A stretch of 64,000 nucleotides of DNA from Spizellomyces punctatus DAOM BR117 (Eukaryota > Chytridiomycota > Chytridiomycetes > Spizellomycetales > Spizellomycetaceae). The stretch is from NCBI RefSeq assembly GCF_000182565.1, contig NW_015971554.1, positions 462,680 through 526,679 on the forward strand, read 5' to 3'. Below are positions 1 to 64,000 of this stretch, piece after piece. The translations under genes were made by a program, and so were the position numbers. The notes beneath the pieces are model-generated. The model did not search any database. It had not been told where the DNA came from and saw only the letters and a list, made by a program, of their open reading frames with translations. Numbering within the stretch: position 1 is the first letter of the stretch; every line of letters begins with the position of its first letter.

Positions 1-2
1 TC

Positions 3-116
3 CCTCCCCTCGACCCCACGTTCGCCCCTCCAACATATGTCTACCAACTGTACAAACCAGAGTCAACACGACCTCCCTCCGGTTTGGACCGTCTCTACTC
101 TGCACATCAAATGTGA
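3..116 (+). CDS. possible 3' end of a protein-coding gene (partial)
   Basis: Frame 3 is open from the window edge to a TGA at 114-116 and encodes a proline-rich tail (it contains PTYVYQLYKP). Frame 1 is also open here, so the choice is a guess based on the ordinary look of the tail. Nothing identifies the product. It could equally be UTR or intergenic sequence. Confidence 0.25.
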   Translation, partial: PPLDPTFAPPTYVYQLYKPESTRPPSGLDRLYSAHQM

Positions 117-1507
117 CGAATGGATACCCTTCAGTGAAATGAACAAGATCGGTGCTCATCGGTGCCTTTTGTATTTAGTGGGTTGCTTCTGAATACGGGT
201 ATCTTGTTCTTGGATTAGGCGGCCCTGTGTATAGCGAATGGCGGGCTACGTACCTGTATGATTTGTTAAGTAATCTCTGTAGATTAACGCTTGTTTTAAG
301 GAGTCTTTTCTTGGAAAGTATGCTAGGGCACAATACAAACAGCAGTATCCATTCCGTATGCCCGACTGTACCTTGTTGAGTTGTAACACTGTTGAACATT
401 GCTGAGATGTCTCCCCAATTCAGACCCTGTAGTAAATAAACCTTGGCCATTGAACGGCGAGTGTACCAGTCCGTATAAAACTCTGGATCTCTGGATATCG
501 GTATAGTGATCGTTTCCCACAGAAATTAGAGTAACCGTAACCCCATAACCCTACTCTGATCCTGTAACCATTTGTCTGCCCGAAAGGTATCTCACGAACA
601 ATGTTAACCCTTATCACCTAGCTTTGGAACGGGGCGTAACACGACGATGACAGTGAACATATTGGAAAAGACTGATCATGCAAAAAGGATACCACCGCTG
701 CTGGCCGCTGGCGTACCATTGTTTTTTCAATAGGGGGAAACCCCTTTGAGCCAGGTAGTGTTAATTTCCAACTCCGCCGTGAGGATGATTAATCCCAATG
801 TCCGAATGTGTCCGAATGCAATTCAATTCGCGCGTCGCGCGACTGGGAAGGGGGGGCGGTCGAATATGGCTGGCGCGCAACCAAACCTTCTCTGCCAGGG
901 GAGGGACTCCTCAAACTCCGGTCAACTCCTTTGAACTCCTCAAGGGTCAGGCGACGTGACCTCGGTAAATGAATATGTGGAAAAGCTTCTCTGACCTCTT
1001 GACCAACAAATTCGGCATTCTAATGACGAGGTGGGCAAAAGCAAACCAGTCTTAGAATGGAATGAAAATAGATTCATCATTTGACGCCGAGTCACGCTGT
1101 TGTTTCCCCTTGCTTTTCTGGATTGTCGGAATTCCAATCACCGGTTCATGAGGGAGGTGATTTCATTTGTTCCTGTGGCTTTCCGCCCTATTTTATTTGA
1201 ATCGTTGTCTTCATTTCCCCTCTGGGATTTCTCGCATAAAAAGTCGAACCCTCTTCAGCCCCGACGCCTCCCTCCCCAACCCTTCTCCTTGTTAGTAACG
1301 TCCACGCCGTTGTCATTTTTTTAAAGCTTGTTGGAGGACTGTCCAGCTTTATAACGCTACTCTCGCCCTTCTTTCTCGCGACGCGTTCAACGCTGCCGCT
1401 TAGCAGCGCGTTTTGCACGCTTATCCTATACGCGTTTACGACAAACTCCATTGGCGACCTTGTCGTCGTCGCTGCACCCTCGCGTTACCGTTCGTTGCCT
1501 TGACGAT
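117..1507. other. intergenic region upstream of the KEN/D-box protein gene
   Basis: No convincing gene is seen; the short open frames here lack splice signals or family motifs. A tandem TGTCCGAA pair lies at 799-806 and 809-816. Pyrimidine-rich tracts at 1240-1320 look like a promoter or 5' UTR of the next gene. Two ACGCGT sites at 1381-1386 and 1430-1435 sit 73-127 bp before the proposed start codon. Confidence 0.6.
1381..1435. promoter_or_regulatory. two MCB-like ACGCGT sites
   Basis: ACGCGT occurs at 1381-1386 and 1430-1435. In ascomycete yeasts this hexamer (MluI cell-cycle box) is bound by the MBF regulator and drives G1/S transcription. Two copies close to the start of a gene whose product carries KEN and D-box-like degrons make cell-cycle control plausible. 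Function is inferred from the motif only. Confidence 0.4.
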
Positions 1508-4428
1508 ATGCTTGGCTCTGGCAGGCGCTGGGACGCCAAAGCCAACGCAAGTTTAAGAAAGGCAAATACTTCCCGGTCTCAGAGTGGACAGTAAGTTTTA
1601 CTGTCGCTATTTTTGACCTTGCGCAGTGTCTCAACAATGATTCCAGCACGGACAATTATGCAGCTCAAGATCAGCTTCATCGCCAGTCGCTTTCCCCTCT
1701 TGCCAGTGGACAGCCATCCAGGGCATCTGTTGCACTAGGAACACGTCCGACGCACTTGGTTTCGCCTCCGCGGGAGACGACAGACAGTCAGTACCATGTG
1801 CTGTCGACACCATATCAAGGTACTGGAAGCTGCGCTTCCACGTCATCGCCTTGGTAGGTGCTCTCAACTTGCTTTTGGGAAAGTGGCGATAGCGTTCTAA
1901 GAAAGCCTTGCTGTAGTGATTCTGCTATGAAAGATCCATCTGGTATTGTCGCGACACAAGCTACAATGCCTGATACACCGGCTAGAAATACTCGCTCCAA
2001 GTATGTATCTCATTCTTGTCTATCTTTATCTCACCCTAGTTTATCTTTTGGCTCAAATGCGGCACAAACTAATCTGCTTCCTGTACGGTCCAGATCCTGC
2101 ATCAAAGAACGGGACATCCATGATTTGATGTTAAGAGACGCACAGCATACACGAAAAGGTGGTCCAAAGACTTCAAACAAAACATCCACAAAGGACAAGG
2201 ACAAGAGCATTATCGATGAAGGCCATAGCAAGCCTATCAATTCAACTGAGGCGAATCATGCACGCACTAGTCAAACCATTATCGCACCTACGACTACAGA
2301 GTGTGCATATAACGCTACAGAGACCGTTCACACACTCGCCACTACTGAGACCAGGACGGTAGAAGAGACTCCAGGCACCAATTTAAGTCGCATCCTTGGA
2401 GGCATGGCCCTTGCCAGTGTCCAAAAGTCCGGCACGCACGCCGCACGCCCTGGCTCAGCTCCAGCCAGCAGACCGGCCGAGACGCCTCTATCGCGTCGCA
2501 TCGGAAGCACTCGTCCTACTACACCCGGGGGACCAACGCCTCGTTCCTCCCTTGCCGATGCGTTCGGCACCATGGGACTCCGCACACCAGGCAGTTACAC
2601 GGGAAATTACCGCTTCACCCGGGACGCTGATCGCACCCCCCACCGAAACCGTACACCCATCTTGGATGCATCAAGCCCCTTCAACACTGGGAATATAACT
2701 CGCTCAGTGACCTCGGCATCTATGAAAAAGCTGTTTCCATCTGATCCTCGTCCTCGCACGGGGAGCGCTCCCAAAAAATCGGGCATGTTATTCTCGGGCA
2801 AATCCATCCCGGAAAAGTTTGCTCCTTCGTTGCAGAGCGTGCCGAGCTCGGCAAGACGTAAACTGATTGACGAGTTGAAGGCTTGTTCACCTGCGACAAG
2901 TAGTACACCAGTCTCGCCATCCAGGCAACGACCCCCCAGACCCCCAACATCAGCACTGGGCACACCCAGTTCGACAATGACGGACAACCCATTCCTCGTA
3001 GAATCCCCCGGGGATTCGTCCCCGTTTGTCCTTGAAGGCACTACAACTCCTGTCACACCCTCAAATCACGGCAAAGAGAGAGCGGAGGTCGTGACACCTC
3101 CTGATCAAATACGAGACCCATCGCTCACACCCATTCCACCCACTCCCATGGTCCCTAGGTCTTGTCACACTCCAGTAGATGATCACCTTCCAGATTCTCC
3201 TACGAGCGTCGTGACGAGGTCCATCAAAAAGCCTCGTGGATGGAGATCAGGGTCTCCCGCAAGGTGGCATAACGACGAAAAGCAGCACACGGACGACGTG
3301 GATAAAGGGAGTCAGCGAATGTGGCCTAACACGAAGAGAGATATTCGCGGGTATAAAACCGCTCCCTCATCATCCTCCGCAGCTTTTCCCAAAGGGATCT
3401 TTGCGCCAGAGTCAAGTCCGACTCCAGGTCCGAATGTGGAATCCAAATACTCTCCTGATTCAAAAAGCCCAAGGTCCGGTGAAAAACGACAACATGTCGA
3501 AGAGCCCGACCCAAAGACCACCAAAATGGGCCGCCACGATATGCGACGGTACACGGATGTTCCCAAACACCACGACTTTGACATTTCCGACAGCAGTGAT
3601 GAAGACAGCGATCAAGAGATATACAATCAATACAATGGCAACGTGAATGTCTTCATGGTCACACACCTCCCCACTCCACATCTGCCAGAATGCTACGAGA
3701 GCGTAGACTTTTGGAATAAAGAAAACAAGGATGTTATTTCACGGATTTTCACACCCCTCGACCCGACTCGTACAGTTCTCGGGGAATTGAGTCTGAACAG
3801 TTTTGCGGAATACAACGTCCGGGATTCTGATGAACCTGTTACGGTCGATTGCGAGTACGCGGATAAACAATCCATTACGCCCAGCAGGAAATTGTCTTCC
3901 CCTTCACCAACCGGGCGAACGGCGCTCACGTGTAAATCACACTACAGATATTTGAGCAAATCTCACGGTGTGTACTTGGTGGAGGAAAGGAGAGCATCAC
4001 TTCCTGTGGCGTTCGGGTCCAGCTCACCGAGGTTTGCTTACCCATACTGCCCTCGTGAGCCGTCTCCACTGAAGCAGACACTGTCAATAAGACGGGAGTT
4101 TGTCCGCCGCACGCCCTCAAAGTCTGATCCAATACCACCAGTTCCCGGAACGCCCATAGACAGTGATGAATCAAGAAGCGGCAGTGCCTCAACCCTCCAA
4201 AAATCGCCCAACATATCAGCAGGTACCAGCCTCAAACATGTCAATACCGATAGTTCCCGTTCACCAAGCCCCATTAAAAACCATTCAAAACATCCGAGGT
4301 CACCCACGCTCGACATTGTGAAAAGGGCTCACACACCGACTCAGAGCCCGTATCCCAAAAAGCATCGTCCCAATTCGCCCTCCCCCATCAGAACTCCCCG
4401 ACGCGCCGCTCGCGATCCATGGAAATAA
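1508..4428 (+). CDS. disordered S/TP-rich protein with KEN box and D-box-like motif
   Basis: No known family is recognised. Proposed exons are 1508-1590, 1647-1853, 1917-2000 and 2094-4428; phases agree and total 903 codons (902 residues). The third intron (2001-2093, GTATGT to CAG) is 93 nt and stop-free, so reading through it also leaves an open frame. The product is low in hydrophobic residues and rich in Ser, Pro, Thr and basic residues, with dozens of S/TP sites of the proline-directed kinase type. A KEN tripeptide is at about residue 667 (3718-3726) and RTVLGELSLN, resembling a cyclin D-box, at about 684-693 (3769-3798). It ends in a basic tail. A cell-cycle-regulated APC/C substrate is an inference. 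A later ATG at 1927 is an alternative start. Confidence 0.75.
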
Positions 4429-4752
4429 GAGCTGTTACTTCATACACTGAAGGATATACACCGACAAGTGCAGATAAAAAACGTTTTCTTAAACTGAACT
4501 ACCTTATAGATCGCCATGTGCGAAACAATGAGGGGAGGCTATAGTAGAATCTTCCCCCTATATTTAATGCTTTCTATCCCTGCGTGTAAATTGTTGCTTT
4601 GAAGATGTTCTATCCCCTCCCCACCCAGCTTCGATATTAAACTTGTATAAATTAACAACAGAAATCAATGGTATGAATGTGCAAATTGCTTTCTCATCAC
4701 CGCCGAAAAGAACAAACGTTTGGGAGTGCGTCAGTAGAGACTTTTTGTGGAA
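4429..4752. other. convergent intergenic region
   Basis: This stretch lies between two converging genes and should hold both 3' UTRs. It is AT-rich in places (for example around 4635-4660). No gene or repeat is seen. Confidence 0.6.
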
Positions 4753-5744
4753 TTATCCGTACATCGGATCCCAATCCTCTTCCTCGTCGTCTTCAAGTGG
4801 TGCCGTAGTAGCAGAAGCAGCCCGTTCTGCCTCTTTCTTTTTCCTTTCGTACTCTTCGTCATCGGTCGGATATTCTCTCCGACATATCGGACATGTATTG
4901 TGCTACAACACAACCGAAGCAGAATGTGTGAACGGCCATGCCCAAAACAAACTCTTGCGACTTAACCTACCAGTTCCAGCCACGGCACGATACACTCTGC
5001 ATGAAATCGATGATGGCATGGAAGCTGCTTTGCGATCGCTCTTGAGGTCGGTGCGGTCCCCGTCGACGTGTGATGCGAAAAAAACGATTCAACGCAAACG
5101 GAGCATGTTGCATCTGTTCCAAACGACATGATCCACGATAAGTTCGAGGCTTCTCTTTTGAATTCCTATGAGGAAAAGTCCCACCAGTTTTCTCATCATT
5201 AATCTCCACAGTGGGAAGATTGTGAATAAATTCCTTCGATGCTGGGGGTTTGCCTTTTCCACTGTAATCATGGACAGAGTATCAATATCTTGTGGATTTC
5301 CTCGGGACAGGCGAGATACGTCGCACTCAGTATTACAACTCACGGCGACTTTACCTCGCGTTGGCCTCTTCCAATAGCTGAGATATGAGATTATCTAGTA
5401 GGGTTTGCTGTGCTTCGTTGTCGGCTAGGTAAGGGCGGTCACGGATAGAACCGAACAGACTATAGGAGTTTTGGTTAGATACGCCGTGATTTATCTCACA
5501 TATCCATCACAACACCCAACCTCGCTACTGCAAGCATATTTTCCGCCTCACGCATTTCATCTGCAAATGTCGACGTACGAGGCTCATCCGTAATAAAATC
5601 GTCAATATTGGGGTTGAGAGCATTGCCTCTAGGCCTACGGCTCCTTCCAGGCTCCGGAAGATTATGATCCTCTGCGATAAAGTACTCGTTAGGGGCTTAT
5701 CAACCCATGATGCTATAAAGATCAGACCTACGAAAATACGACAT
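4753..5744 (-). CDS. RING-H2 E3 ubiquitin ligase, RNF181-like
   Basis: Likely an E2-dependent ubiquitin ligase. Six exons fit with consistent phases: 5744-5732, 5671-5521, 5459-5355, 5261-5185, 5113-4971 and 4902-4753, giving 212 residues. The N-terminus MSYFQDHNLPEP resembles that of animal RNF181. A linker PASKEFIHNLPTVEI precedes the RING, as in RNF115/126/181 proteins. The RING-H2 ligands are CSVC, then C-H-H-x2-H-x2-C in LPCHHRFHAEC, then CPIC. After the RING comes YPTDDEEYE and a charged tail ending in DPMYG, again like RNF181. Human RNF181 has 153 residues; the extra length here is an N-terminal helical region and a longer loop between RING ligands 2 and 3. The substrate is unknown. 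Confidence 0.87.
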
Positions 5745-5946
5745 CGTGTGTGGGGAATTGCGTGCAGAACGGCAATTGGCAAGGCGGACCCTCGCCGTTG
5801 GATTATCATGCCAAGGTGAGTCATTGCCCAGACATGACGTGGTTATTTCAGCGCTTACGTCTAACGCACACTGTTTTAAAGTTTGGTCTTGAAAATATTA
5901 AAAGACCAATAAGGTGATATTTTATTCTGCGACACAATTATGGTAT

Positions 5947-7463
<1,517 letters not shown>

Positions 7464-7949
7464 ATTGACAAAAGAAATCAGAAATCCGCTCCGAGGGGTT
7501 GAGGAAGGCAAGAAGAATATCCCGATGGCAAAGGAAACGCAGATGGCAAACGACGCGCGGTCAAAGCAATCCCCTCCTTCAAGAGTCCTTTTTTGAATAC
7601 CCACCAGTTTTCTTTTCCGAACGCCCCGATGGTTACGAGATCTGAAGATGGCCTCAGCCAATGACAAGCCTTTAAGATGCATTTGATCCGGATCAATTTC
7701 AGATAAGATCTAATTATATCCGATTAATTGTATATTACAGATCTTTACAAGGCTCAAAAAGCAAATCGCAAGCGACGCAAGCTCACAGCGCCAGAGGTCG
7801 TCTTTTTGAAGCAGACGGAGGAGCATTAGATGACAGATATTATCCTTGGTGAAGGTGGCAGGAACAATTGCGCATGACCGGGCATGCTATTATAGGAAGG
7901 GAAACCGGCCTTTTGAACTTCTCATATCTAGATGGTAAATTGGGAATAT
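7464..7949. other. promoter region of the DAHP synthase gene
   Basis: This intergenic stretch lies upstream of DAHP synthase and downstream of the AXDND1-like gene, both on the minus strand. An AT-rich tract is present at about 7690-7740. No gene, repeat or recognised promoter motif is evident. Confidence 0.5.
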
Positions 7950-10882
7950 TCAGCGGATGGTTTGTGTAGGAGGCAGCTCTAGGTTATCATCTAGTTCATC
8001 AATTCGTAGGCTCAAGGGTCGCTTTGGCGCGTTGTGTAGGGTTGTAGCGTTCTTCTTCTCATTTGCCAAGAGCCGTTTCGCGACAGTCACCCAATGTTCA
8101 CAGTGGGTTCTATATGAGCATTGTCAACCAAAGGGGCGCCAAGAGGAACTCACGACGAGGCTCGACTTACTGAACAATCTCTCGCAAATCGCGTCCATCT
8201 TCTGACAGAGTTTGAATCTCTGCAGCATCTCGCATAAGGTTAGCGTTGAAGGACGCCAGCTACAAGAGGGAAAAGTCGACCTTAGCCGTCACTGGTACAT
8301 GTATTGCGATCGCCAGTGAGAGGTGTTTTTGTACCTCTTGAGTCAATTGAGCGAATTCATGGTCCCAGGCATCTGTTGGTTTCTCCCGGCCTGCTCTTAC
8401 CAGCAGGTGAACCATCCAACTAATCATGGTCGTATGTAACTTTATATTCTCTGTTGTGGCAAGGAGAAGTGAGGACACTGCCCAACTGAATGACGGTACT
8501 ATACTACCCACCTTCGTTTCTTATATCGGTGTCGGTATTCAATTGATCGAGTAAGCGAGAGAGCCAATTCTCTACATGTAGAGGAATCTTATGTTGTTCC
8601 TTTTCCGTAGTGTTGGACAATGTATCTAGCGAGAGGAAGTACATTCGTTTAGAATTGAGGACATAACCAGTTTGAATCAATTGAGGAATCTACACTCCGG
8701 AGGAAGAATCTCTGCGCGGGATCACAGGTAGTATAATCTGGGAGTCTCACCGTTTGATCCTCCGAGATATGTGATCAAAGGGTGGTGGTTCACACATTAT
8801 ACTACCCTTTGCCCGTACGGATTGCATCTTCTCCGGTGCATCTTCTGAGAGGAACGTACCAATGAGATTCTTGCCAATTTGGGCGCTCCAGTTGGTAAGT
8901 GAGTCCCGAAGCGACTGTCGCTCGGAAAATGGTAATGGCTTGTCAAGGTCCCGCGCACTGTAGGTCGTGTATCTACAAGAAAGAACTAGTCAGGTTATCC
9001 ACTTGACAGCGAACCTTGAAAATCAAAAAAAAAAACTACCTATCCTCCAATTGATTTTGCAAGTTAATGACATTACTGGCAATTCCATCCTCTCCTGACA
9101 CACGCATTTCCAGTTTGGTTAGCCATTCTTGGACTTCCAACCCGACTCTGCTCAGTATTTCTGTCAGAGGAAGATAGTCCTTCCCATTCGTATTCTTCTC
9201 ATTTCGTCTCAGCAACTTGTATCCTCCTTCTATCCAGACCTCCGTTTCTTTCCGGATTTGCGATATGTCCTCTTGAAATGCCAAGTCTCTATCGCTCGTG
9301 AACCTAATGGCTACTGATGTGATCTGTTCCACCCATTTCATCAAGTGTTCGGACAAACTCTTGACATCGTGTATTTGGAAAGCTTTGAGCAAAGGGTGCT
9401 CTACTTCAAGGGTATCAACTTGATCTCCAGTGTCGAGATTGCGGAGAACCATATCCATATCTCGTTGCATTTTAGCCAAAGTCTCAATATTATGCTGATC
9501 TTCTTCGACAACAGACTGGGACAATCGGATAAGTTTTGACCTCCATTCCTCAATCTTTCGTTCGATGTTGTGGAGTTGCGAATCGTTAGTGTTACTGATG
9601 ATGACTGTCATGTGGTTTGTAGCTCGAAGTCGGGCATGTTCGTACTTCTGAAGAAGAACTATATCGGCAATGCCGTGCTCTTGACCGATTCGGAGAGCCA
9701 AGGCCGTCGCTGCGTCAACCCAGATGCGTTTCTCTTGCTCTGCCAACCGAACGGCGTCCTCCAACCGATCACGTTGCATTCTGTAAAGCTTGTGATACTC
9801 TTCCAATATCTCTCCCGTATTGTCCGACTGTGTCAATACAGATACTAGCTTTTCCTGCGCATCTTGGGCTTGTTTCGTAACATCCAAATCATGCTTTCGG
9901 ATGATCTCAAGTTCCCTTACCAAATCCGCCACGGTTTCCTTGGACCGTAATAACTCGTGTGATAGTCGTCTATTCAATTTCCTCTGAGCCAGCAATTCCG
10001 TATGTAAGTGCTTGACGTGTTTTGGGATCTTGGTGAACATGTTGGCGTATCTGTTTCGAATTTCGGCTAAAACTTCCCCGCGCTCGATCATGTTGACCGT
10101 CACCTGTCGTATCAGCTCTTGGAATACCGCATCATAAATCTTTTGCTCTTCTTGAATGATGGCTAAAAATGCATGCATTTCTGTTGGGTATTCCTGATCC
10201 ATTTCTGCACCAATTTCTTTTATTAGTGCTTCCATTGTATGCTTGAGGAGAGCAACTTCTTTGCGAGTGGTGGGTCGCATCGCAGCCAGGTTGAGTTGGT
10301 GCTCGGAAGAAGCGGGTACGTTGGAAGACTGCTTGCAGACAAAACCCAGTAAATCAAGATGTTGTCCAGATGATTAACTCTTATTTGCTGCTCACCCACC
10401 CCATTGGCGCCAACGCCAGGCGCAACTATATTCATACTGTCGGCAGTCACCGATCCAGCTCTGTCGCCTGGAAAACTTTGAGTGCGCCCTCTTTGTCCAC
10501 CTGTGTCTCGACTGACATCCTCTGATTGCTCCGCGTGAAAGTTACGCTCGTGTCCAGCATCATATATGAACGACAAATCGTCGTTAATTCCAGGCGCCTG
10601 TCGAGAGATTTGTGCCACTCGCGAAGCTGGTGTTCGTTGTATTGTGCTACGGGATGCTGGACTAGCTGTGTATGCGCCTTTTTGTACATGTGCTGTCGGA
10701 GTCGATTGGGTTGAAGGAGCATCGAGACCAGTATTGGAAGCGATGGCCTCGGGCAGAGGGTCGGCTTTCGAAGACGTGAAGGCCTTGGCCCTAGTTGAGG
10801 TTTTTCTAGCAGGAGTTGGCTTAGGACCCTGTGTGGAGAGTCTTGAAAGGTCGGAAAGAAGAGCAGTTGGAAGGTACGACAT
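7950..10882 (-). CDS. AXDND1-like axonemal dynein light-chain-domain protein
   Basis: Probably an axonemal protein of the zoospore flagellum. Exon 1 (from 10882) encodes a basic, Ser/Thr/Pro-rich N-terminus of about 150 residues, ending near GVGANGV. After an intron, a 1.2-kb exon (about 10280-9040) encodes a long helical domain starting TTRKEVALLKHTMEAL and including MIERGEVLAEIRNRYANMF and ALALRIGQEHGI, which resemble the axonemal dynein light chain (p28-type) domain and flanks of animal AXDND1. Further helical exons follow (SARDLDKPLPFSERQSLRD; AVSSLLLATTENIKLH), ending in PPTQTIR and TGA at 7950-7952. Assignment rests on the domain and overall pattern. Another helical axonemal protein of the same superfamily is the main alternative. 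Confidence 0.75.
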
Positions 10883-11382
10883 AATATTCGATGTGGTGGT
10901 GAACTACCACCCACGAAGGATCTGCATGCAAAGGCTGTCCGTACGCGTTGCTGACTAAGATGTATCACGTGGATACGACGGGTACTGTTCGGCTGCCTTT
11001 GCTGCAAGTCTGTGGAAGGTAGGTATCCAAGGATGATGAAGAGGGGCTACACCGGAACATTTTAATACCTACTAGATGCACAGCTCGCAAACGCCTTTCA
11101 TCCTCGTTATAGCAGCGGAAATGAGCTAATATTTTTATTTCTTAAATCCAAGTTGCGGACCTCACTTCGTAGGTCGCGCCAGCAAAGAAGTTGACCTTTG
11201 TTATCTGACCTTCTGGAAAGGGTAGCTTACTTGCAAGGCTAAATGGGGAAGCCATTCCGTTATCATCGTGCTCCTTTGGTAATCCTAGGACAGGCAGAAT
11301 CAAAGCGCATGGCAGTGGCCAGTCTCCATACTGGATCCTATTGATTTTACATTGCACGATCGACAGGACACGATGTACACAT
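10883..11382. promoter_or_regulatory. AXDND1-like promoter region with ACGCGT and TCACGTGG sites
   Basis: This is the 5' flank of the AXDND1-like gene (start at 10882) and the 3' flank of the neurochondrin gene. ACGCGT is at 10943-10948 and TCACGTGG at 10965-10972. No gene is seen. A 71-codon open frame at 11142-11357 has no supporting features. Confidence 0.4.
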
Positions 11383-13812
11383 TTAGCCAGGTGACGATAT
11401 TTGTAAATTCGCCAGTGCGTCCCTCATCTCAAGGCCAAGTTGTGGATCTACATATTTTCAATTGTTAGTGCATATCTGTGGTATCTACGATTCAAACCAA
11501 CTCACTTCGCCGCATATCCACCAAACAAGCCAGCTTAGGATTCTGTGATATGGTAGAGGCCGCGGCTGAGATCTTGATCATGCAATCTTTGAAAGCAGCC
11601 ACCGCTATAAGCCAAAGTTCCTTAACTTCCTCCCATGCTTGCTGGTCCTTGCCAAGCGATGCCTTGCAACCATCGAGTATAAACGAAAGACCTTGTTCAA
11701 GCAATCCTTCCACAGTCAGACGATTACTCTCAACTTGATCAGAATTGAGCTCGCGCAGGATCATCAACGAAAGAGTCGTCATACTAGCCCGCAAAGTGAG
11801 CCCATCCTGCTTCGCGCTGTGGTCAAATTCCACGAGATCCCGCAGAAGTAACCGGGTCGCGTCTATGAACTTCCTGTCTGCCGACACCGCTTTACGATTG
11901 GTAGCAACAATGTTGAGAAGGATGCTAACAAGTGTGAGCCTCAAAGGCGACTGCGAGTCGAGAATGGACCAAAAATCGACCACCATGGCACAGCCGCCTT
12001 CATCCACAAATATGTTTCCAATCTCTGGGTCCGTGGTTATATTTACAAAAGCAGGACCGAGAAATTCCATAGGATGCACGCCAACAGAGTTCATTCTGCA
12101 ACGACAGCAATAAGCTACATTATAAATACTTAGTCGTCACAACCTGCTTACCGTCTTCTCCCTGCTAGAACAAGCAATGGAACAATATGCCGGATCTCGT
12201 GTGGAGAGAGGGTATCATCTTCAGCCAGCCATGATGATAGCGCCCTAAGACACGATGCCGTGACTACATTGTCCAAGACGCCTATATCGTTTTCGGATCG
12301 ATACTCCGCCTTTCCAATTGCAAAGGTCAACAGCTGAACAGTGTATGTAGGGACTAAGGTAAATGGCTCACCATTTCTTCAAGCAGATAAGCACTGATAG
12401 CGGTAAATGCTTCATGCAAAGCCTCTCTGATTGAAAGCAAGACGTCGACGGAGATGGATATAGGACCGTTCTCTTCCACAAGCCCGCGCATGGAATAATC
12501 GACAATTTCACAACATACTGGCGTTATGGCCACAAATTGTGATTCTGGCGTCGTAACGCTGTTGACGGGCAGGTCGTCGAGCAGGACACGGAGCTCCCCG
12601 CACGCCACGTGAATCAGCAACGCTACAAATTGTTCAACCGAAAGCCGAGACGTTCTTGCATTTTGAATCTGCTGATCGGTGAAACCCCATCTTGAACCAA
12701 ATCGCCGAAACATTGTCGCTGCTAAGATTAAAGACATATCTCTCTGGCTTGTGCCTGAACGAGAATTAGCGATTCGTGGCACATGAGGTGCAGATAAGAA
12801 CTACAACATACCAATCTTGCTTCCGTACACATCCTTAAGCCCCTCCCGGATTTCTAGCGCCCATAGTGGTATAGCCTTATCCGTTTGCTCTTCGGGTAAT
12901 GCTGAGCACAGTTCAATCAACAGGCTACCAACATCAAATTTGAGCTGCCCTTGATTATTAGAAAAGACGGCGGCAAGCGTGGGCAATATCCCGAAAAGCG
13001 TGCTGTCAATCATTGCAGAACCGGTCGGATCTTCAGTACCTCGATAGGCATTCGCCTGCCGCACATACGTCTCAACAACCGAAAACGCCAGTTTCGTGAT
13101 AGATGCTGTTTAATATGAGCTTTAGTCAATAAAAAAGGTCTCATAAGAGCAAGTGGTTATGCTTACAATTAGCATCACGCGAGTCAAGTGCAGTAGACAC
13201 TACTGTCTGTAGCACAGGACCGAGATGATCTAATCCGCTTCGCGACATAACCATTCTCTGGAAACATTGGAGGATGCTTTCGAGTACTGCTTCGGAAGGT
13301 GTTGGAATATTTGCCAGCAAATTCCCCATCAATGTGATACGCATAAGAAGCTCTGAATATGATGAACATCTGATAAGTAAAGTGTTATTCACCACAAACC
13401 AAGCCAATAAAAGGTAACAATATGACTCACCAGGACGAGTAGCAAGCGCATCATCGGAGCAAAAGCCCGCTAGAAGGTTCACGGCAATTGTGTGCAGAGC
13501 GTCAGCTGGTATATCCGCTGTATCTTCCGCTATAGAGTCGTATCGTTCCCCACCTTTTAGCATACTTTTGCAATTATAATCAATGATATTTCGCACTTCT
13601 CCCTCACCGGCTTTTAATAATCGATCCACAAAACGCCAGTTCATGCGGTCGAATGTGAAGTGTAAGGACTCTTTGTCGGAGACCGGATCGAGTAATCGAG
13701 GCAGTATTAACATCGCTACAAAGTTGTCTTCATCCCTGGTTTCTGATGATAGTAAAGATAAACATTGCTCTAGTTGTTGACGTTTGGTGCTCGAATGGCT
13801 GCTATCCGCCAT
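11383..13812 (-). CDS. neurochondrin family protein
   Basis: Cytosolic helical-repeat protein; neurochondrin (NCDN) in animals acts in neurite outgrowth and signalling, but its role in fungi is not established. The N-terminus matches the family: QLEQCLSLLSSETRDEDNF, then AMLILPRLLDP. The middle exons encode repeated leucine-rich helices, including LFGILPTLAAVFSNNQG and LVSILLNIVATNRKAV. The last intron (GTGAGT to TAG) joins DMRR to NPQLGLEMRDALANLQ, ending SSPG and TAA at 11383-11385. About six to eight small introns are present. The alternative stop in the unspliced frame (SELV) is rejected because a clean donor and acceptor give a longer charged tail. Confidence 0.82.
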
Positions 13813-14061
13813 TGCGTTGGAGGAATTTACAGTTCAAGGTGAGGTAAAGACCAGAATTTGTGATTCCACACGGACGAGTGCCGACCATGGCAACAACGAT
13901 CATTAACCCAAAAATGGAAAAATGGCATGTGCGTAAGCAGACCCCGACAGCGATCATGAATGCCAGTCAACACAGTTGGAAAGACTAAGGCTAATCTTTG
14001 CCGCTTTGGCAGGTCAAACTTCCAGCTACGCTAACTACAGTCCATCTTACAAATCCTAGCT

Positions 14062-16389
14062 CTAGAAGTTCTCCTTTCGGAAAATAAATCTACAATTGCT
14101 GGTTGCGCTCTTTTTCTTTGATAGATCCCACAGCTCTTCCGCTAGAATCTCCGGTCCGCAGAAGAAAACACCTACAGTTCCTCCTGGAAAGCTGGCTGCG
14201 GTCTGATCAAAGATTACGTTCCAATCAGGACGGCCCCAATATGCTTCGCGCGTCAAACCAGTCAGAATTGACGCGCTTGATTCATGCCGAACAAGTTGCA
14301 ATCCTTTCCACAGCAATACCGAACGAATATCTCGTGACGAGTTTGCAGATGTTATGAACGTGTGAACTCGGAAAAAATTTGCAGCTGTATTTTGCTCAAG
14401 CTCCTTCAAGAGATGGGTGAACCAACTAGATATGGGTTAACAAAATCAATACTCGGTGCCGGCGTGAGGATCAACTTTTGTTTCAAGAACAAACCTAAAA
14501 GCTCCACGAGATCGATTAATCCAGAAGAGATCAATCCGTCTTAGCCTTGATGATTGCTGGTTCCCTGTTTGTATCCGAATCTGGAGGTCTCGGAGAATCG
14601 ACGCAAACGGTGTTACCCCAATACCAGTACCAATTAACATGATGTTCTCAAAGTCTTCAAAGTGTTGGGCAGGAGCTCCGAAAGGACCATCCACGTTTAT
14701 TTTTCTGAGAGCATCGGGATTCGTTTTTGCCAATTTCGCAACAGCCCCGCTCCAGTCGCCATTATCTCGGATGTGAACCACGAGACTGTCCTCTAGTGGG
14801 CTGCTCGTTAACGTGTATGGATGCCATTGGATGCTTGAAATGCTCGGGATGTTGATAAATACGTACTGTCCTGGGCGATACCTTCGGTGCGACTTCCGTG
14901 GAGTCAGCTTCAACTTGACTGTTTTCTCGGCTTGGGCTTTAATTTCAGTCGCATCATATTTGAGGTACGCGGCTCGGTATATTCGGAGAAGTCGTTCAAT
15001 AAAGTACCACAATAGAGGAATGCTGAGGTACATAAACATATGGGGAAACTGAATCCATTTCCAAATCCCGTGAATGAGCAAGGCCACAGAGAAGACGAGG
15101 AACGCATGGTGAGAATACCAGAATGTATTGAAATGCTGGCGCCGAAATTGTGGGATCGAAAAGATCACCAAGATTAGGAGCGCAAGAGTCGCAATGAGCC
15201 CGGAGATTCCAGGCAGTGTTTCAATAATGAGCTCCGAATATGTCGGCAGAGTCGGAAACTGCTTTCCACTGACTACTGAATTCAATCCATTCAGATCATC
15301 CAAATTAGCAACTTTCACGTACGTGCTGCCCAAATGACACCCTATGTGACCAATGGCAGCCATGACGATAACATAGCCTACTATCTGATGGAACAAAATG
15401 GCATGATCGAAGGGAATGAGGCTTTCCAGCCAGGTACCGCGCGCGTACGTGAGCAGCGTCCGTGACATAGATAGGAAACAAAGTGGAACATTGAAATACA
15501 ATATTCCCGCAAAGCCCTTAGCTGCCGCTGCACCAATACCGAGTGCTTCTCTTTTCGCCGGCTTTTGGTATACGCTCATGAAATAGGCTATAAACATTGC
15601 GGCGTCCACGGCAGCGTACAAAACAAGGCATGATATTTCCCGAGCATGTAACGACATGTAGATGCGTATTCTTCGCCACACTGTCCATCTGTCATCCTCT
15701 TCATCGTCTTCGTCCAAAAGAATTGATTTACTTCGTAGCAAGAAGTCAGCGGCCTTCTTATCTGCTTGGAGTGGATTCAGTGTGGCATCGCGGGTGTTTA
15801 TCGAGTGCTTGAACTCATCGAAAGTAACACGACCATTGCCCTTGATGTCCATGTGCTGCATAAGAGCGTCAGCAACAGCGTCCAGCTCTGTATCAGATAA
15901 CTGCAGTGCATTGTCCAAGGCCGAGTGATGAATTGTGGCTCGAAGCTCGTCACGTACAACGTACCCCGTTCCATCCAAGTCGATCATGTCAAAAGCAAGC
16001 TTTGCTTTCTCCTCCTCGTTTACATTCTCCGCATTTGGGCTCAGAAGAGCAATACTAGTCAAAAGTCGCGCTACGTGAACCTCGTACCGTGGTTCCTTTG
16101 TCTTCTGAGTGTCAACGGCGTCCGATACCTCGGTGATGCTAAACAGCGCTTTTAAGGTATCCTTCACCTTTCCTGATTCTCGCTGAGTCAATTCAATCCC
16201 TGGCAGAACATCTGCCAGCTCTGACTGGGTCAAAATGATCACTTTCTCAACTGCTCTCTGGCTTTGCTCATCATTTGCATAGAAAATGTCTTTATACTCC
16301 TGAAAAAGCTCGTCGGTTTTGTCCCAGTCCATGTACGAAAAGGCCTCAATAGCCCTCTTTAATCGCAAAGCATCCTGATTTTTCTTCAT
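14062..16389 (-). CDS. NADPH oxidase with N-terminal EF-hands (NOX5/NoxC-like)
   Basis: Membrane flavocytochrome that transfers electrons from NADPH to O2 to make superoxide. The first exon spans about 620 residues. Two EF-hands are visible (DLDGTGYVVRDE and DIKGNGRVTFDEF), suggesting Ca2+ control. An acidic run precedes the first membrane helix. The ferric-reductase core has both haem-ligand pairs at canonical spacing: H-x13-H in FHQIVGYVIVMAAIGH and H-x12-H in SHHAFLVFSVALLIH. The FAD motif HPYTLTSSP, nucleotide motif GTGIGVTP, CGP and the terminal RKENF are intact. One intron fits best with a GTTTGT donor, giving GAFSWFTHLL. It is divergent from CFAP58 with 461 bp between starts. Confidence 0.93.
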
Positions 16390-16850
16390 GTCTCTTTAAG
16401 CGAAAATTTAGGGAGGTCAATGCACTTCCGCGTGCCGATCCGTTCGATCTACCGACTTTGCTAAGACGCTGCTACGCAAGATCACAAGCGATTTTCATTA
16501 GAAACGGACAATCTCACTGGAGATCAATAGTCGCAATTTCACTTGCAGGAATTCAGCTGAGCAGACAGCGATAGCAGGAAGATCGAAGATGGATAAATGC
16601 TTCATAATCACCCGGGAAATCCTGGCGCTGGAAGGATAGGGAGGTCACTTTTTATAGAGACAATCCCAGAAGACTAGGCAATGACACCCTTGATACCCGT
16701 GGTACAGCCATTCACCCTGCATTTAACCCTAACACTGTTCTTATCCAGCAATCCTCCGTTCGTATCCTTCTTTTGATTACGTGATAGATTAGCCAAGCGT
16801 CGGATCATTTCAGAACTCATACTGGTTCCCATCTCGTCAGTTACCGTAAG
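16390..16850. promoter_or_regulatory. bidirectional promoter region NOX / CFAP58
   Basis: The two genes start head-to-head 461 bp apart, so this stretch holds both promoters. I see no ACGCGT or TCACGTG here. No gene is present. Confidence 0.55.
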
Positions 16851-19800
16851 ATGTCTGGTCGGCGCGAGACATCATCAGGCATAAAAAAGTCAAGACGAGC
16901 ATCAGTTGCCGCAAATGCAGGCTCTATGCGAAGAGATGCATCGTCCGCAAGCGATACGGCTACACAACAAGCGGAGGAGACGGAGAGAGAACAAGTATTG
17001 GCGCCTGTCGAGACATCCACCGAAAAGATAGTTCCTGCAGAAAACAAAGAGTTCACAGAAAATGTTGAGGAAACACCCCTTGCCAGCTCGTCCGAAACCC
17101 CAGTTGCAGACCCCCTGGAGCTTGGAACTCCTCCGCCTTCTGGCGAGACTCTGCGACCGGAAGATGCGTCGGGGTCACACTTGGAGTCGGACGCAAGTAT
17201 CCCAGCCCCACCCATTGCAAATGTGTCCGATCCTGTTTCCAATGTTAGAGAAAGATTACCTGCAGTAAAGGATCTGCCAGGAGCCGATGACAAAGCCCAG
17301 CACGATACTATGTACACAACAATGGAAATAGAGTACGACAATGCATGGAAAGAGGTAGCCGAGAACGATGAATTAAATCCATTCCGCATCGAGTACGAGA
17401 AAATGCACCGTGCAGTAATCCGCTCAAGGGAGCACATTGAAAAGCTTTTCGCCCAATATGAAACTTCTTATGATGAGTATCGGGTGAATCTGGCACAAGC
17501 CCAGGAGGCAAAGGAAGCTTCGGTTCAAGATCAGCAAACTATCAAAGTTTTACGGGCGCAGATTAAGCGGGCGGAGGAGATAGTGGAGTCCAGCAATAAA
17601 AGAGAGGAAGCGGCAAAGGAAGAGCTACGCCAGTTGAAGATGGACATATCCAATCTAAATGCCACTCTGAAACAAGGTGTAGGACTTAGCACGAGTCAGG
17701 AAAAGGCACTCCAAGAGCTTCTCCAGACCAAGGAGCAATCTACAAAAGAGCTTGATGAAGAGCTTGAAAAGATTGTACATCTGCGAAACATTATTGCGGA
17801 TGTGTCCGAGAAGATTAAAACTGCTGACCAGCAAAAGCGCGACCTAGAGCGAGAGATATACGAATTGAGAGACAAAAGCGCCACAAAGAAAGCAGACATT
17901 GATGCAGAGCTCAGGAATAAGGAGCGTCTTGAACGAGATTTGCGAGAACTGCGGGTGGTGGTAGCAGTCAAATCACAAGAAGTTCGCGGGAAGCAAGATT
18001 CCGTCAACAGAGCCACAGATGATATTTCCATTCTTGAATCCCAGATCAAGTCGCAAAAGAACTTGATGGAAAAGCTGTTAAAGGACCAAGAGAGTCTAAC
18101 AATCCGGACTATAAAACTACAACAAGATGCCGACTCACAAATGACGACCACTTCTCACCTGATTGAGGAAAACGAAGCATTAGCCAACGAACTCAAGACA
18201 CGCGAGGCCGAGCTTCAAAAAAACACTTTTGAGGTGAAGAAAGTTGCTAGAATAAAGGACGCATTGAATAAGAAGATACAGGAGGTGGAGGAGCAGAAAT
18301 TGGAAGCGGAACTGGAGCGTAAGGATATTCGCGGCGAGTGTGAGGACGCTCTTGCTCAAATCGAGCGCGCCAAAAAGAATATCGACCAACACAAAAAGGC
18401 CATTGACGATCTGACACGCGAACGGGATATCTTACAAGCCAACTTTCACAAGACGCAGACGGAACTACACAAGCATGGACAGATGTTGGTTCTCTGCAAA
18501 CAAGCCCGCCACAACATTGAACTCGAACTGGCCAGATATGAGAGGGAAATCATTGATCTGCAAAAATCTGTGCAGCGGTTGGAAGCAGAGCGTGATGCTT
18601 ATATTACAGAGTCTGTAGCCCTACAGGGTTCCTGCGTTGCGGGCATTCAACAGATCAAAGCTAAAGAAATCGAACTTTTTGACTACAAGAAGCGGACAGT
18701 ACAAGCGGACACAAAACTAAAACATCAGCAAAATTTGTACGAAGCGGTTCAGAGTGATCGCAACCTGCATAGCAAACATTTGATAGAAGCACAGAGCGAA
18801 ATAACCGAAATGAAGCGCAAGTTGAAAATTATGAACTTTCAGATCAACGGATTCAAGGAAGACATAAATGCTAAGAACCAAGCCTTGGCGGCAGAGGCGG
18901 CAGAACATGCAAAGTTGGAGAAGGATATTGAGATTATCACAGAGGAAATCAATACGTTACAGCATCAGAATGAACTTGGCCAGGCTTATATTCGAATTCA
19001 GCAAGCCGAGTCCAGTCGCCTAAATCAATTCGTCAAAGATGCGGAAATGGAAAGATCGAGACAAGAGAACGCTCTAAAAATTCTCATAACTGAACGAGAC
19101 AACCTCAGCAACCAGCTTATCCGGCAAAACGAGGAACTTGCAAAGGTGTACGATTCCATCAAGCTGCAGCAGTCGTCCTTGCTTCGAAGCGAGCTCCATT
19201 ACCGCGACCGACTAAAATCTCTCAATCATCTGCGGAAAGAGATTCTCGAGCTTCGTCGTCAGAACGCTACTCTAAAATCAGAGTCGGCTAGCTTTAATGA
19301 CATGAAGGACACTATTCACCGGTTGGACAACGATCTGCTGCACGAGCAGACAAAGATAAAGGCATTGGAAGAACAGCTGAAGCACCCCATCAATGTCCAT
19401 CGATGGCGAAAACTAGAAGGGCGAAATCCAAAAGCTTTTGACATGATTCAGCTCCTTCATACATTGCAGCGGAAACTGATTGCCAAGAGTAAAGAGGAGG
19501 CTGAGAAGGAGCAACTTATTCACAGCAAGGAAACACTGTATTTGCACCTCAAATCACTTTTTGCTAAGCAAGTTGGACCTGAAGCACTGGAGCAAATTGC
19601 TGAGTATCGGCACATCCTCAAAGACAAAACAATGCAGTACAAACATATGGGAACGGAGCTGAATATGTACCAAGCTCAATTGAGAGAGTACAAGTATTCG
19701 ATTGCTCAGCTCAACAACGGAGTCAAGGCAATCAGAGACCAGTTTATGCATACAAATCGGGGAGCTTTGTCGAGTCCAGCAGTCCGACTACGTTCAAAAG

Positions 19801-19883
19801 CGCGCTCCAAGCAACCAACACCGCCAATACCTCATGAACAAGCACCAATAGCTTCAGAACAGGAGGAAATGCAACCTACATAG
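16851..19883 (+). CDS. CFAP58: CFAP58 (CCDC147) flagellar coiled-coil protein
   Basis: Long coiled-coil protein of the flagellum and axonemal or peri-axonemal structures; in animals, loss disrupts sperm flagella. This is a single uninterrupted exon of 1010 codons, unusual among intron-rich neighbours. Residues 1-150 are a low-complexity acidic region; coiled coil follows to about 970. Family landmarks are ELNPFRIEYEKMHRAV near the start of the helical part, and near the C-terminus INVHRWRKLEG, AKQVGPEALEQIAEYRHIL and MGTELNMYQAQLREYK. The last 35 residues are basic and Pro-rich. Animal CFAP58 has about 870 residues; the N-terminal extension explains the excess. Confidence 0.88.
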   Translation: MSGRRETSSGIKKSRRASVAANAGSMRRDASSASDTATQQAEETEREQVLAPVETSTEKIVPAENKEFTENVEETPLASSSETPVADPLELGTPPPSGETLRPEDASGSHLESDASIPAPPIANVSDPVSNVRERLPAVKDLPGADDKAQHDTMYTTMEIEYDNAWKEVAENDELNPFRIEYEKMHRAVIRSREHIEKLFAQYETSYDEYRVNLAQAQEAKEASVQDQQTIKVLRAQIKRAEEIVESSNKREEAAKEELRQLKMDISNLNATLKQGVGLSTSQEKALQELLQTKEQSTKELDEELEKIVHLRNIIADVSEKIKTADQQKRDLEREIYELRDKSATKKADIDAELRNKERLERDLRELRVVVAVKSQEVRGKQDSVNRATDDISILESQIKSQKNLMEKLLKDQESLTIRTIKLQQDADSQMTTTSHLIEENEALANELKTREAELQKNTFEVKKVARIKDALNKKIQEVEEQKLEAELERKDIRGECEDALAQIERAKKNIDQHKKAIDDLTRERDILQANFHKTQTELHKHGQMLVLCKQARHNIELELARYEREIIDLQKSVQRLEAERDAYITESVALQGSCVAGIQQIKAKEIELFDYKKRTVQADTKLKHQQNLYEAVQSDRNLHSKHLIEAQSEITEMKRKLKIMNFQINGFKEDINAKNQALAAEAAEHAKLEKDIEIITEEINTLQHQNELGQAYIRIQQAESSRLNQFVKDAEMERSRQENALKILITERDNLSNQLIRQNEELAKVYDSIKLQQSSLLRSELHYRDRLKSLNHLRKEILELRRQNATLKSESASFNDMKDTIHRLDNDLLHEQTKIKALEEQLKHPINVHRWRKLEGRNPKAFDMIQLLHTLQRKLIAKSKEEAEKEQLIHSKETLYLHLKSLFAKQVGPEALEQIAEYRHILKDKTMQYKHMGTELNMYQAQLREYKYSIAQLNNGVKAIRDQFMHTNRGALSSPAVRLRSKARSKQPTPPIPHEQAPIASEQEEMQPT

Positions 19884-20168
19884 CTCCGATTCCCCACGCT
19901 GCAAGCGCATGTCTAGAGACTTGAGATACTTAAAAGTAATATTTAAGTGGACGTTCCTGTACTATATATTATTTAGCGTAGATTTCGGCCTGCGTCGTTT
20001 GTTTATATAAAGTGCGAGGTGCAATTGAAATAATTCCGAGTGCAACCGATTCCAGCCAAATGATTACGGAACGCGCACCAGACCGCGTTGAAAGTTCCAA
20101 CCTCGCCTACATTCTAGTACGAATCACCTGCCACAATTGCCGACCCACGTCAACCCCCCAATGCGCCA

Positions 20169-23100
20169 ATGAAGAACCAAACTATCCTAGAGGAGGAGTA
20201 CGTTCACATCTTGATTTCCGATCTCCAAGAGCGCTGCTGAAATATTCTGCTGATAGGTTTGACGAAAACTATGAGCCCACACAAGAAGGTATGAGAATAC
20301 TTTTCATTATCCATATTTCTGACACCCGTGCGGTAGAATGTAAATAACACGCCCATGAGCAGAGATTCTCGATTATGCCAAGTTTCTCGGTATAGATCCC
20401 GAAAAGGAAAAGCATCTACTCTGGATCGCCCGCGAATCATTGAAGGCCCCGCTGCCACCGAACTGGAAGCCATGGTATTAGAATATCAATGACGATGGAT
20501 ATAAATCTTCCATTATTCACACAATTTAATTTACAGCCAAACGGATGACGGAAACATCTATTATTTCAACTTTACCACGGGAGAAAGTATCTGGGATCAC
20601 CCATGCGACGAGCACTATAGGAATTTGTATGAGCGCGAGAAAGCGAAAGGGCCACCAAATGAGGTATATTGGTGCGTTGTTCATTCCGCAACAATGCTAC
20701 AATCGAATGGTGGCTCATGAAATCTGTCTAATGGCAGCGTGGAGCGCCTGGTAAAACTGATAAGGTACAGAATACCGTTCTGCACAATCATAAGTCATTC
20801 AATGCTCAAATGGAGTCAATATAGCCGACGGAACTTGGGAATGCCACAAAGCTTGGTACCGCCGGTCTGAAGCCTGCACTTGAATCAGACGAAGAATCCT
20901 CTGCCAATAAAGATGTGGACTGGGATGACATCGACGAGGAGGATGATGACATATTGGATAATCTTGTTCGCCAACAAGATATTAGTAAAGGTCAAAAGTC
21001 ACAAAGCCGGGTGAACGAAGACGACGATTTCAATTTCGATATCAGCAGCGACAAAGATGACCTGATAATGCACGCTAGACCCAAGGATCCCAAGAATATG
21101 GTTGGCGTCATGGCAGGGCAGGAACCCGAGGGAAAACCAAAAAAGACCATTGATGAGATGGAGGAGCAGGAGCAAGAAAGGCATAAGACTGCCGTGGAAG
21201 CAATCAAAAGGAAGTGGAAGGCAGAGCTAGAGAGGATTGAGAATGAAGAAAAGACGAAAGCATCCTCTGCGTCGGATCAAATTCGACGCAAATATCGTGA
21301 AGAGATTGAGAAGACCGAAAAGACCGAAAGGGAGGCGGCAGAACGCAATATCTCTGATTTGCGGACGAAGTATGCAGCTGAAAGACGATCCGTTGAGCAG
21401 GAGGAACAACGCAGATACGACCAGGAAACGGCAGAAATCAAAAGACGATATGAGCAGCAGCTGCGAGACTTTGAAGCCACGCAGAAATCCCAATTTGACG
21501 AACAGCAGTCGTCCCTGTCCCGGAGACAACAAACAATGAGTGAAGCGCAGCTCAAGTTTGAGAATGACGTTTCTGATATAAAACAGCGAAATGCCGAGGC
21601 TCTAGAAGAGGTCCGAAAAAATGAGCTCGCAAAATATAACCAGGAATTGACAAAGTTGAAGGAAGAATTTGCAGAGAAGCGGGCAGCAATGGAGAGGGAT
21701 GAGCGAACCAAACTTGACAAACAGATGGCGGACCTCAAAGAGCAGTTGCAAGATGAACTTGAGCGAAAACTTTCGAAAGAACGAAGTGCGGCGGAAAAGA
21801 AGGTCAAGGAAGAGCATCAGGAGAACCTTGATGCGCTGATTCGACGGCTCTCTCAAGAAAGGGAGGTGAAAGAAAAAGACATGAGCGAGTCTTATGAGAG
21901 GGAAACTGCACTACGAACAAGTAGGCTACGCCAGGATCTCGTCGAGCAAAATGACGCTGCACTAGAGGAGGAACGTGTGCGACAGCGGGAAAAATTGGAG
22001 CGCCTTAAGGGAGAATGGGAAGCGAAGATCCGGACCCTAGAAGCTGAGGTGAATCGCAAAGAAAAGGGCCTCAAAGCTCGTAGTAGCGCTCTAGATGCCG
22101 GCAGCAGGCAAGAGGCTGAACTAGCAGCTCTACAGTCCGAGAGCGAACTGCAACTAGAGCAGCAGCGAAATCAGAAGGAGCAGTTGGACAGAGAGAAGCT
22201 AAAGTTGGATTTGTTGGAGAAAGAACTCAAGGCGAAGCGCGATCAGCTGCAAGAGGAAGCCCGAAATCTGACATCTGCACAGCGGCCATCACATATCGTT
22301 AGTGAGCAATCCGCGATAGCGTCTCTCGAGGCAGATCTAATTGCTCAACGCCAGAAATTGGAATCCGATCGTGCAGCGGTTCGCATTGCTCAAGCCGAAG
22401 TGGACCGTTTGCGCGCACGTGTCGAAGCAGAGAAAGCAGCGTTGCTTGAAATTGATAAACAGCAGGTTCTTGCCCGGGGTCGAGGTGGGCATAAGCAGAA
22501 GAGAGACGGACTTGACGGTACGAGGCCAAAGGATTTGGACGTCCGGGGTACCGGAGACGCCGCGCAGGAGGTCGAAGGGAAGTCGAAACCTGCAGAGGAT
22601 ATTTCCATAATTCAAGAAGACTATCAACGAAGACTTCGAGATTTGGCAGAATCCCTAAATTCAGAAACTCCCCTTGATGCTGGGCACGAAAACAACTGGG
22701 ACCTTTCCCCTGGTATTTGTCGTCTCACAGGCGTCAGTGTGGCATAGGTGCTAATTTTGGGTTTTCACTGGTTAGAATCTGAAATCTCTGAAGGTGTCAC
22801 CACACCAGTCATTGTGGATGAACCTGATGAAAGCGAACTTGGCCTATCTTTGGATGCTTTGCAAGCTGATGATCTGTTCGGTGTTAGGTACATGTGTGTC
22901 TACATCATCTCTAAGATTGTGTTAGCTCATTGTTGTATCGAGTAGATCACAGAGTCCAAGCACACAGCTCCGATATCGTCTCGCTCAAGAAGAACAACAG
23001 ATCAAAAAGACAAAGAAATTCCTGCAGCGTCAGCGTAAAAGCATCAGCGCACGACAGCAAGAGCTGGAAGCAGCGCGATCCAAATGGAAGCATGATATTG

Positions 23101-23783
23101 AGGAAATATCTCTGGTGCGTGCTCATGCAATGTGATTTGATTCCGGGCTTCGTACCTATATTTCATGGTTAGAAGCTAGCGCAAAAGCATGACGATTTTA
23201 GCGCTCCTGTTGCAAAAGAAACGAAACGTGATTTAGTGTCTTATGAAATCAAGGAGGGCAAACAGGTTAGCACAAACACTGTCATTCATCAGACAAGTCA
23301 TTGACACTTCTACCACAGCAGCAACGCAGCGGAACTTTGGACGAAATTGAAGGGGAGCTTGGAAAGTTACTGGGGCTACTCCGCTCGACGTCCAGCGCGA
23401 GGCGCACAATACCAAGGTATTCATCAATAGATTACATGAGGAAGACTCAGCTCAAGCACGCTACAGCATCCTGTTTATTACATTTCCAGCACACCGTCCT
23501 ACAGACATCCACAATCACCGGAACGTTCGAATGCCACACTGACAACACCTCTCCACAACTCATCTGATGAGATACGCAGCAGAACAAGTCCTTCCAACCC
23601 GGCCATCAGCCAGCATCGCAAGAGAGCATGGGAGGTAGGGCATACCAGAACTGAAGCTCTACTGGCCGAGCACAACGCCTGGCTCAAAGGTGAGTTGGCT
23701 GGGGATCTGAGAACGTCTACAGTTGCTCATTTTTATATGGTTCAGGATTCATGGCCCGTCATTCAGGCGTTCTAAGTCGGTAA
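20169..23783 (+). CDS. CEP164: CEP164-like WW-domain centriolar distal appendage protein
   Basis: CEP164 marks centriole distal appendages (transition fibres) and is needed for membrane docking of basal bodies. The N-terminus is spread over small exons: exon 1 is 20169-20197, exon 2 20257-20288. It reads [20 protein letters not shown], then [31 protein letters not shown] and the WW region [20 protein letters not shown], closely matching animal CEP164. A 1.8-kb exon (about 20910-22740) encodes an acidic segment and a Glu/Lys/Arg/Gln-rich coiled coil. Small 3' exons end with a frame through [18 protein letters not shown] and TAA at 23781-23783. The 3' exon borders are less certain. Confidence 0.88.
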
Positions 23784-24038
23784 CCCCGTCCATCATGCCA
23801 CTTTATCACCTCTTGCTTGACATGTGAGACTCCGTGTAAATGTATTTAAACTTGTATACTTGAATCGACGTGAATTCATAGCATCTGGTCAAAGTTGTCT
23901 TGTCCCTTGCAGCTGTAGTATTCCCAAAATGTCTTGCTAGCACCAGACGAATGTCGACTGCTACTCTATGAGCTCTATAAGTATGATCTATGGATGCTAT
24001 GTCTCCGCTTGCAATCTACAAGCTACATGCTCTCCTAT

Positions 24039-25457
24039 TCATTGCGGCGGCAGAAGAATTCGTCCCATTTTTCGTAATTGCTCCAAAAATACGAATGTTA
24101 GAATGGTGTGGGGTCTGGACAAAAAAGCTGTCAATAACAGAAAAGTCGCTCGTGTAATTACAAAGCCTCAGATACTCACCCCACCCGCAGATAATGTGCT
24201 GTGAATCCTTTGTACAAGGCAGCTACGCCCTCAACTTTTGCAGTCTTGACGAGACAGTCGATCCCTGATTTATACAAAGCACCATGCTTCCCATCCGCAG
24301 CTGTTCGTTGATTGTACTATTCAAAAGTACAAAAAAGTTCATTTAAGCGACCACAGAAGCAATGCATGAACTGAACGTACCATTCGCGTGCTGGCCACAT
24401 CGAAGGGATTCATCGCAATGCAAACGAAAAGACTCGTGATCAAACTCGCTGCGAGATGCAGTTCCAGGCCGCCATGTCCATCATGAAGATTGAACCATCC
24501 GCTTTGTGACAACAAGTGCTTACAGGAGTCGTAGCTGGAAAGCTGGACTGCGGAGCCTATTCCAGTTCGTAACATTGCCGCGTCCACACCTCGCCATAAA
24601 CCGCGCAATCCTTCTCCACGATAAATGATTTGAAGCGCACGCACGGTGCCCTGTTGAACATAACTGTGCTGAGCACCCACCGCGGCAGTCGACGTAGTTG
24701 TGTAAGATTGCATGCGCTATGAAGGAGCAGATGAAAGGTTATTATCCCGACAGTCAGGTTGAACGAATAGCACTCAGAGATGAAGAATATCAAGCCTTAC
24801 GGTTTTGACGAGGTATAATGGGGAGGCGACTGAGGCTCCTATTATACCGGAAGTCGCTCCAGCCATAATCATCGCCGGCAGTTGAGTGGCATGACCGTGA
24901 CTGGTCATATCAAAAGCACGCAAGTAAGCCAGTTTTATTGGTTCATAGAGACCGAGACGAAAGCCATTGAGTAGAACCTGGTACGCATAGGCCTGCAGTG
25001 CAAACCGATATAAGAAATGCGAATAGAGGCGAGCAACCAGAGAAATACACTTACCGGGCCCAATCCTCGTTGTATTCCCCGCAGGCCCTCATTTCGAAAA
25101 ATGGTTACAAAGGCAGAGAAGGCATTTCCGTAAGGATGAGGAGCTGCCGCCACCGTATTCGGAACAGACGGTGCAAGGCGAAGGGGCAGAGCACGGCGCT
25201 CAAGTTCACCTTGCAGTTGCAGGCGTGTTTTCACTACCTATCAAGGAATGGTGGTCAGACTTTCCAAAGCTAGAAACAGCCTATAACTCGTGCTATTTTC
25301 CCATTCATACCTCCCAAGGGTTTGTAAAAGTAACGGCACCACAGGCAGCGAGAGCGCCTGTTGTGAACTGAACTGCGTGGTGCGCAAAGGGAGACTGGGC
25401 TGACTGAAGAGAAGATGTGCGTGCCGTTTGGGCTTGCCCAAGGTGGTGGTTTGCCAT
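24039..25457 (-). CDS. OAC1: mitochondrial oxaloacetate/sulfate carrier (OAC1 / SLC25A34-35 type)
   Basis: Inner-membrane solute carrier with three repeats and six helices; yeast Oac1 moves oxaloacetate, sulfate and isopropylmalate. Repeat signatures are visible: NPWEVVKTRLQLQGEL (first), SPLYLVKTRMQSY (second) and NPFDVASTRMYNQ (third). Subfamily-specific text includes GVDAAMLRTGIGSAVQLSSY, IDCLVKTAKVEGVAALYKGF and PHTILTFVFLEQLRK, which match Oac1 closely. The start at 25457 gives MANHHLGQAQ and runs in frame into the first helix. Stop TGA is at 24039-24041. At least four introns. It is divergent from SNF5. Confidence 0.9.
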
Positions 25458-25897
25458 GTGTGTCGTGTATGCTTAATGCAAATGCGTCGTCCCAAAAGTT
25501 TTGTGCAAAGTGAATATATGCGAATGCGAGTGCGAGTGCGAATGCGATTGCGAATGGCCGTGCGAATCCCCTCCAATGTTCGTCGCAGAAAAAAGCGAGT
25601 TTTATGGCGATGCTGGTGATTTCCTTTTAGTGAATTGTATTGTTTCTCGGCTGTGATTTGTTTAGAATAAAAAAAAAAAAAAAGTTCCTTTCATCCCAAA
25701 CTGTTCATTCAGCCCAAATGTTGATGCGCGCGTCTGGCGTCTGATCCCAAAGGCCAAAAGTCGGCCAGCGGAGAAAACGACGAGGATTCAGGTTAATGAA
25801 AGAATGTGATCGGATTGCTTTCTTTTCCCACTCTGCACCATTCCTATAACCCTAGCGCACATTGTTGTTCTCTCCCCCGGTCCCCCGCGCTTGCGCA
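25458..25897. promoter_or_regulatory. bidirectional promoter region OAC1 / SNF5
   Basis: This 440-bp stretch separates two divergent starts. It contains a hexamer repeat at 25520-25555 and a 14-15 base A run near 25670-25683. No gene is seen. Confidence 0.5.
25520..25555. repeat. imperfect hexanucleotide repeat (GCGANT)6
   Basis: Six consecutive units of GCGANT (AAT, AGT, AGT, AAT, ATT, AAT endings) lie 63-98 bp upstream of the OAC1 start, probably in its 5' UTR or promoter. Read as protein on the minus strand it gives Arg/Thr/Ile repeats, which I take as non-coding. Confidence 0.7.
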
Positions 25898-28800
25898 ATG
25901 TTTGACAACGAGGATGGGAAGCCTCCCAACCCTCCCAATGGCAAGGAATTGGAGTCCCTGGAAATGCCGTCGTTTCCGAACGCCCTGCCTCCATCGACAC
26001 CACAGTCCCCTACTTTTTCTCAACCTACAGAACATCCAGTGGTGGGCAGCCCTACACAGCCTGTTCCTCACCAGTCACCATCACCAGAAGGTAAAATAGT
26101 GCTTCTTTTTCGCCTGATCTGTGATTCCATGCGTTTGCGTCATATACTGATCAGCAAAGTTTTAGCCGTAGATCCCTTTGTTGCACCTTCAAAATGCACT
26201 CCAGATACCGATTCACAACCTCCTTTCAACATTCCTTCTGAATCAGGCTGCGGATCCCTCTCCGCTTCTACACCACAAGATGCTTGTGCTCCTAGTCCGG
26301 CAGCGTCGCTCACTGCGGAAGTTTCCTTGCCCCCATCAACAGCGAATGATGCAGCGCATCCAGTACTGACCTCGGTAGCACCATCATTTCCTCCCAGTAC
26401 TCTCGTTCCCGGCTTGTCGTCTTCTGCCGAAGCAAACGTGGACACCGTCTCCAATTTCCCCTCCTATGGTGACTTTGGCCCGCCGACATCACAGCAGCGT
26501 CAGGCTGGAACTATTGCACATGTGCATATGGAAGGCGTGTCCCGTCCTCAGCCCCTCTCATGGGTAACGCCCACAGATAGGCCTGCTGAGAACTTACAAC
26601 CATCAATATCTGGGTCAACGTTCCCTGCGACCGTGCGCGGCAGCGACGGCTCTCATTCCCCCATAATTAAGGATCTCCATACACTCGACAATATTTCAAC
26701 GAGTTTGGGCATGTCATCGTCGTCCTTTCCATCAATAGGGACACATGGAGTACCTCCTGCGAGCAGCGTTCCTTTGGATTCCTCGTCCGCAACATTACCT
26801 CCAGCCGCTCCAGTAGCGCCTCAAGGACATTTTTCCACTCCTTGGCCATACTCGGTCGCATTGTCAACCCCGCATACGAGCTCACTCGCGGCAATACCAC
26901 AACCAATCCCTCTTTCGGGCGCTGTTCGAGGGATGTCAGCAGAGCCATCAGAGGATCCCCTTCCAGATGGTTTACCTCCCACGGATCATGAAAATGATGA
27001 TCCGATGGCCGATGATTCGCAGGATGAAATGGACTCTGACACGGAAGAGCACAAGCCAGAAGTCCCAGAGGACAGCCATTCATTCCAGTCCAGCCATCCA
27101 AACGGCGAACTCACTAAAAAAGCACTTACAGTCGAGACGGCCGTGCGAAAACTATCCGTTATCGAGAGAGATCCTTCCTTTTTATGGGAAAAAAGTTTGA
27201 ATATTTATTTGAATCGCGAAAGGGCTTATGGGGAAGCTTTAAAGCATCAGATCCTCCAACAGCGACAGCTTATGGATCAAAAAGCCAAGGAAGTAGATTC
27301 ATTGCGGCGAGTCGTCGCGATGGATCTGGCGCGCCCCCAACCACCATTCGAACTTATTTTTCGACGAAAGCGCAAATTGACGGAAGAGCTGACCTTGTAA
27401 GAATTGTCATAATTTTTTCCTAACGTACGTGATTTATGTTCACATAACTTATTCGTGCTATAGTACAGAGAACCAAATGGTTGACATCGCTGAAAGAGAG
27501 GAGGCGCTAGTACCGATACGTTTGGATCTGGAGATCGAAGGCATCAAACTACGCGACACTTTCACTTGGAATCTAAATGGTATTTCTAACGAGGGATATT
27601 GTGTGTTGAGACTGTAAAAACGTAAACCAATTAATGCACATCTCCCAGAAACACTGATCAATCCTGATCAGTTCGCTGAAATGCTATGCGATGATTTGCA
27701 TTTACCGGCTGCCATCTTTGTCCCACATATAGCAAGAGCTATTCGTGAGCAGGTGGACGATTATTATCAACACGCACCATCTGTGCTACATTCAGCCGAG
27801 CAGGATACACGAGGAAATGATGGCATCGATAGCGGGAACAAAGACGCCCCAGAGCTGCGAGCAATCATCAAGGTATGCTTAAATAAACAAGGAGACCACT
27901 CTGACAAAAGGGCTGACATCCTTGTTTAAGCTTGATATTACAGTTGGGAATCACTGTTTGGTGGACCAGTTCGAATGGGACCTGAACTGCAGGAGAAACA
28001 ACCCAGAGCTGTTTGCAGATCATATGTGCAATGAGCTAGGATTGGGCTCCGAATTCAAGTGAGTTGTCCGTTCCTTTGCACGCAAATCTTCCTAGGTCTC
28101 CTCTTGGCCATTCTCTAATACTTTGTACAGAACTGCCATCGCTCATCAAATACGAGAGCAAGTCCAAACATTTGCAAAGTCCCTCCTATTGGTTGATCAT
28201 CATTTCGATGGGCAGCCTATCGACGATGACGAATTGTCTTCCTGCTTCCTACCGCCGATTGAGGCTTCCCGTGTCATTCGACCCCCCAAAGCCAAAGCGC
28301 TTTTTGGCCCGTATTATAACCCCGTGACGGACTTGGAGATTGAAAAGATGGAAAAGGATAGAGAAAGAGATGCGCGGTATGAGCTATCATGGAAAGGTTG
28401 TAATTTTTGTTGTCCTGTTGACATGGAAGCTGCATTATCAGACGAAAGCGTCGGCAAACGCAACGTAGTCGTCGCGCAATCGCCCTGCCCGACCGTGAGG
28501 CGCCGAAAACCAATCGCACTGGACCATTACAGTATAATCCCTTGGAATTGCAGGATCCGCTAGCCCCTCAATTGGCTGGACCCGTCACACGGCGAAACCC
28601 TCCGCGGAGACATCGTGGTATGGTCGACCTTCCACTAGCACCCGCTCCGGTTGTGAAAGAGCGGGAGCGGGAACCGCAGCCACCACCGCTTCCTCTTGAA
28701 GTGTTATTGACACGAGGTAATTGTTGCGGGTGCCATTACAGCCCAGTCTCGGACCTATGCTAACTTGATGATCTGTAAGGATGGCGGTGTCGGAATTGTG

Positions 28801-29650
28801 GAGTTAGTGCCAAGGATACGCCTTTGCTTCGAAAGGGCCCAACTGGCGAGAAGGTAAGGCATTGTCCTTATACACGGCAGTCTCAACTACTGATCGAATA
28901 CTCACTTTCTCTGCCGCTCTTGATTTTTAAAAAGACTCTATGTGATACTTGCGGTCAGTCCCCACCTGCAGTTTCTGTCGTTCCATTACAATGCGCTGAC
29001 TTTTTTGTTCTCATGACACCCTTAGGTCTCTATTATCACAAAACCAACCGACAGCGCCCAGTGTCACCCGCACCACACCCCCCGACACCCATTTTCACAT
29101 CTCAACAACCAATGGAAATCACCACGTCACCACAGGGCTTACGGGTAGCTGCTCAACCTCACCAAGCATCACTGCCAACGTCGCCACCCAACATGGGCAT
29201 CGAGAACCCATCAGCATCGCCGCTGCCACCGCCGCACCCCGCCCCCCTTTCCTTTCCAGAATCAACCTTGCACCCGCCACAACCTGTTCGGATCCAAATT
29301 CCGGGGTGGTTACCAGAATGCAAATCCGCCCTCATGCAAAAATATCCGCATGATACTTTTGAAATTGTGCCAAAAGGGAAAACGGGTGAACTCAGACTCA
29401 AGTGTTATGATTGTCCAGGTGAGTTGAGTAAAAATAATAGAGGTTGTCTGCATAGATTGTTGACTTTGTCTGGACTGTAGGTAAATTATATCAAACAGGA
29501 CCAGGCGAGACGTTAAACAATTTCGAGATACATTTGAAGAACAGGCATCATCGTGCAAATGTCAATGCACGACTTGTAAGACAGGGCTATAGGCGAGAAT
29601 CGATGGACAGTGGATGGGAATTGGAACGGGGATTCGAACCCGTATCTTAA
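25898..29650 (+). CDS. SNF5: SNF5/SMARCB1 chromatin-remodelling subunit with GATA-like zinc finger
   Basis: Core subunit of SWI/SNF-type (or RSC, as Sfh1) remodelers. The N-terminal 350 residues are Pro/Ser/Thr-rich and disordered. A helical segment ([20 protein letters not shown]) leads to two SNF5 repeats: [20 protein letters not shown] with [16 protein letters not shown], and [17 protein letters not shown] with [14 protein letters not shown]. Next are a basic segment and a GATA-type finger, [15 protein letters not shown] plus LCDTCGLYYHK. The C-terminus has [19 protein letters not shown] and [11 protein letters not shown], an element I recall from fungal SNF5 proteins. At least eight introns. 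Start could be 25862 (12 residues longer). Stop TAA is at 29648-29650. Confidence 0.92.
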
Positions 29651-29860
29651 ATACACAGGCTAATGAAAAAAGGGGACGTCTTTGTGCAAGCGGAAAAATC
29701 CCAAATGCATGTCGTGGTCCAACATCACGCAAACAACCTTTTCTCTCCAAATACGAATCCTCAAAAACCCCCAACCAAACCACATCACCACCGATTACCA
29801 GTACGGTAAGCTAACACCCAGTGACTGCAAAATACGCATTCCAAACAACGATACAACGTC

Positions 29861-31239
<1,379 letters not shown>

Positions 31240-31934
31240 CATACAATTTGGAGCGTGCTGATGATGCAAATATCACGGAATGTCGATATTGGCGTAGAGA
31301 TAAAAAGGAAAATATGTGCAGGAAAAATAATCAGTAAAAACCATAGTCTGCCTCCAAAGACTGTCGGCAAAAGACGCTAATCGTCTGCGCGATGATGATT
31401 CGGCCATGATCAACTCACAATAGAGACGTGGGTGCTGAGGGGCGAGGACCGTCAATGCGTATACACCAAACGAGTTCAAGGGAGAAGCCAGGAAAGAGTC
31501 AAATGTCCAACGTTGGCTATTCTGACAAACTGGAGATGTGTTTTTTTTAAAATGCCGAAAACGAACGGTCAGTGAGAACTCGAGCAAGTTGATTGTGCGT
31601 GTGCGCCTTTTGCAGCCCTCTGATTATCGCAGCGGGTGGCGGTTGTGTAGCGTAGCAACTGACTACTTGTGCAGGCAACGAGAACGATGCTCAAAGCGAT
31701 GGCGGTGGGGGGGAATGGCCGGCCGTGATTTCCTTGTTCGATTTCCCAACCCCAATTGCCGACCCAAAGCAAAATAAAAAAGGCAAAGGGAAAGGAGGGC
31801 GGTCCGTGTGTTTGCGTGGGGGGCTTGTTGTGGATTTGGGAAGGGCTGAAAAGGGGATGATGGTACCTTAATGTGACTGTGCCGCCACCTTCAAGGCCAG
31901 ACAATCGGCCAAAACGTCGCTGGGAACTGGGTTA
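31240..31934. other. divergent intergenic region, PP1 / type I membrane protein
   Basis: No gene is supported. Contains a T run near 31542 and G-rich stretches at 31700-31850. A 104-codon open frame on the minus strand (31273-31587) lies just upstream of PP1 but has no motifs. Confidence 0.5.
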
Positions 31935-31954
31935 ATGACTAGAAGAACAAGACG

Positions 31955-31987
<33 letters not shown>

Positions 31988-32917
31988 GCGGTTGCGAACG
32001 GGAGGGTCGTCGTCGTTCTTTATTGGGTCATGTTTGGCATGGTGTCTTTTATGGTGCCCCGTCCATGCCAACGTGGAAAAGATCATCTTTTGTCCGTCAA
32101 AAGTGCTTGCGTCGACTGAAACTTCCTGGCTGCATAATATCATATCTGAACGCTCCAACCTGTCAGTTCTTGCTTGGTCTTGTTGCGACTCTTTAGACCC
32201 AAGAGACACCTATTCCCAACAAATCATCCTTTTTTTTTATAGAACTGCCTTGGAAGCACCCTTCTCAATACTCCAAGACCACCTCAAAGCGGCACTGCCT
32301 TCCGACGAGAGAAGGCATTACTGGGCAAATGACCATGACATTCCACTGGCTGACACGATGCGATATTATAGCATACGCCGATTAAATCCAAAAGCTACAT
32401 ATGAGATTCGCGTCTGCTGGCCTGCTACCGTAGGTGTCTATCATCTGCTCCTCCACCCGTTTGAGCAACCATGTAACTATAAATCCTTGCTGGGAAAGGC
32501 ACCCGCCGATTGGATGTTTGAGCTTGTACCGGTATCTGGCACGGTATGCTTTCAAACCATCGACAGACTGAAAGATGTGGCCCAATCCCAGCATTAATTG
32601 TCCTGCTCAGACATCGGAACTCGTTTTGCGGCTGACAGCAAAGCATGCAGGCGTACCGCAAAGGTTCATGAGAGATAAAGTTAATGTTCGTATTCCATAC
32701 ACCATAGGTAAGACGGCAAAAATTATCAACTTGGATTAGTAATGTTATTGAAAATCCCCGTCTAGTCCTGGATCATCTCGTCTTTGGGATTCTCCCACAA
32801 TCATGCCTTCCTACCATTTTGTTTATCTGCGTCATTTTACTAGCGGGGTCTCTTCTCTTCCTGCCTAGGCTTTCTAGACTGTTGCAAAACAACTTTGAGA
32901 ATGTCAAGAATGCATAA
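31935..32917 (+). CDS. unrecognised type I membrane protein with signal peptide
   Basis: No family is recognised. The start at 31935 is followed by an Arg-rich n-region and Ser/Pro run from a trinucleotide repeat, then a hydrophobic stretch (FFIGSCLAWCLLWCPVHA) that looks like a signal peptide. The lumenal part includes YYSIRRLNPKATYEIRVCWP, a beta-type segment. Introns are inferred at about 32161-32240 (in-frame, stop-free), after SGT (GTATGC to CTCAG) and after PYTI. The last exon encodes a hydrophobic helix (PTILFICVILLAGSLLFL) and a short tail ending FENVKNA with TAA at 32915-32917. ER or secretory-pathway residence is inferred from topology. Confidence 0.65.
31955..31990. repeat. GTC/GCC trinucleotide repeat encoding Ser8-Pro3
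   Basis: Eight GTC units (31955-31978) followed by three GCC units lie at the start of the type I membrane protein gene and encode eight Ser and three Pro. Length variation between strains would be expected. Confidence 0.85.
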
Positions 32918-33264
32918 CGCTTCTAGTTGCTGGCCACTAGACTCCTTTTCGTCGATATGATATATAATTATAAGTGTGTATTGAGCGAGCAATACAAAAA
33001 TTGAATTTAGATAGTGCAAACAACATTAAGCACACCAGTTATGTTCGATACTGGGTGTCCTTAAATACGGAACAGCGACAGTAATCAAGGGGCTGCCCTC
33101 AGCACCTCCGAATACTTCTGGCAGTCCCTCACCACTAAATGAAGAAGTCCTGAGCCGTCACTTCTTATGACGAGCTCTCAACTCGCTCGTAGATGTGACG
33201 CTGTCAGTCAGGCCTCCTTCCTCTATAACCCCAGTATCCTATCGTGTTCGAATATGTTGGTGGT
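32918..33264. other. convergent intergenic region
   Basis: Lies between the converging type I membrane protein and mitoferrin genes and should hold both 3' UTRs. No gene or repeat is seen. Confidence 0.6.
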
Positions 33265-34454
33265 TTAGCCCTGAGGTGTTTCGGCAAGTTGAATGGGTTC
33301 TTTTTGGAATCCAGGTTGTTGTGAAAGAATCATTTTCATAAACTCATACTGCAGTAGGAACATTAGACACCAGAGCCAACATCAAAACCAGGACTTTCGC
33401 TCGTACCGTTGTCCAGCAGATGGCCGTTGCCGGCATATGAGATAGAATCCGCGCTCGTGCCCCCATCGTGAATCCGACCAAACCATGTCGCTGGTAAATG
33501 AGACGGAATGCTTCAGCCAACCCAGAAGCATGCCTGATCGTCTGGTCAACGACCGCTCCCCTTGTCTGCAAAAGTGTTTTGGCCACATCAAGAGGATTTG
33601 TAAGTGCCGCTGCCGCCGCACCCGCAATGGCTCCGGAAACGATATGAGTTTTTGGATCATATTTTCCGCTTGGATTCAGATACTTGCGAAAGTACTCGTA
33701 TGTGGCAAAATGAATCGATTGGAAAGGGATAGTCATCATGAGAGTTGTGGGATAGGAGATGTAGAATGCGCTGAGTCCTTCTTTTCTGAAAATGTCCAAT
33801 GCTGCCTCTGTTACGCCGCGGTAAGTGGACCCGTGTACTTGCATCCGCTGCTTGACGACTATAGGAGCCATTTTCAGTGCTTGGATTTAAACAATCATCC
33901 AACAACAAAATAATTCATACCATCAAATGGATTCATCAAACCATCGCTGACAATAGTTGCACATGCTCCTGCCATCGCTATTTTGCACATGAGGTTAAGT
34001 GCCAAAGATATTCCGAACATGACAGATTCTAAACATACCGTGTGATACATGGTGGTATCCATTGTCCATGTTGCTAAAGACCTCCTTACATTTTTCGTAT
34101 GACGCAAAATACAAGGCGTGTGCTGGTCCTGCACCAACGATAACAGAGTTTACTCCTCGCCACAGGGTAGCAAACCCCTCAGCTGTTGTGATGCGAGAGA
34201 GTGCATTGGCGACACCGCTATATATGGCTTGTGGACTTGGTGATAGAACTTGCATTCGGGTCTACTCCAAACAAAAACTGTGAGTGTTGATATGCCGCAG
34301 ACTGCGGGATTTTGTGTCAGTGCTCGGTACCGACCTTCACACTATCGAGCGGATACATGACAGTGTGCTCTGTGATACCCGCCAGTGCTCCTGCCAGCAT
34401 GTTGGTTGCGACGGAGGTTGTAGGTAGCGCTTCATAGTCTACTTCGTCTGCCAT
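33265..34454 (-). CDS. MRS4: mitoferrin, mitochondrial iron carrier (Mrs3/4, SLC25A28/37)
   Basis: Inner-membrane carrier that supplies iron for haem and Fe-S cluster synthesis. Three carrier repeats are seen: [32 protein letters not shown] and [15 protein letters not shown]. The third and [19 protein letters not shown] match mitoferrins rather than other SLC25 members. The first exon starts [13 protein letters not shown] at 34454. The last intron joins ICWTT to YEFMKMIL, and the protein ends AETPQG with TAA at 33265-33267. Introns interrupt each repeat. Paralogues Mrs3 and Mrs4 cannot be distinguished here. Confidence 0.92.
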
Positions 34455-34807
34455 GGAGCTGCGGATTGATTGGGATTTGAACTGTGAAATGATGTGAAAT
34501 GGGGTGTTTATAAGTTGCAAAGGCTTGTTGAAAAGTCAATTCAAAAGGTTTTGAAATCTTGTGAGACAAAAGATGATTTTAAGTCACTGTCAGGCACAGT
34601 CACATTTACACGGAAGGCTGATCCAATTGAAAGGTTGTCGATGGGGGCATTTGAGCTTTCGACTGCGGCGAGAGGTTCATTGCATTCTGCCGGTCAAAAG
34701 GACGAGAGTTGACCAAATGCAACAAGCTTTGATATATTCTGCAGCTGTTTTTCAAAAGTATATACACACACACAAGTACACTATTTCATTGCCGGATTGG
34801 GAACGGA
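34455..34807. other. intergenic region, mitoferrin promoter / H2A 3' flank
   Basis: Upstream of mitoferrin and downstream of H2A, both on the minus strand. No gene, MCB-like or E-box site is seen. Confidence 0.5.
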
Positions 34808-35394
34808 CTAGTATTCCTGGCTTTGAGAGCCGCCCTTTTCACCCTTTCCAGTTTTCGACTTTTTGGGGAGCAAGACAGAGTGAATGTTGGGAAGGACACC
34901 ACCTTGAGCGATGGTGACGTTGCCCAGAAGCCTGTTCAGCTCCTCATCGTTTCGAATGGCCAACTGCAAGTGGCGGGGGATGATACGGGTTTTCTTATTG
35001 TCACGCGCAGCATTACCAGCGAGCTCAAGGATTTCCGCAGCGAGATACTCGAGAACAGCAGCCAAGTACACAGGTGCACCTGAAAAAAGTGAAATTGTAA
35101 TGAGAACTGCGAGCATGTTTGCAGCAAAAACAAATTCTGCATTGCTGTTACTCACCAGCTCCCACGCGCTGAGCATAGTTGCCCTTGCGCAAGAGACGGT
35201 GGATACGGCCAACGGGAAATTGAAGACCAGCACGGGAGGAGCGCGATTTGCCGGCGGGTTTGGCAGCTTTTTCAGCTCCCGACTTGCCTTTGCCACCTAT
35301 TGTAAGGCAGCCCCAAAGTTAGATTGACTCTACAAACCAACGTGATTGAAGGGTGGCCTCTTTCCCCCCATCGTGTCATGTACCCACCAGCCAT
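34808..35394 (-). CDS. histone H2A with H2A.X-type SQEY tail
   Basis: Core nucleosome histone. The first coding exon is only 7 nt (ATGGCTG), joined across a GTGGGT-TAG intron to [12 protein letters not shown]. The fold text is [20 protein letters not shown], then [40 protein letters not shown] and [20 protein letters not shown]. The C-terminus GSQSQEY ends with an SQ-E-aromatic motif, the site phosphorylated by ATM/ATR-type kinases in H2A.X and fungal H2A. It is divergent from H2B. The introns suggest polyadenylated rather than stem-loop mRNA. Confidence 0.97.
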
Positions 35395-36072
35395 TGTAAT
35401 TACAGAGAGATAAAGAGGAGAGTTGCGAAAGAGATTGGGGCGGAAGAGCTAAAGGTTTGAATGAAGCGCCTTTGTGTTATATCCGTTCGGACATTGCGTG
35501 ACCTGGTCTGCACGGGACTCGGACACGCGCCCCTCGTCTAGCATTTGACCTCAAGCGCTCGCCTTGGAGCGTTTCTGCCTTGGGGGCTTGAGAACAGCCG
35601 TGGGATGAGCTCTGGATGAATTATCATTGCGGCCATACCACTTGGCATTTCTTTTTGATAGTACTGTTTGGTGTCAAGCGGGAGATTTGGATGCTTTATA
35701 AACCTTCTTGACCGATGGAGTAGCATCCGACAGCAAACGCTCATCCGCAACCCCAAACCATAGAGATTTCCACTACGCATTATATTAAGAGGACCCTCTG
35801 CTTTTCACGTTGTTCCGCAGTTACTTGTCGCTCTCCTCCATTTGTTGAAAAAAAAAAACCAGCAAGCGATTTGGGGGTTCGGATGAACGCGTTCGTTCGG
35901 ACATGACGATGCCTCAAAATCCAACCAATCAGCGCGTCCACATGATAACCTTCCCCCACGCCTATTTAAAGGGAACAGCGTTCACCTCTCCCCCCTTCAA
36001 CTCTTTGCGCCAGCATCATCGCTTCATCTCGCTTCATCTCCACCAAATCTTTTCCAGTTTATTCGAATACAA
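35395..36072. promoter_or_regulatory. bidirectional H2A/H2B promoter
   Basis: This 678-bp region separates the divergent histone genes. Visible elements are ACGCGT at 35887-35892, CCAAT at 35925-35929 (followed by CAGCGCG), a TATA-like TATTTAAA at 35963-35970 facing H2B, and an 11-bp direct repeat CGTTCGGACAT at 35484-35494 and 35894-35904. Divergent histone pairs with shared S-phase promoters are the norm in fungi. Function of each site is inferred. Confidence 0.65.
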
Positions 36073-36667
36073 ATGGCTCCCAAGGAAGCTGCTGCTGCTC
36101 CCAAGGCCGAAAAGAAGGTAATCATCTTTCAAACCTGGGTCCCAGAAACAACGCGCTAAATTCCAAACTGTGTAGCCTGCTGGTAAGGCACCCGCTGGCA
36201 AAGCTCCAGCAGGAGAGAAGAAGGACAAGTCCAAGAGAAAGACCGTCCGTCGTGAGACCTACTCTACCTACATTTACAAAGTACTCAAGCAGGTAAATGC
36301 AGCACTCCGACAGGAAAAGGGGAACGTTACACACTGGCGCTAACCATTATATTTGTTAGGTGCACCCTGACACTGGTATTTCGAACAAGGCCATGTCAAT
36401 CATGAACTCTTTTGTCAACGACATTTTTGAGCGTATTGCCGGAGAGGCTTCTAAATTGGCTGCATACAACAAGCGTTCTACTATCAGCTCTCGTGAGATT
36501 CAGACTTCTGTCCGTCTTATTCTCCCTGGGGAATTGGCCAAGCACGCCGTTTCTGAGGGTACCAAGTGAGTCATGTTTTTCGCATGGTTATTTACTCATC
36601 AATGGACATTCGATATTGACCCTTCGTCTTTCCCAGGGCCGTCACCAAGTACCAGGCTGCTAAATAA
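36073..36667 (+). CDS. histone H2B
   Basis: Core nucleosome histone partnering H2A. Exons encode [15 protein letters not shown], a basic tail with three AGKAP-type repeats, [20 protein letters not shown], then [40 protein letters not shown] and, after a last intron, AVTKYQAAK with TAA at 36665-36667. The lysine in AVTKYQ is the conserved C-terminal ubiquitylation site of the family. Three introns are present. Confidence 0.97.
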
Positions 36668-37015
36668 GCGGTTACACTTCCTCCCGCGTTGGGAAGGGCA
36701 ACCGTGTTTTCAACACGTGCAGTTGAAAGGATACGACCTTTTTGTAGATACTGGATTTTGTCTGCGAAGTAATATATATAACGTTTTACCGCAGTTTTCT
36801 TACCGCCGACGCTGCACATCAAGCCAGAGGCAAATAGACAGCTCGCAGCAGCCTTCTGTGAGCACAATAAAAATGGGAACGCAATCTATGAGGCACATAG
36901 GCACGAGATGACGCCTAGCACAATCAAGTGAAAAGAAAAGTTTTCAGTGTGTCCTAATCTAACAATGTAAACGCCCGCCACATCCGTTGCTCTCTTGAGG
37001 GCTGCTCAGAGGTCC
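36668..37015. other. convergent intergenic region, H2B / DLST
   Basis: Holds the 3' flanks of two converging genes. No gene or repeat is seen; I looked for a histone stem-loop and found no clear one. Confidence 0.55.
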
Positions 37016-38976
37016 AGCAGTATCCGCCTGGGGTCTTCAATCAACTCTTTCAACTTGACCAAAAACGTTACCGCCTCACGACCATCAATCACACGGTGGT
37101 CGTAGGTCAGTGCAACGTACATCATAGGACGAATCTCAACCTAAAAACCATACGGCATGAGATCACCGCCCGATAAGGGAGATAATCAACTGTTCTCTAC
37201 CTTTCCATTCACGACGACAGGTCGCTCTTTTGTGGCATGCATACCCAAGATGGCTGATTGAGGTTGATTAATGATGGGGGTACCAAACAATGAACCAAAG
37301 ACTCCGCCGTTCGAAACAGTGAATGTGCCACCAGCCAGATCTTCAATGGTAATTTGATTATCACGGGCCTAAAGTGAAACCAAGTATTTGGTCAATCTTA
37401 ATTGGTAAATCCATACACGGCACAGGACTTCGACCCTGAGACAGACCTTCTTTCCAAGAGCAGCCATAGCCTTCTCCACTTGGACAATTGACAACGTCTC
37501 GCAGTTGCGAAGAACAGGTGTAACCAGCCCTTTTGGAGTAGCAACAGCAACGCTAATGTCCACGTAGTCGTGATAGACAATCTCATCCCCTTCAATGGCA
37601 GCGTTAACACCAGGAACCTCGTGGAGCGCCAAACTGGTAGCCTTGATGAAGGCACCCATGAATCCGAGCTTCACGCCGTGCTTCTCAGCAACAAGCTCCT
37701 TGTACTTGGCACGCATTTCCATCAAATTGCTGGAATACAAGTCAGAATGCACTATTGCGCAGGATTATGCAGAAGCCAGTCTCGAACCTCATGTCAATTT
37801 CGTTGAAAGTGGTCAAGGAAGCCGCAGTCTCTTGTGACTCTTTCAAATGCTTTGCGATCTTTAATCGCATACGGCTCATCGGTATCTATGTATCTGGTTA
37901 ATGAGGGCACTCATGCCATCTACGACTACAAGCACAAAATGCATACCCTACGTTCTGTACGCGAGCCAGGCATGTATCCAGGGAAGTCTTCGGCGTCGAA
38001 AGCGACTGGAGATGGAGCAGCTTTCGACGGAGCACGTGACGGAGCAGGCGCCTGTTTCTGCGGAGCTGAAAGCAGGAGTACGCCATCAGCATAAATGAGG
38101 TCGATCATCTTCATCGTTCCTCATGATCATACCTGGTGTCGGTGCTTGTGGTTTTGGAGCCTCTGCTTTGGGTTTTGGTGGCTCTGGAGCAGGCTTTGCC
38201 TCCTCTTTCTTGGGTTCCTCCTTCTTCGCTTCTGGTGCTGGCTGTGAGGGTGCAGCTCCTTCCTTTGGTGCATCGCCAAGTTCAATCTTGACCATGTTTG
38301 CGCCAACGGCTACCGTGTCTCCTTCGTTGGCATAGAGTTCCAAGATGGTACCGGATTCCGGAGAATTGACAGTAACATCGACCTATCGTGCAGGCCCACT
38401 TAGCGACACCACAAAGTAGTAAGTCGATTATCGGCTTTTACCTTGTCCGTTTCGATAGTTGCAATAACTTCATCACGAGCAATGAATTCTCCAACCTCTG
38501 ACAAAAGACAAAGTTGAGTGACAGTGCTGTGCACGAAAAAGATCAGACAGCATGCTTACTCTTGTGCCATTGCGTGAGAGTTCCCTCCTGGATAGATTCA
38601 GCCATTGGTGGGAACTTCACCACCTTATCGGCTGTTAAATGCGGCGTGAGAAATGCACAAAACGGACACATCTGAAACCCGGACAAAAAAATTCTTACCC
38701 ATGTAGCGCACTTGACTAGTACGAAATACCGCATGGCTGGCAGGTAGGCGTGGTCTACGGTTGAAAGCAAGCACTACGATAAATACTTCCGGTAACAACT
38801 GCAGACTGGAACGCGACCTAATGTTACCTAACACTTGGAGCTGAGGTAAAGAGACTACCAGTGCGGATGCCCCTTGTGGAAATGGAGGTAGAGATGGACG
38901 CAGAAGCGAGGCGCGGTGATCTCAGCGTAGCGCGCACCGCACTTGTGCCAAGGCGACGACAAAGTGCAGATGACAT
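37016..38976 (-). CDS. KGD2: dihydrolipoamide succinyltransferase, E2 of 2-oxoglutarate dehydrogenase
   Basis: Mitochondrial TCA-cycle enzyme that transfers succinyl groups to CoA on a lipoyl arm. The N-terminus ([20 protein letters not shown]) looks like a matrix-targeting signal. The lipoyl domain contains [20 protein letters not shown] and the lipoyl lysine in ETDKVDV. A Pro/Ala/Lys linker follows. The catalytic domain begins [20 protein letters not shown] and includes [54 protein letters not shown] and [15 protein letters not shown] with the catalytic His and Asp. It ends [12 protein letters not shown] at 37016-37018. At least eight introns. Divergent from the Cdh1-type gene. Confidence 0.95.
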
Positions 38977-39384
38977 TATGACACGACCTCGTAGACTTTT
39001 TCCCAAAATGAGAAACATTCAGCTTACAGTTCTCTGCACACACACAAAACAATAACAACGTTCATGAACTTACGGTTGGTAAGGACGGTGCAAAAAGAGA
39101 AATCTGTCGTTTACCGACAGCAGTTCGTTTCTAAATGAAAATCGCGTCGTTCTTTGAAAAGCCCGAAATAATTTGTGCCGCACGACTTGGAGACGGACGT
39201 TGGTCGGCTAAAAATGACATCGTGCCCGGTGAATTGGTTTGCGGTTGCAATGTGGTTCCAAGGGCTTACGTGCGCAGACGCGTTGGGCGCGCTTCGAGCA
39301 AGTCGATTGTTGAGGTTCTGTTTGCGACCTTGGGTATTGTCGCTTGTTGACGACGCAGAACCTGCTACACAGTCTTCAGCAGTC
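38977..39384. promoter_or_regulatory. bidirectional promoter region DLST / Cdh1-type gene
   Basis: 408 bp between divergent start codons. ACGCGT is at 39278-39283, about 105 bp before the Cdh1-type start. A 71-codon open frame at 39135-39350 is not supported as a gene. Confidence 0.45.
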
Positions 39385-41333
39385 ATGGATCCCCATTTTC
39401 GAAATCTGCTGCAAATGTCAGCGAATCGGCCAAAACCCCCAGAGAGCCCAAGTAGCCGACATTCGCAGCATGTCCGATCACGACCATCGTCAATCAACTC
39501 AAGCGCACTCCCTAGTCCATCCATGTCGTGTGGAAATAATGCGCCCTCTACCCCACGGAGAAATAAACGACGAATTGACGACATTTTGAGCCCGCGATCA
39601 AACAACGACAGGTGAATTGTTTTTCAGATCCTTTGAATCTAGAACTTTGATATTTAAGCTGCTGCGCAATAAACTAGAATATTGATGACATCCCCATGTC
39701 GCAACGCCTCAGCACATGCACTCAGATCACCGATGAGGAATGCCTTTACGGGTTCACCACGGGTTGACGGAGAAGGTGGATATGATTGACTGTTTTACCT
39801 CGAGACCAGATCAACTAATCCTTTATGGTACTACAGACGAGCCAGAAGATACATACTCGCTTTTAATGTATCGAGAACTACTCGATACGCCGTCAAAACG
39901 AGGGCGCTTAATTGGTCCAAGTCCACAGAAACGAATCCTACCACCGCCTCCAGACTGTGCCCTCAGTCCAAAATACCTACGATCATCCCTCTCGGCGGCA
40001 AGTCAGAGTTTGGTACGATCACCGCAGAGGGGCCATTGGGAGATTCCTCGTAGTCCTTATAAAATCCTGGACGCCCCCGAATTACAGGTTGGACATATGC
40101 TGACGATTTACCTCAACCAAAATTGCCGCTGAGCTATTTGCCCAACATAGGACGACTACTACTTGAACCTGATAGATTGGTCCTCTACAGATATCCTTGG
40201 AGTTGGCCTAAATACTTGTGTGTACCTATGGAGTGCCGCCAGTAGTAAGGTAGAGAATACAGCGGTAGACAAGAAATTACCAGCAAAATCTAAAGAGAAA
40301 GTTTCACTAGGTCACAAAGCTTTGCGATTTAGGCCCAAATGATAGCATTACTTCCGTCAATTGGATGCAAAGAGTAAGTACTTTGAATGCTATGATCCAT
40401 TTTTCGTGCCACTAATCCAACTTTTATTGTGAAAAGGGTACTCATTTGGCTGTAGGCACGGACACCGGGCTCGTCCAACTTTGGGATGTTGAAAAGGAGA
40501 AGAAGGTCCGACAATTTAAGGGTCACACCAAAAGGGTCGGTGAGTTACCATGATGTTTCATGGTGGTTATCCATTTCTGCTGGTTGACATAGAACATTGT
40601 CCTTCCTTTCAGGTACAATTGCCTGGAACGGTGAGCTTCTTACGTCTGGAAGCCGGGATAAAACTATCATGCAACGGGATGCCCGGATACGCTACGGACA
40701 TGTCAGCATTCTCAACGCCCACACTGCGGAGGTGTGTGGGTTAAAGTGGAGTCCAGATGAAACTCAATTGGCCTCCGGAGGGAACGATAACCAGTTGATA
40801 ATATGGGATAAGCGAAGTGATACACCAATATGGACACCAGCGAGCCCACATCAAGCCGCCGTGAAGGCACTGACATGGTCACCGCATAGAGTGAGTTATA
40901 GAAGTCATGGTCCGCTGCGAAGTCACCACTGATTTCCGGTTATTTTGCAAAACAGCGACATATGCTTGCATCAGGCGGAGGGACCGCCGATCGGAAAATC
41001 AGAATATGGAATGTTCAAACAGGACATGCCATGAAGCAGATAGACACAAATTCGCAGGTGTGCAACCTTGCGTGGGGAAAACAATCAGAACATCTTATCA
41101 GCACGCATGGTTATTCCCGAAACCACATAACCGTGTGGAAGCAAACAGAGACGTCACTGAAAGAAGTCGCGACTCTAACAGGCCACGGCTCTCGAGTCGT
41201 ATATCTTGCCATGTCTCCAGACGGGCAGAGTATAGTGACGGGTGCGGGGGATGAGACTCTGCGATTTTGGAAGATTTGCAACGCAAAGAAACCCCGGCAA
41301 CCAGAGATTGACACATCAACATGTGTGATTTAA
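39385..41333 (+). CDS. Cdh1/fizzy-related APC/C activator-like WD40 protein
   Basis: Cdh1 proteins recruit substrates with D- and KEN-boxes to the anaphase-promoting complex. The N-terminal region is basic and S/TP-rich (NAPSTPRRNKRRIDDIL). PYKILDAPELQ then leads into seven WD40 blades containing LNTCVYLWSAASSKV, CGLKWSPDETQLASGGNDNQ, SGGGTADRKIRIWNV, SQVCNLAWGKQSEHLISTHG and AMSPDGQSIVTGAGDETLRF, all typical of Cdh1 rather than Cdc20. Two expected APC/C-binding motifs are not apparent: the protein ends DTSTCVI instead of Ile-Arg, and the C-box region after SNNDR reads SPMR in the best splice model rather than FIPxR. N-terminal exon borders (39600-39850) are uncertain. Stop TAA is at 41331-41333. 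Confidence 0.85.
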
Positions 41334-41429
41334 GGATGAAAATCCGATTTTCTTCCAACTCTTACTTTACCATCATTGTTATCCACATAAGTATTAATGT
41401 AATATCTAGAATACTGCCACTTCTATAAA

Positions 41430-43950
41430 CTATGATAGTGCCATTTCAATTGACCGTGATCGGACATGTCTTTTCGTGCGCTGATTTAGAAGCGAAGTAA
41501 TGCTCAGTTGAAGGTCTTTCATTTGGAGCATGCTTTCTTCGTCCTTCTCGTCCAACTCCTGGTCTTTTCGTTTCAGCTCCTCCTTGAGCCTACCGACCAA
41601 ACGATCACGAGCTGCAACATCTTCCTTCAGCTTTGCAATCTCTGATCGATCTCGAACAGCTTCGTCCCTGAGCTTTTGAAGCTCACTGGACGTTTCTTCC
41701 GCCTTTCGCAATTGCTTTTTGGCTGTTGCAAGAGCGCTCTCTATTTCCCCCTGTCGTGCTTTCAATGTGGCGATCTCCTCATGCAGCTGGGATCGTTGCT
41801 GCTGCCAGCGCTCGCGCTCTCGCTCGTGTTCACGAAGAACCTTCGAATGTATTTGGGTATGATTTGCGGCGTCTACCTGCAAGCTATCCCGCTGTTTTGT
41901 AAGCGCCTGGAGTACGGATTCTAGCTCACGTCGACGGTCCTCCTGCAAACAGCATTCATAAGAAGAAGTTCGCCATAATAAAGTACTCGTCAAAAAGCAT
42001 ACCTCCTCCTTCCGAATTCTCGCCTCCGCATCCGCTATTTTCTCTGACCAGTTTCTCTTTTCAGCAAGTAATTTTGCGCGTTGGGTGTCGAGCTCCTACT
42101 TGCGGCATGTAAGATTGCGCTGATTTGCATTGCTAAAGTGGCATGACCAAAATACCTCCTCTGCTCGAGTCCGAGCGTTTTCGGTGACCTTTAAGCGATC
42201 TTCCATCTTTCGGATGCTTTGTGCAAGGTCATGATCTTTGGAGGCTTCAACTGCTTTCAGCCTCTCATGGAATTCACGGTCTTGCCGCGCCAGTTGGTCT
42301 TTTTGAAGAGAAATGGTGTGAGTGATTGCGCGAGTGAAACCGACCGACTGAGTGACCGGGAAGTACCTTCGTACATGGTTTTCATGGCCTTTAATTTATC
42401 TTTTACTTTATCAAGCTCCTCAATAAGCATAGTTTTGTCTCGTTTTAACACCTCTACTTTGACGTCCGCCTCCCGCAAGGAAGCTTCTAATTCCAAGCTC
42501 TGGCGTTTGGCGTCGGAGAAAGCCTTTTCGCGCTGAGTTTCAAGCCGCAATCTAGCCTGGGTCAAGGATGAGTGCCTGCAAAGTCGACTAGAAGTGAGAT
42601 TTTAAGATACCTCTCTATCAGTCAAGAGCTCCTGCTGTAGCTCCTTTACTTTATTTTTCATTTCAGTTCTCTCGCGGATTAGCGTTTCTTCTGCCTCTTT
42701 CATCTGCGCTTCCGCCTTTTGCAGCTTAGCTTCCAAGATCTTGTAAGCCTCTTGTGATCGCGAAATCTCCTTGCTTGCCATTGCAACCTGTTGCTCTTTT
42801 GAAGCCAAGTCTTTTGAAAGATTCGCAAGTGTATCTTGATGGGTCGATGTGAGGGCGTGCACTGTGCTAGTTAGCTGATCAGCCTGGAGTCGAATACGTA
42901 GATCGTGTTTTCGCCTGTCCCGGTTTCGCTCCACTGCATTGCCTGCACAGTATTGCATAAGAGCTCCGGAAATTCAACGGTGGCATTACAAGCAATTGCT
43001 CACCAATTGCTCTGGCAATGTCGTCGGGTACCTCATTTCCGGCCAGTTGTATTTCCTCTAAAACAGTGTTCCATTTCAGCAGATCTACCAACGCCTTAGA
43101 TCCAAGAAGCCCAATGTTATTCCAGCGCAAGTCTTGTTGGTGGAAGTAATTAGATAGCTTGTCTCCAAAATCTGCACCAAAAAGTCAGCGTACCTAAGCA
43201 TCGTAACGTGGTGTTGTTCCTGAGACATAATGCCAAAGATTGACATCCATTTGGCCCGATCTTGTTGTTACGCAGATCCAGCTCTTCCAAAGTCTGATTT
43301 ATAGATAGAGCATCGGCCAGTGCTCTAACTCCCGCCTCCCATATTCCGATGCAATTCCACTCTAGCACCAGGCTGGTAGAGTAATAGAGTAATAGAAAAA
43401 CCAATCTGTGAGTTTCGGGACCGCTTGGAGACTGATCAACAGCCTTCTTACCATTTTAGGGCTGTGTTAACCTTTAACATTTGCGCCAAAGCTGTTGCAC
43501 CATCTGCGCGAATGCTTTGATTAAAAGTTACCAACATGTTGCTACAATCTGCGTTACAGCGACGAAACGGGATCGAACCTATTGCCACGCAGATCAAGAT
43601 ATCGGATGGTACAGTTTGTTTTCAGAGCACCCGCAATCAATATGCATCCTGTAAAGAAGATTCGTTAGAAACACGTGCAGTGGCTAATGGCATTGAATCG
43701 GAGGTTTCAACCTCATACCGTCGTCGCCGACAAACGTATCAGCCAAATTGAGTTTTGTAAACCTCACATCATTTGCCAAAGCGGCCGCCAGAGCAGTAAT
43801 ATCTTTGAGCGTTGTGGACTGCCCATGTATATCAAGAAGTTCGCTTGCTGCCACGGCCGTCCCATCGATAAACAGATCACCAAGAGCACGATGCGGTTCG
43901 ATGGCCAGTTCAGTGCATTTTTGGATATAGGAGCTCTTGAAGGCTTCCAT
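41430..43950 (-). CDS. LRRC45: LRRC45-like centrosomal leucine-rich-repeat/coiled-coil protein
   Basis: LRRC45 is a centrosome-linker and distal-appendage-associated protein involved in ciliogenesis. The start MEAFKSSYIQKCTELAIEPH resembles the human protein. Leucine-rich repeats of the ribonuclease-inhibitor type follow: LVLEWNCIGIWEAGVRAL, LEELDLRNNKIGPNG, LRWNNIGLLGSKALVDLL and LEEIQLAGNEVPDDIARAI, aligning with LTLEWNSLG, LDLRNNQI and LDLRWNNVGLLG of the animal protein. The C-terminal half is coiled coil rich in Glu, Lys, Arg and Gln, ending RSRSIEMALS with stop at 41430-41432. About nine introns. Divergent from LSM2. Confidence 0.87.
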
Positions 43951-44365
43951 TAGCGATCGTGCTATTTAAATTGAAATGCATTATTGGCATTGTTTTACCC
44001 CGTAGTACGTGTTCCACTTACGTTTAAAGGTGTCAGCGGTTTTGAAGTTCAAAAGGCATCGCGCGCGCGCTGGACGCGTAGCGCTGCGCTGCTGACGAGG
44101 TCACATTGCTATGGCAACAAGCCGACGATCGGTCAACCACCAAACGAATGCCTCCTGCCCAGATTCATATGAACAAGGTGGTGAACGGGTTGTGAAGGTG
44201 AGGACCAGAGATGCATCGCACCATTGTGACCTGAACAGCGCGCGGGGACTCTCGTTCCTCCCAATTATTCGTCATTCCTTCCGGGCTGACCTCTTGTTTG
44301 TGACTCGTAGATATCGTAATTGACAACGACGAACGGTTTGTGTCGTCACAGCATACTCAGTTCCA
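43951..44365. promoter_or_regulatory. bidirectional promoter region LRRC45 / LSM2 with ACGCGT
   Basis: 415 bp between divergent starts. ACGCGT is at 44074-44079, preceded by a (GC)n run at 44060-44070. No gene is seen. Confidence 0.45.
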
Positions 44366-44772
44366 ATGGTATTTGTGATGATATGACGATGGCTTGAACG
44401 CAAGACACTTATCTGCATCTACCGATGGCAGCTGTTCTACTCGTTCTTCAAGACCCTTGTCGGGAAGCAAGTTACGGTTGAGCTAAAGAACGACTTGGAG
44501 ATCCGCGGTACACTCGTGTCTGTTGACCAATTCCTGAATATCAAGCTGGACGATGTACATGTTGTGGATGAACAAAAGTACCCGCATATGGTTTGTGTCT
44601 TGCTGGTACATGTTGTCATTCGATTCGAGCAGCTAATGTGTGGTTGCAGATGTCCGTGAAGAACTGTTTCGTTCGGGGTTCCGTAGTGCGATATGTATCT
44701 CTACCCGCCCAACATGTGGATACCGCACTGTTACAAGACGCAGCAAGACGAGAAGCACAGGCTGGACGATAG
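44366..44772 (+). CDS. LSM2: LSm2, U6 snRNA-associated Sm-like protein
   Basis: Member of the Lsm1-7 (mRNA decay) and Lsm2-8 (U6 snRNP) rings. The Sm fold is complete: LFYSFFKTLVGKQVTVELKN, DLEIRGTLVSVDQFLNIKLD and, after an intron, MSVKNCFVRGSVVRYVSLPA, ending AQAGR with TAG. Family members begin MLFYSFFKTL; here the only ATG that gives this is at 44366-44368, followed at once by a GTATTT donor and an intron to CAG at 44431. The first coding exon is thus just the start codon. Expected length is about 95 residues, as found. Confidence 0.9.
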
Positions 44773-44987
44773 CAGTACGGTAGCATGTGGTGGGGTGTAC
44801 ATATAATGACAACGACGAGATGTTGCAAGTAATGTGCTCAGGGCGTGGCATGCGTCCCCGCATCGTTTAATGAAGCGGTAATCAAACTGTGGAGGTGGAT
44901 CCGGCGGTGGAATCGACAAGTGTTAGCCATTACTTTTGCTCTACTGCAGAGCCAATATATTACAAGGTGGCCAAAATATTGGTCACG

Positions 44988-47900
44988 CTACTTTGCCGCC
45001 GCTGTCTTCAGCTTCAACTGTCGGAGCTTGTCAAACATGTTTTCAAGTTCCTGATCCTTGTCGTCATCCTCTATACCCCCTCTATGGAAAGAGATGTTAC
45101 TCCCGCGTCGTGGTAGCAACGCGACCTTTATGGGACCAAAATTGGGATCATCTTCTTCAGTCCCGTGCAGCTCGTCATCAGCATCAAGGAGAAAGTCCGG
45201 TATTTCTTCATCTGCATATAACGGGTAAGATTTGTGGATTGAGCAGGACTTGATATGTCTCCTACCTAGCCAATCGTCAACTTCTCCAAAGTCAATCGCC
45301 GGCGATGACGGACTCTCCGTACGACTACGGCTTTGTCGGTTGACTGTTAACAAGAGGTCAAAGTCCAACAAAGCCAGGTCAGGCCAAATCCTTTCATTTT
45401 GCCAGCAATGAGATTGCAGATTGCACATACCAGGGGTTTTGGAATTTCGTAAAGCGATGCGTTTTGGAGTGTGTAACATCTGCAGCAATCCTTGCTTGGG
45501 TTTCTTGCGTTGCGAGTTGGGACTTTTCCCCATTCTTCCATATGAATTATTTTTTTCCGAAGTCAATAATGACTTCCGATGGCGGGTACGCGGGGATTTA
45601 CTGTCTGGACTTCGCTCCAGGTTCTCTTTGTCGCTTTGATCATTATCATCTGTCAACAGTGAATCGGAGCTGGAGTCAAATGTAACAATCTGGGATAATT
45701 TACTGGGTGTCTTGGGTCTGTACGCGTTGACACGAGAGGATGTATGTCTAGCGCTTGTTGCTGACCCACGAACGCTGTTGGAGGCCAAGGTCTGGTTTTG
45801 AGACTTCTCTGGAGTTCGGGCAATCTCTTTCTGAGGATGGAACCCCTGATTTCCTGACACCAGTAACGAACTTGAGAATCAAGACCCTTGTCAGTATTTG
45901 TAGAGCAGTATACATACCTAGCGCAGCTATGGGATCCGCGATGTTCTCAGGTGGTTCAGTCATCTCGTTCAGATCGTCTTGAAACAACCCTGTATGCGTA
46001 TCGGAGAAGTTTAATTGATCAACCCTACCAGGCGATATGCTGGAGCCAGCGGGCGCAGAGGGAACTTGAGGGACGGGGCCGATTTCAGTGTGAACGAAGT
46101 TGACAATCTGCCAAAAGAAAGTTGTATCAGAAAATGAGATAAATGTACTTCTGATCGCTACTACCCCAACCGTATCACCTGTTCGCAAAGCAAATCGTAT
46201 GCGACAGTTGGTTCTCGCTGGGAATGTGCGGTGGATGTCCGTGTAAAGCTGGAGCGACGAGGGGAATTGCTGGTCCGTGACTTAACGAGACTGACGTTCT
46301 GGCTAGCGGATGCACCTTGCTTATCTACAAACCCGCGCATATTTAAGCATTGAATGACATCGAAGGTGGGATACAACAAAAGGCTTTTACCAGGTACTCT
46401 CTTCTTGCTGCTGTTGGTTGTTTTCTCCTTTATTTTCCTCTGCAACGTGGTGCCTGGACGTCAATGAAACGACCAAATTAATACAATGAACGATTCGCCT
46501 GTAATTACAGCGAACTGCATACGAGAAGGAGAGCCCAAGCAAGGCTCCGATGCCTTAGAAGGTGGCCTAGTCCTGCACTTTGCTGCTGATGAAACTGTGG
46601 GTGCCAGGAGCCTGGATGACCGGCCATGACCTTTAGGTGTCGCCGGCGGTGTGACTGACAAACAAACAATTAGCTACAGGTCGATACATACGGCTGTCGC
46701 CAGCATCGTACCTTTGATGTCTTTGTTGGATGAGACTTGGTGTGAAGAATCAAAGTCTATAATGCCCATTCTAGAGGAAGCCGCTGCGACTAGGCGCTCT
46801 CGCATGGCTCTGGTCGAAGCAGCTATGGACGCAGAAGCGGCGGCATCCATAGCGCCGGTGACCTCAGATCGCACCATATCATTTATTGCCGCCACAGCCT
46901 CCGGAGTAGGAAGCTCGCTAACAATTTTAACGACAGTTGGTGTGCTGATGTCCATGTCCGGTCCTGGATTCTCGTTCAAAATTGTATCTGACGTCTCCTC
47001 TCGATTTTGTTTCGGGGGTGTATCATCATACTTGGAGCGAACGCCAGAACGGTTCGCAGCGATACTTGCTCGTATGTCCACCAGCTGTGTCTGCATATCA
47101 CTCTTTAGTGTCCTTATTCTGGCAAGTAGTGTCTCTTGCTTGCAGAGCTGATCCGCTACCAGATCCGGCGTTTCCGAACATGCTATCGATGAGGGTCTCT
47201 GGTCACATTCAGATGTTGGGTTGAGAACTGATCCTTGAAGGGTTTTCAACAATTCAAACTGGGCAATGCTCCAGAGTCTCGTGATAGCAGTTAGGTCCAG
47301 TCTACCATCAACATAAGGTCGCGTTGTGACGCGTCCATCCCCATTCTGCAAACCAGATGGAAGCTCAAAGCACATGGATGTGTTCTCTAAGACGCAGTCA
47401 CTAGTATGCCCCTTCAGAATGTCCTCCGTCATATCCATATTCCGCCGGTTCTCTTTCATCCAGTCAATTACCGTAGTCCATCCGGCCGAAATACGACTAG
47501 TAGTGTTCGCACGCTGGGAGAGGGCATCTTCCAATTTGGAGGAATCAAAGGCAGTCTGAAGCTCTTCTTGCAGCCGGCTGCGAGTCAAATGAGCGTCTTT
47601 CTACTCGACGAAAACGGGCGCCCTACTCAATAAAAAGTCCAGTTTACCGAATGGCATTCAAATGCTCACCTTCCGACAGACCAGGTCTTGATAGTCATTA
47701 GTAAGTTGCTCTGCATACGACTTCCACTGCGTTTGCAAGTCTGTTCGGGTCTTTTCCTCAGCCAAGAAGTCATGTGCTACAGCTGTAATCCGCACCTGAG
47801 AAAGTTGTCAACGCATCATTCGAGGGAAATCATCGAAACACCAAAAGTACCTTCAGCGCTTTCATCCGTAGTTCCTCCATCAAAGAATCTCGTTTCCCAC

Positions 47901-48577
47901 CCTGTGGACGACCTATACGTGTAATCAAACTTTCAGCATATGGTGTCGAGGAAACGTGATGCCAAAGTGAAAACGCACTCAAGGATACATTTTGATTGGA
48001 CCCACAAGAGCGTTCGAAGCTTACTTTCAGCACATAATGCGAAAGAGCAAGTAGCACTCGCTCAAATCTGAATTAAGAACAAGTTTTACTGAGACTGTAC
48101 TTGGATGAATAGCACCTCCTATTGATGAAGCTGGCCTGACCTTTCCCCTCTGCATTCATCAAAATAGGACCGTCGGACCAAAACGTCTGATGGGATATGC
48201 CCCTCCTTCTTCAGAAATTCTAGCCACTTGACTGCAACATTCCGAAATTCTCGCCCTTGCCCTCGGTCCACAATAGGCCAGCATTTGGCGAACCGCTACA
48301 TGCACGCAATGTACAGTCAAGTAAGTTCACCGGAGATTAAGGAGGGCGCGTGCGCGCTTGCTCAAGTGTTCATCCTCTACCATAATCCCACCTCTTTTGA
48401 TAAGACCGGGTCTAGTGTGCCGAAAAGAAACCTCAGCACAACCTCCATTGATTTACTGGCACCCGTGTGTCCCGCAAACATATCTCGATGTAGGGTAACC
48501 CCTGGGTAGTGTACTGGCTGCAAGCCCAGCAGAAGCAAATTGCCCCAGAATATGGACCGTAAGTCTAAAGCGCTCAT
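44988..48577 (-). CDS. HAUS6: HAUS6-like augmin complex subunit
   Basis: Augmin binds microtubules and recruits gamma-tubulin complexes for branching nucleation; HAUS6 contacts the recruiting machinery. The N-terminus MSALDLRSIFWGNLLLLGLQ, then VTLHRDMFAGHTGASKS and LRFLFGTLDPVLSKE, matches the HAUS6 N-terminal domain (animal text: NMFDKLNRDAFHII, YFLFQVLDQSLTKE). A middle region is helical (IDWMKENRRNMDMTEDILKG). The C-terminal half is disordered with many S/TP sites, a KEN box (45621-45629) and an acidic/helical tail ending LRQLKLKTAAAK, stop at 44988-44990. About ten introns; some middle exon borders are uncertain. Head-to-head with GCP2, 174 bp apart. Confidence 0.82.
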
Positions 48578-48751
48578 CGAAGCTGTCGTCGTTCCGTTAT
48601 TGTAGAAGGAGGCATAAAGCAAGATCGGCAGGACTAGTTAGATCCACTGCAACCTTGCTTACCCAGACGCGTCCAGACTGTCGGACATGCCAATGTAGGT
48701 AACATGCTGGAAGCACGTCTGGTGCAATGCGCTGATCGTACATTTAACGCA
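48578..48751. promoter_or_regulatory. 174-bp bidirectional promoter HAUS6 / GCP2 with ACGCGT
   Basis: The start codons of HAUS6 (48577, minus) and GCP2 (48752, plus) are separated by 174 bp, the shortest divergent spacing in this window. ACGCGT lies at 48667-48672, near the middle. If GCP2 starts at 48704 instead, the gap is 126 bp. Confidence 0.6.
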
Positions 48752-51700
48752 ATGAGCGATCAGTTGCGCCGCCAGGTTAGTTTTGACGAAACTGACCTGA
48801 GCGAGCTGGAGTATGGCAGTCCGATCGGTGGGTTTGGGCTATCTCGAAATATACTTAGAGGAAGCAGCGGCGTGGCGAAAATGGATTCAACCCCGACCGG
48901 TGTGATTGGCACTGGTCGGTTGTCCAGTAAATCGGTCAGTCGCTCGCGATCTATGGGGAATTTTGATGAAACTAAGGTAAGGACATATTTACGATGTATG
49001 GCATGTACTGTACTCAAAAGCTCGTGATCTCACGAATTTAAGGCCAGAGGCAAGGACCCAGCTTCTCAAACGGCGGAAACGTCGCGGACCAGGACCGCCG
49101 AGGCATCTTCCTACTTCTCCGAATTCTTAGATGGTTCGACTATGGTACCGACCCCCGGGGACACGAGGACGTGGAGATTCTCAAAGACGGCAGCGTCGCC
49201 GAAAGATGCGGACAAACCGATACGCGCGAAGATAAGGTCCGTGGCCGCCGATGTGCAACAAGAGCGAAAACAACCTACTGGAAAAGTCCCTGTTGATAAA
49301 ATGAATGACTCGCCACTAAAGCCGCGAGTGCAATCTTCAATCCCAGTGGTACGCCTTTCCTGCTAGCTCATGGTCATAAATCATAAAACGCTCATGGGTC
49401 AATGCATAGCCGCCTGCTGGCGAGAAAGAACCACTCGGATCTCTACCATACGGCGAACAGGAGAAGCTTGTGATTCATGATTTGCTTTATGTGCTAATGG
49501 TGAGTTCGTTATCTAGTACTGAGCTCTATCCTTCCGGCTGATGAATTAGGACTGAAGGGCATTGAGGGCGCCTATATTCAACGCAGCGATGTAGAAGTGG
49601 AAACGACCCAGTCATCCCCATTTCGCTGCGATTCTACTATGGGTAAGCACTACGGTGGTCATCTTTTGCCCAACGTGCCAAATCTGACCGTAAAGATTAT
49701 GTATATATCGCTTAGATCAATCAATTGCCGAACTGGTGAAGCGGATTTTACCCCTTGCGGGTAACTTGGAAGTAGTTGAGCGGTTTATCGACTCCCACTC
49801 AAAGTTTGAACATGGGCGAGTACAGCATGCCTTGGCAGCAACCATGCGAAGTCTTGTGAAGGTCAGATGAGACACGTTTACAATGAGCATAAAAACGTTT
49901 CATTGTGTGCTAACATTAATTTTAGAACTACCTTTTACTTATAGTTCAATTGGAGCACCAAGCTCTTACTGCCCCAAACTTTGGACTTCAGAAGTTGTGG
50001 TTTTATCTTCATCCTTCCCTGACCACTATGTCAGCTCTGGCATCATTGATTAAAGCGATTGCCGAGGCGGAAGAGACCGGAAAGCTCAAACCAGAAGAGG
50101 GCAAAGACGAGCTGACTAAAAGTGCTTTGACCCCGGGAAATCAGGCTGGTGGTGGCGTCTTACTTGGGATTCTCTCCCAACATATGCTCTCTTTCAGTGG
50201 GTGAGTTGGCACTGCTCGGTTGACATGAGAAAGCTGAAGAGCGTGTGGGGACTGACACGGTGTCTCAGGGATCCTGTTGTCAAAGCACTCTACTCGCAAC
50301 TTCTGACCGCTGCTGCGGTTCCGTACACAGTCATGTTGAGGACTTGGATAAATTCTGGGGAAATCATCGATCCGTATGATGAGTTTATGGTGCAGGAGAA
50401 GCGCGGGATGGACAAGGAGCAGCTGTCTGAGGATTTCAATGATGTTTACTGGGACAAGCGGTACACCCTCCGACACAGCTTTGTTCCGGACTTTCTAAAG
50501 CCATATGAGGAGAAGATCCTGCACGCAGGCAAATACCTCAACGTCGTACGTGAATGTGGGAAGGAGGTATCAAAGCCATATGCAGAACTACTGGACGAAA
50601 GTCGCACCCGGGCAACAATAGGAGACGCCATACAAGCGGTTGGCGGAGAAAGGTGCTTGATATTTGTGTGGTACGGAAATTTTATCCAGTCTAATAAAAC
50701 TCCCAGATTCGTCCAGGATATCGAAGGTGCTTACCGGTATGCCAACACCACGTTGCTAAGCCTACTATTTAATGACTACCAGCTACTGGCAAGGCTACGG
50801 TGAGAGGGATCTCTTTTGTATGACAGCTATGAAATCCGTGACTCACGTCTGAATAGTTCCATAAAGCACTTCTACCTGCTTGAGCAGTCGGACTTCCTGG
50901 TCCACTTCCTTGACGTGGCCCATGAGCATTTACTCAAACCTATCGACGAAGTGCCCATTGAGCAGGTTGCATCGCTCTTGGAATTAGTTTTACGAAATCC
51001 TGCCGCAGGACCCCGCAGCCATGAATACAAAGAGGACGTATCAGCAGAACTCTGTCGGACCCACTTCATAATTCAGCTGATAAAAATCAGCACGGTTTGT
51101 GGGAACGTCTTTGATTTCGGCAGCAAATCATTTTTGGAAGAAGAGCTTCTCAGAGCAAGGAAGAAACAATCCGGTAAGTAGAAGCAGGTCTACGGAGACC
51201 AACGGTCATGCAATTTGCTCATATGGCGCTGTACATCAGGTATTCAAGCATTCCAACTTCATTACGATGTCCCGTTTCCCACCTCCCTCATTATCAATAA
51301 AAAGGTCTTGGTGAAATATCAGGTTATTTTCCGGCATCTATTTCAATGCAAGTATATTGAGCGGCAACTGGGCGATGCTTGGCGTCATCAATTGAAGTCG
51401 GGACTGTACAGCAAGGGGAGAAGGTTTCGCCGAAACAAAGGGCATCAGCTCTTTACCGACTTGGACAGTGAGGAAGAGGAAGCTTTGGGTCGCGAAAGGG
51501 AGGAGTCACTTTTTATGAGCCGAATGTGTGCGCTGAGAGCGAAGATGCTCCATTTCATACAGCAATATATGTACCATGTCGGCTATGAGGTGATTGAGCC
51601 GACCTGGTCAAAGTTCGAGGAGCGGCTGCAAAAGGTAAATGTTGCGATTCATCAAGCCTCTGATGACGAGACTATAAATTCTCTCCTATAGGCTCCAACC

Positions 51701-52318
51701 ATTGAAGCTGTCATGACTCTCCACGATGATTATCAAGATGCGCTGTTGACAGAATTGATGCTTTCACACCTGGGAATGGTGAAGGTAACTAAAGTGACAG
51801 GCAATCTTCTTGCACCCGATGCACCATTGATCTAATTTTCCATACAGGTGTTTAGAAAGCTGATGTCTATATGTATAGACTTCTGCATCTTTTCGCATTC
51901 ATATACGCGCTTCAAAGCGCCGTACACGTTCGTTGCTGGAAAGGCGCCTTCCGAGTATGGCATCCCGGACAATCTAGCTCACTCATCACACCCATCTGCG
52001 ATACCTGATCCCCTCTCTGACGCATACATATCTGCAACTGGTGGAACAGTTCTGAATGCCGAGAACGCAAACCAAACGCTGAAAGAGTTGGAAACTACGT
52101 TCGTACACCAGATGCGGACGTTAATTGACACCTTGAAGCACCATGCGACCACCGACGATTATCTGTTTGGCAACTTTGCGACGAGACTAGATTACAACCT
52201 GTATTACGCAAGGCTTCCACCGGATCTATCCATTGTGGTTCAGGTGCCAATGGAGGAACCAGATTTGCTAAATTCGGCCATACCGGACGAATATGGCACA
52301 TCGTCGCGTCCAATGTAA
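48752..52318 (+). CDS. TUBGCP2: gamma-tubulin complex component 2 (GCP2/Spc97)
   Basis: Core subunit of the gamma-tubulin small complex that nucleates microtubules. The N-terminus MSDQLRRQVSFDETDLSELE is followed by low-complexity exons, then the GRIP1 region: YGEQEKLVIHDLLYVLMGLK, NLEVVERFIDSHSKFEHGRV, QHALAATMRSLVK, YTVMLRTWINSGEIIDPYDE, FMVQEKRG, RHSFVPDFLKPYEEKILHAG and KYLNVVREC. The GRIP2 (gamma-tubulin-binding) part includes SIKHFYLLEQSDFLVHFLDV, LHYDVPFPTSLIINKKVLVK and MLHFIQQYMYHVGYEVIEP. The SIKHFYLLEQ text favours GCP2 over GCP3. TAA at 52316-52318. More than ten introns. Confidence 0.93.
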
Positions 52319-52456
52319 TTTTGATTAATACCATATGGTATTCTCTTGTAAATAATAAGAATGTGTTTATAAAAAGGTAACCCCTTAAGATGTAAATGGT
52401 CATGATAGTTTACAAGGTGCTCACGCACAATAACGGTACTTCGCAGCTGTCGTGCC

Positions 52457-53116
52457 TTAGGCTAATCCTTGCCGCTTCAAACGGGCCAGCTGCACTTTAG
52501 CCTTGCTCTTCAGATATTTCTTTTGCCTTTTTGGGATTTCAACAGGATACGGATCTATGCCACGCCTGTGAATGCATGGTCAGTATCTACTCACAGAACT
52601 AACGGGGACAACACAGGAACAGTCTCTACTCACTTGTACCATTCTCTCCATCCCATTATATACTTGCGGTGTGTGCACTTTACTCCCAATTCTTTCTCCA
52701 TTTGGTCTGCTGTTACCGTGAAAAGGTGTTCCCAGCTCTTGAACTTGTCTGCATATGAATCACATCCCCGGCCAATCGCGGTGAGGAACGTTTTCGGGTC
52801 AGTGAACGGACCTGTTAAATAATTACTCGATCGTCAGATCACACAGATCACCGGGTATTCGAGAAAGGAACTCACCTCTGGTTTTCGGAACAAAGGTAGC
52901 CTTCTCCTTTGCAGGCAATTCAACGTATTGTGTGGCGAGATTCCAGTTCGCTATGGGCGCCGTCATTGAAATCCGTTCTTGTTTGAATTCCGTACTTTGA
53001 GTGCGTGAGGTTACAGAAAAGCATCGTTGCATAGGAAGAGGGGAGTAAGTGGCAATAGAGCAAAGAGCCCTAACGGCCGTGGCTCGTTGCAGCCGCTGTA
53101 TAAGCTGAAGAGACAT
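52457..53116 (-). CDS. mitochondrial small ribosomal subunit protein mS41 (IGR-motif, Fyv4)
   Basis: Component of the fungal mitochondrial small ribosomal subunit. The start MSLQLIQRLQRATAVRAL is a basic, amphipathic presequence. The IGR domain is in the second and third exons: FLTAIGRGCDSYADKF, then LFTVTADQMEKELGVKCTHR and KYIMGWREWYKRG. The C-terminus is Lys/Arg-rich, ending RLKRQGLA with TAA at 52457-52459. An upstream in-frame ATG at 53185 would add 23 residues that would weaken the targeting signal. Divergent from the OXLD1-type gene. Confidence 0.88.
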
Positions 53117-53748
53117 TTGCCAAACAAAATTGTAAATGGGCAGACTATCGGAGACGCAGGATGGCCAGCGAGCGTTGGGAACCATGGCAACAAAAATCAG
53201 TCACGTGAATACCAGCATTGGTGGACCAGGATGAAGTGAGCTACAGTAGCTATGAGGTGTACTGGAAGCCAACGATAGTAATGCAGGCGAGGACTGCAAG
53301 CAACTGCCGTTCCGACCAACCTTTGATGACTGACGGGTTTAACACGACATATATTTGGCCACGTTTGAAACTATACTGGCCTTTAACACCAATGATAAAC
53401 ATAGAATATACTATGATGCTTTAGGAATTGGGTTGACTCCTATACTCCTCCGACTTTGCCTAAATGCCCCCGGTGGTTCGCTACCAGGTCAATGACATGA
53501 AAAGCGCCCAACAATCGATTATATCAGGATGGTGCTAGTAAATAAAGTGAAGGGGGATAAGCATGTACGTGGATTGAGAAACTGCAGATGACTTAAGTTG
53601 ACAAGGCTCTGCAAAGATGAACGGAATGTCCTCCATCGTTTAAAAACCCAAAGTGATCGTTGCTTACTCATAGATTATGCAACCTGGATGAGTCACCATC
53701 TTTTGAACCATTTGAACGTCCATCACCTCACAAGATGCTTGGAACTCC
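53117..53748. promoter_or_regulatory. bidirectional promoter region mS41 / OXLD1-type gene with TCACGTGA
   Basis: 632 bp between divergent mitochondrial genes. The palindrome TCACGTGA is at 53201-53208, 85 bp upstream of the mS41 start. No gene is supported; open frames here are short. Confidence 0.45.
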
Positions 53749-54536
53749 ATGGGTCGACTGCAAGCGACATGCTCTACCATTGGTTACATTCACAGACGTC
53801 CAAACAATGCTCTGCCACCTTTCCAGCTTTTTCGTCATCTATCTGCAGCAGCTTCGCTTGCCGACAGATATCGATACTACGACTTGATATTGGAACAGGT
53901 ACACGAGCGTTTTCCCTTTTTTCCATCCCTTACACATAGCTGACAAAGTCATTTGCTCGTTAGCCCCATAGCCATCAGTTTGATCCCACAAGGCTTCGGA
54001 ACGTGAATGTTCGTTCTGAAGGATCTGACACCCCAGATCTTCCTGAGGCTTTCTTACGCCCGCCGACTTTCAAGCAACGTCATCCCGCCACCGATATTAC
54101 CCCAGATACTCAACCTCAACTACTAGATGAAAACAATGTGAAGAAAAATGTTGTTGAAGCAGCCTCTGACGAAGAGTTGGCACGGCTGGAAGAAGAGGAG
54201 AGAAATCTCGTTCAACCTGAAGCTCCAACAAATTGTTGCATGTCTGGATGTGTTCACTGGTAGGCCGCTTGGTTCATCTTGAGTCAGTTACGTCGATAAC
54301 TCTGCGTTCTGGTGACACGCTTCTTTTAAAGTGTATGGGATTTGTATCAGGAGGACATGGACGATTATCAAACCTCAAAACGTAAAATTCGCGATCGTCG
54401 TAGGGAACTATTGCTAGCTGCAGGGAGAGAAGAAGAAGCTGCTCAGGAACTGCAGGAAGAGACACCTCCGGAAGACATGATAGATCCTGGCATGAAAGCA
54501 TTCTTAGAAATGGAAAAGAGAATGCAAGAAAGATAG
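53749..54536 (+). CDS. oxidoreductase-like domain (OXLD1-type) mitochondrial protein
   Basis: The domain (Pfam oxidoreductase-like) has an invariant CC-x-SGC-x-x-C pattern, seen as NCCMSGCVH in one exon and CVWDLYQEDMDDY in the next, giving the usual C-C-S-G-C-V-H-C-V-W. Family members are mitochondrial and of unknown biochemical role. The first exon from 53749 (MGRLQATCSTIGYIHRRP) is basic and could be a presequence, joined by a GTACAC-TAG intron to PHSHQFDPTRLR. The C-terminus is charged coiled coil ending EMEKRMQER, TAG at 54534-54536. The start is the least certain part. Confidence 0.78.
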
Positions 54537-54608
54537 ACTCTTGCAGGCGAATGCCATCATAGAATGAAAAGGAGAGGGACGCACTGAGACGTTGTTTAGA
54601 CTTTTTTT

Positions 54609-56888
54609 CTATTGAAACCGCAACACCCTTGTTGTTGGAGCGCCGGGGGACTTTACTCGCAACGATACAACCAACGGCAAGTGATCTGATGGGTGGTGCG
54701 CGTTGGGGAAACCCACAGTCCTCGAGATATACTCTCTATCTACACTCGAAAGCAGTCCAGTCACACTCAAAGTGTTGGTCGAATACCATACATAATCGAT
54801 GACACCCTTAAATTGGGGCGTGAAATTGGTGAACTCTAGCTCTCCCGTATGGGAGTACGCAGATTTGAGCGCGAACTTGTGCTGCAGACCCTCTGATGTG
54901 TATGGACCGTATGTATACGTTCCAAAGTCCTCATGGTCCTGAGGTACTCGACCGCTCGACAGGAACTCGTATACGCCCGAATCTGGCAGTGAGTTGAAAT
55001 CTCCGCATATTAAAAGAGGTACCCGTGCAACATCTTGCGAATTTCTTGCTGCGTCTTTTGGTGCATTCCGCGACCATGTGTTACCCAACCTCTCCAACTC
55101 TTCCATCAGCATCGCAGTTTGGACGAGCTTGACGTCCTTGTACGATGGGTCCCAATGTAGATGTGCGTTGGCGGTCAATATACGGCCATGGGTCTCCTTG
55201 TTCTCCAACAGTGCCACAACTGCGATGTTGTCCTTTATCATCACTCTGTTGAACACGTCTTCCGCCTTCCGCAGCTCCGGCCTCTGCATTGCGAATTGTT
55301 GAAATTCGATGCAATGCTTCTCAACGAGGAAAAATCTAAAAAGATATCACCGATCAGAATCATTCCTCAGAAGATACTAGCGATTGTTAGATGCATACTT
55401 GTTGGCTTTCCAGAAAGTCGCACATCCGTCAACTTGTCTTCGTTCGTACTCTGCCATCGTTCGCGCTCGTGACTTCGGGAAGAAGACACCTTCATAGCCG
55501 CCCAATTGCGATAATTGATCTCGGAAAAAATCTTCATACTGGTCCATTTGCATTTCCTGTATGGCAAAACCATCATCATAATTAGACAATATATAGCAAA
55601 AGCTCGCGTAAGCTGATAACACCAACCTGTAGGCACACGATGTCCGCACTATAGTTTAGAATATCTTGCAGGAGAAGATCTTTCCGGTAATCCCAGTTGA
55701 GAGCCCAAGACGGAGTGTAGGCATACGCTTGGGGAGTTGCGTACTTTTCACAAAGGATGTTGTAACACATGACAGTGAAGGTATCTACGATGCAATTGGA
55801 GAAGTCAATTCACAATTCCAGAGACTTGCAGGTTACTGCACGAACCTTTCGAGTCTGCTGTGTACTCATCTTCCAAGGGAATCCATTCACGATCAGCCGG
55901 AGGTGGACCAACTACAACGGAATTAATCATTCGTATGCTGCAGCTCGCGGAGTAATGAACTTCATCATTGATAGTTACCAGGGCACATCTCTCGCAGATA
56001 GGTGACGACCGCATTCGTCCCTTCCTTCTGAATCATTGAACCCACTGGCTCATTGAGTGGATTGCCTTCCAACCCGAGAGTTTCGAGCTGAAAGAGTTGT
56101 CCCAGTTCCGGCGGAAGGAAAGTCAATTCATTGTCAAATAGTAATAGCTCCCGTAGGCTGACGAGCATGCCCAGTTCTGACGGTACTGACGATAGGCGAT
56201 TTCCAGATAGATCCAGAACCACCAAGTTGGTCAGCTTTGCAATTTCGGGCGATAGTGAGGCCAACGCGTTGTGATTCAGATAGAGGGTTGTGAGAAATGT
56301 GTAGCCGAAAAGATTTCTGCTGATATTCTTCATTTGCATTCCTCCCAAGTCGATAATGGTCCATTGCGACGCCTTGGCTGACGGGTCGACGGTACTGCCC
56401 ACGCAGGAGGTATTGCCATTACTCTCTGAATTCGACATCCCGGTTCGGGCAGCAGCCGCAGCGACGCGTGCGTGATGATGTGGAGATGCAGCTTGCCTTG
56501 ACAGTATGACGGAGTCCATCTGCTTTTGATGATGCGGCCCAGCGACTTGGCCGCTGACACTCGCACCCACCGAGTTGATTGCTGGCACAGCTGTGGTCGC
56601 AGCGTGCGAAAGGTGCTGTTGATACGTCGGTATCGCATGGTTGAGCTGTGGAGACTGCAATACGTGCCCAGGCAGTTTCTGCCCGAGATGGATGTGATTT
56701 GGATACCGATGTGGTATGGAGGAGTACATTTGGCCCTGGTTTCCATATGCACCTCCACCGTACGCTGGAGATGAGGGCGTTGGCGTTATTGTGCTGGTGT
56801 GAGCTGGAGATCCTGGAGTATTGTAAGGAAAGAATCCTTGCGCTCCCAGGGAGTATGAGTAAGGGTTTCGGTCCTCTTTATCTGCCAT
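54609..56888 (-). CDS. CCR4: CCR4 deadenylase (CNOT6), LRR plus EEP nuclease
   Basis: Catalytic subunit of the CCR4-NOT complex that removes mRNA poly(A) tails. The first exon carries a Gln/His/Pro/Ser-rich N-terminus, then leucine-rich repeats that bind CAF1 (LFGYTFLTTLYLNHNALASL; LDLSGNRLSSVPSELGMLVS). The endonuclease/exonuclease/phosphatase domain includes FTVMCYNILCEKYATPQAY, DIVCLQEMQMDQYEDFF, RILTANAHLHWDPSYKDVKL, LLICGDFNSLPDSGVYEFL and HHPSDHLPLVV, with the catalytic Glu, Asp and His residues expected in these motifs. Three or four introns; stop at 54609-54611. Divergent from PWP2. Confidence 0.95.
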
Positions 56889-57687
56889 TGCAATAGACGA
56901 ACGGCGCTAGGCGAGATGGTGGTTGCGTCGTTGTTCGGTGAGGGTTTTCCACGGTCGACAGCAAGCGAGGGCGAATCAGTGTCTGGTTCGCCCAACTTGT
57001 TTGGCTTTCCAGTTGAAGTTTGTGGTTGCAGGTGGCAAAAGTAAATTTCATGCCGCTCGACCTCGAAGCAGCCGGTATATATACGGCGCAGTTGCCAAAT
57101 GAATCAAAAGAGCTTCCGATTCCAAAGGTACCTGTAGCGCCGTCTTGCTTACTGCATATGTGTCGGGTGCGAGTAACGGGTGCGTTTTTTGTTAAAAAGG
57201 TGTTCTATCGTCGGCCCTTTTCCCCAATATAAAAAACGTACCACCAAAAAAAGAACGAGTGATGGAATCCGCAAGCACAGCTTTCTCGAAAGCAAACGCA
57301 AACGATCTTCTCTCTCTCTTTCCTTCTTCTCCAGTTGCCTTGAATGCCCTTGATTTACGGTGTTTTTCTCGCCTTGATTGACCTGATTTTTGCGTGCAGC
57401 TCAAAACACAACTCCCAAAGCGTCACAATCATGACCCTTCGCCAAGCCACAGTCACGATCACGTGATACACTGATCTTGACCAAGCATTTGATTATTCTT
57501 TTTGTTCGGAGTTACAACGACCGAACAGATCGACCAGAGATCCACCATTGTTTGACGACAAAGGACTTATTGTACAGAAGGGAGGGACGCTGGCGGAAAC
57601 TGGTCTTGTAAAGAGTCGTCTGTGTTTCAAGGTCTCTGTATTGTCGTTTTTCTGTCGCTTGTGCTGGGCCAGTTCCGTCCTTGCAAC
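56889..57687. promoter_or_regulatory. bidirectional promoter region CCR4 / PWP2 with TCACGTGA
   Basis: 799 bp between divergent starts. The palindrome TCACGTGA is at 57459-57466. Open frames here lack motifs. Both genes are general RNA-processing factors. Confidence 0.45.
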
Positions 57688-60617
57688 ATGAAGTTAAACT
57701 ACAAAGTGAGTGAACATAAAGATACCCCTCTTCTTCTTTTGTCGCGTATGATAACAGGTGTATTGACTTTCCCATTTTGTGATGTATAGTTTTCCAACCT
57801 GTGTGGGACGGTCTACAAGAGAGGGAATGTCATTTTCACACCCGATGGGAACTCAGTCGTCAGCCCCGTAGGAAACCGGGTAACAGTTTTTGATCTCGTG
57901 AGGTACGTTAATAGTGGAGGAAGGAGGAAACTGGCACTGGTTCCGCCTAATATTAACGGTACGCATACTTTTCCTACAGCAATAAGTCCCACACACTGCC
58001 GTTTGAGAACAGAAAAGACATTGTCCGCCTCGCTCTGTCACCAAATGGCTCACTTTTGATTACAGTCGACGAAGACGGCCGGGCACTTTTGGTGAATTTC
58101 CAGCGACAAGTAGTACTTCACCACTTCAATTTCAAAACGCCCGTTCGCGATCTAGTGTTCAGCCCTGACGGTCGCTATCTAGCTGTTACTCACGAGAAAC
58201 ATGTACATGTCTGGCGGACACCCGGGTTTACTCTCGAGTTTGCTCCGTTTATCCTACATCGAAAATATCCCGGACACTACGATGATGTAGTCCACCTTTC
58301 TTGGTCGCCTGATTCACGATTTTTCCTTACTGGAAGTAAAGATATGACTGCAAGGCTGTATGCTGTAGATCCAATAGAAGGATTTCATGGGGCGGTCTTA
58401 GCCGGGCATCGTGATACTGTTGTCGGTGCGTGGTTCTCGAAAGATGTGAATACTGTATATACTGTGGGTAAAGATGGGGCCTTGTTTGAATGGAATATGA
58501 AGGAGGAAATGGAAGGGGAGGATGAGTCTGGAATGAACGGGGAGGAGCCAGCAACAGCAAAGAAAAGGAAAGTGGGAGATGGGGAAAGAATCAGGGTGAA
58601 GAAATGGCGAACATCAGCACGACATTACTTCAATCAAAACCACGCGAAGGTGGTAAGTGTAGCGTTCCATGCCGCCTCAAGTCTACTGGTAGTAGGCTTT
58701 ACCTCTGGTATCTTTGGAATCTGGGAGCTGCCTGATTTCACAAACATCCACACACTGAGGTAGGCATATATGCCATGGAAATCAGTACCTCACCCACGCA
58801 CTAATATCGATTGTCCCCAGTATATCCCAAAAGAAAATCACAGCTACGGCCATTAACTCATCTGGGGAATGGCTGGCATTTGGATCGTCTGCTCTTGGAC
58901 AGCTTCTCGTGTGGGAGTGGCAGTCTGAGTCATACGTTTTGAAGCAACAAGGGCATCACCATGAGATGAGCTGTTTGTCTTACTCGCAAGATGGACAATT
59001 TGTGATAACTGGAGGAGACGACGGGAAAGTGAAACTATGGAATACGCAGACTGGGTTCTGCTTTGTAACCTTCACGGAACATTCTGCCGGTGTCACGGCG
59101 GTCGAATTTGCAAAGCAAGGTCAAATAGTGTTTTCAGCCTCGTTGGATGGAACCGTACGAGCTTTCGACCTCATTAGATATCGGAACTTTCGGACATTCA
59201 CGACGCCAACTCCTGTTCAATTTTCGTGCTTAGCGGTTGATCCGAGTGGAGAAGTCGTTTGTGCAGGGAGCTCTGATACATTTGAGATTTTTGTATGGTC
59301 AGTGCAAACTGGAAAGCTGCTGGATATTCTCACAGGCCACGAAGGACCTGTGAGTCACCTCACCTTCTCACCTTCTGAGGGCATACTGGCCTCGGGCTCC
59401 TGGGATAAAACCGTCCGGATGTGGGATGTGTTTGGCAAAGATCGGGCGCAAGAAGCCATGGAACACCAAGCCGAGGTCATTTCCATTGCGTATCGTCCAG
59501 ATGGAAAAGTCCTGGCTGCTTCAACATTAGATGGTCAGGTTAGCCTCTGGAATGTGAATGAAGGGAAGCAGGTTGGCTCGATAGAAGGGCGAAAGCATAT
59601 TTCCGGAGGTCGTAAAGCGGATGATCGCATGACTGCTGCGAACAACTCGGCTGGAAAACACTTCACTTCCATATGCTTCACGGCGGACGGGACCGGACTA
59701 ATCGCTGGAGGCAACTCAAAGTATGTGTGTATATATGACGTGCCAACCAAGGTGCTTCTGAAGCGATTCCAGATTTCCCAAAACCTGTCAATGGATGGTA
59801 TGCAAGAGTTTCTAAATAGTAAGAACATGACGGAGGCTGGACCGAAGGACTTGATCGATGACACCGGGGACCTCAGCGACCTAGAAGATCGAATGGACAC
59901 AAGTTTACCCGGTGTGATAAAGGGCGATGCCAGTCTGCGAAAGACGCGACCACTGGCGCGAACCAAAGGCGTTCGGTTTTCTCCTACTGGACGATCATGG
60001 GCTGCAGCTTCAACGGAGGGTCTTCTCATCTATTTCCTCGATGAAACCCTCTTGTTTGATCCTTTCGATCTTGAACTTGACATCACGCCGGACGCGATCA
60101 TGGAAGCATTGCGAGACAAGGAATATCTTCGATCTTTAGTCATGAGTTTCAGGCTGGGTGAAAGGCCAATCATACAAAAAGTATATGATAACATTCCAGC
60201 AGATGAGATCATGCTGATAGCACGGGAGCTTCCAGTGAAGTACTTGGAGAGAATGCTGAAGTTTGTGATTACATATATGGAGGCAAGCCCGCGAATCCAG
60301 TTCAATCTCATGTGGGCCACAACGCTGTTAAAGTATCATGGCCGATATTTGAAAGACCACAGCGTTGAATTCGCGAGTGTCCTACGCGGGTTGCAAAAGG
60401 GGATGTCGAAAATGTATGAGGATCTCGGGAAAGTGTAAGTAACCTCCTATTGCACATGTGCAAAATGCCGATCGAGTCTGACTATTCGTTGTTTTAAAGT
60501 TGCAACGATAATACCTACACGATGGGATACCTATTAAATGCTCACAAGCAAAAGCTAGCAGAAGGGCCCACCGAAGTCGTACAGATGGAGGAAGTCAGTA
60601 TGGATATGGTAATATAG
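57688..60617 (+). CDS. PWP2: PWP2 (UTP1), WD40 small-subunit processome protein
   Basis: Nucleolar UTP-B subunit needed for 18S pre-rRNA processing. The first coding exon is 18 nt (MKLNYK), then FSNLCGTVYKRGNVIFTPDG. Two WD40 propellers follow: VHLSWSPDSRFFLTGSKDMT, RDTVVGAWFSKDVNTVYTVG, EMSCLSYSQDGQFVITGGDD, LTGHEGPVSHLTFSPSEGIL and ASGSWDKTVRMWDV. Then KTRPLARTKGVRFSPTGRSW and the C-terminal helical domain (ERPIIQKVYDNIPADEIMLI; ASVLRGLQKGMSKMYEDLGK). A final exon adds CNDNTYTMGYLLN and ends MEEVSMDMVI, TAG at 60615-60617. Confidence 0.95.
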
Positions 60618-61018
60618 CGGGATGATTTAGGCAGACAAAGTTGTGTTTGGTACACCAGTTGTTGGTATCTACGTAGAATTGCATATTGAAATCGTTAGCG
60701 GCAGCAAGCATCCTTCGTAAATAGATGTATTTATATTTGTGAGCGCACTGTAACACATGAAGCCCAGGCAATTTCATTATTGACCCGTCATCAGGCAGAA
60801 AAGAAGCGGGAGCCAACCATGTGTCCATTACTAGTGCTACAATTCTAATCACACCAATGATTGCTACAGATAATCTAACCTGCACCGGTTGTCCTGCCAT
60901 CTAGCGGGCCCTGCACACGGCACTGCCTAGCCTTCAAAGCCAAAAGATGACTTTTGTGAGATGGAGAGGACAAGGACCCGTCTTCATCGATTTGATAAGA
61001 GGTATACTCCCATCAGAT
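60618..61018. other. convergent intergenic region, PWP2 / TMEM70-like
   Basis: About 400 bp holding the two 3' flanks. A 101-codon open frame on the minus strand (60595-60900) overlaps the PWP2 end and lacks motifs. Nothing else is seen. Confidence 0.5.
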
Positions 61019-61879
61019 TTATGATGCCAAAGTTCCAGTTTGATCGTCATCAGATTCGGCAACCTTCGGGCTTTGCCTTTTAATCTGATCCCAAAATCCT
61101 CCCAACAGCGGATCACCTTTGACAACGCTGGGATCTACAAAGAAACCCCTCTTTTTTCCTCTAACATCTGGTACTGTTTCCCATACTTGCGTCACCCAGC
61201 CGGGTTTATAGCGAAGACGGGACAACGGGACCACAGTCTCACGACGTGCACCCCAGAGAGTGCGGGTTTCGAATGCAAAGAGTTCCGCAAGGGAGTGATT
61301 TTTGCCTGCCCCTCCAGGCTGCTGTTGCGGTGGGTACCTATAGAGTTTGGTCACATAGTTTTTTGATAATACGTGTAGGACAATCCACGGTATGGCCGAT
61401 GTTGCTCCCACTGTCATAAATTTGTTGTCATACGGACCGTGAGATTCTGTTGTCATATCTCTTTTTTCTCATTATAGACTGCAGTTGCACTTACGCCAAG
61501 GAAGTAGTTGTGGGAGCGTTACAACACTCTTCTCGAGGATCCACGGCAAGCTTACAAGCGGGACCACAGTCATCGCTCCAGCAAACAGCCTGCAACGATG
61601 TATCCAGCTGTTGAGCGAGCCGGTGTATATCAGTGTTCTACCACCTTCCCCAGAGCTGATATTCCCAAAAAAGGTGTAGTCTCCAGAGGCTCCTAGGCGA
61701 TCAGTGTTGTGGGAGCCATGCTGAGATTTGTGTATGACGGTCGCGGAAGACGGTGGTCGGGAGGAAGGTATGGGGCTTCGGGAGGCAGAGGAACTAGACC
61801 TTGCAGGTACCGCAAGATTGCACAGCTGAATATGGACAACCCTCCGGCCGCATAGAAATCGCACGGCTACAGGGTGCAT
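61019..61879 (-). CDS. TMEM70-like mitochondrial inner-membrane assembly factor
   Basis: Animal TMEM70 assists ATP synthase (c-ring) and complex I assembly. The first exon encodes a basic, Ser-rich N-terminus (MHPVAVRFLCGRR), then GRTLIYTGSLNSWIHRCRLF and a first membrane segment (AGAMTVVPLVSLPWILEKS); human TMEM70 has GRLIYTGNMARAVFGVK at the same place. A GTAAGT-CAG intron joins to SHGPYDNKFMTVGATSAIPW, a second hydrophobic segment (IVLHVLSKNYVTKLY), matching VLLHFITKGYVIRLY of TMEM70. A soluble C-terminus ends GTLAS, TAA at 61019-61021. Related TMEM186/223 proteins are alternatives. The start may be 61933. Confidence 0.75.
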
Positions 61880-61940
61880 TTCCAAAAGGACGTCCAAACT
61901 CGCCAGATCTGGAAAAGCCCTCACGGTTATCATCCAGCAG

Positions 61941-61947
61941 TCACGTG
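61941..61947. promoter_or_regulatory. TCACGTG E-box upstream of the TMEM70-like gene
   Basis: TCACGTG lies 62 bp before the 61879 start (8 bp before the alternative start at 61933). In yeasts this core is bound by the bHLH factor Cbf1. Function here is inferred. Confidence 0.35.
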
Positions 61948-62130
61948 CCTTGGTTGGACTGTGATATTATGGTGCGGAGCCGATGGGTATTGGCACTAGT
62001 ACAAAGATTCCAACCAATTTAATCATAATTTTACTCGATTTAGACTCATGAACTATGGTTTGATCCACAAAATCCTATATAAGTCATCGTCCATTTTCCC
62101 AGGCTTTCATCTTTTTCTACAGATATCATC

Positions 62131-62607
62131 ATGCCACCAAAGAAGAAGCAAAAGCTTGAAAAACTTGACAAACCCACTTTACATACCTGCAACAAGACTT
62201 CCTTTGCAAAAGCTTTCCTGCCAAACTATCACCAATGGCTTTGAGATTACATCACCATCATCCATCAACTTGCTGATCATGCTTCCCATGCTCTCAAATT
62301 CTACATCCTATCTGCACCAACCTTTCCCACAGTAAATGAAGATACAATCGAAGCCATCCTGTATCTTCTCAACAAGGCGGAGGCTTGGCAACCAAGAACG
62401 GATGCAAAGAAGGTGATATGCAGATGCTTGTTGCCATATGTTCAACGGTACTGCCAAATTGTCAGCTTCTTTCACCCAAATCTATGAGGCAAGCAGCAGT
62501 CAATCAATTACCTGACAGTGAGTATGATGACAAACCTGAAGGTCAACATTCAAGAACATTTCATGATGATGCTGTGTAACGTCAATCGACCAGATTGCTC
62601 TAGTTGA
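62131..62607 (+). pseudogene. N-terminal fragment of a Fanzor-like protein, with in-frame stops
   Basis: The frame from ATG 62131 begins with a basic, NLS-like stretch (MPPKKKQKLEKL). It continues through TGA at 62242-62244, then DYITIIHQLADHASHALKFY and ILSAPTFPTVNEDTIEAILY, resembling the helical N-terminal segment of Fanzor proteins. A second TGA is at 62485-62487 and a third at 62605-62607, after VNIQEHFMMMLCNVNR. Neither internal stop sits in an obvious intron, so I call it broken. Similarity is judged from memory of the family pattern. Confidence 0.55.
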
Positions 62608-63055
62608 CATTTTTCTTGTGAATTGTTGGGCCCTGCGAGAGGGCTGTATAAAGACTTTGTTGTTAATACAAGATAAAGGGGACTATTGATAGTTCCTCGC
62701 GTTGCTAACTAGGCTAGTTGTTCTTCTAGTTTTTCCTTGCTTGCTGCCCTCCTTCCTGAGGGGTTTTGGAGCAGCGCTCTTTTTATGCTTGCTCCCTCCT
62801 TCAGCAGGGCGTTGGCCTGAGATTTCCCGCCTCCGCTGGTGCGGTCCCTCTTGCACCAATCGGAAGTGATTGGCGCTAGCAAATAAAGGGACAAATAATC
62901 TTCTAACTACGGGGCCGCCGCGGAACCGAACGACTTTGACAGGTCATCAGCATGGCGGGGCTTACATAATCTAACTACTGTTACGTGCTGTGCCATACTT
63001 TGGCCATACATGGCTACATGATCACTATAGCTATATATGGTGATGTGAGGGCAAG
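62608..63055. other. sequence of unknown origin between the two Fanzor-like fragments
   Basis: About 450-500 bp without similarity to the flanking coding fragments. It has a TATA-like TGTATAAAG at about 62642, pyrimidine-rich plus-strand tracts and a short inverted repeat (CCAATC/GATTGG) near 62856-62873. The TGTTGG...CAACA-type edge at about 62622 resembles an LTR end, but I found no matching other end or target duplication. Confidence 0.35.
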
Positions 63056-63829
63056 ATGCGTCGCGAAAATCTAAGTTCACACGAAAGTGCAAATACTAAA
63101 GGACAGGTCTACCTTACAATGCTGCTCCGATATATCAATCTGCGGCTTGATGTGAAGGGATGGAAAGGGCAACTGCCACCGAAAAGTGATGCACGAAAAG
63201 CTTTCTTTACTCAGCTACACTATTTAAAGTCAGTTTTTCTTTTTGATATCATGCCTGAGTCGCTGGATGACTTGACTGCTGAAGAGAGTGAGCTTCTAGA
63301 AGAGATCTGGACACTTAACCTGCCATTTCCTGATCAAGACAAGCTGCTTGCCTACCTCATTGCCATTGACGTGATGTCCTTCTTTCCTGCATACTGTCGG
63401 TTGTCAAGCCTATATGAAAAGCATGGATTTCAACGGTTCAGTGCCATACCTCTGCACCACTCGCTCATCCAAAGCCACATTCGCATCGACTCCAAAATCC
63501 TGTACCAGCATATCCTTTGCATCATGCAGCGAGAAGCAGAAGCCATAGAGAAGGTCGATTTATGGTTGCGTGTCTGTAATCTATGTACCAAAACTTTTCG
63601 GTCTCACTGTGATATGCAGTTTGAAGGCTCGATCACAATGGATGGTACCTCGGTGTCTGTGTATTTGAAACACCCCAATGCCAACAAGTACGGAAAGCAT
63701 GGAGTGAGAAAGTCAGCAAAGACCCTAGAAGCTGAGGTGAAGGCAGTATATGTGGAGAACAACTTACCTTGTGACAGAATTCTTCTGTCAGTGCTATGGT
63801 TATACTGGTTAGATGTGGTTCCAAACTAG
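63056..63829 (+). pseudogene. central fragment of a Fanzor-like protein, ending before or at RuvC-I
   Basis: An open frame of 257 codons. Family-like text starts about residue 17 (YLTMLLRYINLRLDVKGW) and includes FSAIPLHHSLIQSHIRIDSK, comparable with the PLR-x-S-x-IP-x-x-I-x-ID pattern of Fanzors, and MQFEGSITMDGTSVSVYL, comparable with the TDG-x-SVS strand that precedes RuvC-I in TnpB/Fanzor proteins. The frame ends at TAG 63827-63829, where the RuvC-I aspartate is expected. WLDVV at the end, with GSKLVVT in the next frame, suggests a single-base frameshift inside RuvC-I. The remaining 170 bases have more stops. The first 16 residues are probably not part of the ancestral protein. Confidence 0.6.
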
Positions 63830-63891
63830 TGGTCACATGACTTTGCTGATGGTGTCAGCATTCATTTGACCAGAATTAGATAAATAAGCAG

Positions 63892-63913
63892 ATTTAGCCA
63901 TTTCTGGCTAAAT
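63892..63913. repeat. perfect 9-bp inverted repeat with 4-nt loop
   Basis: ATTTAGCCA (63892-63900) and TGGCTAAAT (63905-63913) flank TTTC. It lies 63 bp past the Fanzor-like frame end. It could be a transcript hairpin or chance. Confidence 0.6.
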
Positions 63914-64000
63914 TAGATGAGTATCCTGACACACTGGCATCTGCCCCTTTCAATCAAGTGGCACAGTGTATTTAGGATGACTTGTCTCACTTGTGATTGG

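Follow-up and report, generated by a model that had tools for sequence, protein, structure and literature searches.

Spizellomyces punctatus is the species in which Fanzor was first described, and the right edge of a 64-kb stretch of its genome (here called the window; its end is also the end of contig C18) carries what looked like a broken relative of that gene. The original prediction placed a decayed Fanzor-like element between positions 62050 and 64000, on the basis of two collinear fragments, and took the broken copy as a sign of active relatives elsewhere in the genome. The locus raises the question of which family the fragments belong to, what killed this copy, and whether its decay tells us anything about the other copies. 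Both the fragments and their surroundings were compared with the whole genome (24.0 Mb in 29 contigs), with solved structures and with the published descriptions of the family.

Identity of the element

The two collinear fragments are real and lie far above chance. In a search against the sequences of solved structures, window positions 62245–62487 matched S. punctatus Fanzor1 (SpuFz1, PDB 8gkh) with E = 1.1e-36 and positions 63119–63829 with E = 1.6e-105, so that the Fanzor-like assignment holds and can be made exact as Fanzor1. A match of the first piece to 7pvp (E = 0.00067) was taken as chance. The SpuFz1 gene itself lies at C17:213846-215756 (637 residues, 100% identity), and another intact copy, L015, matches 8gkh over its full length with 1267 bits, a Parasitella Fanzor1 being its sole further match among solved structures; the expected relatives are therefore present as intact copies.

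The profile-HMM check proposed with the prediction gave no significant match when run with Pfam and NCBIfam. Neither library returned a match for the Fanzor proteins, and Pfam returned for the window piece just two DUFs, both far under cut-off. As neither library has a matching model, an HMM test with these two would miss Fanzor, and the family identity is settled by sequence comparison with the solved SpuFz1.

The available text of Saito et al. (PMC10432273) puts the number of Fanzor loci in S. punctatus DAOM BR117, full or partial, at 42 and that of ghost elements at 134, and it describes Ty3 elements inserted within Fanzor genes or next to them. The window copy is one more locus of the published Spu-1 family, an already known kind, and its novelty is lowered because Spu-1 is the family in which Fanzor was discovered. 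What the locus adds is a decay signature and a CpG-free chromovirus at the right edge.

Anatomy of the window copy

Table 1. Features at the right edge of the window (positions count from the first base of the window).
Feature	Position	Strand	Evidence
TATG, at the usual CATA site (target motif CA plus TA target duplication)	61968–61971	+	5′ ends of siblings
Spu-1 5′ terminal inverted repeat	61972–62001	+	Mismatch-free pattern match (C18:524651)
Fanzor1 N-terminal part, NLS-like start, TGA at 62242 and 62485	62131–62574	+	SpuFz1 homology
LTR-A, solo LTR, 544 bp, TGTAACG...CCTTACA	62575–63118		6-bp direct repeat ATGCTG on both sides
Central part of Fanzor1, up to SpuFz1 residue ~375	63119–63769	+	SpuFz1 homology
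LTR-B, first 231 bp of a Ty3/chromovirus LTR, contig end inside	63770–64000	+	Genome repeat matches

The features are given in Table 1. The 5′ terminal inverted repeat of Spu-1 is exact in the window copy and puts the start of the element at 61968–61972, not at 62050. From the start codon ATG at 62131 the reading frame opens with the NLS-like N-terminus MPPKKKQKLEKL, in agreement with the basic start noted at the outset, and both PLHHSLIQSHIRID and MDGTSVSVYL were recovered, located within the second Fanzor fragment. The internal stops are likewise confirmed as two in-frame TGA codons, each of which falls at a CpG site of the nearest sibling (L010). The interruption that had been noted is the 544-bp solo LTR, and the apparent frameshift is not needed as a separate event, since the change of frame coincides with this insertion. 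The element does not extend to 64000 as Fanzor: homology stops at 63769, ahead of the first RuvC motif, and the last 231 bases are a different repeat. The RuvC catalytic motifs and the zinc finger are thus missing from the window copy, and neither a RuvC nuclease domain, nor an omega-RNA, nor a right end was found within the window. With two TGA stops, LTR insertions and a truncation, the copy is decayed, and its sequence marks it as a Fanzor1 pseudogene, a non-working member of the family.

According to the available text of the published descriptions, the omega-RNA of intact copies comes from the right inverted repeat and its guide from flanking DNA, and SpuFz1 cleaves matching DNA beside a target motif. 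A copy with neither RuvC domain nor omega-RNA in the window would be expected to do nothing now. The same sources give a CA upstream of the Spu-1 5′ repeat, an omega-RNA scaffold of 75 nt and a guide of 14–15 nt (PMC10432273), and, for the SPu-1 of Bao and Jurka, 33-bp inverted repeats with putative TA duplications (PMC3627910). One paper lists CATA and TTAA for GtFz1 and SpuFz1 “respectively” and later, in the text available, TTAA for GtFz1 (PMC11423790); because of this later assignment we take CATA for SpuFz1, which fits the siblings, whose 26 5′ ends read CATA in 22 cases and TATA in three, with one damaged repeat. The window copy instead has TATG. Loss of CATA was considered as the cause of death and dropped: the three TATA siblings and the window copy are broken, but so are many CATA copies.

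Sibling copies in the genome

The element region of the window has at least 71 genome matches among those listed (40 of 104 candidates scored), and 30 Fanzor loci were retrieved with their flanks. Twelve of these were translated, giving 585–655 residues from the first ATG; ten of the twelve have all of VIDPN, GDWS, KTSSVCP and WNRD, which we take to be RuvC and zinc-finger motifs, and the other two (L009 and L020) are without C-terminal motifs.

Several further observations concern the siblings. They have a mosaic appearance: identity to the 5′ and 3′ parts of the window copy is 85% and 91% for L009 and 89% and 77% for L012, and among L009–L038 the central protein region is made up of alternative blocks that turn up in differing combinations. 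Gene conversion among Fanzor copies may possibly account for this. Two copies at C9:617499-619382 and C9:622459-624342, 61% and 58% identical to SpuFz1, form a divergent subfamily. At C1:1430675-1431767 (L053) two Spu-1-type inverted repeats stand about 1.1 kb apart with no Fanzor match listed, possibly a deletion derivative. Outside the element at L015, positions 478–558 resemble the Spu-1 right end (83–92%), a solo remnant upstream of the intact copy. A search for DDE_3 domains gave no transposase partner for Spu-1: neither of the two matches in the genome lies near any of the 74 inverted-repeat matches, and L051 and L052 showed no long inverted repeats.

Decay of Spu-1 copies at CpG sites

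We aligned 32 copies (the 30 retrieved, the SpuFz1 locus L041 and the window copy) on the columns of L015, counted as CpG sites the 121 positions where 40% or more of the copies have CG, and scored a change to TG, CA or TA as a loss; the rows are related copies and not independent. The window copy has lost 39 of 63 family CpGs. It belongs to a hypermutated class of six copies with CpG losses of 53.5–73.6%, the remaining 26 having lost 9.1–33.6%, and no copy falls in the gap between 33.6% and 53.5%. Context-biased C-to-T change in repeats, one mark of RIP, is seen in a CpG context in six of 32 Spu-1 copies. Base composition agrees: the two Fanzor parts of the window copy have observed/expected CpG ratios of 0.33 and 0.54, compared with 0.79 in LTR-A and 0.78 in the 2 kb preceding the element. 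The surroundings of the hypermutated copies are also somewhat CpG-poor, with a median ratio in the 700-bp upstream flanks of 0.70 for the five other hypermutated copies vs. 0.92 for 25 others (Mann–Whitney p = 0.0045).

A CpG transition in a CGA codon yields a TGA stop. Across the Fanzor family (70 genome matches) 71 of 78 in-frame stops are TGA, with four TAA and three TAG. On this evidence we consider, with a probability of about 0.88, that the window holds a dead, truncated Spu-1/Fanzor1 copy whose stops arose by CpG-to-TpG/CpA mutation, likely by way of transposon cytosine methylation, and which two LTR ends interrupt. The pattern is read most simply as the deamination of methylated CpGs (5-methylcytosine) in silenced copies, and the alternative mutator would be a RIP-like process acting at CpG.

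Could the CpG-poor copies simply be the oldest, decaying neutrally with age? CpG sites mutate faster in many genomes, and the window copy has the highest non-CpG C-to-T change of all 32 rows (8.2%), so that its decay is mostly, not purely, of the CpG type. However, the transversions of the six CpG-poor copies (2.4–4.0%; window copy 2.8%) lie inside the range of the other 26, which is also that of all 32 (1.8–5.8%), and these copies are therefore not clearly older; the gap in CpG loss also speaks against gradual aging, which we regard as improbable. Slightly better placed, though still unlikely, is an active RIP-like process at CpG that strikes whole copies in bursts instead of passive deamination. 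The bimodal CpG loss without extra transversions and the predominance of TGA stops would both fit a burst confined to CpG, but dense methylation of some copies would leave the same pattern, and among the genome matches no RID-type enzyme was identified. Two DNA_methylase (PF00145) matches, at C3:1161561-1162127 (in a 1107-aa frame) and C3:228235-228555 (in a 173-aa frame), are candidates for the cytosine methyltransferase.

The central fragment might also have been retained because the shortened protein still has a function, such as regulating Spu-1, as the frame at 63044–63829 is open over 261 codons. This is highly improbable: two stops and an LTR separate the central part from the start, the frame continues into LTR-B, the central part has many CpG-type changes, and the omega-RNA and right end are absent from the window.

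Decay by methylation of CpG, our preferred reading, can be set beside published maps. In the available text of a 2025 paper, which mapped S. punctatus 5mC by nanopore, 5mC in Spizellomyces is confined to transposons, which favors this reading. Two published statements count against it: neither of the marks treated in the 2025 paper is held to shape base composition substantially across its species (PMC12695648), and a 2026 review, as far as available, describes 5mC in early-diverging fungi as near-undetectable (PMC13297926). No report of CpG hypermutation in Spizellomyces was recognized among titles and abstract openings of the open-licence literature, and the mostly-CpG decay pattern of Spu-1 copies looks new.

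The two LTRs

LTR-A belongs to a multi-copy family and adjoins Ty3-type chromodomain sequence elsewhere (L007:2895-3518). In the window, 11 of its 29 CpG sites are gone, a loss inside the family range of 7–16, so the order of events can be proposed only tentatively: both LTRs may have arrived after much of the CpG loss, perhaps in the order Fanzor decay, LTR-A, LTR-B.

LTR-B starts at 63770 with TGTGACAGAATTC and has 37 genome matches, 31 of them full-length over the 231 bp at 97–100% identity (the window's own counted). At L047 and L048 it follows a purine-rich tract, as expected of a 3′ LTR. A frame beside it at L049 has Integrase_H2C2, SH3_Tf2-1 and Chromo above cut-offs and rve below (23.7 bits; cut-off 32.6), and an LTR beside an integrase with chromodomain identifies a Ty3/gypsy chromovirus at this locus. 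Among the best 120 of 1,522 hits (7,991 candidates scored), the nearest database proteins to the frame share its domains at no more than 48% identity.

No CpG occurs in the part of LTR-B that the window contains (231 bases). The integrase frame at L049 has none in 1,479 bases, where 89 are predicted from composition; 500 random synonymous codings of it gave a mean of 72 (minimum 54), and 1,000 reshuffles of its own codons among like residues a mean of 35 (minimum 22). All 27 of its arginines are AGA or AGG, vs. CGN for 48 of 56 in the intact Fanzor L015. Window and loci together comprise 349,671 bases, overlapping sequence included, and contain ten CG-free stretches of at least 400 bp, eight of them similar to each other and to LTR-B; one of the remaining two lies within a Copia-type integrase frame at L049. 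L050 has no CG in 3,231 bp, flank partly included, and L047 a single CG in its first 1,953 bp. The sampled LTR and integrase parts of the family (63770–64000 of the window, L045, L047, L049, L050), from which its CpG figures derive, are practically without CpG. The depletion is not general to Ty3 elements of this genome, since CpG ratios of 1.05, 1.04 and 0.84 were obtained for pieces of a different Ty3 family at L019, L024 and L030.

Stop codons differ as well. Among LTR-B family copies of at least 90% identity, TGA accounts for two of nine stops, and for six of 15 when fragments of 76–84% are added, vs. 48 of 53 among more distant matches (Fisher p = 4.9e-5 and 1.2e-4), these counts coming from 73 matches that are not independent and include mirror copies on C28 twice. 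Of 34 LTR-B positions, six are no more than 5 kb from a Fanzor start, where 0.82 are expected under uniform placement; the comparison used 34 of the 37 LTR-B matches (three of 61–68 bp dropped) and 61 of 70 Fanzor places, and the six include the pair in the window. With transposon clustering uncontrolled, an enrichment of LTR-B near Fanzor genes is only suggestive. CpG-free retrotransposons in Spizellomyces were likewise not recognized among titles and abstract openings of the open-licence literature, and the CpG-free Ty3/chromovirus family looks new.

A possible defence and a possible escape

These observations can be joined into one scheme. Methylation of a Spu-1 copy would cost it CpGs, and thereby arginines and CGA codons, and the copy would die; Ty3 elements would insert into such copies; and a retrotransposon family with no CpG left would be immune to such decay and could spread. 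Under this scheme S. punctatus would possess a CpG-directed mutational defence that kills Fanzor copies singly, and a Ty3 chromovirus would have escaped it by ridding its genes and LTRs of CpG, inserting into silenced dead copies including the Fanzor of the window. We offer this broader account tentatively, and hold it slightly more likely to be wrong than right.

Read from the sequence alone, the decay pattern suggests a way in which Fanzor genes are lost in the species of their discovery, and it predicts which Spu-1 copies are methylated. Spu-1 and the LTR-B family share one genome, and a CpG-free retrotransposon provides a natural test of whether an element that lacks CpG can be spared methylation and the mutations that come with it.

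Comparison with known systems

The window copy resembles Spu-1/SpuFz1 (PMC3627910; PMC10432273; PDB 8gkh) in protein family, inverted repeat and the layout of about 2.1 kb, but differs in being truncated before RuvC, in its two stops and two LTRs, and in having TATG in place of CATA. CpG decay is not discussed in the available text of these Spu-1/SpuFz1 descriptions (PMC3627910; PMC10432273). The decay is like the RIP and 5mC transposon decay of other fungi in that C-to-T change occurs in one dinucleotide context and in repeats; unlike them, the context is CpG and the host a chytrid, and the likeness is one of sequence pattern. LTR-B, with the Integrase_H2C2, SH3_Tf2-1 and Chromo domains of its neighboring frame, is like the Ty3/gypsy chromoviruses with a Tf2-like integrase carrying a chromodomain, and the near absence of CpG from the sampled parts of its family sets it apart from the other Ty3 family of the same genome.
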